Assembly (NCBI GenBank): GCA_021325275.1
Contig: JAJPHL010000032.1
Span: forward strand, 1 to 64,000
From: Terriglobia bacterium
GTDB taxonomy: Bacteria > Acidobacteriota > Terriglobia > JAJPHL01
Length of the DNA: 64,000 nt
Direction: 5' to 3'
Part shown: positions 1 through 64,000 of the stretch, piece after piece
Position numbering within the stretch: position 1 is the first letter of the stretch
Layout of the letters: the number at the start of each line of letters is the position of its first letter
Notes under the pieces: model-generated
The model's database searches: none
What the model was told of the DNA's origin: nothing
Seen by the model: the letters and a program-made list of their open reading frames with translations, nothing else
Program-made: the position numbers and the translations under genes

Positions 1-587
1 CCGGGACGAAATCCGGCCATGCCTTTTTCCAGGATGAACGCGGAAATGCCGTGACTGCTTTTCCCGCGATCGGTCACCGCCATCGCCACACAAATATCTG
101 CGACGCCCCCATTTGTACAAAAAGTTTTCGCGCCGTTCAAGACCCAACCCTTGTCGGTGGACGCGGCGGTGGATCGCGTGCCCGCGGCGTCCGATCCCGC
201 TTCGGGTTCGGTCAAACTCCAGCAGCCGATTTTTTTTCCCGTGGTGAGATCGGGCAAGTAGCGCCGGCGTTGCGCGTCGCTGCCCGACTTGAAAATATGA
301 TTCGAGCACAACGAGGTGTGCGCGGCCACAATCAATCCCACCGATCCATCGACGCGCGAAAGTTCTTCCAGAATGATCGCGTACTCGATGTATCCCATGC
401 CCGCGCCGCCCAATTCCTCGGGAAAAATCGCGCCGAGATAGCCGAGGTCGCCGAGTTTCTTGAAGCACTCCATTGGAAATTTCGATTGATCGTCCCACTC
501 GCGCACGTGCGGACGGATTTCACCTTCGGCGAATTCGCGGACGTTTTGGCGAAGCTGGATTTGTTCGGGAGTGAAATCGAAGTCCAC
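1..587 (-). CDS. acyl-CoA dehydrogenase, N-terminal part (cut by window edge)
   Basis: The minus-strand reading frame runs 195 codons from a GTG at 587 off the left edge. The product starts [20 protein letters not shown], typical of the N-terminal helical domain of acyl-CoA dehydrogenases, and contains the middle-domain signature around [13 protein letters not shown] followed by [11 protein letters not shown]. By family these FAD enzymes perform the alpha,beta-dehydrogenation of acyl-CoA in fatty-acid or branched-chain catabolism; the substrate cannot be told because the C-terminal domain with the catalytic base lies outside. An in-frame ATG at 635 would add 16 residues without family resemblance; the GTG fits the usual start and has a -10-like TATCCT exactly 6 nt upstream, suggesting a leaderless mRNA. 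Confidence 0.92.
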
Positions 588-593
588 AAAACA

Positions 594-599
594 AGGATA
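594..599 (-). promoter_or_regulatory. -10 element, leaderless start of acyl-CoA dehydrogenase
   Basis: TATCCT on the minus strand, 6 nt before the GTG at 587. No Shine-Dalgarno sequence lies between them. The same spacing recurs at eight other genes in the window. Confidence 0.55.
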
Positions 600-728
600 G
601 CACGCCAGCGGCGTGCGTCCGGTTAGAGCGGCCATCCCCCATTTTCGGGGCCAAGCATCCCCTACGGAGGCTAGGAACCCGCGTGGATGGCCCAGCGTCT
701 TTCTTCGCGAAGGTAAGAAGGAGGGGTT

Positions 729-1046
729 ATGAGGCGAGAACTTTTACTGGCGGCGCTCGGAGGAACACTGGCGATGGCCACGGCGTGTGGTCCGCGCTAT
801 GTAGCGCCGCCCGCAGTATACGCGGCGCCGCCTCCGGGAGCGTATGCGGCTCCGGGCGTGCGCATCTACGATCGGGGATTCCGCGAGGGATACTCGGCGG
901 GTCGCGCGGGTGCGGCGAAGGTCGCGCCACCGTATGTCGCGAGCACGGAACCGGGCGCGCGCCACGATTACTGGCGCGGATTCAACGACGGCTACTCGCG
1001 CGGGCGCTACGATCAGCGTCACGGCGCGCCATGGCCCAGATATTAA
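729..1046 (+). CDS. small putative lipoprotein with a duplicated GF-GYS-GR motif
   Basis: A 105-residue protein with a strong ribosome site (GGAGGGG) just before the ATG. The N-terminus [20 protein letters not shown] is a charged and hydrophobic signal peptide ending in a lipobox-like ATAC, so lipidation at Cys20 is likely. The mature part begins with a Pro/Ala/Tyr-rich stretch and then has two copies of the same motif, [14 protein letters not shown] and [15 protein letters not shown], about 45 residues apart. Small envelope lipoproteins with such Gly/Tyr/Arg repeats are common but uncharacterised. No operon partner; the next gene converges on it with only 12 nt between stops. Confidence 0.75.
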
Positions 1047-1058
1047 TCGGACAGGTAA

Positions 1059-3578
<2,520 letters not shown>

Positions 3579-3663
3579 CGGCTGTTGTGTCCGTCCCGAA
3601 TCGGAGGCGACGCTCCTTCCTCACTGTTAATCGGCTGGGTGATGAGGCACTTTAGGCGGTTCT

Positions 3664-3833
3664 AATCAAAAAGACACGAAAAGCCAAAAGACCTTAAACA
3701 AAAATGCACAGGATATCGAGGATGGGTGGTCCCAACCTGCCGCCGTGACCGTGATCCTGTGAATCCTGTCAATCCTGTTAGAAGTTCTCTTGCCTTTCTC
3801 TTCTTTGTGTCCTTTGTGTCTTTGTGGTTAAGA
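3664..3833. repeat. composite long inverted repeat R1 (ACAAAG and ACAGGAT units)
   Basis: It fills most of the 287-bp divergent spacer between the sensor kinase and pfkB-type gene. The outer arms are degenerate ACAAAG/GACACAAAG tandem units (3667-3700 against 3800-3830, the latter reading CTTTGTGTCCTTTGTGTC). The inner arms carry ACAGGAT-type units (3707-3725 against 3754-3778, ATCCTGTGAATCCTGTCAAT). Two repeat families are thus nested in one imperfect palindrome. It lies immediately upstream of a promoter, so it is not simply a terminator. Confidence 0.75.
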
Positions 3834-3853
3834 GTCATTCCAGGACCGCGTGC

Positions 3854-3859
3854 TATCCT
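3854..3859 (+). promoter_or_regulatory. -10 element, leaderless start of PfkB-family kinase
   Basis: TATCCT followed by 6 nt and the ATG at 3866; no Shine-Dalgarno sequence is present. Confidence 0.6.
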
Positions 3860-3865
3860 GTACCA

Positions 3866-4768
3866 ATGTCCGTTCTCGTCGTAGGTTCCGTTGCTTTTGA
3901 CGCGATCAAGACCGCATACGGCCAGCGCGATAAGTTGCTGGCCGGCGCGGCCACATATTTTGCGCTGGCCGCCAGCTACTTCACGCAAGTGGGCGTGGTC
4001 GCCGTGGTCGGCGACGATTTCACCGACTCCGAGATGCGCGTCTTCCGCGAACGCGGCGTCTCCACCGTCGGTATCGAGCGGGCGCCGGGAAAAAGTTTCT
4101 TCTGGTCCGGCGAATACTCCGCCGATTTCACGAGCCGCACCACGCTCGACACGCAACTGAACGTCTTCGCCACGTTTCAGCCGCAAATCCCGGACATCTA
4201 CAAGGACTATCGCTACCTGATGCTCGGCAACATTCATCCCGAGCTGCAGAGTCATGTGCAATCACAGATGCCCACCGCGGGACTCGTGGCCTGCGACACG
4301 ATGAATTTCTGGATCTCCGGCAGCTTGCCCGCACTCAAGAAAACGCTGGAAGGCGTAAACATTCTCTTGATCAACGACGAAGAAGCGCGCCAGCTCACCG
4401 GCGATCACAACTTGCTGCGGGCGGCGCGCGCGATCCACAAAATGGGTCCGCAAATGCTCGTGATCAAGCGGGGCGAGCACGGTGCATCGTTATATCGCGA
4501 CGGAAAAGTTTTTTGCGCGCCCGCGTATCCGCTGGATGAAGTGGTCGATCCCACCGGCGCCGGCGACTCCTTCGCCGGCGGATTCATGGGATCGCTCGCC
4601 GGTTGCGAGCAGGCCGGCGAGAAAGAAATGCGCCGCGCCATGATCTACGGATCGGTGATGGGCAGCTTTTGCGTCGAGCAGTTCGGCACCGAGCGTCTGC
4701 AATCGCTGTCGCGCGAGGAAATCGACGCGCGCTATCGCCTGTTCAAAGAATTGATGCATTTCGATTAG
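3866..4768 (+). CDS. PfkB-family carbohydrate/nucleoside kinase
   Basis: A 300-residue ribokinase-superfamily protein starting MSVLVVGSVAFDAIKT. The C-terminal PfkB signature DPTGAGDSFAGGF contains the catalytic Asp (GAGDS) and the anion hole, and LLINDEEARQLTG matches the second family signature (N-x-x-E). The family phosphorylates sugars or nucleosides with ATP in the cytoplasm; the substrate here cannot be assigned. The ATG at 3866 is chosen over upstream in-frame codons because the family N-terminus begins here and a TATCCT -10 hexamer is 6 nt before it. The gene stands alone, diverging from the sensor kinase. Confidence 0.88.
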   Translation: MSVLVVGSVAFDAIKTAYGQRDKLLAGAATYFALAASYFTQVGVVAVVGDDFTDSEMRVFRERGVSTVGIERAPGKSFFWSGEYSADFTSRTTLDTQLNVFATFQPQIPDIYKDYRYLMLGNIHPELQSHVQSQMPTAGLVACDTMNFWISGSLPALKKTLEGVNILLINDEEARQLTGDHNLLRAARAIHKMGPQMLVIKRGEHGASLYRDGKVFCAPAYPLDEVVDPTGAGDSFAGGFMGSLAGCEQAGEKEMRRAMIYGSVMGSFCVEQFGTERLQSLSREEIDARYRLFKELMHFD

Positions 4769-4867
4769 GAGCGAGTTCTGGCTAGCGGTTCTTTTAACGC
4801 AGAGCGAACAGGACGCGACAACCGCGCGTCCTCCATAGAGGCCGGAAACTTCGGTGTCGCGTCCGTT

Positions 4868-6430
4868 GTGAGCGAAGTTACCGGAGAGACGCAGAGACGC
4901 AGAGAAAAGCAGAGTCTTTTCCGTTTTTTCTCTGCGTCTCTGCGTCTCCGCGGTGAAAAAACCGTCTGGATTGCATTGGCTGCTTGTGTCTTCGTATCCG
5001 TTACGGCGTGCCTCCTGGTCCAACAATCCGGAACGGCACTTTATTTCGGCGACGCCGTTTCGCACCTCAACATCGGCCGCAAAATCGTCGACAACAAGAC
5101 GCCGGGATGGGAGCAACTCGGCACCGTGTGGCTGCCGTTGCCGCATTTACTCACGGCGTTGCTGGTGTGGAGCGATCCGCTATGGCAATCGGGACTGGCC
5201 GGCGCGATCCCCGGCATGTGTGGATTCGTCGCCGGCGGCGTGTTCCTGTTCCTGATTGTTCGGCGCGATCTCGAGTCCAGCGCGTTGGCCGCCGCGGCCC
5301 TAGCGCTCTATCTCGTAAATCTGAATTTGCTCTACTTGCAAGCGACGCCGATGACCGAGCCGCAGATGATCGGCGCGTTTCTCGGCGCGGTGTATTTCGC
5401 GGGCCAAGGTCGCGCCATTCCGGCGGGACTTTTTTTGCTCGCCGGTACGCTGATCCGTTACGACGGATGGTTTTACCTGCCGTTTTTTGCGGCGTACTTT
5501 TATCGGCGGCACGGATGGCGCCGCGCCGCGCAGTTTGCCTGCGTCGCGGGCATCGGCCCGTTGCTCTGGCTGCTCCACAATCAGTTGCTCTACGACAACG
5601 CGCTCGAATGGTACAACGGACCGTACGCGCCGGCGGCGATCGAGGCGCGAAACTCGCACGGCGCCGGCCCCAAGCATCCCGGCGATCACAATTTGTGGAT
5701 CGCGCTGCTTTACTACTGGAAATCGGTGCGATTGGTGGTGGGAAACGTTCCGTCGTGGCTGGCGGTCGCGGGAACCGCGGTGCTCGCGTGGCGCAAGCGA
5801 GCGTTCTCGCCAATCTTTCTGCTGTGGCTGCCGCTGATTTTCTACACCGCGTCGGTGGCGTACGGATCCGTGCCGGTTTTCGTGCCGCAATGGTATCCCT
5901 TCAGCTTTTACAACACGCGTTACGCGCTCGCGACGTTGCCAGCCGTCGCCGCGCTGGCGCCCGCGGCGTTCTACACGCTGGGAATTTGGCAAAAACGTTC
6001 CGCGGCGGTGCTGGTATTGTTCGTCGCCGCGGGCTGGGCGATCGGAATCAGTCGCGCGCGCGCCGACGCCGTGGTAGTTTTTCGTGAGGCGCAGGAAAAC
6101 TCCATGGATCGCCGTTACGCCGTGGCCCTTCTCGCCAAGGAATTGCAGCGCGGTTGTCAGGAAATCTGGATGGGCGGCGGCGATTGGACGGGCGCGCTGA
6201 TCGAATCGGACATTCCATTCGCCCGCGTGGTGCATGAAGGCAATCGCCAGCTTTGGAAGATGGCGCAGGTGCATCCCGAGTCGCTGGTCGATTGCGTGAT
6301 CGAGCAAGAAGGCGACGGGGTCCACGAAGCCATTGCGCGATTGCCGCAATTTGCGCGATCATTTCACATTGCCCTCGATTTGTCCTCGCCCGGCGAGGCG
6401 CGGTTGCGATTGTGGCGCCGAATCAAATGA
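4868..6430 (+). CDS. multi-spanning membrane glycosyltransferase (GT39/ArnT-like)
   Basis: A 520-residue polytopic protein, most of it hydrophobic helices. An early loop YFGDAVSHLNIGRKIVDN carries the Asp typical of the first extracytoplasmic loop of PMT/GT39-like enzymes, which transfer sugars from polyprenyl-phosphate donors; donor and acceptor are unknown. The GTG at 4868 places an intergenic-type inverted repeat (R2) inside codons 5-29, encoding an Arg-rich segment before the first TM helix (VWIALAACVFVSVTACLL). The only other in-frame start before that helix ends is TTG at 4976, which would truncate it, so the start is uncertain. The stop overlaps the next start (ATGA), so the DapF-like gene is translationally coupled. 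Confidence 0.8.
   Translation: MSEVTGETQRRREKQSLFRFFSASLRLRGEKTVWIALAACVFVSVTACLLVQQSGTALYFGDAVSHLNIGRKIVDNKTPGWEQLGTVWLPLPHLLTALLVWSDPLWQSGLAGAIPGMCGFVAGGVFLFLIVRRDLESSALAAAALALYLVNLNLLYLQATPMTEPQMIGAFLGAVYFAGQGRAIPAGLFLLAGTLIRYDGWFYLPFFAAYFYRRHGWRRAAQFACVAGIGPLLWLLHNQLLYDNALEWYNGPYAPAAIEARNSHGAGPKHPGDHNLWIALLYYWKSVRLVVGNVPSWLAVAGTAVLAWRKRAFSPIFLLWLPLIFYTASVAYGSVPVFVPQWYPFSFYNTRYALATLPAVAALAPAAFYTLGIWQKRSAAVLVLFVAAGWAIGISRARADAVVVFREAQENSMDRRYAVALLAKELQRGCQEIWMGGGDWTGALIESDIPFARVVHEGNRQLWKMAQVHPESLVDCVIEQEGDGVHEAIARLPQFARSFHIALDLSSPGEARLRLWRRIK
4881..4953. repeat. long inverted repeat R2 (GACGCAGA units) inside the start of a coding region
   Basis: Arms 4881-4908 and 4926-4953 pair with at least 23 consecutive matches through GAGACGCAGA units, with a 17-nt loop. 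The element is a close relative of R3 at 21851-21930, including the flanking CGGTGARAAAACCGT. It is in frame with the downstream membrane protein. Confidence 0.85.
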
Positions 6431-7185
6431 GAATTCCCTTCACGAAAGCGCACGGTTGCGGCAACGACTTCCTGATCGTGGAAGGCGTCGCCAGCGATTT
6501 CGGTAGTCCGAATGGGTTGGCCCGCGCGATGTGCGATCGTCATAATGGCGTCGGCGCCGACGGCCTGTACTTCCTGCGTGGCCGCGAAGTGCACCTCTAC
6601 AACTCCGACGGCAGCCCGGCGACGCTCTCGGGAAACGGCACGCGATGCGTCGCGGCATACATCGTGATGAAAGAAAGCGTGGAGGCGGGCGCGATCATCC
6701 GCATCGAAACGGGCGCCGGCCCCCGCGAACTCACTTTGATTGGGCGCGCCCGCAACGTCTGCCATTTCGAAATGAACTTGGGTCCGGTGACAGTGAAGGA
6801 TGGTCCCGAAGGCAGCTTTGACGTCGCGATCGGCAATCCGCAATGCGTGAACATCGTCGAGTCCTTCGATTTCGATTGGCAAGCCCGCGGCGCGACGCTC
6901 GAGTATCATCCGCATTATCCCGACCGCACTAACGTCGAGTTCGTGCGCGGCGTGGATCGACACACCATCGCGATTCGCATTTGGGAGCGCGGCGCCGGCT
7001 GGACGTTATCGAGCGGCACCGGCGCGGCTGCGTCGGCCGTGGCGGCGGTTCATGCCGGAATCGCGGATTATCCGTTGACGATCGAGACGGAGGGCGGCGC
7101 GCTCGTCGTGAAGAAAACCACCGAAGGCGACATCCTGCTCATGGGACCCGCCGAAATCGTCGCTGAAGGAGTATTCTACCGGTAG
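6427..7185 (+). CDS. dapF: diaminopimelate epimerase homologue with both catalytic cysteines replaced by Ser
   Basis: A 252-residue DapF-fold protein: HGCGNDF near the N-terminus (HGLGNDF in the family), RHNGVGADGL, NSDGS, GNPQCVNIV, RTNVEFV and WERGAG. Genuine DapF interconverts LL- and meso-diaminopimelate using two cysteines, in CGNG-RC and ACGTG. Here these sites read LSGNGTRC (Ser68, codon 6628-6630) and LSSGTG (Ser196, codon 7012-7014). The usual GNPH is GNPQ. The fold and substrate loops look intact, but two-base thiol catalysis is not expected, so it may be an altered epimerase or act on another substrate. The start ATG overlaps the upstream stop; the upstream coding extension of the same frame is discarded. 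Confidence 0.85.
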   Translation: MRIPFTKAHGCGNDFLIVEGVASDFGSPNGLARAMCDRHNGVGADGLYFLRGREVHLYNSDGSPATLSGNGTRCVAAYIVMKESVEAGAIIRIETGAGPRELTLIGRARNVCHFEMNLGPVTVKDGPEGSFDVAIGNPQCVNIVESFDFDWQARGATLEYHPHYPDRTNVEFVRGVDRHTIAIRIWERGAGWTLSSGTGAAASAVAAVHAGIADYPLTIETEGGALVVKKTTEGDILLMGPAEIVAEGVFYR

Positions 7186-7195
7186 GGGGCTTCCT

Positions 7196-8812
7196 GTGAA
7201 AACGCGCGTTCTTCTTCTCCTTGCCGCCGCCGTTTGCGCGGCGCAATCACCGAATCTTGGCCGCATCGACTTTCCGACCTCCGGTGGACCCGAAGCGCAA
7301 AAGCATTTCATTCACGGCATGCTCTTGCTGCACAGCTTCGAGTACGCCGATGCGCGCGACGAGTTTCAGGCTGCGAGTAAACTTGAACCTCACTTCGCGA
7401 TGGCGTATTGGGGAGAAGCCCTTACCTACACGCATCCGTTGTGGGTGCAACAGGACTTGGTGTCCGCGCGCGCGACGCTGGCGCGCCTTGGTCCTACGAA
7501 AGAAGCGCGACTGGCCTTCGCGCCCACCGAGCGCGAAAAGGATTTTCTGCGATCGGTCGAGGCGCTCTACGGCGATGGCGACAAACTGACGCGCGATCTC
7601 GCCTACGCCGCGGCGCTCGGCAAGATGCATGACAAATATCCCAACGATCTCGAAGTCGCGAGTCTCTACGCCCTGGCGCTGATGGGAACGTGCCAATACG
7701 AGCGGCAAACGCCCGTGTACATGCGCGCGGCGGCGATTGCCGAGGAAGTTTTCGCCAAGAATCCCGAGCATCCCGGCGCGATTCATTATTTGATCCACGC
7801 CTACGACGATCCCGTGCACGCGCCGCTCGGCTTGCGCGCGGCGCGCGTCTACGGAAAGGTGGCCGGCGCGGCGTCGCACGCGCAACACATGCCGTCGCAC
7901 ATCTTCGTGGCGCTCGGCATGTGGGACGATGTGGTCGCCGCGAACATCGCGTCGGCGAAAACCGCCGACGATCGCGTGAAAGCGAAGGGATTGAGCAACA
8001 GCGAGCGCAGTTTTCACGCGCTGCTGTGGCTGGAGTACGGTTACTTGCAGCAGGGCGACGTAACGAAAATCGGAAATTCGCTGCCCAACATGACCTCGGC
8101 TCTGCAACCGCACGTGGCGGATGCAAAACGCGTCCTCGACGACGCCGCGCAATCGGCGCGCGGCTTGACGCAGCCCGCTTCGTACGTGAATCAAATGCGC
8201 GCGGTGTACGCGTCGGCCACCGATTCATGGGAAATGGTCGCACAACCGGAGCCGGGGGGCGGCATGCTCTCGAACATCGAGTTGCTCACGACGCGCGGCA
8301 TGATTGAAGCGCATCAGGGCAAGCTCGACGCGGCGCGCAAGACGCTCGCTGAGGCGCAAGCCGCCACGTCGGGCGAAGGCGGCGCGCTGCACGGCGGCAT
8401 GGCGCGGCCATCGACGGCGAACGACAAGCAGACGGCACAAGTGATGATCCAGGAATTGCAGGCGGTGATCATGCGCGCCGAAGGCAAACGCGACGCGGCG
8501 CTGGAATTGCTTGCCGCGGCGGCGAAGATCGAAGACGGGCTTTCGTTCGAGTACGGACCGCCCGTCCCCGTGAAGCCGGTGCACGAACTCTACGGAGACA
8601 TGCTGTTAACCGACGGGTTCAACGAGCTGATGCGGCCCGCGTCGGAAGGGGCGCCTCGGAATCTCGACAAAATCGAGAGCGAGTTGAAGGAAGCCAAGAA
8701 GCAGTACGAGAAGGCGATGGAGAGGTGTCCGAAGCGCTGGCTCTCGTCGGTGGGAGTTTCGCGCGCCGAAGAGGAATTGGGTCGCGTGCAGGGAATACGC
8801 GGCGGACACTAG
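7196..8812 (+). CDS. secreted/periplasmic TPR-repeat protein
   Basis: A 538-residue protein with a signal peptide (MKTRVLLLLAAAVCAAQ) and helical tetratricopeptide-like repeats (for example HSFEYADARDEFQAASKLEP followed by HFAMAYWGEAL, and a central QHMPSHIFVALGMWDDVVAAN region). The C-terminus is a charged helix with a final TPR-like unit. Such proteins are common in Acidobacteria and are thought to be scaffolds; no enzymatic motif is seen. GTG start with a GGGGG-containing ribosome site 10 nt downstream of the dapF-like stop, so probably the same operon. The next gene starts one base after its stop. Confidence 0.8.
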   Translation: MKTRVLLLLAAAVCAAQSPNLGRIDFPTSGGPEAQKHFIHGMLLLHSFEYADARDEFQAASKLEPHFAMAYWGEALTYTHPLWVQQDLVSARATLARLGPTKEARLAFAPTEREKDFLRSVEALYGDGDKLTRDLAYAAALGKMHDKYPNDLEVASLYALALMGTCQYERQTPVYMRAAAIAEEVFAKNPEHPGAIHYLIHAYDDPVHAPLGLRAARVYGKVAGAASHAQHMPSHIFVALGMWDDVVAANIASAKTADDRVKAKGLSNSERSFHALLWLEYGYLQQGDVTKIGNSLPNMTSALQPHVADAKRVLDDAAQSARGLTQPASYVNQMRAVYASATDSWEMVAQPEPGGGMLSNIELLTTRGMIEAHQGKLDAARKTLAEAQAATSGEGGALHGGMARPSTANDKQTAQVMIQELQAVIMRAEGKRDAALELLAAAAKIEDGLSFEYGPPVPVKPVHELYGDMLLTDGFNELMRPASEGAPRNLDKIESELKEAKKQYEKAMERCPKRWLSSVGVSRAEEELGRVQGIRGGH

Positions 8813-8813
8813 A

Positions 8814-9569
8814 GTGTTTCACGTGCCGCCGCTCGTTCTGGTGCTCTTCCGCTACGCGGCTTACTTCTATGGTCTGATGCTGGTCATCGGACCGTTGACG
8901 CTGCGCGCTACATTTCGCTTTCGTGCGCGCGTGCTTGCCAATCAACTTTCGTTCGAGCACCTTCCGCCGTTCGTCCAGAGCTATGTGCAACCGCGGCAGG
9001 CCTTTCTCGTCACGCTTGGCTTTGCGCCACTCCACTACTTGAAGATGGAAATGGTCCCGAACGTTTCCAGCTACTTTGTGCTTTTTCTGAACCAGGACAC
9101 CGGTGAATGGGCCGACATTACTGTCGCTCTGGCCACAGGGGTTGCGAAAGGTTACGTCGAGTTTATCTCGTACTACTCCGAAGACCTGCAAATAGACACC
9201 AACAACAACTCAGTGCGGCCGATGTTGGGCGCTCCGCGCTATCCGACCTACCGATTTCCGCAAATCCAAAGTGCGGAGCGCCTCTATCAATGTCACAAGG
9301 CGCTGGCGGCGAAGCACGCCGGATACACAAGGCCGGTCTTGCCGCCGCCGGGCAAAGAAATAGAGGAACTGACAAGGCGCATTGATCGATACGCGCCCTG
9401 GCAGGCGAAACAAGGTTATCTGTATCTCGACTCGGCGGGCGAGAACTACCGCATGACATGGAAGGGCGCGTTCCTCGGCACCTTGCGATCGGTGTGGCCC
9501 GTGCCAATGGTGCGATCGTGGATCATGGAAAGAAGCGCAGCGAAGTTGTTGCGAACGCTTGGCGTGTAG
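8814..9569 (+). CDS. unknown membrane-anchored protein
   Basis: A 251-residue product not recognised. Residues about 5-30 (PLVLVLFRYAAYFYGLMLVIG) form one hydrophobic segment; the rest is a soluble mixed alpha/beta region rich in Tyr and Arg, with LYLDSAGENYRMTWKGAFLG near the C-terminus that looks like a conserved core. Start GTG at 8814 abuts the upstream TPR gene stop; an in-frame GTG at 8823 is an alternative. It is the last gene of the 4868-9569 run and converges on tsaD with 3 nt between stop codons. Confidence 0.65.
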   Translation: MFHVPPLVLVLFRYAAYFYGLMLVIGPLTLRATFRFRARVLANQLSFEHLPPFVQSYVQPRQAFLVTLGFAPLHYLKMEMVPNVSSYFVLFLNQDTGEWADITVALATGVAKGYVEFISYYSEDLQIDTNNNSVRPMLGAPRYPTYRFPQIQSAERLYQCHKALAAKHAGYTRPVLPPPGKEIEELTRRIDRYAPWQAKQGYLYLDSAGENYRMTWKGAFLGTLRSVWPVPMVRSWIMERSAAKLLRTLGV

Positions 9570-9572
9570 CGC

Positions 9573-10619
9573 CTAACCCAACGCCAACTGCGGGACTGCC
9601 TGTAAATCCATGCTCGCGAACTCTCGGGCGTAGAAGCGCGGAAACGCCGCCGCCGCGATCATCGCGGCGTTGTCGGTAGTGAGCGACGGTCGCGGGAAAT
9701 ACACCGGCAATCCATCCAGGCTTGCTCCGAAGCGCGCGCGCAATGCGCTGTTGCACGCGACGCCGCCTGTAACCATCACGGACCGAACGTCAAACTGTCG
9801 CGCGGCGGCGCGCGTGCGCGTCCATAAATCTTCTACGACGGCCGCTTGAAAGCTGGCGATGAGATCAAGCGTCGGTTGCGGAACATCGTCTATAGATGCA
9901 ACTTTCAACGAAGGCTGCGCCTGCACGTGACGCAGCACCGCCGTCTTGATGCCGCTGAAACTGAAATCGAGCGGATTGCCTTTGATGCGCGGCGCGGTAA
10001 ACTCAACGGCGCGAGGATTTCCGCGCGCGGCGAGTTTGTCGATCACCGGGCCGCCCGGATATCCGAGTCCCAGAAGTTTCGCGACTTTGTCGAAGGCCTC
10101 GCCGGCCGCGTCGTCGCGCGTGCGTCCTACCACTTGCATTTTTGCGGGATACGTCGTGGGATTCTCCGCGCGGACGAGAACCGTGTGGCCGCCGCTCACC
10201 AGCAACGCCAACGACGGAAACTCCGGTTCGGGTTGTTCGCGCAATCGTTGCTCGAGCAGCACCGCGTGGATGTGACCTTCCAAGTGATTCACGCCGATCA
10301 ACGGCCGATCGAGCGATAAGGCTAATGCTTTGGCGTACGTGATGCCCACCAGCAGCGCGCCGGCGAGTCCCGGGCCGTGCGTCACGGCGACGGCGTCCAC
10401 GTCGCGATAGGTGAGCGATGCCCGCGCGAACGCCTCACGCGCCACCGGAACGATCGCGCGCAAGTGCTCGCGCGACGCCAGCTCCGGAACCACGCCGCCG
10501 TAGGGTCGATGCGTGGCCATCTGCGACGCGACCACCGTCGAGAGGATGCGCGATCCGTCTTCGATGATCGCCGCCGCCGTTTCGTCGCAAGACGATTCGA
10601 TGCCGAGGATTTTCGTCAC
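9573..10619 (-). CDS. tsaD: tRNA N6-adenosine threonylcarbamoyltransferase TsaD
   Basis: A 348-residue ASKHA-fold protein with [17 protein letters not shown] at the N-terminus, [19 protein letters not shown], the iron-binding NHLEGHIHA motif and [13 protein letters not shown] near the C-terminus. It transfers the threonylcarbamoyl group to A37 of ANN-reading tRNAs, working with TsaB/TsaE (not in this window) in the cytoplasm. Full length for the family. GTG start at 10619 with TATACT exactly 6 nt upstream and no Shine-Dalgarno sequence: probable leaderless transcript, divergent from hemE. Confidence 0.96.
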
Positions 10620-10625
10620 GTCTCA

Positions 10626-10631
10626 AGTATA
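10626..10631 (-). promoter_or_regulatory. -10 element, leaderless start of tsaD
   Basis: TATACT on the minus strand, 6 nt before the GTG at 10619. It forms a back-to-back leaderless pair with the hemE promoter about 50 bp away. Confidence 0.6.
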
Positions 10632-10677
10632 TCGCTGCGCTGTCAGAACCGTCTCCGGCCGCAGACGGGTACCGCGC

Positions 10678-10683
10678 TACAAT
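10678..10683 (+). promoter_or_regulatory. -10 element, leaderless start of hemE
   Basis: TACAAT followed by 6 nt and the GTG at 10690; no Shine-Dalgarno sequence, and no clear -35. Confidence 0.6.
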
Positions 10684-10689
10684 AGCAAT

Positions 10690-11727
10690 GTGTCCAACCT
10701 TTTTCTCGACGCCTGCCGGCGTCAGTCGGTCCCGCGCACTCCTGTGTGGTTCATGCGACAAGCGGGCCGCTACATGCCCGAGTATCGCGCGCTGCGCGCC
10801 AAACATTCGCTGCTGGAGTTGTGCAAGAATCCCGATCTCGCTGCGGAAATCACGCTGCAACCGGTCGAGCGCCTTGGCGTGGACGCGGCGATTCTCTTCG
10901 CCGATCTCCTGCTGAGTCCCGAGGCAATGGGCATGAAGGTGGAATTTGTGAAAGGCGAAGGCCCGCTGCTGCACAATCCTCTGCGCGACCTCGCCGCGAT
11001 CGAGCAGCTTCGCGGACCGGAGTGCGCCGCTGATCTGGACTACGTTTGCCAGGCTCTTCGACAGTTGCGCAAAGCGTTGAGGCCTGAAATCGCGTTGCTC
11101 GGGTTCGCCGGTGCGCCGTTTACGCTGGCCAGTTACATGATCGAAGGCGGACCGTCGCGCGACTACGCCGTGACCAAACGCATGATGTCGTGCGAACCGG
11201 AAATGTGGAACGCGTTGATGGCGAAAATTGTCGCGGTGCAGTCGCAATTCTTGCGGAATCAAATCGCCGCCGGCGCGCAAGCGGTGCAGATTTTCGATAG
11301 CTGGGCGGGATGCCTCTCGCCCAGCGATTACGAAACGTATGTGCTGCCGCACACGCAGGCGTTGATCGCCGCGCTGGCCGGCCGCGCGCCCATCATTCAC
11401 TTTGCCACCGGTGTTTCGACCTTCCTTCTGGCGATCGCGCGCACCGGCGCGAACGTGATTTCGCTCGATTGGCGCGTGAACCTCGCCGAGTCGTGGAAAA
11501 TATTCCCGAATCTCGCCGTGCAAGGCAATCTCGATCCCGTGGCGCTGCTTTTTCCGCTGAATGAATTGCGCAAACGGGTGGAGGAGCTGGTTTCTTCGGT
11601 CCACGGCGCGCCGGGCTACATTTTCAATCTTGGTCACGGCGTTTTGCAGCAGACGCCCGTGGAAAACGTGCGCGCCGTGGTCGAAATGGTCCACGAATAC
11701 TCGGCGCGCGACGCGGTGAGTGCGTGA
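10690..11727 (+). CDS. hemE: uroporphyrinogen decarboxylase
   Basis: A 345-residue protein with the family N-terminal signature RTPVWFMRQAGRYMPEYR, catalytic-site Asp in ILFADLL, GFAGAPFTLASYMIEGG, SLDWRVNL and the C-terminal His in LGHGVLQQTPVENV. It decarboxylates the four acetate side chains of uroporphyrinogen III to give coproporphyrinogen III in haem synthesis. The start is GTG (VSNLFLDAC), set by the family N-terminus and by TACAAT 6 nt upstream; the ATG two bases before it is out of frame. The stop overlaps the hemY start (GTGA), so the two are cotranslated. Confidence 0.96.
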   Translation: MSNLFLDACRRQSVPRTPVWFMRQAGRYMPEYRALRAKHSLLELCKNPDLAAEITLQPVERLGVDAAILFADLLLSPEAMGMKVEFVKGEGPLLHNPLRDLAAIEQLRGPECAADLDYVCQALRQLRKALRPEIALLGFAGAPFTLASYMIEGGPSRDYAVTKRMMSCEPEMWNALMAKIVAVQSQFLRNQIAAGAQAVQIFDSWAGCLSPSDYETYVLPHTQALIAALAGRAPIIHFATGVSTFLLAIARTGANVISLDWRVNLAESWKIFPNLAVQGNLDPVALLFPLNELRKRVEELVSSVHGAPGYIFNLGHGVLQQTPVENVRAVVEMVHEYSARDAVSA

Positions 11728-13074
11728 AAAATCTCGCCGTAGTCGGCGGCGGTGTTTCGGGGCTCGCCGCCGCATATTATCTCGAAAAACTCTCACCACC
11801 CGATTGCGAAATCACATTGTTCGAGCGGGCGTCTCGCGTAGGTGGAGTGATTTCGTCGCCGCTGGAAGACGGCTTCCGCTACGAAGAAGGTCCCGACTCC
11901 TTTCTCTCGTACAAACAAGCGGCGCTCGATCTGGTCGAAGAACTGGGCATCACCGATCGCCTGGTGAATTCGAATACGCGCAGCGTTTACGTGGTGAAAA
12001 ACGGCCGCTTGGAAAACTTTCCCGCGGGATTCCAGTTCTTCGTGCCCACGGGATGGGCGCCGCTGGCGCGCACAAAACTCTTTAGTTGGGGAACGAAGCT
12101 GCGCGTGGCGCGCGAGGCGTTCCGGCGACATCCTGAAACTCGCGGCGACCTTTCCGTCGGCGATTTCGCGCGATCGCGCTTCGGAGAGGAAGTGGCACGC
12201 TACCTCGCCGAGCCGCTGATTTCCGGAATTTACGGCGGCGACGCCGACGCCCTCAGCATGAACGCGGTGCTGCCGCAATTCCTCGAGTACGAAAAACAAT
12301 ACGGCAACGCGATCCGTGGCGTCATCCGCGCCGCGCAATCGAACACGCGCGGGAAACCGAAGTGGGCGCCCTTTGTGAGTTTTCAGAGCGGCATGCAGGA
12401 ACTCACCGACGCGATCGCCGGGAAACTGGCGCGCACGCGCCTGCGTTTGGGCGAGAGCGTAGAAGAAATCGCATCGACCAGCGACGGCGTTCGGGTGCAA
12501 GGCGAGCCCTTCGATGCCGCGATCTGCGCGATGCCGCCGGCGCAATCCCAAGCTCTTGCACGCGGCGGCGCCCGATGTCGCGGAGATTCTTGGCGCGATT
12601 CCTTGCGCGTCGACCGTGACGGTCTCGCTGTTCTATCGCGAAAGCGATTTGCCGGTGTCCGACGGCGGCTTCGGATTCGTCGTGCCGCGCGTGGAGAATC
12701 GCAAGATTCTGGCGTGCTCGTGGCTCTCAGCCAAGTATCCGAACCGCGCGCCAACGGGATTCACTTACGTCCGCGGGTTTTTGCGCGGACGCCATGAGAG
12801 CGGCGCGGCCCTGGATGCGGTGCTCCAAGAAATGCGCGATTTGATGGGCGTGACGCGCGCACCTGAGAAAGCGCGTGTAGCGCAGTGGCCCGAGGCGATG
12901 GCGCAACCTCTGGTCGGTCATCGGGAACGGATCGCGGAGCTGCGGCGCCGCATCGTTGCGCATCCACGCATTGCCGTGGCCGGAAATTTTCTCGACGGCA
13001 TTGGTATTCCCGATTGCATTCGCAGCGCGAAAGCCGCGGCGGAAAAGGTGATCCTAGGACTGTCCGGTTCGTAG
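11724..13074 (+). pseudogene. hemY: protoporphyrinogen oxidase (HemY/HemG type), interrupted by a +1 frameshift
   Basis: The frame from GTG 11724 gives MKNLAVVGGGVSGLAAAYYL, an FAD Rossmann motif, then YEEGPDSFL and the PPO-like GIYGGDADALSM. After FDAAICAMPPAQS (about residue 275) the homology continues in the next frame (KLLHAAAPDVAEILGAI to AEKVILGLSGS, stop 13074), including VAGNFLDGIGIPDCIRSA, the FAD-binding C-terminus. Removing one C from the CCC at 12547-12549 restores a continuous protein of 449 residues, normal for this family. The enzyme oxidises protoporphyrinogen IX to protoporphyrin IX. It may be a real inactivation, a sequencing error or a slippage site; the intact codon usage on both sides favours an error or a very recent change. 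Confidence 0.88.
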
Positions 13075-13174
13075 TGGGACGTGTCATAACGACACCGCTG
13101 CATTTGCACGGTCGCCGTAACTGATTGTTATCCCGCCGCCGCGATTTGGCATTTGGCGTGCCTCTTCATCGGCA

Positions 13175-15442
13175 ATGAAAGATCTTTCGCGAACCCTGCT
13201 TGTGGGCTTCGCCGTGTTGTTTACGCTCACGCCAGCGTCAGCATCGGTGATCTACACACATTTCTTGCCGCCCGCCGTGGCCGCTTATCTCGGCGTTCCG
13301 AACGGCACGACCATCAATGCCATGACCACCGACGCGGCCGGAAACCTGTACGTCACCGGCTCCACGAACACGACGAATTTTCCGGTGACGCCGGGCGCCG
13401 TGCAACCCAGGCTAGCGGGCGGGAACTGCCCGTACACTTTCGATCCGCACTCGCCGCCCGTGACCTACCCCTGCTCCGACGCATTCGTGATGAAGCTCGA
13501 TTCCACGGGAAACATCGTGTTCGCCACGTACCTGGGCGGATTGGGGCGCGACGTCGGTCAAGCGATCGCCGTCGATTCGCAAGGTTCGGTCTACGTCGCG
13601 GGCCAGACGTTCCAAAATCAAGGGCTGAACAATTTTCCGGTGACGCCCGGTGCGGCGTTCACGAATCAATCGTCACTTCAGTTTGACGCATTCGTGGCGA
13701 AACTGAATTCCACGGGAACGCAATTGATTTACTCCACGCTGATGCCCGACTGCGCCGAGGGCGGCATTTCGTTGGCCGTCGACGCAGCGGGCAACGCCGT
13801 CTTCGGTGGATCCACGACACCGGCGCAAGGCGCGTTTCCCACGACACCGGGCGCGTTTCAAACCACCAGCACCGTGCCGACACAGGCGCATGGCGTGATC
13901 GCCAAATTGAACGCCACGGGAACGGCGCTCATTTTCTCGACGTACTTGGGAAGCAGCGGTAGCGACGTGCTGAACGGCTTGGCGCTCGACTCAGCCGGCA
14001 ACATCTACGTCGCCGGCTTCACGCGTTCTACAACTTTCCCTACCACGCCGGGCGCGTATCTCACCGTTGCGCCGAACAAAACGGCGTCCGCGTTCGTCGC
14101 GAAACTGAATGCGCAGGCATCGTCCCTGATTTACTCGACCTATCTCGGTGGAAATACCTACGACTACATCTATGGCCTCGGCATCGATGCGCAAGGCAAC
14201 GCTGTGGTGGAAGGAACAACGGCCTCGACGAATTTCCCCACCACGCCGGGCGCGTTTGAGTCGCTGACCAGCGTGGTCCCGTGGTGGCCGAACTATCCGC
14301 TCGACACCGAACGGAACTTCGTGACGCGCTTCAACGCGCAAGGGACGTCGCTAATCTACTCGACGATCTTCGACGGCGCGGGCAGCGTGGTCGCGGATGC
14401 GGCGGGCAATGCATATGTGACCGCCGCGCTCAACTACGGATTTCCGACAACGCCCGGCGCATCCCAGAGCTGCGCGGCCGGCGGACGATTCGACGTGTTG
14501 GTCGCACAACTTTCGCCGACAGGCGCGGTCGCCGCGGCGTCGTATCTCGGCGGATCGGGCATCGACACGCCGTCGGCGTTCGCCGTGGGCGGCGACGGTT
14601 CGGTTTTCGTCGGAGGATCAACGACATCCTCAGATTTTCCGGGAACCGCGCAACCGGTGAACGGAACATTGCTGAGCATGGCAGTGCCGTTTCTCACGCA
14701 CATGGCGATCGCGAACACCACAGGCGTCAACGCGCCGTGCATGGCGCTCGTGGCGCAGAACGGCGCAAGTTTTGCGGAAGGCGCGATCGCTCCCGGCGAG
14801 CTGATCACGCTGCGTGGGCTGGGCTTTGGTCCGCAAGCGGGTGTGAACAGTTCTTCCAGTGCGACGGTACCGACGCAATTGTCCGGCGTGCAAGTTTTGT
14901 TCGACGGCGTGCCCGCGCCGCTGCTCTACGTGCAATCGCAACAGATCAACGTGCAAGCGCCGTGGGAATTGTCGCCGAATAGCGCGACGCACGTGCAGGT
15001 AAATTACAATGGCGCGCTGTCGAACGCGGCCGCGTTCAAGACGGTCCCGACGGCGCCGGCGCTCTTCCTGCGTGACTTCTCGGGCAACCTCGAGGCCGCG
15101 GCACTGAACTCCGACGGCTCGATCAATTCCGCCACGAATCCCGCCAAGGCCGGGAGCATCATTTCGATTTGGGGCACAGGAGCCGGACCCACGAATCCGC
15201 CAGGCGTGACCGGCGGCATCACGCCGCTCTCGCCGCTCGAGTTCGCCACGCTTCCGGTGACAGCGCAGGTCGACTTCATGAATGCGCAAGTGCAATTTGT
15301 CGGCGCGGCGCCGGCGCTGTCGTCCGGAGTATTTCAAATCAACATTGTGATTCCGCCGAATGTGCCGAGCGGAACCAACACTGCTGTGCAGGTTTCGGTC
15401 GGCGGCGTGTTTTCCGCCTCGCTGAGGATTGCGGTGCAGTGA
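13175..15442 (+). CDS. secreted SBBP-repeat beta-propeller protein with C-terminal TIGR03437 domain
   Basis: 755 residues with a signal peptide (MKDLSRTLLVGFAVLFTLTPASA). From about 30 to 490 there are seven or so SBBP-type repeats of roughly 55-60 residues, each of the form DAFVAKLNSTGT-LIYSTYLGG-(S/N)-D-A-DSAGNIYVAGxT-T-FPTTPGA, predicted to build a beta-propeller. From about 520 to the end is the TIGR03437 domain (QNGASFAEGAIAPGELITLRG, VQSQQINVQAPWEL, VFQINIVIPPNVPSG), a Solibacter-type extracellular domain of unknown role. Probably exported and cell-surface or secreted. The gene is isolated; the 100-bp spacer before it shows no clear promoter. Confidence 0.88.
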   Translation: MKDLSRTLLVGFAVLFTLTPASASVIYTHFLPPAVAAYLGVPNGTTINAMTTDAAGNLYVTGSTNTTNFPVTPGAVQPRLAGGNCPYTFDPHSPPVTYPCSDAFVMKLDSTGNIVFATYLGGLGRDVGQAIAVDSQGSVYVAGQTFQNQGLNNFPVTPGAAFTNQSSLQFDAFVAKLNSTGTQLIYSTLMPDCAEGGISLAVDAAGNAVFGGSTTPAQGAFPTTPGAFQTTSTVPTQAHGVIAKLNATGTALIFSTYLGSSGSDVLNGLALDSAGNIYVAGFTRSTTFPTTPGAYLTVAPNKTASAFVAKLNAQASSLIYSTYLGGNTYDYIYGLGIDAQGNAVVEGTTASTNFPTTPGAFESLTSVVPWWPNYPLDTERNFVTRFNAQGTSLIYSTIFDGAGSVVADAAGNAYVTAALNYGFPTTPGASQSCAAGGRFDVLVAQLSPTGAVAAASYLGGSGIDTPSAFAVGGDGSVFVGGSTTSSDFPGTAQPVNGTLLSMAVPFLTHMAIANTTGVNAPCMALVAQNGASFAEGAIAPGELITLRGLGFGPQAGVNSSSSATVPTQLSGVQVLFDGVPAPLLYVQSQQINVQAPWELSPNSATHVQVNYNGALSNAAAFKTVPTAPALFLRDFSGNLEAAALNSDGSINSATNPAKAGSIISIWGTGAGPTNPPGVTGGITPLSPLEFATLPVTAQVDFMNAQVQFVGAAPALSSGVFQINIVIPPNVPSGTNTAVQVSVGGVFSASLRIAVQ

Positions 15443-15448
15443 AGATGC

Positions 15449-15454
15449 TATCCT
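15449..15454 (+). promoter_or_regulatory. -10 element, leaderless start of the 65-aa gene
   Basis: TATCCT, 6 nt, then ATG at 15461. It lies only 6 nt after the stop of the SBBP gene, so the small gene has its own promoter. Confidence 0.55.
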
Positions 15455-15460
15455 TAAGCC

Positions 15461-15658
15461 ATGAGTCGCAATGGCACCGGCAAAGATTTCGTGGAACCGC
15501 TCGATCCCACGGATGGCGTCGAGGTCTATCTCCACCTCGCGGATGCGCCTGAACCAACCGAAGAGGATATCGCTGCCTCAATGGCGGCGGCTGGCGGATG
15601 GGCTGACATCGACGCGGACAAGTTGATCCGTGAACTCTATGAGCGGCGTTTGGTTTAA
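15461..15658 (+). CDS. small acidic protein, antitoxin-like, unknown
   Basis: A 65-residue acidic protein (MSRNGTGKDFVEPLDPTDGV to DADKLIRELYERRLV). The predicted helix EEDIAASMAAAGGW and the basic C-terminal LIRELYERR tail resemble the toxin-wrapping tail of small type II antitoxins, but no PIN, RelE or other toxin follows, so this is only a resemblance. The codon pattern and the leaderless promoter (TATCCT, 6 nt upstream) support a real gene. Confidence 0.6.
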   Translation: MSRNGTGKDFVEPLDPTDGVEVYLHLADAPEPTEEDIAASMAAAGGWADIDADKLIRELYERRLV

Positions 15659-15698
15659 CTTATCGCATTATCTTTGTTCTCCACACACGCAGTTCGAA

Positions 15699-15704
15699 TA
15701 ATAT
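15699..15704 (+). promoter_or_regulatory. -10 element, leaderless start of the two-gene module
   Basis: TAATAT, 6 nt, then GTG at 15711; a TTGTTC-like sequence lies 19 nt upstream as a poor -35. Confidence 0.5.
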
Positions 15705-15710
15705 GACCCG

Positions 15711-16223
15711 GTGCCAGATTTCAACGACTTCCTGAGGCGACATTGGGGCGACATCGCCAGCGTCCTTGGGCTATTCGTGAGCATAATTGGGTTTTGGTAT
15801 ACGTTAATTCAGGTCAGAAAATCACGAACGGCCGCGGAACAAGCGCAAGATGCCGTCCGAAAAATGCGTCAACGCATGGATCGGATAGACTCTGCGGCGC
15901 AATGCGCCGAGGCGATCTCCATCATGGACGAGATCAAACGCCTGCAACGCGTGAGGGCTTGGGGACCGGCTGCGGATCGCTACTCGGTATTGCGAAAGTT
16001 GTTAATGTCGATCCGCGAGTACAACCCGTGGCTCAATGACGCGCAGCAAGCGGTTCTCGTCGGCGCTATCGGACAGTTCAGGACGATGGAAGACGCCCTG
16101 GAGAAGGCCTCCACAAAGGAGCCGGACCCGACCCGTTTGAACCGACTAACCACGGCAGAAATCGACAAGGTGACCGAGGTTATGATACACATTAGGAAAG
16201 AAGGACAGGAACACAATGGCTGA
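15711..16223 (+). CDS. membrane-anchored coiled-coil protein, first gene of a conserved-looking pair
   Basis: 170 residues. One TM helix at about 14-34 (DIASVLGLFVSIIGFWYTLI), then a basic RKSRTAAEQAQDAVRKM segment and helices in the cytoplasm (DSAAQCAEAISIMDEIKRLQ, RYSVLRKLLMSI). This architecture, a TM anchor followed by a helical domain with the EIKRL and RYS-LR-LL motifs, resembles a family I have seen beside proteins like the next one, but no function is known to me. GTG start is set by the leaderless promoter and by the TM position. It overlaps the next gene by 8 nt, so the two are coupled. Confidence 0.72.
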   Translation: MPDFNDFLRRHWGDIASVLGLFVSIIGFWYTLIQVRKSRTAAEQAQDAVRKMRQRMDRIDSAAQCAEAISIMDEIKRLQRVRAWGPAADRYSVLRKLLMSIREYNPWLNDAQQAVLVGAIGQFRTMEDALEKASTKEPDPTRLNRLTTAEIDKVTEVMIHIRKEGQEHNG

Positions 16224-16581
16224 CACGCGGCTACTACAGTTGGTTCTTCGCTTGAAAGAACTGACCGACAAAGGCAAGGTCGACTGGGAAGAAACTGTCG
16301 AGGAGGACGCGTTCCAAGCGGCTTTTCCAGAGTATGTCGTTAAGATCCGCAACCACCGCTACATGACCTTGCCCGACGACATATCCGTCCAGATTTTCAA
16401 TGGGAACGGCGTGATGGTAGAGTCAGCCACGGGTCGGGAGCTCGAAGGAGTTGCAAGCAATTCGACGGGACTTCGCGAACTGATGAACACACTTTATGAA
16501 TCGGCCCGTCGGAAGGCTCTTGGAGGAGAGAAGGCGGTAAGCGACCTCTTATCCTATTTCGACACCCTTAGCGCGCGCTAG
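16216..16581 (+). CDS. small cytosolic protein, second gene of the pair
   Basis: 121 residues: helix LLQLVLRLKELTDKGKVDW, then a beta-rich core (DAFQAAFPEYVVKIRNHRYM, DISVQIFNGNGVMV) and a C-terminal helix (LYESARRKALGGEKAVSDLL). The layout LL-RL-T-G-W, F-F-Y-V-I, LYE-ARRKALG is shared by a widespread unnamed family. No enzymatic motif. Starts inside the previous gene (ATGGCTGA overlap). Possibly a soluble partner or effector of the membrane protein; function is unknown. Confidence 0.72.
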   Translation: MADTRLLQLVLRLKELTDKGKVDWEETVEEDAFQAAFPEYVVKIRNHRYMTLPDDISVQIFNGNGVMVESATGRELEGVASNSTGLRELMNTLYESARRKALGGEKAVSDLLSYFDTLSAR

Positions 16582-16597
16582 GCAATCATGGGACGCC

Positions 16598-19117
16598 CTA
16601 CTGCATCAACGGCGGTGGAGCTTCTTCATCCTCCGGGATGATTGTCGCCGCGGCAATGCGGTCGCCTTCGTCGGGCGATAACAACCGCACGCCTTGCGCC
16701 GAGCGGCCCGTTTCGCGCACCGTGTTCGATTCCACGCGGATAATCTTGCCCTGTTGCGTGATCACCACGATCTCGGTGGACTCCTTCACGTTCAGCACCG
16801 CCACCACCTTGCCCGTCTTGTCGGTTGCCTTCATGTTGATTACGCCCTTGCCCGCGCGCGACTGCCGGCGGTATTCGCTGACCGGCGTCCGTTTCCCGTA
16901 GCCCTTCTCCGCGACCGTCAGGATCAATCCCGCCGCTTCTTCCTTGCCCTCGACGAGATTCACCGTCTCCATGCCGATCAAGTAGTCGCCGGATTCCAGA
17001 TCCATCGCGTTGACGCCGTACGCCTGGCGTCCCATCGCGCGCACGTCGCTCTCGGGGAAGAGAATCGACATGCCTTCGTGCGTGCCGAGGAAGATGTGCT
17101 GCTTGCCGTCGGTGACGGCCGCGCCGATCAGCTCGTCGCCCTTCTCGATGCCGATGGCGATGATTCCCACCGAGCGCGGATTCGAGAATTCCGTCAGCGC
17201 CGACTTCTTAATCACACCTAGCTTGGTCGTCAGCACCACGAATTTGTCTTCTCCAAACGTCTTCCCGACGTTCAAGAACGCCGTGACTTTCTCGCCGGGC
17301 TGCAAGTGGACGAGATTCTGAATGTTCTTGCCGCGGCCCGCCGCGCCGACGTCCGGCAAATCGTAAACCTTCAGCCAGTAGCAGCGGCCGTTGGTCGTGA
17401 AGACCAAAATGTAGCTGTGGGCCGACGCGATGAACAAGTTCTTCACGAAGTCCTGATCGCGCGTGGCCATGCCAATGCGGCCCTTGCCGCCGCGCGTTTG
17501 CGCGCGATAGGTGGTGATCGGCGTGCGCTTCAGATAACCCTGCTGCGTAACCGTCACCGCCATGTCTTCATCGGCTACCAGATCTTCGATGGTGAGATCG
17601 GCGCGCTCGTCTTTAAACTGCGTGCGGCGCTCGTCGCCAAACTCCTTGGCGACTTCCTTCAGTTCCTTCACCACCACGCCCTTCAACTTGCGATCGCTGC
17701 CCAAAATCTCGAGATACCCTTCGATGCGCTCCTTGATTTCCTTCAGTTCCTGGAGAATCTTGTCGCGCTCCAGTCCGGTGAGCCGCTGCAATTGCATTTC
17801 GAGAATCGCCACGGCTTGCTTGTCGCTGAACGCGAAGCGGCGAACCAACTCCACGCGCGCCTCCGCCGGACCCTTCGAGGCGCGGATCAACTTGATGATG
17901 GCGTCGAGATTGTCGAGCGCCTTCTGGAAGCCTTCCAAAATGTGCTCGCGATCGCGAGCCTTGCGCAACTCGAACTCGGTGCGCTTGCGGACCACTTCTT
18001 CGCGGTGATCGATGAATAGCTTCAGCGCCTCGATCAATCCCATCACGCGCGGCTGGCCGTTGACGATCGCCAACAGGATCATGTCGAAGCTGGTTTGCAG
18101 TTGGGTGTGCTTGTAGAGATTGTTCAGCACCACCTCGGGCTGCTCGCCGCGCTTCAACTCGATGCAGTAGCGCATGCCGTCGCGATCGCTCTCGTCGCGC
18201 AGGTCGGAAATGCCTTCGATCCGCTTATCGTTCACCAAGTCGGCGATCTGCTGCTCCAGGCGTTTCTTGATCACTTGGTACGGAATTTGGCTGACGACGA
18301 TCTGCTGCTTCTCTTTGCCGAGATCTTCGATCGCCACTTTCGCGCGCATGATGAACTTGCCGCGGCCGGTGCGATACGCTTCGTGAATGCCGGCGCGTCC
18401 GTAGATGTAGGCGCCGGTGGGGAAATCGGGGCCCGGAACCATCTCGATGATTTTTTCGAGCGGCGTGTCGGGGTTTTCGATCAGCGCGATCGTCGCGGCG
18501 ACGATTTCCGACAAGTTATGCGGCGGAATGTTGGTGGCCATGCCCACGGCGATGCCCGATCCGCCGTTGATCAGCAAATTCGGCACGCGCGCCGGCAGGT
18601 ACTCCGGCTCCATGCGCGTGTCGTCGTAGTTGGCGCGGAAGTCGACGGTTTCTTTGTCGAGATCCTCGAGCAGCATTTCGGAAATGCGCGCCAAGCGGCC
18701 TTCGGTGTATCGCGGGGCCGCGGGCGGATCGCCGTCGACGGATCCGAAATTCCCCTGCTTATCCACCAGGGGATAGCGCATGGTGAAATCCTGGCCCATG
18801 CGCACCAGCGCGTCATAGATCGCCAGATCGCCGTGCGGGTGAAAGTTGCCTTGCGTGTCGCCGACGATCTTGGCGCATTTGCGGTGCGGACGATTCGGGC
18901 GCAGGCCGAGTTCGTCCATCGCGAACAGAATGCGGCGATGCACCGGCTTCAAGCCGTCGCGCACGTCGGGGATGGCGCGCCCGATGATTACGCTCATCGC
19001 GTAATCCACGTAGCTGCGGCGCATCTCGTCTTCTACATTGATCGGTACAATGGAGTCGGCGGGCGGGGCGCCGTCGCCGGGCGGGATGGGAAGGTTCGGT
19101 TGTTTTTCGTCAGCCAT
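16598..19117 (-). CDS. gyrA: DNA gyrase subunit A
   Basis: 839 residues, full length. The N-terminal tail is Pro/Gly-rich, then EEMRRSY-type helix, [18 protein letters not shown], the active-site Tyr in AAPRYTEGR, the GyrA-box-type sequence (QTRGGKG) and a six-bladed C-terminal propeller, ending in an acidic tail ([12 protein letters not shown]). It breaks and rejoins DNA in the A2B2 gyrase. The quinolone-determining loop reads [17 protein letters not shown]: the site equivalent to E. coli Ser83 is Leu98 (codon CTG, 18826-18824). No Shine-Dalgarno is visible before the ATG; the spacer to gyrB is a long inverted repeat. Confidence 0.97.
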
Positions 19118-19119
19118 AG

Positions 19120-19202
19120 ACTCAGTCCTGAGTCCTGAGTGCTGAGTGCTGAGCGTGAGTAGGCGTTTCTTTACTCAGGACTCAGCACTCAGGACTCAGC
19201 AC

Positions 19203-19204
<2 letters not shown>
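19120..19204. repeat. long inverted repeat R4 (CTGAGT units) filling the gyrB-gyrA spacer
   Basis: Left arm 19120-19161 and right arm 19172-19204 are tandem CTGAGT/CCTGAGT/GCTGAGT units facing each other around a 10-nt loop. One end abuts the gyrA ATG and the other reaches the gyrB stop codon. Confidence 0.85.
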
Positions 19205-21680
<2,476 letters not shown>

Positions 21681-21850
21681 TCACGGAAGGGGGTCCGGAG
21701 CAAGCCTAAGCCGCTGAAATATAAGGCACTTAACGGTCAAAACGGGACTGCAAGTTGTGTGTTTTCAACAGATGCGCGGAGGGGTGGTTTGGGGGGTGGG
21801 TGTCAAACATTTCTTATTGACAATGTTTTGGTCTTCCGGCGGTCTTTTTT

Positions 21851-21930
21851 ACCGCAGAGACGCAGAGGCGCAGAGAAAACCTGATAGTCGCACTAACCTG
21901 TTTTTCTCTGCGTCTCGGCGTCTCTGCGGT
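21851..21930. repeat. long inverted repeat R3 (GACGCAGA units) upstream of gyrB / downstream of dnaN
   Basis: Arms 21851-21879 and 21902-21930 pair over 29 nt with two mismatches. Both arms read ACCGCAGAGACGC-type units and match R2 closely. The repeat occupies part of the 355-bp gyrB-dnaN spacer (21648-22002); the remaining bases hold no ORF with coding character or recognisable RNA gene. Confidence 0.85.
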
Positions 21931-22002
21931 GAGAAAACCGTTGGGTACATTTTCTGCTATTGTGGGGCTAGGTGTTGGATTTGAACTCTTCCACGACCCT
22001 AT

Positions 22003-23112
22003 TCAAATCCGCATCGGCATGACGATATACCGGTACTTCTCGTTCGTTTCCTCAGTAGGACGCACCAGGCCCGCCGATTGCTCGTCCTTCAGCTCAAACG
22101 TCACTTGACCGCTGCCCGGCGCGCGCAAAAAATCGAGCAGGTATTGCGCGTTGAAGCCCACGTTGATTTCTTCGCCTTGGTACGGCGCCTCGATCGTTTC
22201 TTCGGATTCGCCCAACTCCGAGCTCGACGCCGACAGCGTCACCTGACCGGGCTTCAAGTTCATCCTGATCGCCCGAGTGCGATCGTCGGCGAATTGCGAG
22301 ACGCGCTGCACCGCCGCCGTGATTTCGTTGCGCTCCACCGTCACGTGACGCGTGTTGTCCTTGGGGATCACCGCTTCGTAGTTCGGGAATTGTCCGGAGA
22401 GTTGCTGGCTTACCAGCAAGCGATCGCCGATGCGGAAAAACAAGTGGCTCTCGTTCTTCGCGAAATGGATCGCGCTTTCCGGATCGGCTTCCGCCACCAG
22501 TTTCTGGATTTCACCCATGGCCTTGCGCGGAATCAGCGCGCGAACTTCCGCCGTGCCGCCCACGTCGCTCTTTTCAAATTGCGACAAGCGATGCCCGTCC
22601 GTCGCGACCATTCCCAGCGCGCCCGGCTTTACCACCAGTAGCGCGCCATTCAGCGTGTAGCGCGATTCCTCGCTCGAAATCGCGAAAATGGTGCGCGCGA
22701 TCATCCCGCCGAAGACGCCCGCTGGAATGTCGGCGGCGCCCTTCGCGGGGAACTGCGGCAATACCGGAAAACTCTCGCGCGACATGCCCACCAGCTTGGT
22801 GCGCGAACGCTTGTAGGTAATTTGGATCCAGTGATTCTCCAGCGCTTTCACGGCAACGTCGCCGTCGTCGAGCAGTCGCACATAGTCGAGCAGTTTTTTT
22901 GCCGGTACGCACACCGATCCCTGCGACTTCACCTTCGCGGCACAGGAACTGCGGATGCCCAACTCCAGATCGGTGGCCGTCAACTCGATGCGATCGCCGT
23001 GCGCTTCAATCAGCACGTTCGAGAGGCTGGGAATCGTGGTCTTCTTTTCCACCACGCCTTGCGACAGAGAAAGCTCGCGAACCAGATCCGTTTTGTTGAC
23101 CGTGAACTCCAT
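22003..23112 (-). CDS. dnaN: DNA polymerase III sliding clamp (beta subunit)
   Basis: 369 residues, standard length. N-terminus MEFTVNKTDLVRELSLSQGV; conserved IEAHGDRIELTATDLELGI, LVVKPGALGMVATDGHRL and the C-terminal YRYIVMPMRI typical of the beta clamp, which encircles DNA and tethers polymerase III. ATG has GAGGGA ahead of it. Transcribed with dnaA and upstream of gyrB; the 258-bp spacer to dnaA holds DnaA boxes. Confidence 0.97.
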   Translation of the reverse strand: MEFTVNKTDLVRELSLSQGVVEKKTTIPSLSNVLIEAHGDRIELTATDLELGIRSSCAAKVKSQGSVCVPAKKLLDYVRLLDDGDVAVKALENHWIQITYKRSRTKLVGMSRESFPVLPQFPAKGAADIPAGVFGGMIARTIFAISSEESRYTLNGALLVVKPGALGMVATDGHRLSQFEKSDVGGTAEVRALIPRKAMGEIQKLVAEADPESAIHFAKNESHLFFRIGDRLLVSQQLSGQFPNYEAVIPKDNTRHVTVERNEITAAVQRVSQFADDRTRAIRMNLKPGQVTLSASSSELGESEETIEAPYQGEEINVGFNAQYLLDFLRAPGSGQVTFELKDEQSAGLVRPTEETNEKYRYIVMPMRI

Positions 23113-23370
23113 GCTTCCCTCACTTGTGCAGCGCCAAGAATGCCGCGTACTGTTATTGCGTAATAGAGTAGTTCAATAGAGAAGTATACAGTCTTAGTAG
23201 AGCGGTGGAAACTGTGGATAACGGGCTAACCGGCTTTCCATGGAATAATTTGCACTGGCATGCAGCATGTGCAAAAGTTTTAGGGTTTTTCCCGATGGGC
23301 ACGTGGAACCCCCAGGGCTCACCCTCCCGCACAACGCTGTGAGCCCCTGGTCTGTGGAAAACAATCGAAC
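23113..23370. other. candidate oriC region between dnaA and dnaN
   Basis: The spacer carries one perfect DnaA box, TTATCCACA on the minus strand at 23213-23221, and a second R-type box, TTTTCCACA, at 23353-23361, both in the same orientation about 130 bp apart. A local AT-rich stretch (about 23158-23195) borders the dnaN side. A 12-bp imperfect hairpin (23311-23322 with 23339-23350, CAGGG-CTCAC) sits next to the second box and could also be the dnaA terminator. The number of boxes is low for a complete oriC. Confidence 0.6.
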
Positions 23371-24795
23371 CTACTGAAACGACGACATCAGCAAGCTCAG
23401 TTCCTTGTTGAAAGTGATGTCGGTGCGTTTTTTGCGCGCGATTTTTTCTACCGAGTGCAAGACCGTCGTATGGTGCTTGCCGCCGAATGCTCGCGCAATC
23501 TCCGGCAACGACGATTCGGTCAACTCGCGCGCCATCCACATGGCGATTTGACGCGGATGCACGACGCGCTTCGAATTATTCTTAGCCTTCAGTTCCTGGA
23601 TGCGGATGCCGAAGTGGTCGGCGACCACTTTTTGGATCGCATCGAGCGTTACTTCCTCTTGCTCGCCGGCGAACTGATTCTTCAGCACGCGAGCGGCGAG
23701 TTCCTCGGTGATCGGCTGATTCGTGATCGAGCAATGCGCCATCAAGCGCACCAAGCAGCCTTCCAGCGCGCGCACGTTCGACTTCACGTGTTCCGCGATG
23801 TACTTCGCGACGCCCTCCGGCAAGTGGCAGCGATCGACTTCCGCTTTCTTCATCAGGATCGCCTGACGCGTTTCCTTGTCGGGCGGTTGAATGTCGGCGA
23901 TCAATCCCCACTCGAAGCGCGAGCGCAGGCGTTCTTCGATGGCGATCGTCTTCGGCGGACAATCGCTCGTGAGCACGATCTGCTTGCGGAATTCGTAGAC
24001 CGTGTTGAAAGTGTGGAAAAATTCTTCCTGCGTGCGTTCGCCGCGCGCCAACATTTGCACGTCGTCGACCAGCAACACGTCGACGTTGCGGATCCATTCG
24101 CGGAACGAAGCCATGGAATCTTCTTTCAGCGACTGGATCATTTCGTTCATGAAGCGCTCGGCCGACACGTAGATCACGCGCCAGTGCGGCATGCGCGCGC
24201 GCAGTTCGTGACCGACGGCCTGCATCAAATGGGTCTTGCCGAGTCCTACGCTTCCATACAGGAACAACGGATTGTACGAACTGCCGGGATCGGAAGCCAC
24301 GCGCTTGGCCGCGGCGAGCGCCAGTTGGTTGGACGTGCCCTCCACGAATTTGTCGAAGCGATAGCGCGGATCGAGCGGGGAATCGCGGCGCGTCGGGTCG
24401 AAGCGAGGCGTGACGGTCGCGGCGGGGGGCGCCGGCGCGGCGGGTCTCGAGTCGCGTGTCCCGTCTTCGGAATCCGCAATCATCTCGAGCTGCTTTCCAA
24501 GTCTTTGCACGGCCACGCGATTGATGGCGTCGAAGTAATGTTCCATCACCCATTCGCGGCACGTAGCGTTGGGCGTTTGCATCTTTACCGAACCATCCAC
24601 ATCCACCAATCCGATTGGATTGAGCCACGTGACGACGTTTTGCTTTCCGATCACCGGCTCGAGGTCATGTTTGATCAAGTCCCACAGCACCACGAGCGGA
24701 TCGCGCTGTGTTTCAGAAGTGCCGGCAGGTTGTTTTCTCTCGGGCGAGGCAGCCCAGTTCGTAGCGCGGTTGGTCTTCGAGGCAAGCGGATGCAC
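23371..24795 (-). CDS. dnaA: chromosomal replication initiator DnaA
   Basis: 474 residues: domain I (LWDLIKHDLEPVIGKQNVVTWLNP), linker rich in Pro/Ala (about 120-150), AAA+ domain with Walker A GSVGLGKTH and Walker B VDVLLVDDVQ, and the domain IV helix-turn-helix with the DnaA signature (VHPRQIAMWMARELTE, FGGKHHTTVLHSVEKI). It melts the origin after binding TTATCCACA boxes. GTG start at 24795; the first 25-30 residues are a non-conserved extension, and a GTG nearer LWDLIKH is an alternative start. First gene of the dnaA-dnaN-gyrB-gyrA run. Confidence 0.97.
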   Translation of the reverse strand: MHPLASKTNRATNWAASPERKQPAGTSETQRDPLVVLWDLIKHDLEPVIGKQNVVTWLNPIGLVDVDGSVKMQTPNATCREWVMEHYFDAINRVAVQRLGKQLEMIADSEDGTRDSRPAAPAPPAATVTPRFDPTRRDSPLDPRYRFDKFVEGTSNQLALAAAKRVASDPGSSYNPLFLYGSVGLGKTHLMQAVGHELRARMPHWRVIYVSAERFMNEMIQSLKEDSMASFREWIRNVDVLLVDDVQMLARGERTQEEFFHTFNTVYEFRKQIVLTSDCPPKTIAIEERLRSRFEWGLIADIQPPDKETRQAILMKKAEVDRCHLPEGVAKYIAEHVKSNVRALEGCLVRLMAHCSITNQPITEELAARVLKNQFAGEQEEVTLDAIQKVVADHFGIRIQELKAKNNSKRVVHPRQIAMWMARELTESSLPEIARAFGGKHHTTVLHSVEKIARKKRTDITFNKELSLLMSSFQ

Positions 24796-25171
24796 GATTT
24801 GAAACCTTTCGATGGCCCAGGAAGTTTGAAGGAAGTCGAAACGTTAACACACAATCTTAAAGGTCGCTAGTAGCGTATCGGATAATAACACGCGAGTGAA
24901 CGGCCTGATCGACCTAGTACGGCTAGTGCCTTTTTTTGGTGCGCAGAAATGGACAGGCCAGGATGTCTTTCTCTCAGCTAGTGGGTTGCCTGCGAGTTGT
25001 TTAAAGCATCCTTGGTCCTTAGGTGAAGAATCGAAAGTTCCGGCGCTTGCTTGGTTCGTATCAGGGCACGGCTTCAGCCGTGCCCTGATACAAAAGATGA
25101 TACAAAGCGCGACAAAACAAACGCGATCCATCCCGGACCGAAAGCGCTATAGACAACTCACAGACGACCTA
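24796..25171. other. dnaA upstream region with REP-like hairpin, otherwise no gene
   Basis: This 376-bp spacer between the MetX-like gene and dnaA holds no ORF with gene-like codon use. At 25058-25072 and 25077-25091 there is a perfect 15-bp stem (GTATCAGGGCACGGC and its complement) closed by a 4-nt loop TTCA. It has no T-run on either side, so it resembles a REP-type element as much as a terminator. No full DnaA box is seen here; the closest is a TTATCC half-match at about 24882-24887. Confidence 0.55.
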
Positions 25172-26257
25172 CTAGTGTTTCGATTGCTCGAGCAACTCCG
25201 CGAGATATTTCTGCCAGATTTTCGCGATCGTGTGCGTGCCGTGACCGCGGGTGTCCGCGGTGATCGGCAGAACGATCGCGCGTCCGTGCGGAACGTTCTT
25301 GATTTCGCGTTCCAAAATCCCCAGCTCCGGGGGATTCACTTGATCGTCGGCGGAGTTCACCGCGAGCAACGGCGCTTTGATCGATCCTAGCTTCGGTTGC
25401 GGATTGTAGTTGCGCGAGCTGTCGAATTGGTACAGCAGATCGTTCGCGTCGGTGGTCCTCATTCGCGACTTCATTTGCTCATCGAGATACTTGTCGGCGG
25501 CGTCGCGCGTGGGATATTGCGATTGCCAGTAGAGCGGCGCGCTTCCCATCCACAGCAGCACGTCGATCGCTGTGGTTAGGCCCTGGACCGGCGGCTGCGT
25601 CTTATACTCGCCGTTCATCCATGCCGGATCGTTGCGGATCGCGTCCATGGCCATTTTGCGCGTCACGCGATTGCGTCCCGCGATCTGCACGGGCAGCGAG
25701 GCCAGCGGCATCAGCGCGTCCATGAAATCGGGATACGCCTCGCCCCATAGCCACGAATGCATGCCGCCCATCGACGTCCCCATCACCAGTCGCAAGTGTT
25801 TTACGCCAAGATGCTCGGTGAGCAAGCGGTACTCGCAGTCGATCATGTCGTCGTAATCGTAGTGAGGAAACTTCGCATGAAGTCCGTCAGAGGGTTTCGA
25901 CGATTTCCCGTGACCGACGTCGTCGGGCAGCACGATGAAATACTTCGTGGAGTCGAGCAATTGGCCGGGATTGAATAACTGGCCGGCAAAACCGTCGCGC
26001 AGGAATTGCGTGCCGGAGCCGCCGGTGCCGTGCATGATCAAGACGGCGGGATTGCTGGCTTTCCCGACGGTGCGGTAATGCAATCGCAACTCGTCGAGCG
26101 TTTCGCCGCTCTTGAACTTGTAGTCCTTGATGACGAAATCGCCTTCGGTCGACGGGAACATGCGGCCGCCTGGTCCGCCGGGATCCTGCGTCGAAGCGAA
26201 CGCGCACCCCAGCGCGATCGCGACCACGAACCCCGCTACATTCTTGATTGAAAACAT
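25172..26257 (-). CDS. MetX-like alpha/beta hydrolase, exported
   Basis: 361 residues after choosing the ATG at 26257 (MFSIKNVAGFVVAIALGCAF, a signal peptide, preceded by GGGAGA). Homoserine acetyltransferase-like fold: HGTGGSG oxyanion region, LPDDVGHGKSSKP, nucleophile Ser152 in GTSMGGM, Asp304/305 in NSADDQVNPP and His339 in DTRGHGTH. MetX enzymes are cytosolic, so a signal peptide argues for a hydrolase of unknown substrate rather than methionine synthesis. The upstream 83-residue extension of this frame is not credible. It overlaps the DUF309 gene by 22 bp. Confidence 0.85.
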   Translation of the reverse strand: MFSIKNVAGFVVAIALGCAFASTQDPGGPGGRMFPSTEGDFVIKDYKFKSGETLDELRLHYRTVGKASNPAVLIMHGTGGSGTQFLRDGFAGQLFNPGQLLDSTKYFIVLPDDVGHGKSSKPSDGLHAKFPHYDYDDMIDCEYRLLTEHLGVKHLRLVMGTSMGGMHSWLWGEAYPDFMDALMPLASLPVQIAGRNRVTRKMAMDAIRNDPAWMNGEYKTQPPVQGLTTAIDVLLWMGSAPLYWQSQYPTRDAADKYLDEQMKSRMRTTDANDLLYQFDSSRNYNPQPKLGSIKAPLLAVNSADDQVNPPELGILEREIKNVPHGRAIVLPITADTRGHGTHTIAKIWQKYLAELLEQSKH

Positions 26258-26577
26258 ATCGTCTCCCAGCTTTTCCCCGTTAGTTTCTGTTCGACGGCGC
26301 GTTCGGTTTCCGCGAGCAGCCCTTTCAACTCTACACCATGATGCCGATCGCCATAAGGACCCAAGCGGCGTCGCGCCTTGCGCAATTGGCTGCGCGCGGC
26401 CACGTGATTCCCACGGCCTGCTTGATACAGTGCCACGGTCACATGGACCATTCCTTGATAGAAGTCGCGTTCGTGCTTGGGCGCATCGCGCCATGCGATC
26501 TCCCACTCTTCGTGGGTTTCAAAATAGCGGCCCGCGCGGAACAATTCAATACCCGCGTGCCACGCGTCACCCGACAT
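26236..26577 (-). CDS. DUF309-domain protein
   Basis: 113 residues with the helical DUF309 core: FRAGRYFETHEEWEIAWRDA, ERDFYQGMVHVTVALYQAGRGN, LRKARRRLGP. The conserved His/Glu (ETHEEWE) suggests a metal or ligand site; function is unknown. TAGAAT is exactly 6 nt before the ATG, so transcription probably starts at the start codon. Its 3' end overlaps the start of the MetX-like gene. Confidence 0.85.
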   Translation of the reverse strand: MSGDAWHAGIELFRAGRYFETHEEWEIAWRDAPKHERDFYQGMVHVTVALYQAGRGNHVAARSQLRKARRRLGPYGDRHHGVELKGLLAETERAVEQKLTGKSWETICFQSRM

Positions 26578-26583
26578 GAAGCG

Positions 26584-26589
26584 ATTCTA
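26584..26589 (-). promoter_or_regulatory. -10 element, leaderless start of DUF309 gene
   Basis: TAGAAT on the minus strand, 6 nt before ATG at 26577; no Shine-Dalgarno sequence. Confidence 0.6.
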
Positions 26590-26664
26590 CAGGATCTAAC
26601 CACCGAGGCCGCAAAGGGAGTTCCTTCGACGAATTACTAGCAGAGATTGTAAGCCCCGAAACTG

Positions 26665-26750
26665 ATCCCTTTGACGGAACACTCTCAGTGTTTCTTGCCT
26701 GACGGTATCTGAAATAAAACCTGACACGTTCAAGTCACCAGCAGTAGACG
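26665..26750 (+). promoter_or_regulatory. promoter and shared upstream element of Oar gene 1
   Basis: Upstream element around GGAACACT (26676-26683, which here forms an inverted repeat with AGTGTTTC), then a poor CTGACA -35 (26721-26726), 18 nt, and TAGACG -10-like (26745-26750). The element begins 45 nt before the -35, exactly as at Oar gene 2. A leader of about 113 nt precedes the ATG, ending with a GGAG ribosome site. Confidence 0.5.
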
Positions 26751-26869
26751 CCAGAGTTTAGTGGCTCGTCGGCGAGATTACCAATCGAACGTAGAGGCTT
26801 TCTATTTCCCTGCCTATACCGATCGGAACGCCGGCGAACGTAGGCGAGACGCATAGGAGAAAAAACCAA

Positions 26870-30505
<3,636 letters not shown>

Positions 30506-30519
30506 CGAAGGGCGTCGAA

Positions 30520-30605
30520 CCACAAAAGGCCCAAAGGACACGAAGAACGCTGCGAGGCTGCCGCCAGCCTCGCAGTGTTCTTCGTGTCTTTTGTATTTTG
30601 GCGGC
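30520..30605. repeat. long inverted repeat R5 behind Oar gene 1
   Basis: The inner 24-bp stem (30537-30560 with 30565-30588) has one mismatch around the 4-nt loop CCGC. The outer arms add degenerate ACAAAAG units, and the plus strand is T-rich after it, so it could act as a terminator of gene 1. Confidence 0.8.
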
Positions 30606-30624
30606 TAGAACTCGGCGGCAACTG

Positions 30625-30710
30625 ATCCATGTGATGGAACACTTTGAACCTTCGCGCTTTAACGATACCCTAAATATGACTTGACACCCTGGAAGGGCCC
30701 ACCGTACACT
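30625..30710 (+). promoter_or_regulatory. promoter and shared upstream element of Oar gene 2
   Basis: GATGGAACACTTTGAACC (starting at 30633), then TTGACA (30681-30686), 18 nt, TACACT (30705-30710). The leader of about 112 nt shares blocks with gene 1 (GTGG-TCGTCGGC, AATCGAA, ACGCATAGGAG). Confidence 0.7.
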
Positions 30711-30828
30711 GAGGCCCAGGTAAGGGTTTGGTGGGTCGTCGGCTCGGTTACATTCAATCGAAAGACCCAATTTCCCGTCCGAAGCAAACAAAGCCGTGCG
30801 CACGTAGCAACGCATAGGAGAACAATAA

Positions 30829-34440
<3,612 letters not shown>

Positions 34441-34443
34441 CGG

Positions 34444-34572
34444 ACGGAGAGATTTAGCACAGAGGCCACAGAGAACGCAGAGCACACAGAGAGAAAAAAC
34501 CAATTCAGAAGTCTTGGTTTTTTCTCTGTGTTCTCTGTGCGCTCTGTGGCCTTTGTGTTTAAGTCTCTCCGT
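34444..34572. repeat. long inverted repeat R6 (CACAGAG units), about 60-bp arms
   Basis: Arms 34444-34503 and 34514-34572 pair over nearly 60 nt with scattered mismatches, loop about 10 nt. Units read CACAGAG/CGCAGAG/ACGGAGAG. The arm and 3' flank are nearly identical to R7, over about 165 nt. It lies just after the gene 2 stop. Confidence 0.9.
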
Positions 34573-34604
34573 GTCGTTCCGTATTCCAGGCTACGTAAGC
34601 CACT

Positions 34605-34677
34605 GCACCATCCCATGGAACACTTTGTAACAAACCTTAAATGAATCTTGACACATACAAAAGGCCCACAATACACT
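34605..34677 (+). promoter_or_regulatory. promoter and shared upstream element of Oar gene 3
   Basis: ATGGAACACTTTGTAAC (from 34615), then TTGACA (34648-34653), 18 nt, TACACT (34672-34677). The element starts 31 nt before the -35, closer than in genes 1 and 2. A leader of about 155 nt follows. Confidence 0.7.
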
Positions 34678-34761
34678 GAGCAACAAGCAGGGTTTGGTGG
34701 ATAGTGGGCCGCTGTGGCTTCGACCGGTTCGAACGCCACGACGGCGAACGGCTAGCGCCCC

Positions 34762-34812
34762 ACTTTACTCCAACATAACGCTGGACGGAGATCTCAAAGA
34801 CAACGTCTTCCA
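34762..34812 (+). other. relic of an Oar plug segment inside the 5' leader of gene 3
   Basis: In this leader, frame 2 of the plus strand reads LYSNITLDGDLKDNVF, matching the plug motif TYSNMTLDGVNIQDFV of genes 1 and 2 at 9 or more positions. It is not part of any plausible ORF and may be left from recombination between paralogues. Confidence 0.4.
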
Positions 34813-34838
34813 GCAAGAAGACTCGGAGGGGTTCCCAT

Positions 34839-37800
34839 ATGAGAAGTTTATTTCGAGCGGGCTCGTCCCGGCTCGTGTCCCTAGCTTTACTGCTCGCAGC
34901 ACTAGGCTCGAGCGGGATTCTTCAGGCCCAGATTGCGGGCCGTGTCAACGGATCGGTCACCGACACTTCGGGCGCGGCTCTGCCTGGCGTGACGATCAGT
35001 TTGCGTGAGCCCGGCAGCTCCAAGCCGCTGTTCACGACAACGACTACAAACGAAGGCGCGTTCACGCTCCTTAGCGTGCCCGCGGGTAAATACGACTTGG
35101 CAGTGGAGAAAGAAGGGTTCACCACGCAAGTGCTTAAGGAAGTTCAAGTCGATCCCAATCGTTCCGCGGACGTACCGGCGATCAAGATGGATGTCGCCAA
35201 AGTTTCCACAACGGTGGAAGTTAGCAGCGAGACGCAGAATGTACAGACATCCAACGCCGAAGTAACCACCACGATCACGACGGAACAGGTGAAGAACCTG
35301 CCGATCATGGACCGCAGCCCGTTGGGCTTCGTCCGCTCGCAGGTGGGTGTGAATTCCGGCCGCGGCGTCACAACCGTGGACGGACAGCGGCCGCAGTTTG
35401 TGAACGTAACGGTGGACGGTATCAACGTGCAGGACAATTACATCCGCACGAACGACGCCGACTTCCTGCCCAACCTTCTGCTTCTTGACCAAGTGTCGGA
35501 GATGACGATCGGAAACTCGAATAGCTCGGCGCTGAACGGCGGCGGCTCTTCGCAGATTTCTTTCGTCACTCCCTCCGGAACGAACCACTATCACGGTAGC
35601 GTCTACTGGTCCAACCGCAACAGCGATCTGGCGTCCAACACGTGGTTCAACAATCAGTCCAAGGTGCCGGTGGCCTTTTTGAATCTGAATCAGGTCGGCG
35701 GTACGCTGGGCGGATTCATCATCAAGGACAAGCTGTTCTTCTATAGCAATTTCGAGGTGTATCGCCGGCGGACTCAATCGTCCGCCAATCGCACGGTTCT
35801 GACTCCCGACGCGCGCAATGGCATTTTCACCTACAGCACCACAACGGCATCGTCGGTTGGCCCGGCGGGCACGGTGAACAAGGTGAACCTTCTCACCGCC
35901 ATGGGTGTCTCGGCCGATCCGACCATCGCCAAGATCATCGCGCAGCTTCCCAATACGTTCAACAACACCAACATCGGAGACTCCACGGCCGCGCTCACCC
36001 GCAACACGGCCGGCGATCAGATTCTACAACGCAACAACCGCGATCGCGACAACCTGACGTTGAAGTTCGATTACGTGCTGTCGCAGAAGAACAGTTTCTC
36101 CGTGTCGTATCTGTACAACCGCGACACGTTGGATCGCCCCGACGTCGACACGACCTTCGACGCAGTGCCGATCGTATCGAACGCCGACTACGTGAAGCTG
36201 CTGTCGACCAGTTGGCGCTGGAACCCCAAGCCGACGTTGACGAATGAAGTTCGCTTCGGGTTCAACCTGGCGCCGGCGGTGTTTCCGGTGAACGGCTCCA
36301 ACACGCCCGATTCGAAGATTCCCTCGGCTTTCTTCACCGGCTTCAACTTCAGCAATCCTTACGACAACTTCCTGCCGCAAGGACGCTTCACAAACACGTA
36401 CAACTTCGCCGACAACGGAAGCTGGGCGCACGGTAAGCACACCATCCAGTTCGGTTATCAGGGACAACTCACCCGCATCAACGAGTTCAACTACGGTTCG
36501 ATCGTCCCCACCTACACATTGGGCATCACGAATCATCCCGGTTTGTCGGGCACGCAACTTCCTGGCGTCAGCGCCACCGATTTGTCCTCGGCGAACACGC
36601 TGCTGGCTGAGTTGGCCGGATATCTTTCCGCCGATACTCAAACGTTCAACGTGACGTCGCGGACTTCCGGATACGTCCCAAACGCGGGTAACATCCGCAA
36701 CTATATTCAAGACAATCACGCCGTCTACGTGATGGACACCTGGAAGTTCCGTCCGCGCCTGACCTTCACGGCCGGTGTGCGTTGGGATTACTACCTGCCG
36801 GTGAACGAGCGCGATGGATTGGGCTTGCTGCCGACGCTGCAGAACAACAACGTGATCGCGACGATACTCTCGAACGCCACGCTGAACTTTGCGGGCGGAT
36901 CGGGACAATCTTTCTACACGCCCGATAAGCATTCCTTTGCTCCCAATCTCGGCGTGGCGTGGGACGTGTTCGGCGACGGGCGCACGGCCTTCCGCGCCGG
37001 CTATTCGCTGGCGTTCGTGAACGACGACATCGTTCGCGCAGTGGAAAACGTTCTGACCACCAACGCGGGCCTCACGACGACGGTCACCAACTCGAACCTG
37101 AATGGAAGAGTCGCCGCCGGCCTGCCTGCGCTGACAAGTCCTGCTTTCGCCGTGCCCACGACGTTCGCAAATATCTATGCGCTGAATACCCAGGCGGCGT
37201 TTGCTACCTTGTCGCCTGATTTGACGACGCCCTACGTCCAGCAATGGAACGCCAGCGTCGAGCATGCTTTCGCCAAGGGACCGTTGAACGGCACAATCGT
37301 AACGGTGCGCTACGTTGGCAACCACGCCACCAAGCAACTCCGCGGATTCGACTACAATCAGGTGCAACTCAGCTCGGCGTATCTGACCGACTTCAACAAC
37401 GCCAGAAACAACGGCTTCTTGGCGCAAGCCAAGACCGGCACCTTCGATCCGACCTACAACCCCAGCATCGCGGGCAGCGTGCCGCTGCCGTACTTCGCGA
37501 CGCTGCCGAACGGCGGCAACCTCACTGGAACCGGCCTCACCGCGACGGTTCGCAGCGACATTTCCACGGGCCAGGCCGGCGAGTTGCTGAGCTTCCTGCA
37601 AATCCAGAAAGCCAACGGCGCCACCAGCTTCTTCCCCAGCCCGCTGGGATTGGGCATGAACGTCACGACCAACTTCAGCAACTCGATCTTCGATGCGTTG
37701 CAAATCGACGTGCGGCGGCAATTCCGCAACGGATTGCAAGGACAGTTCAATTATCAGTGGGGCAAGGCGCTGAGCGACACGCAGGGCAACACGCAAACTG

Positions 37801-38492
37801 GATTTGAACCGTTCCTGGACAACCACAACACCGGGATCGAGCGCGCTCGTCCGGCAGACTTCGATATCACCCACGTCCTGAAGGGCAATTTCATCTATCA
37901 ATTGCCGATGGGCGAGGGCCATCGTTTTCACATGACCGGCCTGGACAGGGTCTTGAGCGGCTGGAACATCGCCAGCCTGATGTACTTGGAGTCGGGCACG
38001 CCATTCTCGGTCACCTCGGGTGGCCGCGGCACGTTGAACCGCGCGGCGCGTTCCGGCAACAATGAGGCCACCCCGCTGCTTCAGGGCGACGCGTTGAATA
38101 ACGTGGTGCAGTTCCGCATGACGCCCGCCGGTCCGTATGTGATTGCCGCTTCCGCCATCGGTTCCGATGGCCGCGGCGTCGCGCCGGACGGACAAGCGCC
38201 CTTCTCCGGTCAGGCGTTCATCGAGCCGGGTCCCGGCCAGGTGGGCGCCCTGCAACGGAGCTTCTTCAATGGTCCTTGGGATTGGAATATCGACTTCCAC
38301 GTCGCCAAGATCACCAAGATCGGCGAGCATCAGTCGGTGGAATTGCGGATGGAAGCGCAAAACATCTTCAACCATCCGGCTTTCTATGTCAGCGGCGATC
38401 AGTCGGTCCAATCGACTACGTTCGGAAAGAGCGGGATCAGCCAGTTCAATGGAGCAAGGTTGATTCAGTTCGCCTTGTACTATCGCTTCTAG
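34839..38492 (+). CDS. Oar-like TonB-dependent outer-membrane protein 3
   Basis: 1217 residues: signal peptide (LVSLALLLAALGSSGILQAQ), regulatory domain (RVNGSVTDTSGAALPGVTIS), plug-like FVNVTVDGINVQDNYI, barrel, C-terminal LIQFALYYRF. More distant from genes 1 and 2 than they are from each other, with no Asn-rich run. The ATG is preceded by GGAGGGG, a strong ribosome site. Neighbours and promoter layout indicate co-regulation with the other three; ligand unknown. Confidence 0.9.
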   Translation: MRSLFRAGSSRLVSLALLLAALGSSGILQAQIAGRVNGSVTDTSGAALPGVTISLREPGSSKPLFTTTTTNEGAFTLLSVPAGKYDLAVEKEGFTTQVLKEVQVDPNRSADVPAIKMDVAKVSTTVEVSSETQNVQTSNAEVTTTITTEQVKNLPIMDRSPLGFVRSQVGVNSGRGVTTVDGQRPQFVNVTVDGINVQDNYIRTNDADFLPNLLLLDQVSEMTIGNSNSSALNGGGSSQISFVTPSGTNHYHGSVYWSNRNSDLASNTWFNNQSKVPVAFLNLNQVGGTLGGFIIKDKLFFYSNFEVYRRRTQSSANRTVLTPDARNGIFTYSTTTASSVGPAGTVNKVNLLTAMGVSADPTIAKIIAQLPNTFNNTNIGDSTAALTRNTAGDQILQRNNRDRDNLTLKFDYVLSQKNSFSVSYLYNRDTLDRPDVDTTFDAVPIVSNADYVKLLSTSWRWNPKPTLTNEVRFGFNLAPAVFPVNGSNTPDSKIPSAFFTGFNFSNPYDNFLPQGRFTNTYNFADNGSWAHGKHTIQFGYQGQLTRINEFNYGSIVPTYTLGITNHPGLSGTQLPGVSATDLSSANTLLAELAGYLSADTQTFNVTSRTSGYVPNAGNIRNYIQDNHAVYVMDTWKFRPRLTFTAGVRWDYYLPVNERDGLGLLPTLQNNNVIATILSNATLNFAGGSGQSFYTPDKHSFAPNLGVAWDVFGDGRTAFRAGYSLAFVNDDIVRAVENVLTTNAGLTTTVTNSNLNGRVAAGLPALTSPAFAVPTTFANIYALNTQAAFATLSPDLTTPYVQQWNASVEHAFAKGPLNGTIVTVRYVGNHATKQLRGFDYNQVQLSSAYLTDFNNARNNGFLAQAKTGTFDPTYNPSIAGSVPLPYFATLPNGGNLTGTGLTATVRSDISTGQAGELLSFLQIQKANGATSFFPSPLGLGMNVTTNFSNSIFDALQIDVRRQFRNGLQGQFNYQWGKALSDTQGNTQTGFEPFLDNHNTGIERARPADFDITHVLKGNFIYQLPMGEGHRFHMTGLDRVLSGWNIASLMYLESGTPFSVTSGGRGTLNRAARSGNNEATPLLQGDALNNVVQFRMTPAGPYVIAASAIGSDGRGVAPDGQAPFSGQAFIEPGPGQVGALQRSFFNGPWDWNIDFHVAKITKIGEHQSVELRMEAQNIFNHPAFYVSGDQSVQSTTFGKSGISQFNGARLIQFALYYRF

Positions 38493-38536
38493 CGAATTCG
38501 AAACAGCTTCAAAGAAAGGGCGGACCCGCAAGGATC

Positions 38537-38645
38537 TAAACACAGAGGCCACAGAGAACGCAGAGCACACAGACAGAACAAACCAATTCAGAAGTCTTGG
38601 TTTTTCTCTGTGTTCTCTGTGCGCTCTGTGGCCTTTGCGTTTAAG
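38537..38645. repeat. long inverted repeat R7 (CACAGAG units), near-copy of R6
   Basis: Arms 38537-38585 and 38597-38645 pair with several mismatches. The right arm plus flank up to about 38716 repeats R6 almost exactly (GGCTACGTAAGCCACTGCAC and beyond), with a small internal duplication of CTGCACCATCCCC before the promoter element. Confidence 0.9.
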
Positions 38646-38696
38646 TCTCTCCGTGTCCTTCCGTGTTCCAGGCTACGTAAGCCACTGCACCATCCC

Positions 38697-38764
38697 CGCT
38701 GCACCATCCCCATGGAACAGTTCGTAACATACCCCTTGACTTGAACTTTAAAGTTCCCTACAGT
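38697..38764 (+). promoter_or_regulatory. promoter and shared upstream element of Oar gene 4
   Basis: CATGGAACAGTTCGTAAC (from 38711), TTGACT (38736-38741), 17 nt, TACAGT (38759-38764). Leader about 59 nt with GGAG before the ATG at 38830. Confidence 0.65.
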
Positions 38765-38829
38765 GCGGGTTACGGGCTAGGCGTCAAGGGAAAACGTAAG
38801 ATTCGGACAACTGAATAAAGGAGCTTTCT

Positions 38830-41800
38830 ATGCGGTATCCGCTAGGCACGATTTCTCTCAGCCGGTTTGCATTCGGCATTGCCATCCTGTTGATCGCGGG
38901 CTTGTGCGCCGCGCAAACAGCGACCACCGGAGCGGTCTCCGGAGTCGTTAGCGACGCGAGCGGCGCGGTGATTCCTTCGGCGCAAGTCACATTGACGAGC
39001 GCCAACACCAGCGCGGTGCTCACGGCCAATACCAACGGCGCAGGCCAATACGTGTTTCCGAACTTGTCTCCCGGAACCTACAAATTGAGTGTGAAGAAAG
39101 ACGGCTTCCGCACGGAAAACATCGACAACATCACCGTGAGCGTCGAGAAAACCGCTTCGCAGAACGTCGCGATGCAGGTCGGCACGCAGTCGCAGACGGT
39201 GGAAGTATCGGCGACCGGCACCGTGCAACTGCAAACGGCCGACGCGCAGATCGGCAACACCGTGAGCACCAACGCGATCCTCCGGCTGCCGACGTTGCAG
39301 CGCAACGCCACGGAGTTGATCAACATTCAGCCCGGCGCGGTCGCCGGCGGCAGTGGCTTGGTGATCCGGTCAGCCGGCGCGATCGACGATCAGAACACGG
39401 TCACGCTGGACGGCATGGATATTACGCAGAATCTCATAGCGACCGGCACCGCCGTGCCCACGCCCGCCGACAGCGTGATGGAATTCAACGTCACTACGCT
39501 GACGCCCAACGCGGATCTGGTGCGTGCATCGGGCGCGCAGGCCACATTGATCGGCCGCCGCGGCGCCAATCGTTTTGACGTCGCGATCTATGAGTATTTG
39601 CAGAATTCCGACCTGAACTCGAACAGTTGGGACAACAATCGCATCGGCGTGAAGGTCGCGCCCATTCGCGACAACCGCTTCGGCGGACGTGTGGGCGGTC
39701 CCATCCGCAAGGACAAAACGTTTTTCTTCGCGAACTATGAAGGACGCCGCTTCGCCAACGTGGCGCAAGTCACGCGCACGGTGCCGACGGCCACTTTGAA
39801 AGCCGGTATTCTTCAGTTCGTCGACGCCAAGGGCGTCCTCGAGCAATTCAATCTAAAAACCGCCTCTGTGTGCGGATCATCGGGCGCATCGTTGTGCGAT
39901 CCGCGCGGCTTGGGCATCAGCCCGGCGGTGGCGGCGCAGTGGGCGCAAATGCCGCTGCCGAACTCGAACAACGCCGGCGACGGAATCAACACCAGCGGAT
40001 ACTTCTTCAACCTCGGCGTTCCCGTGCAATCCGATTACGGCGTGATGCGTCTCGATCAAATCTTCACTGACAAACTGCGTGTTCACGCTGACTACACGGT
40101 GTTTCGGCAAGTCACCACGGGATCGGGCGACGTGGGCATCGTGAACGGCAAGCCGCAATCTTTCGTCAACACGCCGGATCACGGCGCGGTGATGGCGCTC
40201 TCCGCCGATTGGCAAATTACGAATTCATGGTTGAACACGGCGCGCGTCGGCTATGTGAAGGACAACGTGATCACCAACGCCACCTCGCCCACCGCCGCAG
40301 CGGGACTGTTGAACATTCCCGGCACTAACACGCCGGCCGGTCCCATCGGCTTGCTGATCGGCTCGGGCGTTAGCAGCTTCATCGATTCCCCTATCGACAT
40401 GGATACGCAGCGCGCGCGCTTCCAAGGCGGTTGGTCGGGCGATCTCCAGATTCAAGACAACATGACGAAGGTTTGGGGCAAGCACACCATCCAATTCGGT
40501 GCGCAGATCGATAAACTGCCCTTCACGCACGAGCGCGCGGATAAAGTGGTCGGTTCCATCGCGTCGCTGGTAGCGACGGTCGACGGAAACCAGGGCAACG
40601 TCACGATTCCGGCTGCCAACGCGCCCCTGACTTGCAGCGCGACCGTCACCACCGGTTGCATCACCGCCGCCAATGCCACCAACTGGGCGCGCTTCTACGC
40701 GTCGACGCTGGGAATTGTCGACAACGTGAACGTTCTTGCCGTGCGCGACGCCAATTTGCAACCGCTGCCGCTCGGTACGTTCATCACCGATCACACGAAT
40801 GAGTGGGCGCCGTATTTCTACTTCCTCGATTCGTGGCGTGTGTCGCGCGGACTCACGCTGACCCTGGGACTTTCCTACGGCTGGCAGACGTCGCCGACGG
40901 AAGCGCACAATTTGCAGACCATCATGATCGACGCGACGACGGGCAATGAAATCAGCGCGCCCAGCTTCATGCAGCAACGCATGAGCGCCGCGCTGGCCGG
41001 ACAGGTCTACAATCCCCAGATCGGCTTCGCCACGGAAGCCGCGTACAAGAAGCCGATCCTCAACGTCGACTATCACGATTGGGCGCCACGCGCTGCTTTC
41101 GCGTGGAGTCCCAACTCTTCCACACCGATCATCGGCAAACTTGTGGGCGATCAAAAGACCGTGCTGCGCGGCGGATTCTCAATTGTCTACGACCGTTCGA
41201 ACACCGTGCAGGGCGTGGAAATCCCGATGCTCGGCGTGGGATACGATCAAACGATCCAGGTGCAGGCGCCCACGTGCACCGCGACGGGCGTTGGCGGAAC
41301 GGGTTGTAACGCCACGGGCGGAGTCGCAGCGAATCCGGGATTGGCAAGCTTCCGCGTGGGAGTTGACGGGACGTTGCCGACGCCCACGCCCACGGCCGTC
41401 ACGTCGCCGGTGATCCCGGGGCCGGGTTACGGCGAAACGCTGTCGTTCCAATTGGACCCCAACGATCATATCGGTCGCAGCTACAACGTCGACTTGAGCA
41501 TGCAACACGAATTGCCCGGCAGAATTCGCTTGGAAGCGGCCTTCATCGGGCGCTACTCGCGCGACCTGCCGCAAGCCGTGATGCTCAATCAACTGCCGTA
41601 CATGATGGTGGATCCCACGTCGAACCAGAGCTTCGCACAGGCATATGACGTGCTCGCCAACGGACTGCGGACCGGAGCGATTCAAATCACTAACACCGCC
41701 TCGCTCGCCAATATTCCGGCGCAACCCTTTTTCGAAAACCAGTTCGCCGGCTTGGCCAAGGCCAAAGGCTATCCCAGCGCTACCGCCTATATTCTGGCGA

Positions 41801-42813
41801 ATAACCAAGCCAACTTCATCCAGGGCCAGTTAGGCAACCTGATGGAAACCGGCGCAAACAGCCTTACGGCTCTTCGCCGCTCGCTGGGACTGACGCCGTT
41901 CAGCAACGATCAGGCGGGGATCGAGTTCATGCGCACCTATATCGGCCAATCGAACTATTCGGGCGCCATCCTCACGGTGGAGAAACGTTCGAAGAATTTG
42001 ACGATGGCCGCCAACTTCACCTACGCGCATTATCTCGACGATAACATCTCCAACCAAAACAACGCCGGATTCTACGCCAACAGCTTCAATCCCGGCGTCG
42101 ACTACGGTCCGGACGGCGGCTACGACCGTCACCGCGTTTTCAACGGCTACTACATTTATCAGTTGCCGTTCGGCAAGGGTCAGCGTTTCCTGAACGGCGG
42201 CAGCGCGATCGTCGACAAGATTTTCGGCGGATGGTATACGTCGGGAATCGTGACGCTGCAAAGCGGCCTGCCACTGACGGTGACGGAAAGCGGCCAGGTC
42301 TTCGGCGGCGGCACGTCGACCATCAGCACGAACGAGCAGATGATCCCGACGTCGTCTTCGGAGCCGAGCGCGAATCAAAACGTGTACCAGACCGCTTGCA
42401 CGGCAACGGGCACGGCAGCCACCGGCGGCGCCGCGGGCACCGGCATAGGCAGCACGGCGACGACGCTGACTGGTTCGGGGCTAAACATTTTCTCGAATCC
42501 TTGCACTGTGTACAATAGCTTCCGCTACGTCCAGTTGGGCTCCGATACGCGCACCGGCAAAGCGAATCCGATGCGCGGCTTCGGCTTGTACAACTTCGAC
42601 GCGAGCTTCGGCAAGGACACCAAGCTGACGGAGCGTACCACGCTGCGCTTCACGGCGGACATGTTCAACATCCTGAACTACCACAACTACTCGACGCCGG
42701 GCCTGAGCTACACGAGTCCTACGAGCTTCGGCGTGATCACGTCCACGGTGACGCCGGCGAATCGTACTAACAGCGCTCGCTGGATCGAGTTTGGACTGAG
42801 ACTGGAGTTTTAG
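38830..42813 (+). CDS. Oar-like TonB-dependent outer-membrane protein 4
   Basis: 1327 residues: signal peptide (FGIAILLIAGLCAAQ), regulatory domain (GAVSGVVSDASGAVIPSAQV), plug (NTVTLDGMDITQNL), barrel with C-terminal GLRLEF. It is the most divergent paralogue, with Cys-containing loops (CTATGVGGTGCNATG, NPCTVYNSF) absent from the others. Stop converges on the S9 peptidase, with R8 between. Probably binds or imports a different polymer. Confidence 0.9.
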   Translation: MRYPLGTISLSRFAFGIAILLIAGLCAAQTATTGAVSGVVSDASGAVIPSAQVTLTSANTSAVLTANTNGAGQYVFPNLSPGTYKLSVKKDGFRTENIDNITVSVEKTASQNVAMQVGTQSQTVEVSATGTVQLQTADAQIGNTVSTNAILRLPTLQRNATELINIQPGAVAGGSGLVIRSAGAIDDQNTVTLDGMDITQNLIATGTAVPTPADSVMEFNVTTLTPNADLVRASGAQATLIGRRGANRFDVAIYEYLQNSDLNSNSWDNNRIGVKVAPIRDNRFGGRVGGPIRKDKTFFFANYEGRRFANVAQVTRTVPTATLKAGILQFVDAKGVLEQFNLKTASVCGSSGASLCDPRGLGISPAVAAQWAQMPLPNSNNAGDGINTSGYFFNLGVPVQSDYGVMRLDQIFTDKLRVHADYTVFRQVTTGSGDVGIVNGKPQSFVNTPDHGAVMALSADWQITNSWLNTARVGYVKDNVITNATSPTAAAGLLNIPGTNTPAGPIGLLIGSGVSSFIDSPIDMDTQRARFQGGWSGDLQIQDNMTKVWGKHTIQFGAQIDKLPFTHERADKVVGSIASLVATVDGNQGNVTIPAANAPLTCSATVTTGCITAANATNWARFYASTLGIVDNVNVLAVRDANLQPLPLGTFITDHTNEWAPYFYFLDSWRVSRGLTLTLGLSYGWQTSPTEAHNLQTIMIDATTGNEISAPSFMQQRMSAALAGQVYNPQIGFATEAAYKKPILNVDYHDWAPRAAFAWSPNSSTPIIGKLVGDQKTVLRGGFSIVYDRSNTVQGVEIPMLGVGYDQTIQVQAPTCTATGVGGTGCNATGGVAANPGLASFRVGVDGTLPTPTPTAVTSPVIPGPGYGETLSFQLDPNDHIGRSYNVDLSMQHELPGRIRLEAAFIGRYSRDLPQAVMLNQLPYMMVDPTSNQSFAQAYDVLANGLRTGAIQITNTASLANIPAQPFFENQFAGLAKAKGYPSATAYILANNQANFIQGQLGNLMETGANSLTALRRSLGLTPFSNDQAGIEFMRTYIGQSNYSGAILTVEKRSKNLTMAANFTYAHYLDDNISNQNNAGFYANSFNPGVDYGPDGGYDRHRVFNGYYIYQLPFGKGQRFLNGGSAIVDKIFGGWYTSGIVTLQSGLPLTVTESGQVFGGGTSTISTNEQMIPTSSSEPSANQNVYQTACTATGTAATGGAAGTGIGSTATTLTGSGLNIFSNPCTVYNSFRYVQLGSDTRTGKANPMRGFGLYNFDASFGKDTKLTERTTLRFTADMFNILNYHNYSTPGLSYTSPTSFGVITSTVTPANRTNSARWIEFGLRLEF

Positions 42814-42827
42814 GTAGCGGAGTGACG

Positions 42828-42932
42828 GAAGGCAAAAGGCAAAAGGAGTAAGGCAAAAGGCAAAAGGAAGGTACTAACGCATCATTTCTTCACTTTTGCC
42901 CTTTGACTTTTGCCTCTTGCCTTTTGCCTTTC
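42828..42932. repeat. long inverted repeat R8 (GGCAAAA heptamers) between convergent genes
   Basis: Left arm 42828-42870 has tandem GGCAAAA units; right arm 42888-42932 is TTTTGCC units. The T-rich plus-strand sequence after it (TTTCGTTTTGTTTT) and the A-rich mirror make it a plausible bidirectional terminator. Confidence 0.8.
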
Positions 42933-42951
42933 GTTTTGTTTTCAGCGGCGA

Positions 42952-45396
42952 CTAACGCAAGTACTTGTCCAACCACTTCACCGTCTCCCACTCCACATGC
43001 TCAAGGGTTTCCTTGGCTGCGTAGCCATGCGCTTCCGCGGGCAGGAAGACCAAGCGCACTGTGCCGCCGTTGCCGCGGATCGCTTGATATAACCGCTCGG
43101 AGTTGATGGGGAATGTTCCGGAATTATCGTCCGCTTCGCCGTGGATCAAGAGGATTGGTGTCTTGAGTTTGTCGGCCGTCACAAACGGCGACATCTTTAA
43201 GTAAGTGTCCTTCGCTTCCCAGAACGTGCGGCGTTCGTTTTGGAATCCGAACGGCGTCAGCGTGCGATTGTACGCGCCCGATTCCGCGACGCCCGCCTTG
43301 AACAAGTTGCAGTTCGCGAGCAAGTTCGCGGTCATGAAGGCGCCGTAGCTGTGACCGCCCACGCCCACGCGATTCGGATCCACCACGCCCATCTCCGCGG
43401 CTTTGTCGATGGCCGCCTTCGCCGCCGCGACGATTTGCTCCACGTACGTATCGTTCGCGCCGCGCGCCGGACCCACCACCGGCATCGACGCGTTGTCGAG
43501 CACCGCGTATCCGCGCAGTGCCAGCAGCATCACGCGGCTGCCGTTGGTGTACACGTTGTAACGCTGCGTCGATCCGCGGACCTGGCCCGCAGTCGAACGA
43601 TCCTCGAACTCCGCCGGATACGCCCACATGAATGCCGGCAGCTTCGTGCCTTCTTTGTAATCGGGCGGCAGGTAGAGCGTGAACGACAAATCCACGCCGT
43701 CGGCGCGCTTGTACTTCACAAGCTGCTTCTTGATCCCGCGAATTTGCGGCGTGGGATCCTGGAAATTCGTCAGCGCCTTGCGGTCGCCGCCGGATTCTCC
43801 GTTGCCGGCCTCGCGCATGAAGTAATTCGGATAGTCGGTTGGCGTTTCGCGCTTGGTGATGAAACGATCGCCCTTCTCGTCGACGATTGAAACGACCGTT
43901 TCGTACGCGTCGGGCGCGGATTGGAAAAGGCGCGTCGATTTTTTCGTCTTCAGATCGAAGCGATCGAGGAACGGATGGTCGCCGTCGGGCGAAGAACCCA
44001 TGCCGTCCATGAAAATCACTCCATCCTTCTCCATGATCACGCCGCGGCCGCTTTCTCCGCGGTGCATGATGGGCGTGCCGGGATTGTGATACTGGTCGCG
44101 GCGGTCGATATCCCACAGCAATTCCGGTTTGGCGTTTGCCGCCAAAAGAAACGTGCGGACGTGACTGCGCCCCGGTTCATTGTCCTGCAAGATCGTGTAG
44201 TTTCCGCTTTGCGTCCACGAAATGCCGGCGTACCGCCACTGTGTGCGCACCAATTCCGCCGGCTCGCTTTTGAATGGCGCAGCGAACTTCATCACTTTGT
44301 CGCGTTCCGCGGCGGCCTTGTGCGTGTCGCCGCCGTCCAGCGCCTCGACCCAAACCACCGTAGCGGGTTCGAGCGGATGCCATTGCCACTGGCGCGGTCC
44401 GGCCTGCACGCCTTCGAGCACCACGTCGTCGGCGAGAGGAATTTTCGCGACCGTGTATTCCACTTTGCCCGTAGCGTCCCAAACTTCCACGTCCTTGGGA
44501 AACGCGGTCTGCGGACGAATGTAGGTGTACGGGCGATGAACCCGCGCCACCAGGAAATGCTTGCCGTCGGGCGACGCCGTGGCGGTAGCGAAATTCGCCG
44601 GCTTGCCGATGGGCGTAACTTTGCTTGTGGTCCAATCGACGGTCGCCAATTGCGCGGTGCAATAGTATTCGTACAACACTTCGTCCTGCTGCGTTTGCAG
44701 CAAATCTTCGAAGGTGGGCGTTTGTCCCTTGCTGCCCAGCGACTCTTGCACGTTCGGTCCCGGCGGCGTGACTTCACGCAAGGGAGCCTTGCCGCGCGTC
44801 GCCACCACGGTGCGAACCAGCAGTTGCTTTCCGTTATTGATCCAGGCGATCGGTCCATTATTGCCGCCGCCAAATCCGCCGCGACCACCGCCACCACCGG
44901 CGCCCGTGGAGCACGCCGTGTTCATCATCACGCCTGGAACTTTAGCCACGGCGCCCGTAGCCGTGGTTCCCACGTACAACTCAATGCCCGAGTGCGCCGC
45001 GTTATTGAACGCGAAATGCTTGCCATCGGGACTCCAGCTCAGGCCGGAGATATGCGCCTCGGGTCCCACGGCGATCTTGGTTTCCGCGCCCCCCGCGACT
45101 TTCTTCAGCGTCAGCGCGACGATGCGCGCCTCGCGATGCGGTCCATTGGTGCGCGGATTGATGCGCAGACCGGCAAGCCTGAGCATGGGTTCAGAGAGTT
45201 CGGCGATGGACGGATAACGCACGCCTTGCTCGAGCATCATGTAGTCGCCGGTGGGGCTGATCGAGACGTTCGGCGTCATCGGCGCGGTCATTACATCGTC
45301 GATTTCTTTCGGAGGTTTCTCGTATTTCTGTTGGGAGAAGAGACTGCAAGCGGCCAGCGTGACTGCGGCCGCCAGAAGGGCGCGAAGCGGCTTCAT
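42952..45396 (-). CDS. S9-family prolyl oligopeptidase-like peptidase, exported
   Basis: 814 residues from the ATG at 45396 (MKPLRALLAAAVTLAACSLF, signal peptide with a lipobox-like AAC; preceded by AAAGGAAA). The N-terminal region is a beta-propeller that includes a Gly-rich insertion (GAGGGGGRGGFGGGNNG). The C-terminal hydrolase has nucleophile Ser683 in GGHSYGAFM, Asp756/757 in HGEADDNS and His790 in AEAHGY. The layout resembles the glutamyl-endopeptidase-like S9D branch. It could feed peptides to the neighbouring Oar-like receptors. The upstream 55-residue extension of the frame crosses repeat R9 and is not real. Confidence 0.9.
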   Translation of the reverse strand: MKPLRALLAAAVTLAACSLFSQQKYEKPPKEIDDVMTAPMTPNVSISPTGDYMMLEQGVRYPSIAELSEPMLRLAGLRINPRTNGPHREARIVALTLKKVAGGAETKIAVGPEAHISGLSWSPDGKHFAFNNAAHSGIELYVGTTATGAVAKVPGVMMNTACSTGAGGGGGRGGFGGGNNGPIAWINNGKQLLVRTVVATRGKAPLREVTPPGPNVQESLGSKGQTPTFEDLLQTQQDEVLYEYYCTAQLATVDWTTSKVTPIGKPANFATATASPDGKHFLVARVHRPYTYIRPQTAFPKDVEVWDATGKVEYTVAKIPLADDVVLEGVQAGPRQWQWHPLEPATVVWVEALDGGDTHKAAAERDKVMKFAAPFKSEPAELVRTQWRYAGISWTQSGNYTILQDNEPGRSHVRTFLLAANAKPELLWDIDRRDQYHNPGTPIMHRGESGRGVIMEKDGVIFMDGMGSSPDGDHPFLDRFDLKTKKSTRLFQSAPDAYETVVSIVDEKGDRFITKRETPTDYPNYFMREAGNGESGGDRKALTNFQDPTPQIRGIKKQLVKYKRADGVDLSFTLYLPPDYKEGTKLPAFMWAYPAEFEDRSTAGQVRGSTQRYNVYTNGSRVMLLALRGYAVLDNASMPVVGPARGANDTYVEQIVAAAKAAIDKAAEMGVVDPNRVGVGGHSYGAFMTANLLANCNLFKAGVAESGAYNRTLTPFGFQNERRTFWEAKDTYLKMSPFVTADKLKTPILLIHGEADDNSGTFPINSERLYQAIRGNGGTVRLVFLPAEAHGYAAKETLEHVEWETVKWLDKYLR

Positions 45397-45439
45397 AGGT
45401 GAGTGTTTCCTTTCGGTTAGCAATGTAGCACAAAAATCC

Positions 45440-45515
45440 AGCCACCGAGACACCGAGAACACCGAGGACCAACTCGAGCCCTGGTTTGCTCGGTATTCTC
45501 TGTGTCTCGGTGGCT
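45440..45515. repeat. long inverted repeat R9 (ACCGAGAC units) in divergent spacer
   Basis: Arms 45440-45466 and 45489-45515 pair over 27 nt with about three mismatches, reading AGCCACCGAGACACCGAG. It is the same family as R10. It lies between the S9 peptidase and argC start codons. Confidence 0.85.
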
Positions 45516-45545
45516 CATTCTGTGGTAGTATAAATATACAAAGCA

Positions 45546-46517
45546 ATGAATAATTATTCACAGCGGAGGAAAGCCGGCATCGTGGGTGTCTCCGGCTACA
45601 GCGGACGCGAGCTGCTCGGCCTGCTGGAAAGCCACGGGGGCGTCGATCCCATGGTGATCCCGCGCGAGCACGACGCCGAAGCCACCGCCGCCATGGTGAA
45701 AGAACATCACTTCGACGTGGTCTTTCTCGCGACGCCGCACGAAGTTTCCATGGACGTGGCGCCGGCGGCGATCCAAGCCGGCGCTAAAGTCGTCGACCTG
45801 TCCGGCGCGTTCCGTATCAAAGATCGCGCAGTCTTCGAGGCGGCGTACAAAATGCCGCACACCGCGCCGGATCAGTTGGCGTGGGCCGTCTACGGCATGC
45901 CGGAACTGGACCGCGCGGCGATTCCCGGCGCGTTTCTGGTAGCGAATCCCGGCTGCTATCCGACTTCGGTAATCTTGGCGCTCGCGCCGTTGATTCGCGC
46001 GGGACTGGTGGACGAAGGCGCCGGAATTATTTGCGATTCCGCTTCGGGCGTCAGCGGCGCGGGTCACAAACCCACGGCGAAAACGCATTTTTGCGCGGTG
46101 CAGGAGAATTTCAGCGCCTACGGAATCTGGGACCATCGACACGCGCCGGAAATGACGCACACGCTCGGGCTGGCGGCGGAAAATTTTTGCTTCACGCCGC
46201 ATCTGTTGCCCGTAGAGCGCGGCATTCTCTCCACGATTTACGTGCGACTCACGCGCGCCGAGCCGCTCGAATTGTTGCTGGCGAATTATCTGGCGGCCTA
46301 TCCCTCCGGCGGATTCGTCCGCCTGCGCGACGAAGCGCCCGATCTGCACGACGTGCGGCACACCAACAATTGCGACATCTTTATCAAGCTGTCCAGCGAC
46401 GGCCGGCGCGCCGTGATCGTGTCGGCGATCGATAATCTCGTGAAAGGCGCGGCGGGGCAAGCGGTGCAGAACATGAATTTGATGCTAGGTTTTCCCGAGG
46501 CCCAAGGATTGCAATGA
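45546..46517 (+). CDS. argC: N-acetyl-gamma-glutamyl-phosphate reductase
   Basis: 323 residues: NAD(P) Rossmann motif VGVSGYSGRELL, catalytic Cys in ANPGCYPTSV, ASGVSGAGHKPTAKTHFC. It reduces N-acetylglutamyl phosphate to the semialdehyde in arginine synthesis. First gene of argC-argB-argA; the stop overlaps the argB start by 4 nt. TATACA-like -10 occurs only 5 nt before the ATG, so leaderless initiation is possible but less clear than at other genes. Confidence 0.96.
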   Translation: MNNYSQRRKAGIVGVSGYSGRELLGLLESHGGVDPMVIPREHDAEATAAMVKEHHFDVVFLATPHEVSMDVAPAAIQAGAKVVDLSGAFRIKDRAVFEAAYKMPHTAPDQLAWAVYGMPELDRAAIPGAFLVANPGCYPTSVILALAPLIRAGLVDEGAGIICDSASGVSGAGHKPTAKTHFCAVQENFSAYGIWDHRHAPEMTHTLGLAAENFCFTPHLLPVERGILSTIYVRLTRAEPLELLLANYLAAYPSGGFVRLRDEAPDLHDVRHTNNCDIFIKLSSDGRRAVIVSAIDNLVKGAAGQAVQNMNLMLGFPEAQGLQ

Positions 46518-47311
46518 GACTGGTGATCAAGATCGGTGGAACACTCCTGCAACAAGAAGACGCGCGCGCCTTGCTCGCGCTGCAAGCCGGATCGCTGATG
46601 CGCGACGGCCATCAGGTCCTTTTAGTGCATGGCGGCGGCGCGCAGGTGACGGCGTACATGAAGGCGGCGGGTATCGAATCGAAATTCGTGGAAGGGCGGC
46701 GCGTCACGACACCCGATGTCCTCGACGCCGCGGTGAAAGTGATGTGCGGGACCGTAAATCATGAATTCCTTGCGGCGTTCGCCGCTGCCGGCGTGAAGGC
46801 GGCGGGCATTTCGGGCATCGATGGCTCGTGCGTGTCAGCGGATTTTGCAGGAGGGGATTTGGGATTGGTTGGGAAAGTCGCGCGTGTGAATCCGACGCTC
46901 TTCGACGCGCTGAACAACGCGGGATTCGTGCCGGTGATGGCATGCCTGGCGGTTGGTCCCGGCGGACAAATCCTGAACGTGAACGCCGACGAAGTCGCCG
47001 TGGCGTGCGCGGCGGCGTGGCTGGCCGATCGCATGATTTTCCTAAGCGACATCGACGGCGTGCGCGGCGCGAACGGCGAAAACTTGCGCCGCATCACGCC
47101 GGACGAAGCGGACGCGCTGGTCGCGTCGGGCGTCGCCACCGGTGGCATGATCGCCAAGCTGCGCGCCGCGAAGCAGGCGGTGTCGCGCGGCATTCCGGGC
47201 GTCGAGATCGCGCCGGGCCATCGCCCGCGGATCTTGCACGCGCTGCTGGAAGGCACGGGACCCTACGGAACGACCATGATGCCCGCATTGGAGCCGGTCG
47301 CGGTATGTTGA
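46514..47311 (+). CDS. argB: acetylglutamate kinase
   Basis: 265 residues of amino-acid kinase fold: MRLVIKIGGTLLQQEDA, HGGGAQVTAYM, NVNADEVAVACAAAW, FLSDIDGVRGANG, GGMIAKLRAAKQAV. Phosphorylates N-acetylglutamate. Overlaps argC at its start and argA at its end (7 nt), so the three enzymes are translationally coupled. Confidence 0.95.
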   Translation: MRLVIKIGGTLLQQEDARALLALQAGSLMRDGHQVLLVHGGGAQVTAYMKAAGIESKFVEGRRVTTPDVLDAAVKVMCGTVNHEFLAAFAAAGVKAAGISGIDGSCVSADFAGGDLGLVGKVARVNPTLFDALNNAGFVPVMACLAVGPGGQILNVNADEVAVACAAAWLADRMIFLSDIDGVRGANGENLRRITPDEADALVASGVATGGMIAKLRAAKQAVSRGIPGVEIAPGHRPRILHALLEGTGPYGTTMMPALEPVAVC

Positions 47312-47931
47312 AAATCCGCAAAGCTCGACTCACCGATGTGCCCGCGCTTCTGGGACTGATCAACGACTATGCGGCGCGCGGCATCATGCTGCCTCGCACC
47401 GAATTCGAGTTGTGCGAAAGCTTGCGCGACTTCACGGTGGCCATGGAAATCATCGACGGCGAAGAGCATCTGGCCGGTTGCGGCGCGCTGCACTTCTACA
47501 CCACGCAAACCGCGGAGGTCCGTTCGCTGGCGGTCGCGGAGCGCCGCAAAACCACAGGAATCGGAAGAAAAATCATCGAAGCGCTTCTCGAAGAAGGCCG
47601 CGAGTTCAAGCTCGACCTGGTCTTCGCGTTCACCTACGCCGAGGGATTTTTTACAAAATGCGGATTCGAAGTAGTGGATCGCGGATCGCTGCCGTTAAAA
47701 GCGTGGAAAGATTGCGTGCGCTGTCCCAAGTTCTCCTGCTGCGACGAAATACCGGTGGTGTTCTTGCTGTCGCCCGAAGCAGTCGCCAACACGCAGCGCA
47801 CCACGATTGATGAGACGTTCTCTCTCGTCGAGATTAAGCCGCTGCATCCGGCCTGGGCCGAATCGCCGGGAGAAGAAATCCGCATGCCCACGCCGATCCA
47901 ACCGACGGGTCGCGGTTTGATGCAGAGGTAG
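47305..47931 (+). CDS. argA: N-acetylglutamate synthase (GNAT-type ArgA)
   Basis: 208 residues with the short ArgA GNAT signature: MLPRTEFELCESLRDFTVAM, GCGALHFYTTQTAEVRSLAV, FAFTYAEGFFTKCGFEVVD, SLPLKAWKDCVRCPKFSCCDE. It acetylates glutamate to start the pathway. A C-terminal tail of about 50 residues (LSPEAVANTQRTTIDETFS onward) extends beyond the family core. The ATG at 47305 is chosen as it begins the GNAT fold and overlaps argB; the longer frame upstream is a shadow. Confidence 0.9.
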   Translation: MLKIRKARLTDVPALLGLINDYAARGIMLPRTEFELCESLRDFTVAMEIIDGEEHLAGCGALHFYTTQTAEVRSLAVAERRKTTGIGRKIIEALLEEGREFKLDLVFAFTYAEGFFTKCGFEVVDRGSLPLKAWKDCVRCPKFSCCDEIPVVFLLSPEAVANTQRTTIDETFSLVEIKPLHPAWAESPGEEIRMPTPIQPTGRGLMQR

Positions 47932-47935
47932 TTTT

Positions 47936-48007
47936 AACCACAAAGACACAAAGGACACAAAGAAGACAGAAAGTGCGTTCTCCTGGCTTCCTTTGTGTCT
48001 TTGTGGT
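47936..48007. repeat. long inverted repeat R11 (ACAAAG units) between convergent genes
   Basis: Left arm 47936-47965 (AACCACAAAGACACAAAGGA, then one more unit) faces right arm 47987-48007 (TTCCTTTGTGTCTTTGTGGT). The right arm has one repeat unit fewer, a unit-length difference. Confidence 0.85.
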
Positions 48008-48012
48008 GATTC

Positions 48013-49230
48013 TCAGTCTTTTTCTAGTCGCGCGGGCGGCGCGGCCGGCACTGGAACTTTCAACCGCAGGCGCGATCCTTTGCCCGGCGTCGACTCCACG
48101 ATCAACTCGGCGTCCATTTGGCGCGCGCGCTGCTTGATGCTCACCGGGCCGATGCGCTGTTCCTCCATTTGATCGAGATTGTAGGCGCCGGAAAACTTGA
48201 AGCCCAGGCCGTCGTCGTCGATGGTCAACACAAAAAAGTCGGGACCTTCCTCGAGCGCCACCACCACATGCTTCGCGCGGGCGTGCTTACGCGCGTTGTT
48301 CAGCGCTTCGCGCAGCACTTGATACGTCGCGCGGCAAATTCGCCGCGGCACTTGCAACACCACTTCGTCGGCCAACATGCGGACCAAAATGCCGCCGCCC
48401 TTTTGTCCGCCTTCCACCGCATGACGCAGCACGCTGAGCAGCGACGCGCCTTCCATGTCCACCGGGCGCATCTCCATGATCAACTCGCGCAGTTCGCGCC
48501 CCTGATCGCGCGCCAGCTCTTGCAGCAATTCCAACTCCTGCGCCGCCTGCTCCGGATGCGTCTCGAGAATCTGGCGGATGAATTGCAAGTGCATGTCGAA
48601 GCTGAAGAACGTTTGCAGCGGACCATCGTGAAAATCCTGCGCGATGCGGTCGCGCTCCTCGTCGATGGCGCGGAGATGCACGCGGCGCAGGAGAAAAACT
48701 TTTTCGGCGAGACTAAACAACATGTCGGTGACGCGGCGCAGCGTGGCGAACAGCACGTTGCCGGAATCGGCCGAAGGATCGATCACCAGCAGACGCGCGC
48801 AATTACCGCGCGCCGAACAGCTCACGCTCAGCACCACTTTCTTGGCGTCGACGCGCTGCGCCAAGGGGTGTTCTTGGGTGTAGCGATCCAGGCGCGACGG
48901 CTCGTTGAAGTCGATCCAGCGAGGATTTTCCTTCGGCGACATTTCGGTCACCGATTGCGGCGGACCATCGGGTCCCGCGACCCAGCGATAGAGTTGCTCC
49001 TCTTGCGCCTCGAAGAAAAACAGCATCACCGACCGCGCACCGAGAATGCCGCGAAGTTGATCGAGCGTCTCGCACAGCACTTGGCCCACGTCCTGGCCCA
49101 CGCGCATGGCGAAGAGCGCTTCGAGCAGTTGCTCCAGGCGCTTGCCGCGGCGTCCCGGCCAATAGCGCAGCGCGGCGGCACATGCGACCGTGCCGAACAC
49201 GATTGTCGCGGCAATGTAAACCCAGAGCAT
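48013..49230 (-). CDS. sensor histidine kinase (HisKA_3 type) with membrane anchor
   Basis: 405 residues. One TM segment (MLWVYIAATIVFGTVACAAAL), a GAF-like sensory region (about 35-180, LFFFEAQEEQLYRWVAGPDG), the dimerisation/phospho-acceptor His in DRIAQDFHDGPLQTF, and a HATPase with LREALNNARKHARA and IDDDGLGF. NarL-type two-component kinase; no partner regulator is adjacent. ATG at 49230 has TACAAT exactly 6 nt upstream and no ribosome site: probable leaderless mRNA. Confidence 0.9.
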   Translation of the reverse strand: MLWVYIAATIVFGTVACAAALRYWPGRRGKRLEQLLEALFAMRVGQDVGQVLCETLDQLRGILGARSVMLFFFEAQEEQLYRWVAGPDGPPQSVTEMSPKENPRWIDFNEPSRLDRYTQEHPLAQRVDAKKVVLSVSCSARGNCARLLVIDPSADSGNVLFATLRRVTDMLFSLAEKVFLLRRVHLRAIDEERDRIAQDFHDGPLQTFFSFDMHLQFIRQILETHPEQAAQELELLQELARDQGRELRELIMEMRPVDMEGASLLSVLRHAVEGGQKGGGILVRMLADEVVLQVPRRICRATYQVLREALNNARKHARAKHVVVALEEGPDFFVLTIDDDGLGFKFSGAYNLDQMEEQRIGPVSIKQRARQMDAELIVESTPGKGSRLRLKVPVPAAPPARLEKD

Positions 49231-49236
49231 GTAGGG

Positions 49237-49242
49237 ATTGTA
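49237..49242 (-). promoter_or_regulatory. -10 element, leaderless start of sensor kinase
   Basis: TACAAT on the minus strand, 6 nt before ATG at 49230. Confidence 0.6.
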
Positions 49243-49263
49243 CGCCGAAATGAAACGGAAGAA

Positions 49264-49346
49264 TTAGCCACCGAGACACGGAGAACACCGAGAAGACAAC
49301 GAGCCAAGCGTTGTGTTCTCGGTGTTTTCCGTGTCTCGGTGGCTAA
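49264..49346. repeat. long inverted repeat R10 (ACCGAGAC units)
   Basis: Arms 49264-49301 and 49309-49346 match at 36 of 38 positions with a 7-nt loop. Same family as R9. Lies between the sensor kinase start and the stop of the barrel-protein gene. Confidence 0.9.
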
Positions 49347-49352
49347 TCGCGG

Positions 49353-51215
49353 TTAGAAGTTCACCGCGAACCCACCACGGAAACTCTTGACGTTCTGAAG
49401 CAGGAAGATCCGCCGTCCGTCGGCGGTCGTGAGAGGAATGTAGCCCTGCGAAAGCAGGTTGCGGACTTCGGCCACTGCTTCCACATGACCCATGAACGGA
49501 GTCAGCTGCGGCAGCGGTTGATGGATCACGATGTTGAAGTTGGCGTCGGTTTGACCAATGGAATCCGAGTACGGATCGCGCGGCAAGATCGCCAGGCCGT
49601 CCATCCACTTGTACGACGCGATAATCTTGGTGCCCGTCACCGGCGCCTGTACGCCGAGCTTCGCGGCCAGCGATTGCCGCCGTTCGTTGTGCAGGTTCGC
49701 CGCCAGATTGCTCAGATCGTCGGAGAGATTGGTGCGAACGCCCGGTACCGGCAGCGCCGCCATGCTGTACGACGCTGTTGCTTCCACGTAGTCGCCGATC
49801 TGCCGGCGGACCGCCACGCGCCCGCCGCCCAAATTCTGATAGCCGCCGTTCAGCGTCGCGGTGTTGCTGAAGACGTCGGGAAGCAATTGGCCGTCGCTAA
49901 CGCCGGCGCGGAATTGCGACGGTTGTCCCGCCACGCCGATCGAAAAGTCGCTGATCTGATCGCGGTAGAGCGTCGCCTCGATGGTGGTTTTCTTGTCGAG
50001 CTGCAGGCGATAGGTCGCTTCCACGCGACGATCGCGCTCGATGGCCGGCGATCCAGAGCGCAGCGAAACTTGCGGGAACACGGTGAGCTGATCGGAAACG
50101 GCGCGCAGCGGATCGCCGCCAGCCCCCGGCGCATCAAATGCCAGCGCGTTCAAGGCATTGAAATCTGCCGCCCGCCGCTCCCGTTCCGGCCCTTGACTAT
50201 AGGAAATCTGGAAGAGCGATCTCGGCGTGAGCTTCGCGACGATCTTGCCGTGCGGATTGATGCTCGAGACGTGGCCGAGGAACAAGAGTGAATCGTACGA
50301 CGAACCGTAGACCAAATTGACGTGCTCGGTCAACACGGTGGTCCGTTCGAAATCCGCGGAGCTGGCCATGAACGTGTCGCCGCCGCGGCTGGGAATGGCT
50401 ACGAATCCCGCCGGCAGCACGATTTGGCGAATCGTCACCGAAAGCTGATTGCTCGATCCATCGGGCGCTTCATTGCGCAGGATGCCGCGGAAGGCGCTGG
50501 CCGGCGCGAGAGAGTCGGCGCCGGTGCCGATGTTTCCGCCGAGCAGCAACGTAGTGTCGGCGAAAAGCGTTTGCGCCAGGCTGAAACGCGTGGAGAAATC
50601 GGCGTCCGCGCCAAAGCCTTGCGATCCGCTGCCGCCGGCGGCCATTTCCAGGCGACCGCGGTACGCGTCCGGCCCATCGTCCACCACCGGAATGCGCGCG
50701 AGCGTGGGTGTCGATCCGCTTTGTCCCGGCAAGATTCGCAACACCGGACGCAATCCGCCGGAGGAACGCACTACCCACTTCCAATCGTTATCGGAATCCG
50801 GGTGCGGAGTCTTCGAGATGAGTCCGGTGAGCGTGTCGGTGAGCGAGGAAAGATTGATGCTCAGGAAATTCTGCGATCCGGCCTTCACGCCAATGCTGTC
50901 GCGCACCGCGGGCAGGAAGCTGGCGAGCGACACGCGCAGGCTATAGACGCCCGGCACAAGGCGATCCTGCATGAATGCGCCGACTTCGTTGGTGTACAGC
51001 TTGTGGAGTACGCGCCCGTCGGCGGCCAATACAACGACGAGCGCGCCCATTTGCGGGATTCCCCTGGCGTCGGTGACTTTTCCGGAAATCGAGCCGAGGG
51101 TCGGCTTAGCGGTCGTGGCAGGCGCTTGTGCCGCACGCTGTTGAGGCGGGGCACACCATAAAAGCGCAGCCGGAGCCGCCAGCAAACACCACGCGGCGAT
51201 TACGCGCTTTGTCAT
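49353..51215 (-). CDS. outer-membrane beta-barrel protein with carboxypeptidase-regulatory domain
   Basis: 620 residues: signal peptide (MTKRVIAAWCLLAAPAALLW), one regulatory-like domain (SISGKVTDARGIPQMGALVV), then a barrel of alternating aromatic/hydrophobic strands ending FRGGFAVNF. No plug-domain motif is obvious, so it is a reduced relative of the Oar proteins. 15 nt separate its start from the GWxTD gene stop, so the two are probably one operon, with the GWxTD gene first. Possibly a TonB-independent or structural partner. A TACAGT-like motif near 51235 could be a weak internal promoter. Confidence 0.8.
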   Translation of the reverse strand: MTKRVIAAWCLLAAPAALLWCAPPQQRAAQAPATTAKPTLGSISGKVTDARGIPQMGALVVVLAADGRVLHKLYTNEVGAFMQDRLVPGVYSLRVSLASFLPAVRDSIGVKAGSQNFLSINLSSLTDTLTGLISKTPHPDSDNDWKWVVRSSGGLRPVLRILPGQSGSTPTLARIPVVDDGPDAYRGRLEMAAGGSGSQGFGADADFSTRFSLAQTLFADTTLLLGGNIGTGADSLAPASAFRGILRNEAPDGSSNQLSVTIRQIVLPAGFVAIPSRGGDTFMASSADFERTTVLTEHVNLVYGSSYDSLLFLGHVSSINPHGKIVAKLTPRSLFQISYSQGPERERRAADFNALNALAFDAPGAGGDPLRAVSDQLTVFPQVSLRSGSPAIERDRRVEATYRLQLDKKTTIEATLYRDQISDFSIGVAGQPSQFRAGVSDGQLLPDVFSNTATLNGGYQNLGGGRVAVRRQIGDYVEATASYSMAALPVPGVRTNLSDDLSNLAANLHNERRQSLAAKLGVQAPVTGTKIIASYKWMDGLAILPRDPYSDSIGQTDANFNIVIHQPLPQLTPFMGHVEAVAEVRNLLSQGYIPLTTADGRRIFLLQNVKSFRGGFAVNF

Positions 51216-51230
51216 CGGACCTACTTCTTA

Positions 51231-52982
51231 TTACTGTACCGTAAACGAGGCCGACGGGCTGATGGATTTACCGCCCAACTTGTCCGTCACCTTTACCTGC
51301 AACGTGTACCGCCCAGGCGTCAGGCTTGCCAGCGGCAGGACGTGCTCCAGCGTCATTTGCTGGGGATTCGCGCCCGGAACCTGCTCGGTCGTCTCGGTGG
51401 AGTCCCACACCGGCTTCGACCCCGGAGGATCGCCGGCCTTGGACAACTCATACGTGATCGTGGCATCGGGACGATGCGTCTTTTCGTCCGCTTCCAGGTT
51501 GTAGACCTGGAGGTAAAAGCCGAGGTTGTCGCTCTTCTTGAACACCTCGTTCACGCTGGGGCGGACCTTGGTCGATCCGATCACGAATTGACCCTTGCCG
51601 ACATCCTTGGTCGCCACTTTTTCGATGCGATCGCTCAGGATCAGCGTCGACGTAGCCAGTGTTTCGTCGTCGAAGCCCGGCACCACGATCGCCTTTTCCA
51701 CCGTGCCGACGTTCCCGCTCTGGACATCCTTCAGCACCAAGTTCAAGCGATAGCGTCCCGGACGCAAAGGCATCGCTTGCCAGTAGACGTTCTTGCGTTC
51801 CAGCGTCAGCGGCAGCAGTTCCTGCGGCGTATCGACGGTCACGACTTCCTCGAACGTCTGTGCGACGCGGCGCGTCATGGTGGTGACGCGTCCGAACACG
51901 TTCACGGCGGCGTGTTGCAGACCTTCCTTGTTGGTGAAGGTCATGTCCTTATTAGAGATCTGCACGGTGAGCGCGGCGAGCACCGTATCGTTGGTGATCT
52001 TGATGAAATCGGTGCGAATCTGGAACGGCAGCAAGTTGTAAGTGATCTTGGTATCCACCACTGCTTCCAGATCCTTGAATTTCACCGGCGGAGCTTTTTG
52101 CACCAGCGCCCAGCGCTCCAGACGGTTGAACTCGTTCATGCTCTCGGGCGTCGCGCCGAGCGTGGTGCCCAGGTGCGTGCCGTCGGTGCGGGTGAAGCGG
52201 TCCGTTTTGCTGGCTAGGCCCATCGCTTCGAGATCGGTGAGACCGGCGTTGGGCACGTAGAGCAGGGCGTCTTTCTCCGACGGGTCCATGGTCAGGTGGT
52301 ATTCACCCGACATGGTGGTGTCGACGAACTCGAGGATCACTTCCTGGCCCACGCCCTCGATGTAGCGATAGCGCCACTGCTCGAAAGGATATGTGGAAGT
52401 GGTCCCGCCGCCTTCTTCCTGCGGTCGCGAGTAGCTGCCGCCGGACGGATGCGCGTCAATCTCGTCGGGTGGACCAAACATGATGTAGGTGCGTCCGCGA
52501 TCGGTCTTCCATCCCGGAATGCCCGATGCAAAGTGCTCGTTAGAGTAGGCGATGCGGCGGTAGTGTTCTTCCTTGTATTCGTTTTCGGGCGTGTCCGGCG
52601 TGGGATCGCGGCGGAGCCAGAACTGTTCGATGAAGGCGTCCTTTTCCTCGGCCGTATTCAGGCGCTTCCAGGCGGCTTTTTCTTCATCGGAGATGATGTA
52701 GACGACGTCTTCCTTCAGCCACTTCTCGTAGGGCTTGTCCAATTCCTTCTGGAGAGCCTTGCGTTGCTTCTCTTTTTCCTTGGGCGTGAGGCCGCGCGGC
52801 TGGTCCTTGGGAGGTTGCGACGCGGCGTCTTGCTTTTTCTTGTCGTCGGGCGTGGTTGGCTGTTGCGGCGATTGCAGGGCCGCCACCAAACTGAAACTCA
52901 AACCCATCGTGAAGAACAGGAAAGTGCCGGTGCGCCAAACCGCCGCGCCACGGACCTTGTACATAGAAAGGGCATTCTTCAT
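51231..52982 (-). CDS. GWxTD-domain protein
   Basis: 583 residues with an N-terminal hydrophobic signal/anchor, a low-complexity Lys/Pro/Gln region (40-75), the GWxTD domain (helical part YEKWLKEDVVYIISDEEKAAW, then GWKTDRGRTYIMFGPPDEID with GWKTD at 157-161), and C-terminal beta domains ending with KVTDKLGGKSISPSASFTV. The family is found in Acidobacteria and Bacteroidetes with unknown function. Promoter is a near-consensus TTGACT, 17 nt, TAGAAT. Confidence 0.9.
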   Translation of the reverse strand: MKNALSMYKVRGAAVWRTGTFLFFTMGLSFSLVAALQSPQQPTTPDDKKKQDAASQPPKDQPRGLTPKEKEKQRKALQKELDKPYEKWLKEDVVYIISDEEKAAWKRLNTAEEKDAFIEQFWLRRDPTPDTPENEYKEEHYRRIAYSNEHFASGIPGWKTDRGRTYIMFGPPDEIDAHPSGGSYSRPQEEGGGTTSTYPFEQWRYRYIEGVGQEVILEFVDTTMSGEYHLTMDPSEKDALLYVPNAGLTDLEAMGLASKTDRFTRTDGTHLGTTLGATPESMNEFNRLERWALVQKAPPVKFKDLEAVVDTKITYNLLPFQIRTDFIKITNDTVLAALTVQISNKDMTFTNKEGLQHAAVNVFGRVTTMTRRVAQTFEEVVTVDTPQELLPLTLERKNVYWQAMPLRPGRYRLNLVLKDVQSGNVGTVEKAIVVPGFDDETLATSTLILSDRIEKVATKDVGKGQFVIGSTKVRPSVNEVFKKSDNLGFYLQVYNLEADEKTHRPDATITYELSKAGDPPGSKPVWDSTETTEQVPGANPQQMTLEHVLPLASLTPGRYTLQVKVTDKLGGKSISPSASFTVQ

Positions 52983-53055
52983 AACGTCACCTGTTGGGGC
53001 ACTCGCGCCAAGCCACGAGACCCTCCGGCCGGCCGCCGTGTTCCTTGATTACCCC

Positions 53056-53084
53056 ATTCTAGGGCCCGGGCGGGGGGGAGTCAA
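53056..53084 (-). promoter_or_regulatory. near-consensus promoter of the GWxTD gene
   Basis: On the minus strand TTGACT (53084-53079), 17-nt C/G-rich spacer and TAGAAT (53061-53056). The leader is about 65 nt with AGGTGA before the ATG. Confidence 0.75.
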
Positions 53085-53125
53085 TGGTTTTGGAAGGGGT
53101 CGACCAGCCAAGGTGGAGGAATGCA

Positions 53126-53208
53126 ACCGCCGATGAACACCGATAAACGCCGATGGCCGACACCGGAGTCTCCGTGCAATCCGCGTTCATCGGCGTTCAT
53201 CGGCGGCT
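53126..53208. repeat. long inverted repeat R12 (GATGAACGCC units)
   Basis: Left arm 53126-53156 and right arm 53181-53208 pair over about 27 nt (ACCGCCGATGAACACCGAT against ATCGGCGTTCATCGGCGG). It lies in the 364-bp divergent spacer between the GWxTD and glycosyltransferase genes; the rest of the spacer holds the two promoters. Confidence 0.85.
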
Positions 53209-53249
53209 GTACTTGCTTTCCCGAATCGGAACGTACCTTGCGTCTTCGA

Positions 53250-53279
53250 TTGACACCGTACCGGAATAGGTATTATCCT
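53250..53279 (+). promoter_or_regulatory. promoter of the NfrB-like glycosyltransferase
   Basis: TTGACA (53250-53255), 18 nt, TATCCT (53274-53279); an overlapping TATTAT is an alternative -10. The leader is about 60 nt. Confidence 0.65.
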
Positions 53280-53346
53280 GCCTGCCATTATGCCCTTTTC
53301 GGTAGTTTCGAAAATAGAACGTAGCTAATCCGTCGGGATTTATTTC

Positions 53347-54849
53347 ATGATATTCGATGCGGCAGTCCGTTTTCTGATCCCGCCGGTGTCCGCGTGGCTT
53401 TTCCTCAGTGGCTGCGACGAACTCATTGTGGACCTCTGGTTCGCTTGGCGGGCGGCGTTCTCGCGGGAGTCGTGGGAGATCTCGATGGAGCGGCTCGACC
53501 ACCTCCCCGAACAGCGTCTGGCGTTGTTCATTCCGTGTTGGCTGGAATCCGAAGTGATCGAACGCATGGTTGAGCATAATTTGGAGATCATCGATTACAA
53601 AAACTACGATGTGCTGCTGGGGGTTTATCCCAATGACGCGTCGACGTTGGCCAAAGCGATGGCCCTTGAGCAGCGTCATGAGCGCGTCCACGTCTCGCTG
53701 TGCCCCGCGCCGGGACCCACCAACAAAGCCGACTGCCTGAACTGGATCTTCCAGCGCATGCGCATCCACGAGCAGATGTCAGGTGAGCGCTTTGACATCG
53801 TGGTCCAGCACGACGCCGAGGACCTGATCCACCCCAAAGCCTTCCGCCTGATCAACGACTTGACCCGCTGTTACGACATGGTGCAAATTCCCGTGCTGCC
53901 GCTCGAAATGCCGGCGCGATTTGTCACGCACGGAACATATTGCGACGAATTTGCGGAATTTCAATTGAAGGATATTTACACCCGCCAGTCGATGGGCGGA
54001 TTCGTGCCGTCGGCGGGCGTGGGCACCGCGTTTCGCCGTGACGCACTGGAGGAAATCGCGCAATCGTACCGGAACCAGATCTACAACGTCTCGACGCTTA
54101 CAGAGGACTACGAGATCGGGTTGAAATTCCATCGCCACGGGAAGAAGCAATTTCTCGTCCGAAAGGCGGTGCCGCCCAAGCGAAATGGGAAGAACGGCAA
54201 CGGAAACGGTCATCATTCGTCCTTCTGGAAACGCTGGTTCGCGTCGGGCAACCGCTACGACGTGGAGTACATCGCCACGCGCGAGTACTTTCCGCACACT
54301 TTCGCGGCGGCGGTTCGCCAGAAATCGCGCTGGGTGATGGGCGTGGCGCTGCAAACGTGGGATCAATTGGGTTGGTCGCAATCTCCGAAGCAGCTTTACT
54401 GGCTGTGGCGCGATCGCAAGGGATTGCTTGGCAATCCCATCACGCTGCTGAGCAATTTGATCTTCCTCTATTGTCTGGCGATGTGGGCGGGCGCGCGCGT
54501 GGGCGCGGGCGAGTGGAATATTGCGTCGGTGTTTCCAGCGGCGGGATGGGTTTGGTGGCTGGTGCCCATCAATTCGTTTTTCATTTTCGAGCGATTGCTG
54601 TATCGCGTCTACGCCGTGAATCGCATGTACGGTCCCAGGCACGCGGCGGGCGTGTTGTGGCGGACACCGGTGGGAAATGTGATCAACTTCGCGTCGACGG
54701 TGTCGGCCTTGGCGCAGTTTTTCCGCGCCAAGCTGCGCCGCGAGGAAATCGCCTGGGCGAAGACGGCGCATGCGTTTCCCACACGCGAGCAGTTGAACGA
54801 ATTTCAGCCGGATAAGCCGGGCGATCAAGCCAAGGGAGCGACGGCGTGA
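53347..54849 (+). CDS. NfrB-like processive glycosyltransferase family 2 protein
   Basis: 500 residues, membrane protein with N-terminal TM, cytoplasmic GT-A domain and TM helices near 375-395, 405-425. Catalytic signatures are DAED (156-159), the TED base (252-254), and QKSRW (325-329), the set seen in processive polysaccharide synthases. Overall resemblance is to the phage-N4 adsorption protein B (NfrB) family. It is shorter than NfrB and lacks the C-terminal c-di-GMP-binding region. It overlaps the BcsB-like gene by 4 nt (GTGA). Confidence 0.85.
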   Translation: MIFDAAVRFLIPPVSAWLFLSGCDELIVDLWFAWRAAFSRESWEISMERLDHLPEQRLALFIPCWLESEVIERMVEHNLEIIDYKNYDVLLGVYPNDASTLAKAMALEQRHERVHVSLCPAPGPTNKADCLNWIFQRMRIHEQMSGERFDIVVQHDAEDLIHPKAFRLINDLTRCYDMVQIPVLPLEMPARFVTHGTYCDEFAEFQLKDIYTRQSMGGFVPSAGVGTAFRRDALEEIAQSYRNQIYNVSTLTEDYEIGLKFHRHGKKQFLVRKAVPPKRNGKNGNGNGHHSSFWKRWFASGNRYDVEYIATREYFPHTFAAAVRQKSRWVMGVALQTWDQLGWSQSPKQLYWLWRDRKGLLGNPITLLSNLIFLYCLAMWAGARVGAGEWNIASVFPAAGWVWWLVPINSFFIFERLLYRVYAVNRMYGPRHAAGVLWRTPVGNVINFASTVSALAQFFRAKLRREEIAWAKTAHAFPTREQLNEFQPDKPGDQAKGATA

Positions 54850-56822
54850 GGAGAGCGCTCCCATTTTTGGTGCTGGTCTTGTTGCTGGTTTTGTTGCTGG
54901 CGGGCCTGGCGTCGGCCGGCACTCTGGAAATTCGCCTCGACCGCGAGCTGCAGCCGGCGCTTGGAAAAAGCGGCGCGCTGGTTCTTCGCGGACCCAACGC
55001 GGTCCAGTGGCTTTCCTTCACGCTGCCGCATGACGCGCTCGTGAAATCGGCGCGCCTCTCGCTGCGTTTGCGCCCGGCCAGCGGACTCCTCGCGGGATCG
55101 AACTTTGCGGTGGCCGTGAATGGCACGCCGGTTCACGCGGTGCGTCTCGACGGCGCGCGAGGCTCGGAGGTATTGGTCGAAGGCGCCATTCCCATCGATG
55201 CGCTCGACGACTACAACCGCCTCGAACTGCGCGCCGAGATGCACGACACGCCCGGATACGGGCAGGGACATTGCGAAAGTCCCACCGATCCCGCGTTGTG
55301 GGTGGCCGTCGACGGAGCGTCGCGACTCACATTTGAGTTGGGCGGATACAAGCACGAACCAAGACCCGAGGATTTCCCGCTGCCGCTGGCCGATCCCCTC
55401 GACTATCGCGTTGCGCACGTGCGTTTCGTGCTGCCCCCGCACGCGACCTCCGCCGACTACGCGCTGGCCGCGCACTTGGCCGGCGCGCTCGGCGAACGGA
55501 TGCAGGGCCGGGCCGTCGATCTACGGGCCGTTGACGTTTTCGATCCGGCTGCTGACGCGAGTCAAGTGCTGATCGGCGCCGCCGCCGCGAGCGTATCGGC
55601 TCCGCTTGACGGCGAAGGCCGCCTGCGACTCGTTGCGAGAGAAAATCGTCCCTACCTTTTGCTCATCGAAGGCAGCGACGCTGCCGCGCGTCAGAAAGCG
55701 GTGAACGTCGCCATTCCCTCAGGACCTCAGAACGGCCGCTTGCGCGGTCTGCTTCCGGAAAACGAATCGTTCACACTGGCGGATCTGGCGCCGATGCTGG
55801 TGCAAGACGCGTCGGGTCCCGGCATCACGGTGCGCGGCGCGGAGCCCGAAGCGATCGTGATTCCGCTGCGTCCCGGTGCGGGCGAGCATTTTGTGCGCGG
55901 CGAGCAGAACGTGCATTTCGAATACGCGTATGGTCCGCAGGTGGACGTGGCCAGTTCGGCGCTGGAAGTCCGCTTGAACGGGAAAACGCTGGCGGGCCGG
56001 CCGTTGGAACGCGCTGCGGGGTCGCCGGCGGAGTCCATCGACGTGCTGTTGCCGGCGGAAGCGATGGGCGCGGAGAATTTTCTGGAGATGCGATTCCATT
56101 TGTATCCGAAAAACGCGGGCGCCTGCAGCGCATCGGGTGGAACGGGTGGCGGCCCCGATGGCGGCGCGGCGCTCTGGGCCACCCTGCTCGACTCCTCCAG
56201 TTTCCATTTGCCGCGCGACTTGTACGCCGATCTCCCGGACTTGTCGCTGCTGCGCGGCGGCGGCGTGCCATTCACCTACGGCCGTACGATTTGGGTGGCG
56301 CCATCATCAAACATGGCGCGCACCGCCACGCTCTTCTTGAACGCGGCGTTTCTCTTGGGCCGCTTGAGCGGAGCCGCTCCTGAAGAAGTACGTTTTGAAT
56401 CGGAGCTCGATGCCGCGATGCGGCACCAATCGCACTTGATTGTGCTGAACGAAGCGCCGGAACTGAAACTCGCCGAAGCGATTTCCCCTTGGAACGCGCA
56501 ACGCGTAGTTCTCTCCGTGTCGGGATCGCCGGACTCCGCCGCGCGCCTGCTCGATCCCACACTGATCGCCAGGCTCTCCGGCGCGGCTACACAAATTGAT
56601 TCGAGCTTGCGCGTGCGCGTAACGCCCGCCGGCGCCACGACGCGCTTCGGCGAGATTCGCTTGAATCGCCGCGTGAAATACTGGGTGATGGATAACGTCG
56701 CGTGGGTGATGCTCGACTCGATCGTGCTTTTGATCGTGGCGATGCAGACCCTGCGCTACATCCGCCGTCACTATTTCCCGCCGTTGCCGGACACGGGCGG
56801 CGACCCGCCCACAGAAGGGTGA
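54846..56822 (+). CDS. BcsB-like periplasmic polysaccharide-synthase partner
   Basis: 658 residues: signal peptide (RRALPFLVLVLLLVLLLAGL), a beta-rich periplasmic region with BcsB-type jelly-roll blocks (FTLPHDALVKSARLSLRL, NRLELRAEM), and a single C-terminal TM helix (WVMLDSIVLLIVAMQTLRYI) as in BcsB, which docks on the synthase. It probably guides the nascent polymer across the periplasm. It overlaps the synthase gene, which argues for a complex of the two. Family assignment is from overall layout and could be loose. Confidence 0.75.
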   Translation: MRRALPFLVLVLLLVLLLAGLASAGTLEIRLDRELQPALGKSGALVLRGPNAVQWLSFTLPHDALVKSARLSLRLRPASGLLAGSNFAVAVNGTPVHAVRLDGARGSEVLVEGAIPIDALDDYNRLELRAEMHDTPGYGQGHCESPTDPALWVAVDGASRLTFELGGYKHEPRPEDFPLPLADPLDYRVAHVRFVLPPHATSADYALAAHLAGALGERMQGRAVDLRAVDVFDPAADASQVLIGAAAASVSAPLDGEGRLRLVARENRPYLLLIEGSDAAARQKAVNVAIPSGPQNGRLRGLLPENESFTLADLAPMLVQDASGPGITVRGAEPEAIVIPLRPGAGEHFVRGEQNVHFEYAYGPQVDVASSALEVRLNGKTLAGRPLERAAGSPAESIDVLLPAEAMGAENFLEMRFHLYPKNAGACSASGGTGGGPDGGAALWATLLDSSSFHLPRDLYADLPDLSLLRGGGVPFTYGRTIWVAPSSNMARTATLFLNAAFLLGRLSGAAPEEVRFESELDAAMRHQSHLIVLNEAPELKLAEAISPWNAQRVVLSVSGSPDSAARLLDPTLIARLSGAATQIDSSLRVRVTPAGATTRFGEIRLNRRVKYWVMDNVAWVMLDSIVLLIVAMQTLRYIRRHYFPPLPDTGGDPPTEG

Positions 56823-56966
56823 ATCAGCCACAGATGAACGCGGATAGGAAATCTGCGGCGCGCGCGTCCGCATGGATTCGGTTCTCAGACTGCCTTGAAT
56901 CTGTGTGAATCTGTGCAATCTGTGGATGTCTTATCGGTGTTGATCTGCGTTCATCTGTGGCTGATC
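56822..56966. repeat. long inverted repeat R13 (CACAGATGAACGC units)
   Basis: Outer arms 56822-56848 and 56941-56966 pair over about 23 nt (ATCAGCCACAGATGAACGC). The central region holds more GAATCTGTG-type units on one side only. Confidence 0.8.
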
Positions 56967-57003
56967 TTCTCCGTCCGTGGTTCGTGCGCTACCATAAGAC
57001 ACG

Positions 57004-58383
57004 ATGAAGAAAGTCCACTTGATTCTTGCGACCATCGCCGGGATGGCGCTGCGTCTTTTCTTCATCGCGAAATTTCCTTACTCCGCCGGTGACACCGAAG
57101 TATACGAAGACCTGGCCCGCAATCTGCTCGACAACGGCGCGTATGGCACGTACTTCGGCGGCTCGTTCATTCCCGTCAACATGCGGATGCCGGGATACCC
57201 GGCGTTCCTCGCGGCGGTCGAATGGCTTCTGGGACCCGGTGAACTCCGCGTAATGGTGGTGCAAGCAGGCATCGACGTGCTGGCATGTCTGGCGATTGCA
57301 TGGTTGGCGGAGAAACTGAATCCCCGCGCGGGTGCGATTGCGCTGTGGCTCGCCGTGCTATGTCCCTTCACCGCGAACTACACGGCCACGCCACTCACCG
57401 AAACGCTGGCGACAGCACTCACGACCGTGTGTCTCTTGATCCTTTGCGCGACCCTCGACACAGACGTGTTGATCCGCGAAAAACTCCGCTGGTTTCTCAG
57501 CGGAATCGCCGCGGGACTTGCCACCATGGTGCGTCCCGAAAGTCCGCTGGTGTTGGCCGCGGCCGGCCTCGCGCTGGCGTGGGCGTGCCGGCGTGAAATT
57601 CTCGGCCGTGCATTTTTTTCCCTTGTCCGCACGGCCCTTTTGATGGGCGCGGGAATGCTGCTGGTCCTGGTGCCATGGGGAATTCGCACCTGGATCGCCA
57701 CGGGATCGTTTGAAATCATTACGAACCCCAACGCCACCATGCCGTGGGAACCGACGTCGCCCGGATGGGACGCGTGGACGCGCACGTGGCTCGTTACGTC
57801 GAAGGAGACGTACGACTTCGCGTTCAAATTCGAGGACGATGAAATCAATCCCAACGATTTACCGCCGTCGGCGTACGACTCCGAAGCGGAGAAGAAAAAA
57901 ACTCTCGAGTTGATCGAGCGCTACAACGAATTGAAACGCGCGCCGCCGAATCTCGACTGGGAATTCGCGAAGCTCGCGCGCGAGCGCGCCGCACGCCATC
58001 CGTTCCGCCAATACGTGGAGATTCCCGTGCTGCGCGCGATCAATTATTGGATGACGCCGCGCATCCAACTGTTGCCGTACCAAGGCAACGTGTTTCCGAT
58101 CGCCTGGATGTATGAAGACGATCCCATCGATTTCTCCGTCACCGTGGGATTCTTCACACTGAACTTGGTCTATCTTTCGCTCGGAATTTACGGCGCGTGG
58201 AAGCTACGAGGGAATTACGCGGTCACGTGCCTGTGGATGTTCATCGTTGTCCGCACGGCGTTCATGACCACACACGGAACCATCGAGCCGCGTTACATGC
58301 TGGTTTGTTTCCCCGCGCTGATCGCGCTGGGGTCGGCCGCGTGCGCGCGCCCAGGTGAGCAAGATACACCACGGAGATCCTGA
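57004..58383 (+). CDS. membrane glycosyltransferase (GT39/PMT-like)
   Basis: 459 residues, about ten TM helices; first loop has the family acidic residue in YSAGDTEVYEDLARNLL and later RMPGYPAFLAAVEWL. Such enzymes transfer sugars from polyprenyl-phosphate donors to lipid or protein. Its position after the NfrB-BcsB pair, separated by R13, suggests a role in modifying or linking the same polymer, but it may be independent. ATG at 57004 starts the first TM. Confidence 0.82.
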   Translation: MKKVHLILATIAGMALRLFFIAKFPYSAGDTEVYEDLARNLLDNGAYGTYFGGSFIPVNMRMPGYPAFLAAVEWLLGPGELRVMVVQAGIDVLACLAIAWLAEKLNPRAGAIALWLAVLCPFTANYTATPLTETLATALTTVCLLILCATLDTDVLIREKLRWFLSGIAAGLATMVRPESPLVLAAAGLALAWACRREILGRAFFSLVRTALLMGAGMLLVLVPWGIRTWIATGSFEIITNPNATMPWEPTSPGWDAWTRTWLVTSKETYDFAFKFEDDEINPNDLPPSAYDSEAEKKKTLELIERYNELKRAPPNLDWEFAKLARERAARHPFRQYVEIPVLRAINYWMTPRIQLLPYQGNVFPIAWMYEDDPIDFSVTVGFFTLNLVYLSLGIYGAWKLRGNYAVTCLWMFIVVRTAFMTTHGTIEPRYMLVCFPALIALGSAACARPGEQDTPRRS

Positions 58384-58480
58384 CACAGAGCGCACAGAGG
58401 ACACAGAGAGCACAGAGAAAGGCAAGAACTATTCGACGTTCTTCTCAGTGTCCTCGGTGTCCTCTGTGATCTCTGTGTTA
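58381..58480. repeat. long inverted repeat R14 (CACAGAG units)
   Basis: Left arm 58381-58430 (GACACAGAGCGCACAGAGGA and on) pairs with right arm 58437-58480 around a short loop; mismatches are scattered. It begins at the stop of the glycosyltransferase gene. Confidence 0.85.
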
Positions 58481-58505
58481 AGAATGCCGGGTTCCCGTGT
58501 TCACC

Positions 58506-58534
58506 TTGCACCCGTGCGCAGGAAATGCTATACC
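58506..58534 (+). promoter_or_regulatory. promoter with leaderless start of the isomerase-like gene
   Basis: TTGCAC (58506-58511), 17 nt, TATACC (58529-58534), then 6 nt and ATG at 58541. Here a matching -35 is present as well. Confidence 0.65.
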
Positions 58535-58540
58535 GAGTGA

Positions 58541-59479
58541 ATGCGTAATCTCGACCGTCGCACGTTTCTCGCGCTCTCCGGCGCCGCATCGCTTTCCTTT
58601 CCGCTGAAAGCGGCGGGGAAGATCCCCGTGGGACTCGAGTTGTACTCGGTACGCGGAGAGCTCAAGAAAGACTTGATGGGCACGGTTCGCGCCGTCGCCA
58701 AGATGGGCTACGAAGACGTGGAGTTTTACTCGCCTTACTTCGAGTGGACTCCCGCGTATGCCAAGGAAGTTCGCGGCCTCCTCGACGATTTGGGTATTCG
58801 CTGCCTCTCCACGCATAACGACACGGCGGCGATGCGCGGCGACGGCATCAAGAAAGCCGCCGAGTTGAACCACATTCTCGGCGCGAAATACGTGATCTGG
58901 GCTTCGGCCGGCGAGCCCACCAGCATCGATGGATGGAAGGGCGTCGCCGCGCGATTGACGGAAGCCTCCCAGGCGTTCGCGCCGGAAAGTCTCGGCGTGG
59001 GATATCACAATCACGGTGTGGAGTTCCGGAACATGGGCGGACAACGGCCCATCGACATCATCGCCGCGAATACTCCGAAAGACGTGGTGCTGCAACTGGA
59101 CGTAGGACATTGCGTCGAAGGCGGCGGCAATCCCGTCACGTTCATTCGATCGAATCCCGGACGCGTGCGCAGCCTGCATTGCAAGGATTTCAAGATCGGC
59201 AAGGGAAGCAACGTGACACCCACCGGCAGCGACGGCATCAACGAAAAGGGCGAACGCCAAGCGAGCGCCGGCTTGTCCATCGGCAGCGATCGCGGCGACA
59301 CCGGTTTCAAAGTGCTGGTCGGCGAAGGCGACGTGCGTTGGGGACAAGTGGTCCAGGCGGCGGAGTCGGTGGGCGGCGTGGAATATTACTTGATCGAGCA
59401 GGAAGGCAGCCGCTTCTCGGAACTTGAAACCGCCGAGCGTTGTCTGGCGAATTGGAAGCGTGTGCGAAACGCGTTTTAG
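58541..59479 (+). CDS. exported TIM-barrel sugar isomerase/epimerase-like protein
   Basis: 312 residues. A Tat-like signal (MRNLDRRTFLALSGAASLSF) precedes a xylose-isomerase-like TIM barrel: GLELYSVRGEL, GYEDVEFY, GVGYHNHGVEF, LDVGHCVEGGG, YYLIEQEGS, whose Glu/His/Asp residues bind a metal by family. Reaction unknown; many such exported proteins act on oligosaccharide-derived sugars. Its stop codon overlaps that of the convergent NPP gene. Confidence 0.88.
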   Translation: MRNLDRRTFLALSGAASLSFPLKAAGKIPVGLELYSVRGELKKDLMGTVRAVAKMGYEDVEFYSPYFEWTPAYAKEVRGLLDDLGIRCLSTHNDTAAMRGDGIKKAAELNHILGAKYVIWASAGEPTSIDGWKGVAARLTEASQAFAPESLGVGYHNHGVEFRNMGGQRPIDIIAANTPKDVVLQLDVGHCVEGGGNPVTFIRSNPGRVRSLHCKDFKIGKGSNVTPTGSDGINEKGERQASAGLSIGSDRGDTGFKVLVGEGDVRWGQVVQAAESVGGVEYYLIEQEGSRFSELETAERCLANWKRVRNAF

Positions 59480-60717
59480 TTCGGCACGTACACCGGGGCG
59501 AGCACCGAAAACGATCCGTCGAGATCGTCCGGCGTTTTCAATCCCAGAATTTTCGCGATGAACGGGTAGACGTTCACGTTTTCAAACGACGGAATTTTCG
59601 CCGCGGGCTTGACGTTCGGTCCCACTGCATAAAAAATCGCGTGCATCGACTTGTACACGCGCGGATCGTAGCCGTGTTCGCCGCGCGGCGGTTGATACGG
59701 GCCTCCTTGCGCGTTCAGGGCGCTCATCGTGAACACGGCGCGGCCTTTCACCAGCGCCATAAAATCACCGATCCGCCGGTTGCCGCGGAAATGCCATGCG
59801 GCCGGTGTTTCGTCTCGCGCGTACAGATCGAGGTGTTTGTCTTTCCTCAAACGCTCGAATGTTTTCTCGGCGGCGGCGCCGTCTTTCGGATAAAAGAACG
59901 CGACGGGTCCGTTCAACACGACGCGCACTTGCGAGGAATCAACTTCGCGCTCGAGATTCACCGCGCCGTCCGCGGTGTCTTGCATGCCGTGATCGGAAAC
60001 GAGAATCAGATTCACGGGCAAGTTCAGCTTGGCGAGATCCTCGCGCAGTTTGCCGATCATGCGGTCGACGAGGCCGACGGCCTCCGCCGTTTCCATCGCG
60101 CCGGGACCGTACTTGTGCCCGGCTGAATCCACGTCGCTGAAGTACAGCGTGATGAAATGCGGACGCTTTTCCGCCGGCAGCTTCAACCAGTCGATGACTT
60201 GCTTCACGCGGTGCTCGTCGGTGATCGAGCCGTCGTACTTTATCCAATAGGTAGGGCGCACGCCCTGGATTTCGGCGTCAGAAGTCGGCCAAAACATGCA
60301 CGCGGCGATGGTGTGTTGCTGTTCGGCCAGCACCCACAGCGGCGTCCCATGCATGTACCACGATCCGTCAGTGGCGTCGCGGTGGTAATCGTACTCGGCG
60401 TTTTTCACAGGATCGAAAAAATGATTGCCGACAATCCCGTGATGCGCCGGGTACATTCCCGTGATGATCGAAATGTGGTTCGGAAATGTGATCGTGGGAA
60501 ACGACGGAATCATCGACTCGGCGGCGGCGCCCGAGTCGCGAACCGCCATAATGTTTTTCGGCTTGTAGCGGTCGGTGTAGTCGAAACGGAATCCGTCGAT
60601 GGATACGAGGATCACATACGGCTGCTCGGCAGCCGCAGCCAGCGGCAGCAGGACCGCTGCGAGGAGCAACAGTATGAAAGGATGAAACCGGAAGCGAGAA
60701 GAGAGCCGCGTGTGCAT
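59476..60717 (-). CDS. nucleotide pyrophosphatase/phosphodiesterase (NPP, alkaline-phosphatase superfamily), exported
   Basis: 413 residues: signal peptide (FILLLLAAVLLPLAAAAEQ), metal Asp41 in SIDGFR, probable nucleophile Thr77 in PTITFPNH, then TGMYPAHHGIVGN, FSDVDSAGHKYGP and VSDHGMQD, which supply the zinc ligands. NPP enzymes cleave phosphodiester or pyrophosphate bonds outside the cytoplasm. Promoter candidate TTGTTA, 18 nt, TAATGT lies in the divergent spacer with a very short leader. Confidence 0.9.
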   Translation of the reverse strand: MHTRLSSRFRFHPFILLLLAAVLLPLAAAAEQPYVILVSIDGFRFDYTDRYKPKNIMAVRDSGAAAESMIPSFPTITFPNHISIITGMYPAHHGIVGNHFFDPVKNAEYDYHRDATDGSWYMHGTPLWVLAEQQHTIAACMFWPTSDAEIQGVRPTYWIKYDGSITDEHRVKQVIDWLKLPAEKRPHFITLYFSDVDSAGHKYGPGAMETAEAVGLVDRMIGKLREDLAKLNLPVNLILVSDHGMQDTADGAVNLEREVDSSQVRVVLNGPVAFFYPKDGAAAEKTFERLRKDKHLDLYARDETPAAWHFRGNRRIGDFMALVKGRAVFTMSALNAQGGPYQPPRGEHGYDPRVYKSMHAIFYAVGPNVKPAAKIPSFENVNVYPFIAKILGLKTPDDLDGSFSVLAPVYVPN

Positions 60718-60769
60718 CGCTTCGTGCTACATTACCAGCGTCCCAATTCCTGTAACAAGGAGATTTCTC

Positions 60770-61159
60770 ATGGGTCGCTATTTCATGTTCGTAACCATGT
60801 TTGTAACCATGGTCGCGCTCCTGGGCGCCGCGCTCTCTGCCGCGATCAATTACAACTCAAGCAAGAGCAACACTGGCAACATCGCACTGGCGTATCCGTC
60901 TACGGTGACGGCTGCTCAGGCCGCGGCCGTTCTCTCGGAGATCGAAAAGTCGGGCAAAGCTCCGACGGAGACCACCGTTCGGTCGATCTTGACAGCGAAA
61001 GGCATTAAACAGGGTGGCTTCAAAGTGATCATCGAGCAAAAGGACAACAAGACCACCATTCTCTTGCTGGCCGATCCTGCCGACGAGAAGGCAGCCCGCG
61101 CTGCTGCTGCGAAGATTACGACCAGTCGCTCCAACACTCAGCACAATCAACTGGAATAG
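60770..61159 (+). CDS. small membrane-anchored/exported protein, unknown
   Basis: 129 residues. The N-terminus (MGRYFMFVTMFVTMVALLGAA) is a single hydrophobic signal or anchor; the rest is a soluble domain (VTAAQAAAVLSEIEKSGKAP, FKVIIEQKDNKTTILLLA) followed by an Ala-rich helix and polar tail. A good ribosome site (AAGGAG) precedes the ATG at 60770; the 20-residue upstream extension lacks one. Its stop overlaps the start of the AAA ATPase gene by one base, so the two are probably coupled. Confidence 0.7.
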   Translation: MGRYFMFVTMFVTMVALLGAALSAAINYNSSKSNTGNIALAYPSTVTAAQAAAVLSEIEKSGKAPTETTVRSILTAKGIKQGGFKVIIEQKDNKTTILLLADPADEKAARAAAAKITTSRSNTQHNQLE

Positions 61160-61743
61160 TGGGCTGCCGGCGGTTGGCTCTCGTCCAGCGGCTTAACGAG
61201 ATTGACGCATTGAAACGCTTCATCATCACCGGCGCGCCCGGCGCGGGGAAGACCGCGATCATTCGCCAGTTGGCGCTTGACGGCTTCAGCGTGGTCGAAG
61301 AGGCCGCCACCGACGTGATCGCCGCGGCGCATGCGCGTGGAGTCCAGGAACCATGGACTCATTCATCCTTCATTAGTGACATTGTCGCCATGCAACGGGA
61401 ACGCCAACTTCGCGCCACCGGCGACCTCCAGTTTCACGACCGTTCCGCCATTTGCACGGCCGCGCTCGCGACCTACCTGGGATACCCGTTCTCGCCTGCC
61501 CTGACGGCCGAACTGGAGCGCGTCAATAAGGACGCGATCTTCCAGCGCCGCGTCTTCTTTATCCGTCATCTCGGATTCGTCACGCCCACCGAAGCGCGCC
61601 GCATCACCTTCGAGGAGACCCTGCGTTTCGAGCGAATCCACGAGGAGACTTACCGGGACTTCGGTTACGAAATGGTCTTCATTCAACCGGCCAACGTTGC
61701 GGTTCGACTTGGTATGATCAAAGAGTCGATTCGAGCCCACTAG
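61159..61743 (+). CDS. AAA/P-loop ATPase of the AAA_28 (ATPase/kinase-like) type
   Basis: 194 residues: Walker A GAPGAGKTAI, FSVVEEAATDVIAAAHARG, LQFHDRSAICTAALA, and a C-terminal YRDFGYEMVFIQPANVAVR typical of the predicted ATPase/kinase family with uncertain substrate. GTG at 61159 overlaps the previous stop; TTG at 61210 (KRFIITGAPGAGKT) is an alternative that fits the P-loop core better. The pairing with a small anchored protein is unexplained. Confidence 0.8.
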   Translation: MGCRRLALVQRLNEIDALKRFIITGAPGAGKTAIIRQLALDGFSVVEEAATDVIAAAHARGVQEPWTHSSFISDIVAMQRERQLRATGDLQFHDRSAICTAALATYLGYPFSPALTAELERVNKDAIFQRRVFFIRHLGFVTPTEARRITFEETLRFERIHEETYRDFGYEMVFIQPANVAVRLGMIKESIRAH

Positions 61744-61776
61744 CCCTCGGTTATACTGACCCGCGGGGGGTTCGAC

Positions 61777-63753
61777 ATGAAGTCTTCAGCGGTTTTCCCG
61801 ACCCTGTCCGCTACGGTTTTCTGCCTTTGCGCTTCTGCGCAAGTCTCCCCGCATCTCCAGATCGTTTCGTTTTCCGTGGGACCCGATCAAACCTTGACGT
61901 ATCCCAACGCGCCGAGCGGCGCCAATATGCTTGGGGGCTTGGCGGATGAGCACACCACAATCATGCCGCCAGCCACGACCGGCGGACCCTACTTGGTTTT
62001 CGCCGCCGGCGTCACTTCCACAACGGCCACCGGAGTTTGGGGAGCGTTCGCGCTCGAGACGACCGATCTTAAAACGTTCACGTTTGCCAGTTCACTCGGA
62101 TATCCAGCGCCTTCGCCGCTCATGAGCGCCGGGAGAACCTTCAGTAAATGCGACACCACCGGTAATACCGGATTCGACGAGAACTATGCGGCTCCCGGAT
62201 CCGTGCTTCAGGATCCCACGCTGCCTGCCGGAAACCTGATCATGTTGTATGAAGCGGAAAACCATTGTCCAGGCGGCGTCTTTCAACAGCCGTTTTACGC
62301 CACGGTGGGATTCATGCGATCTTCCGACAACGGCAAAACATGGCCGGATGTGCAACCGGGCCCTCTGGGCGGATCGACGCGATTCCCGGTGGTTCAGAGT
62401 CCCGATCCGCAGCCGACTAGCGCCCACGGGTATTTGGGCAATGCGATCCCCAGCGGATTCATCGACAGGACCGCCACCGGCGATTACTATCTCTACGTCA
62501 CTTATGATTATTTCTCCACCAGCGGCCAAGCGATTCGCGTGGCGCGCGCCAAACTCGGCACGAATCCGCTGACGTTTCAGAAGTGGTACAACGGCTCCTT
62601 CAGCCAACCCGGAATCGGCGGCCTGGATAGCGACGTCTTCCCGGCGGGAGCGTGTTCGGGACAGCAGACCAGCAGCGAAATCAATTACAACGACGACGTC
62701 GGTCTCTACATTTTGATTTTCAGGTGCAACAGCGGGCCCTCCGATGCGCGCGTCGGCGGATGGTATTACTCCACCGCCACCAGTCTCGATCAACAGAACT
62801 GGACCGCGCCGCAGTTGATCGCGAACTCCGTCTACCCGCTAACGTCGCCTTGCCCGGGGTCAACTACCGGCAACGACTTCGATGGCTTCTATCCCTCCAT
62901 GATGTCGCCGGGAGCCGCGGCAGGACATACCAAGCTGACGGGAACGATTTTCTTCACGCACGTGGCGTGCGACTTGAACTCGCGACAATTCCTATCGCGA
63001 ACATTCACGATCACGGCGCTGCCGGTTTCACCGATCCCGAGCGGGGGCATCGTGAACAACGCCAGCTACACGGCAGGAACTACGCCGCTGGCGCCCGGAT
63101 CGATCGCCGCTATCTTCGGAACGAGTCTCACCGACGGCACTTCATGTCTTCCACCGAAGTGTTTTCCCTCGTTTGACGGCAACGGAAAACTGAACACCAC
63201 GATGGCCAACTCGCAAGTCTTGATCAACGGCGTGGCTGCGCCGCTTTTCTACGCCTCGCCGGGACAAACCGGCGTGCAGATTCCGTTCGAAACCACGGGC
63301 ACGTCGGCGACGGTCGCCGTCACGATTGCCGGACAAGCCACTGCGCCGGTCACGCTGCCGATCGGCACGGTCTCCCCTGGCATTTTCACTGTGACCGCGG
63401 ACGGCAAAGGCGCGGGAGCGATCACCCACGCCGACGGATCCGCAGTGTCGGCGGCGAGTCCTGCGAAGCGGGGCGAAGTGGTAATTGTCTATGGCACCGG
63501 GCTTGGTGCGGTGTCGCCGGCGGTCGCGACCGGTGCCTTGCCCGCCGGGGTGTCTACGTCAACTACCAGCGTAACGGTCACTTTCGGCACCATCACGGTG
63601 ACTCCCGACTATGCCGGCTTGGCGGGGTGTTGTGTCGGCCTGAATCAAATCAACGTCAAGGTTCCGGCCGGCGCTACAGTCGGCAATTCCATACCTTTAG
63701 TATTGAACACCGGAGGCAAAACGTCGAACTCGGTGACGATCGCCGTGCAGTAG
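61777..63753 (+). CDS. secreted propeller-like protein with C-terminal TIGR03437 domain
   Basis: 658 residues with a signal peptide (MKSSAVFPTLSATVFCLCASA), an N-terminal half of beta blades (SSDNGKTWPDVQPGPLGGS, an Asp-box-like motif; YDYFSTSGQAIRVARAKLG) resembling sialidase/GH43-type propellers, and the TIGR03437 C-terminal domain (VNNASYTAGTTPLAPGSIAA, FYASPGQTGVQIPFE, GLNQINVKVPAGA). Probably extracellular; no catalytic residue was identified. TATACT (61752-61757) gives a leader of about 12-13 nt with a GGGGGG ribosome-like site. Confidence 0.8.
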   Translation: MKSSAVFPTLSATVFCLCASAQVSPHLQIVSFSVGPDQTLTYPNAPSGANMLGGLADEHTTIMPPATTGGPYLVFAAGVTSTTATGVWGAFALETTDLKTFTFASSLGYPAPSPLMSAGRTFSKCDTTGNTGFDENYAAPGSVLQDPTLPAGNLIMLYEAENHCPGGVFQQPFYATVGFMRSSDNGKTWPDVQPGPLGGSTRFPVVQSPDPQPTSAHGYLGNAIPSGFIDRTATGDYYLYVTYDYFSTSGQAIRVARAKLGTNPLTFQKWYNGSFSQPGIGGLDSDVFPAGACSGQQTSSEINYNDDVGLYILIFRCNSGPSDARVGGWYYSTATSLDQQNWTAPQLIANSVYPLTSPCPGSTTGNDFDGFYPSMMSPGAAAGHTKLTGTIFFTHVACDLNSRQFLSRTFTITALPVSPIPSGGIVNNASYTAGTTPLAPGSIAAIFGTSLTDGTSCLPPKCFPSFDGNGKLNTTMANSQVLINGVAAPLFYASPGQTGVQIPFETTGTSATVAVTIAGQATAPVTLPIGTVSPGIFTVTADGKGAGAITHADGSAVSAASPAKRGEVVIVYGTGLGAVSPAVATGALPAGVSTSTTSVTVTFGTITVTPDYAGLAGCCVGLNQINVKVPAGATVGNSIPLVLNTGGKTSNSVTIAVQ

Positions 63754-63818
63754 GCGTCCCGTTCCTTTTGATCGTTCTATTTAAGTAATTGAAAACAAAA
63801 GGTATTCTCGTTCCGCGC

Positions 63819-63846
63819 TTGACATCCCGCCATTTTGCCCTATACA
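63819..63846 (+). promoter_or_regulatory. near-consensus promoter of dprA
   Basis: TTGACA (63819-63824), 16 nt, TATACA (63841-63846); TACATT 2 nt on gives an 18-nt spacer. AAAGGA lies 4 nt before the ATG. Confidence 0.7.
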
Positions 63847-63859
63847 TTCAAAGGACCCG

Positions 63860-64000
63860 ATGGTTTCCAGCACCGCCCAATCGCCGGACCCAGACCAACA
63901 AGCTGGGGCGAATTTGGCGCTTGATTGGCTGGCGTTGAAGCTGTCGCCGGGTCTGGGCACTCGGTTGGCCGCGCGATTGGCCAGGGCGTTTGGCGATCCT
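63860..64000 (+). CDS. dprA: DNA-processing protein DprA, N-terminal 47 residues (cut by window edge)
   Basis: The frame from ATG 63860 ends at the window edge: a polar start (MVSSTAQSPDPDQQAG), then LDWLALKLSPGLGTRLAARL and ARAFGDP, the helix-hairpin-helix-like N-terminus typical of DprA, which loads RecA on incoming single-stranded DNA during transformation. The Rossmann domain lies outside. Confidence 0.75.
   Translation, partial: MVSSTAQSPDPDQQAGANLALDWLALKLSPGLGTRLAARLARAFGDP

Follow-up and report, generated by a model that had tools for sequence, protein, structure and literature searches.

The acidobacterium JAJPHL01 carries, in the 64,000-nt stretch of DNA that we analysed, a gene for an NfrB-lineage glycosyltransferase (GT) that overlaps a gene for a BcsB-family periplasmic protein (Table 1). 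With moderate confidence we favour the view that the two form a translationally coupled, c-di-GMP-independent synthase/guide pair in the inner membrane, serving an undescribed secreted glycan. Pairing of NfrB with BcsB as such is not new and has been published in other bacteria; the pair described here is of an already known kind, in an unusual, minimal form that was probably assembled independently. Each protein is an intact member of its family, the GT has all the motifs of processive GT2 enzymes, and the 4-nt overlap is accompanied by a good ribosome-binding site, all of which supports the pair. The case is weakened by the lack of a second acidobacterial genome with the pair among those searched, which means that the pair is not conserved in its own right.

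Table 1. Features of the GT/BcsB locus (positions in the 64,000-nt stretch)
Feature	Position	Strand	Details and basis
Promoter-like TTGACA-N18-TATCCT upstream of GT	53250–53279	+	suggestive only
NfrB-lineage GT2 synthase	53347–54849	+	ATG start, 500 aa; Pfam, NCBIfam, motifs, structure model
GT stop/BcsB start overlap	54846–54849	+	4 nt, GTGA; sequence
BcsB-family periplasmic protein	54846–56822	+	GTG start, 658 aa; PF03170, hydrophobic segments, trees
Inverted repeat between BcsB stop and GT39-like gene	56823–56965	.	23-nt arms, 96%
GT39-like gene	57004–58383		PMT_2 30 bits, cut-off 26.1

The glycosyltransferase, the BcsB-family protein and their junction

The GT matches PF13641 (132.8 bits) and PF13632 (93.2 bits), and its score of 454.8 bits against NCBIfam NF011305 (cut-off 409) places it among the NfrB-type GT2 proteins. 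Scores against the NfrB model PRK11234 (373.7 bits) and against PRK15489 (413.4 bits) fall under the respective full-length cut-offs, that of PRK11234 (1170) being set for the full-length protein. The open stretch of the frame is just 506 aa, so there is no in-frame start further upstream. The motifs DAED (residue 156, nt 53812), TED (residue 252, nt 54100) and QKSRW (residue 325, nt 54319) lie in columns that are conserved in an alignment of 73 homologues, corresponding to the DxD, TED and QxxRW motifs of processive GT2 enzymes. Pfam and NCBIfam profile searches found neither MshEN nor PilZ in the protein, and its tail past the homologous core is 18 residues, compared with about 140 in most acidobacterial relatives and 217–263 in most proteobacterial NfrBs. 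Because of the short tail and the missing MshEN match, the GT is classed on its sequence as an NfrB-lineage glycosyltransferase and not as a c-di-GMP-activated NfrB. A previous sequence-only reading of this DNA had likewise described an NfrB-like protein with processive-synthase signatures and no C-terminal c-di-GMP domain.

A structure model built with 50 aligned relatives (pLDDT 88, pTM 0.87) had as its top PDB matches the BcsA entries 9b8v_E (E 4.9e-12) and 5ej1_A (8.7e-12), and also matched hyaluronan synthase; the GT is thus predicted to fold like BcsA. Membrane helices are predicted in the C-terminal part, although few overall. Between TED and QxxRW, near the active site, there is a glycine/asparagine-rich insert of about 28 residues (approximately 276–303), modelled with low confidence, which is absent from acidobacterial relatives; proteobacterial NfrBs have a shorter insert of different composition at the same site.

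The sequence-only reading also held that the partner is BcsB-like, and named the absence of BcsB-type domains in a profile search as the outcome that would speak against it. That search gave 182.1 bits against PF03170 over residues 39–548 (gathering cut-off 21), and the claim stands. A BcsB is expected to comprise two carbohydrate-binding and two flavodoxin-like domains; here the profile covers most of the protein, and the single-sequence model (pLDDT 41) was too low in confidence to use. Among solved structures, those of E. coli BcsB came closest (E 3e-7). As expected of a BcsB, there is a hydrophobic signal or anchor segment at the N-terminus (residues 4–22) and a transmembrane anchor at the C-terminus (618–636), although the protein is shorter than most BcsBs.

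At the junction, the overlap that had been noted earlier is present, and a Shine-Dalgarno-like AAGGGAG lies seven bases upstream of the GTG start. Both frames are open, with GC3 values of 0.77 and 0.76 as in neighbouring genes; a recent foreign origin of the pair was considered and rejected on this ordinary composition. It could be argued that the genes are merely adjacent, or the remains of a decaying locus, with BcsB left partnerless and the GT making a short glycolipid or something else. The short BcsB, the few predicted membrane helices of the GT, its low-confidence insert near the active site and the single occurrence in the phylum sample would all fit such an account, yet we consider it very unlikely given the open frames, the intact motifs, the 4-nt overlap, the ordinary GC3 and the recurrence of the same combination in other phyla.

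Position 53250, from which the locus had previously been taken to begin, is not a gene start and coincides with the promoter-like site, a type of which the region holds two examples against 1.4 expected by chance. No RNA elements were found in the region with Rfam. Upstream of the pair, divergent genes on the minus strand (49353–52982) encode CarboxypepD_reg-domain and GWxTD-domain proteins. Intergenic inverted repeats at 53124–53209 and 56823–56965 flank the pair and are built from CCGATGAACNCCGAT and CACAGATGAACGCRGAT words, the former with eight matches in the whole 64,000-nt stretch against one expected. A GT39-like gene does follow, as had been reported. However, it begins 181 nt past the BcsB stop and beyond the 23-nt inverted repeat, which argues against one simple operon, and it was not found at the other GT loci retrieved up to that point; because of the gap, the repeat and this absence, it is probably a separate unit.

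Partners within the genome and in other bacteria

The source genome (6.86 Mb, 97.6% complete) encodes one BcsB and one GT of this kind, both in this pair, and no protein over the BcsA cut-off (TIGR03030). Its best BcsA candidate is a 586-aa GT2 without PilZ, beside a Tad-type ATPase. With a single BcsB and no GT2 over the BcsA cut-off, the genome offers BcsB no evident partner other than the NfrB-like GT. Neither GH8 (BcsZ), PilZ nor BcsC genes were found beside the pair, in contrast to a cellulose operon, in which a BcsA with PilZ has BcsZ nearby. Likewise no nfrA or wecB gene adjoins the pair. A genome-wide search that recovered the E. coli control gave no match to NfrA_C (PF13283); this search covers pores of the NfrA type, and a pore of another family would escape it. 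Genes for WecB occur at two loci on other contigs (C2 and C32; the pair is on C31), so that neither the NfrA nor the wecB linkage of the E. coli N4 glycan receptor (NGR) system is seen. Among the genes scanned over approximately 25 kb downstream there was no NfrA- or BcsC-like protein as an outer-membrane exit, although an MlaD-OmpA protein and a TolC-type efflux protein are encoded there.

In the Acidobacteriota, 70 of 299 relatives carry GT homologues, but BcsB was found at none of 89 acidobacterial GT loci (60 and 29 from two retrievals), some of which are cut off at the end of a contig or were retrieved with flanks of just 1.5 kb. BcsB itself is present in 31 of 396 genomes of the phylum sample, in which that of JAJPHL01 is the only short stand-alone frame; the remaining BcsBs are fusion-sized (BcsA-BcsB fusions) or pieces of such frames. 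A class sample of 399 genomes, which overlaps the phylum sample, added four stand-alone BcsBs. Three of these lie beside GH8, two of them also beside a BcsA with PilZ, and thus belong to cellulose operons, while the contig of the fourth (L161) is too short to tell its neighbourhood; an NfrB-type GT was found beside none of the four. A conserved acidobacterial GT-BcsB pair was therefore not found, either at the 89 GT loci or among the BcsBs of the two samples. Nor was a BcsB relative found in viral contigs.

The 60 acidobacterial loci of the first retrieval (L012–L071) hold NfrB-like GTs as orphan genes, most of them C-terminally extended (with MshEN in those tested); in a subset the surroundings recur, with a methionyl-tRNA formyltransferase-like gene among the neighbours. 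Another acidobacterium (G545, L152:5901-11836) has a complete nfrB(MshEN)-nfrA(TPR and NfrA_C) operon with a 4-nt overlap. In a further one (G202, L151:4581-7925), an NfrB-type GT2 is fused to a WecB-type UDP-GlcNAc 2-epimerase (1114 aa; Epimerase_2 339 bits), a connection between the NfrB lineage and the supply of ManNAc.

Outside the phylum, pairings were traced by tblastn of the GT against plasmids, followed by annotated neighbourhoods. The order wecB-bcsB-nfrB-nfrA was found in Pseudomonas (L106), Paraburkholderia (L107) and Nitratireductor (L109); in Variovorax (L108) wecB-bcsB-nfrB is followed by an NfrA_C-domain protein, and in an unannotated Caballeronia locus (L112) BcsB adjoins the GT. 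NfrB occurs without BcsB at L105, L111, L113, L118 and L119. A BcsB homologue has been noted in the nfr cluster of Achromobacter xylosoxidans (Sellner et al., 2021; PMC8669472). In Acinetobacter, the PGR locus described in 2025 has pgrD (a BcsB homologue) beside pgrC (NfrB/BcsA/PgaC-like); disruption of pgrD abolishes the glycan-dependent adsorption of phage StAb3, for which it is needed, and mutation of a wecB homologue confers phage resistance (PMC12507263). Stalk formation in Zetaproteobacteria involves genes for the BcsB-like Sfz1 and for Sfz2, a GT2 with a T2SSE_N domain and a non-BcsA synthase (PMC8250860). The presence of this combination in other phyla supports a functional pairing of the GT with BcsB. 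The expectation of repeated co-occurrence is thus borne out by proteobacterial operons but not within the Acidobacteriota, and the suggestion that such a mixed pairing is unusual does not hold, given the bcsB-nfrB operons of several Proteobacteria.

Descent of the pair

In BcsB trees, the nfr-operon BcsBs form one clade (100/100). They score 30–42 bits against the Pfam BcsB profile, compared with 182 for the JAJPHL01 protein, to which they gave no significant BLASTP match. The JAJPHL01 BcsB grouped with a cyanobacterial BcsB (L073) in a first tree (98/98), and with this and acidobacterial cellulose-operon BcsBs once the latter were added (87/89). Forcing it together with the nfr-operon BcsBs was rejected (AU p=0.023); since its branch is long (1.55–1.81), this is moderate evidence from sequence for a place among the cellulose-type BcsBs. 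The neighbour of cyanobacterial L073, the closest BcsB, was considered as a possible NfrB-type GT and turned out to be a BcsA with PilZ. In its own tree the GT falls outside both the 59 acidobacterial relatives and the 13 proteobacterial NfrBs, and forcing it together with bcsB-linked NfrBs was rejected (AU p=2.8e-12).

One possible reading is that the pair makes a cellulose-like beta-glucan, an NfrB-lineage GT having taken the place of BcsA in a cellulose operon that kept its cellulose-type BcsB. While its tree position among cellulose-type BcsBs is what one would expect in that case, we think this unlikely, as the GT clearly belongs to the NfrB family and not to CelA/BcsA, NfrB is linked to ManNAc, and the BcsZ (GH8), PilZ and BcsC genes are absent beside the pair. 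Alternatively, the pair could be a divergent member of the proteobacterial bcsB-nfrB-nfrA type (NGR/PGR) that has lost nfrA, the wecB linkage and MshEN. The two protein families are the same, their coupling is similarly close and wecB is present elsewhere in the genome, but the gene order is reversed (nfrB-bcsB), no NfrA_C match exists in the genome and the AU tests reject both groupings, so that this, too, appears improbable. The trees and AU tests weaken such a descent, and the JAJPHL01 pair is probably not directly descended from the nfr-operon pairing; an ancient common pairing with later losses may still be compatible with the trees. We tentatively propose, as a possibility short of an even chance, that NfrB-lineage synthases recruited BcsB at least twice independently, once in proteobacterial nfr operons and once in this acidobacterium from the cellulose-type clade, the latter giving a two-gene synthase that works independently of c-di-GMP and makes an undescribed glycan.

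Proposed function and relation to known systems

In cellulose synthase, the GT2 subunit BcsA polymerises and translocates the chain, and BcsB guides it in the periplasm. By analogy, in the synthase/guide pair that we favour, the NfrB-lineage GT2 would polymerise a nucleotide-activated sugar at the cytoplasmic face and thread the growing chain across the inner membrane into the periplasm, where the BcsB-like protein, held by its C-terminal helix, would take it up and guide it. We infer in this way a physical complex, processivity, export and independence of c-di-GMP in vivo. The pair would have no built-in c-di-GMP switch; judging by the missing domain, it may be constitutive or controlled through transcription. 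By comparison with NfrB relatives, the sugar donor could plausibly be UDP-ManNAc, since NGR and PGR depend on WecB and a natural NfrB-WecB fusion exists. The earlier suggestion that the product is an undescribed secreted glycan is likely to be right. If so, the pair would extend the NfrB-BcsB systems to a further phylum and to a pared-down architecture, would suggest that BcsB guides membrane-made glycans in general and is not a subunit specific to cellulose, and would allow the contribution of BcsB to be tested in a minimal system that lacks a c-di-GMP switch.

The closest relatives of the GT are the orphan NfrB-MshEN glycosyltransferases of Bryobacterales and Solibacter relatives (38–50% identity), which mostly have about 600 aa, including a C-terminal extension that was confirmed to contain MshEN in L012, L019 and L067, and, unlike the JAJPHL01 GT, have no adjacent BcsB. 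Sfz1 and Sfz2 similarly combine a BcsB-like protein with a non-BcsA GT2, but Sfz2 has an N-terminal T2SSE_N-type domain and sits in a six-gene cluster (PMC8250860). The BcsA-BcsB cellulose synthase shares the BcsB family and the GT2 fold, whereas the JAJPHL01 GT is not CelA/BcsA, lacks PilZ and has no adjacent GH8 BcsZ. E. coli NfrB of the NGR system belongs to the same GT2 family, with the same motifs, a GT core of matching length and approximately 34% identity; E. coli has MshEN and NfrA with no BcsB in the region viewed, whereas the JAJPHL01 stretch has BcsB and neither of the others. Compared with the proteobacterial wecB-bcsB-nfrB-nfrA operons, including those of Acinetobacter (PGR) and Achromobacter xylosoxidans, the JAJPHL01 pair has the order nfrB-bcsB without MshEN or adjacent wecB or nfrA, and its GT lies outside the proteobacterial NfrB clade. 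Its BcsB belongs to another clade and is only about 20% identical, so that the function of the nfr-operon BcsBs transfers by analogy only. What the two have in common is an NfrB-type GT2 beside a BcsB-family protein and, as a likely product, an undescribed surface glycan.
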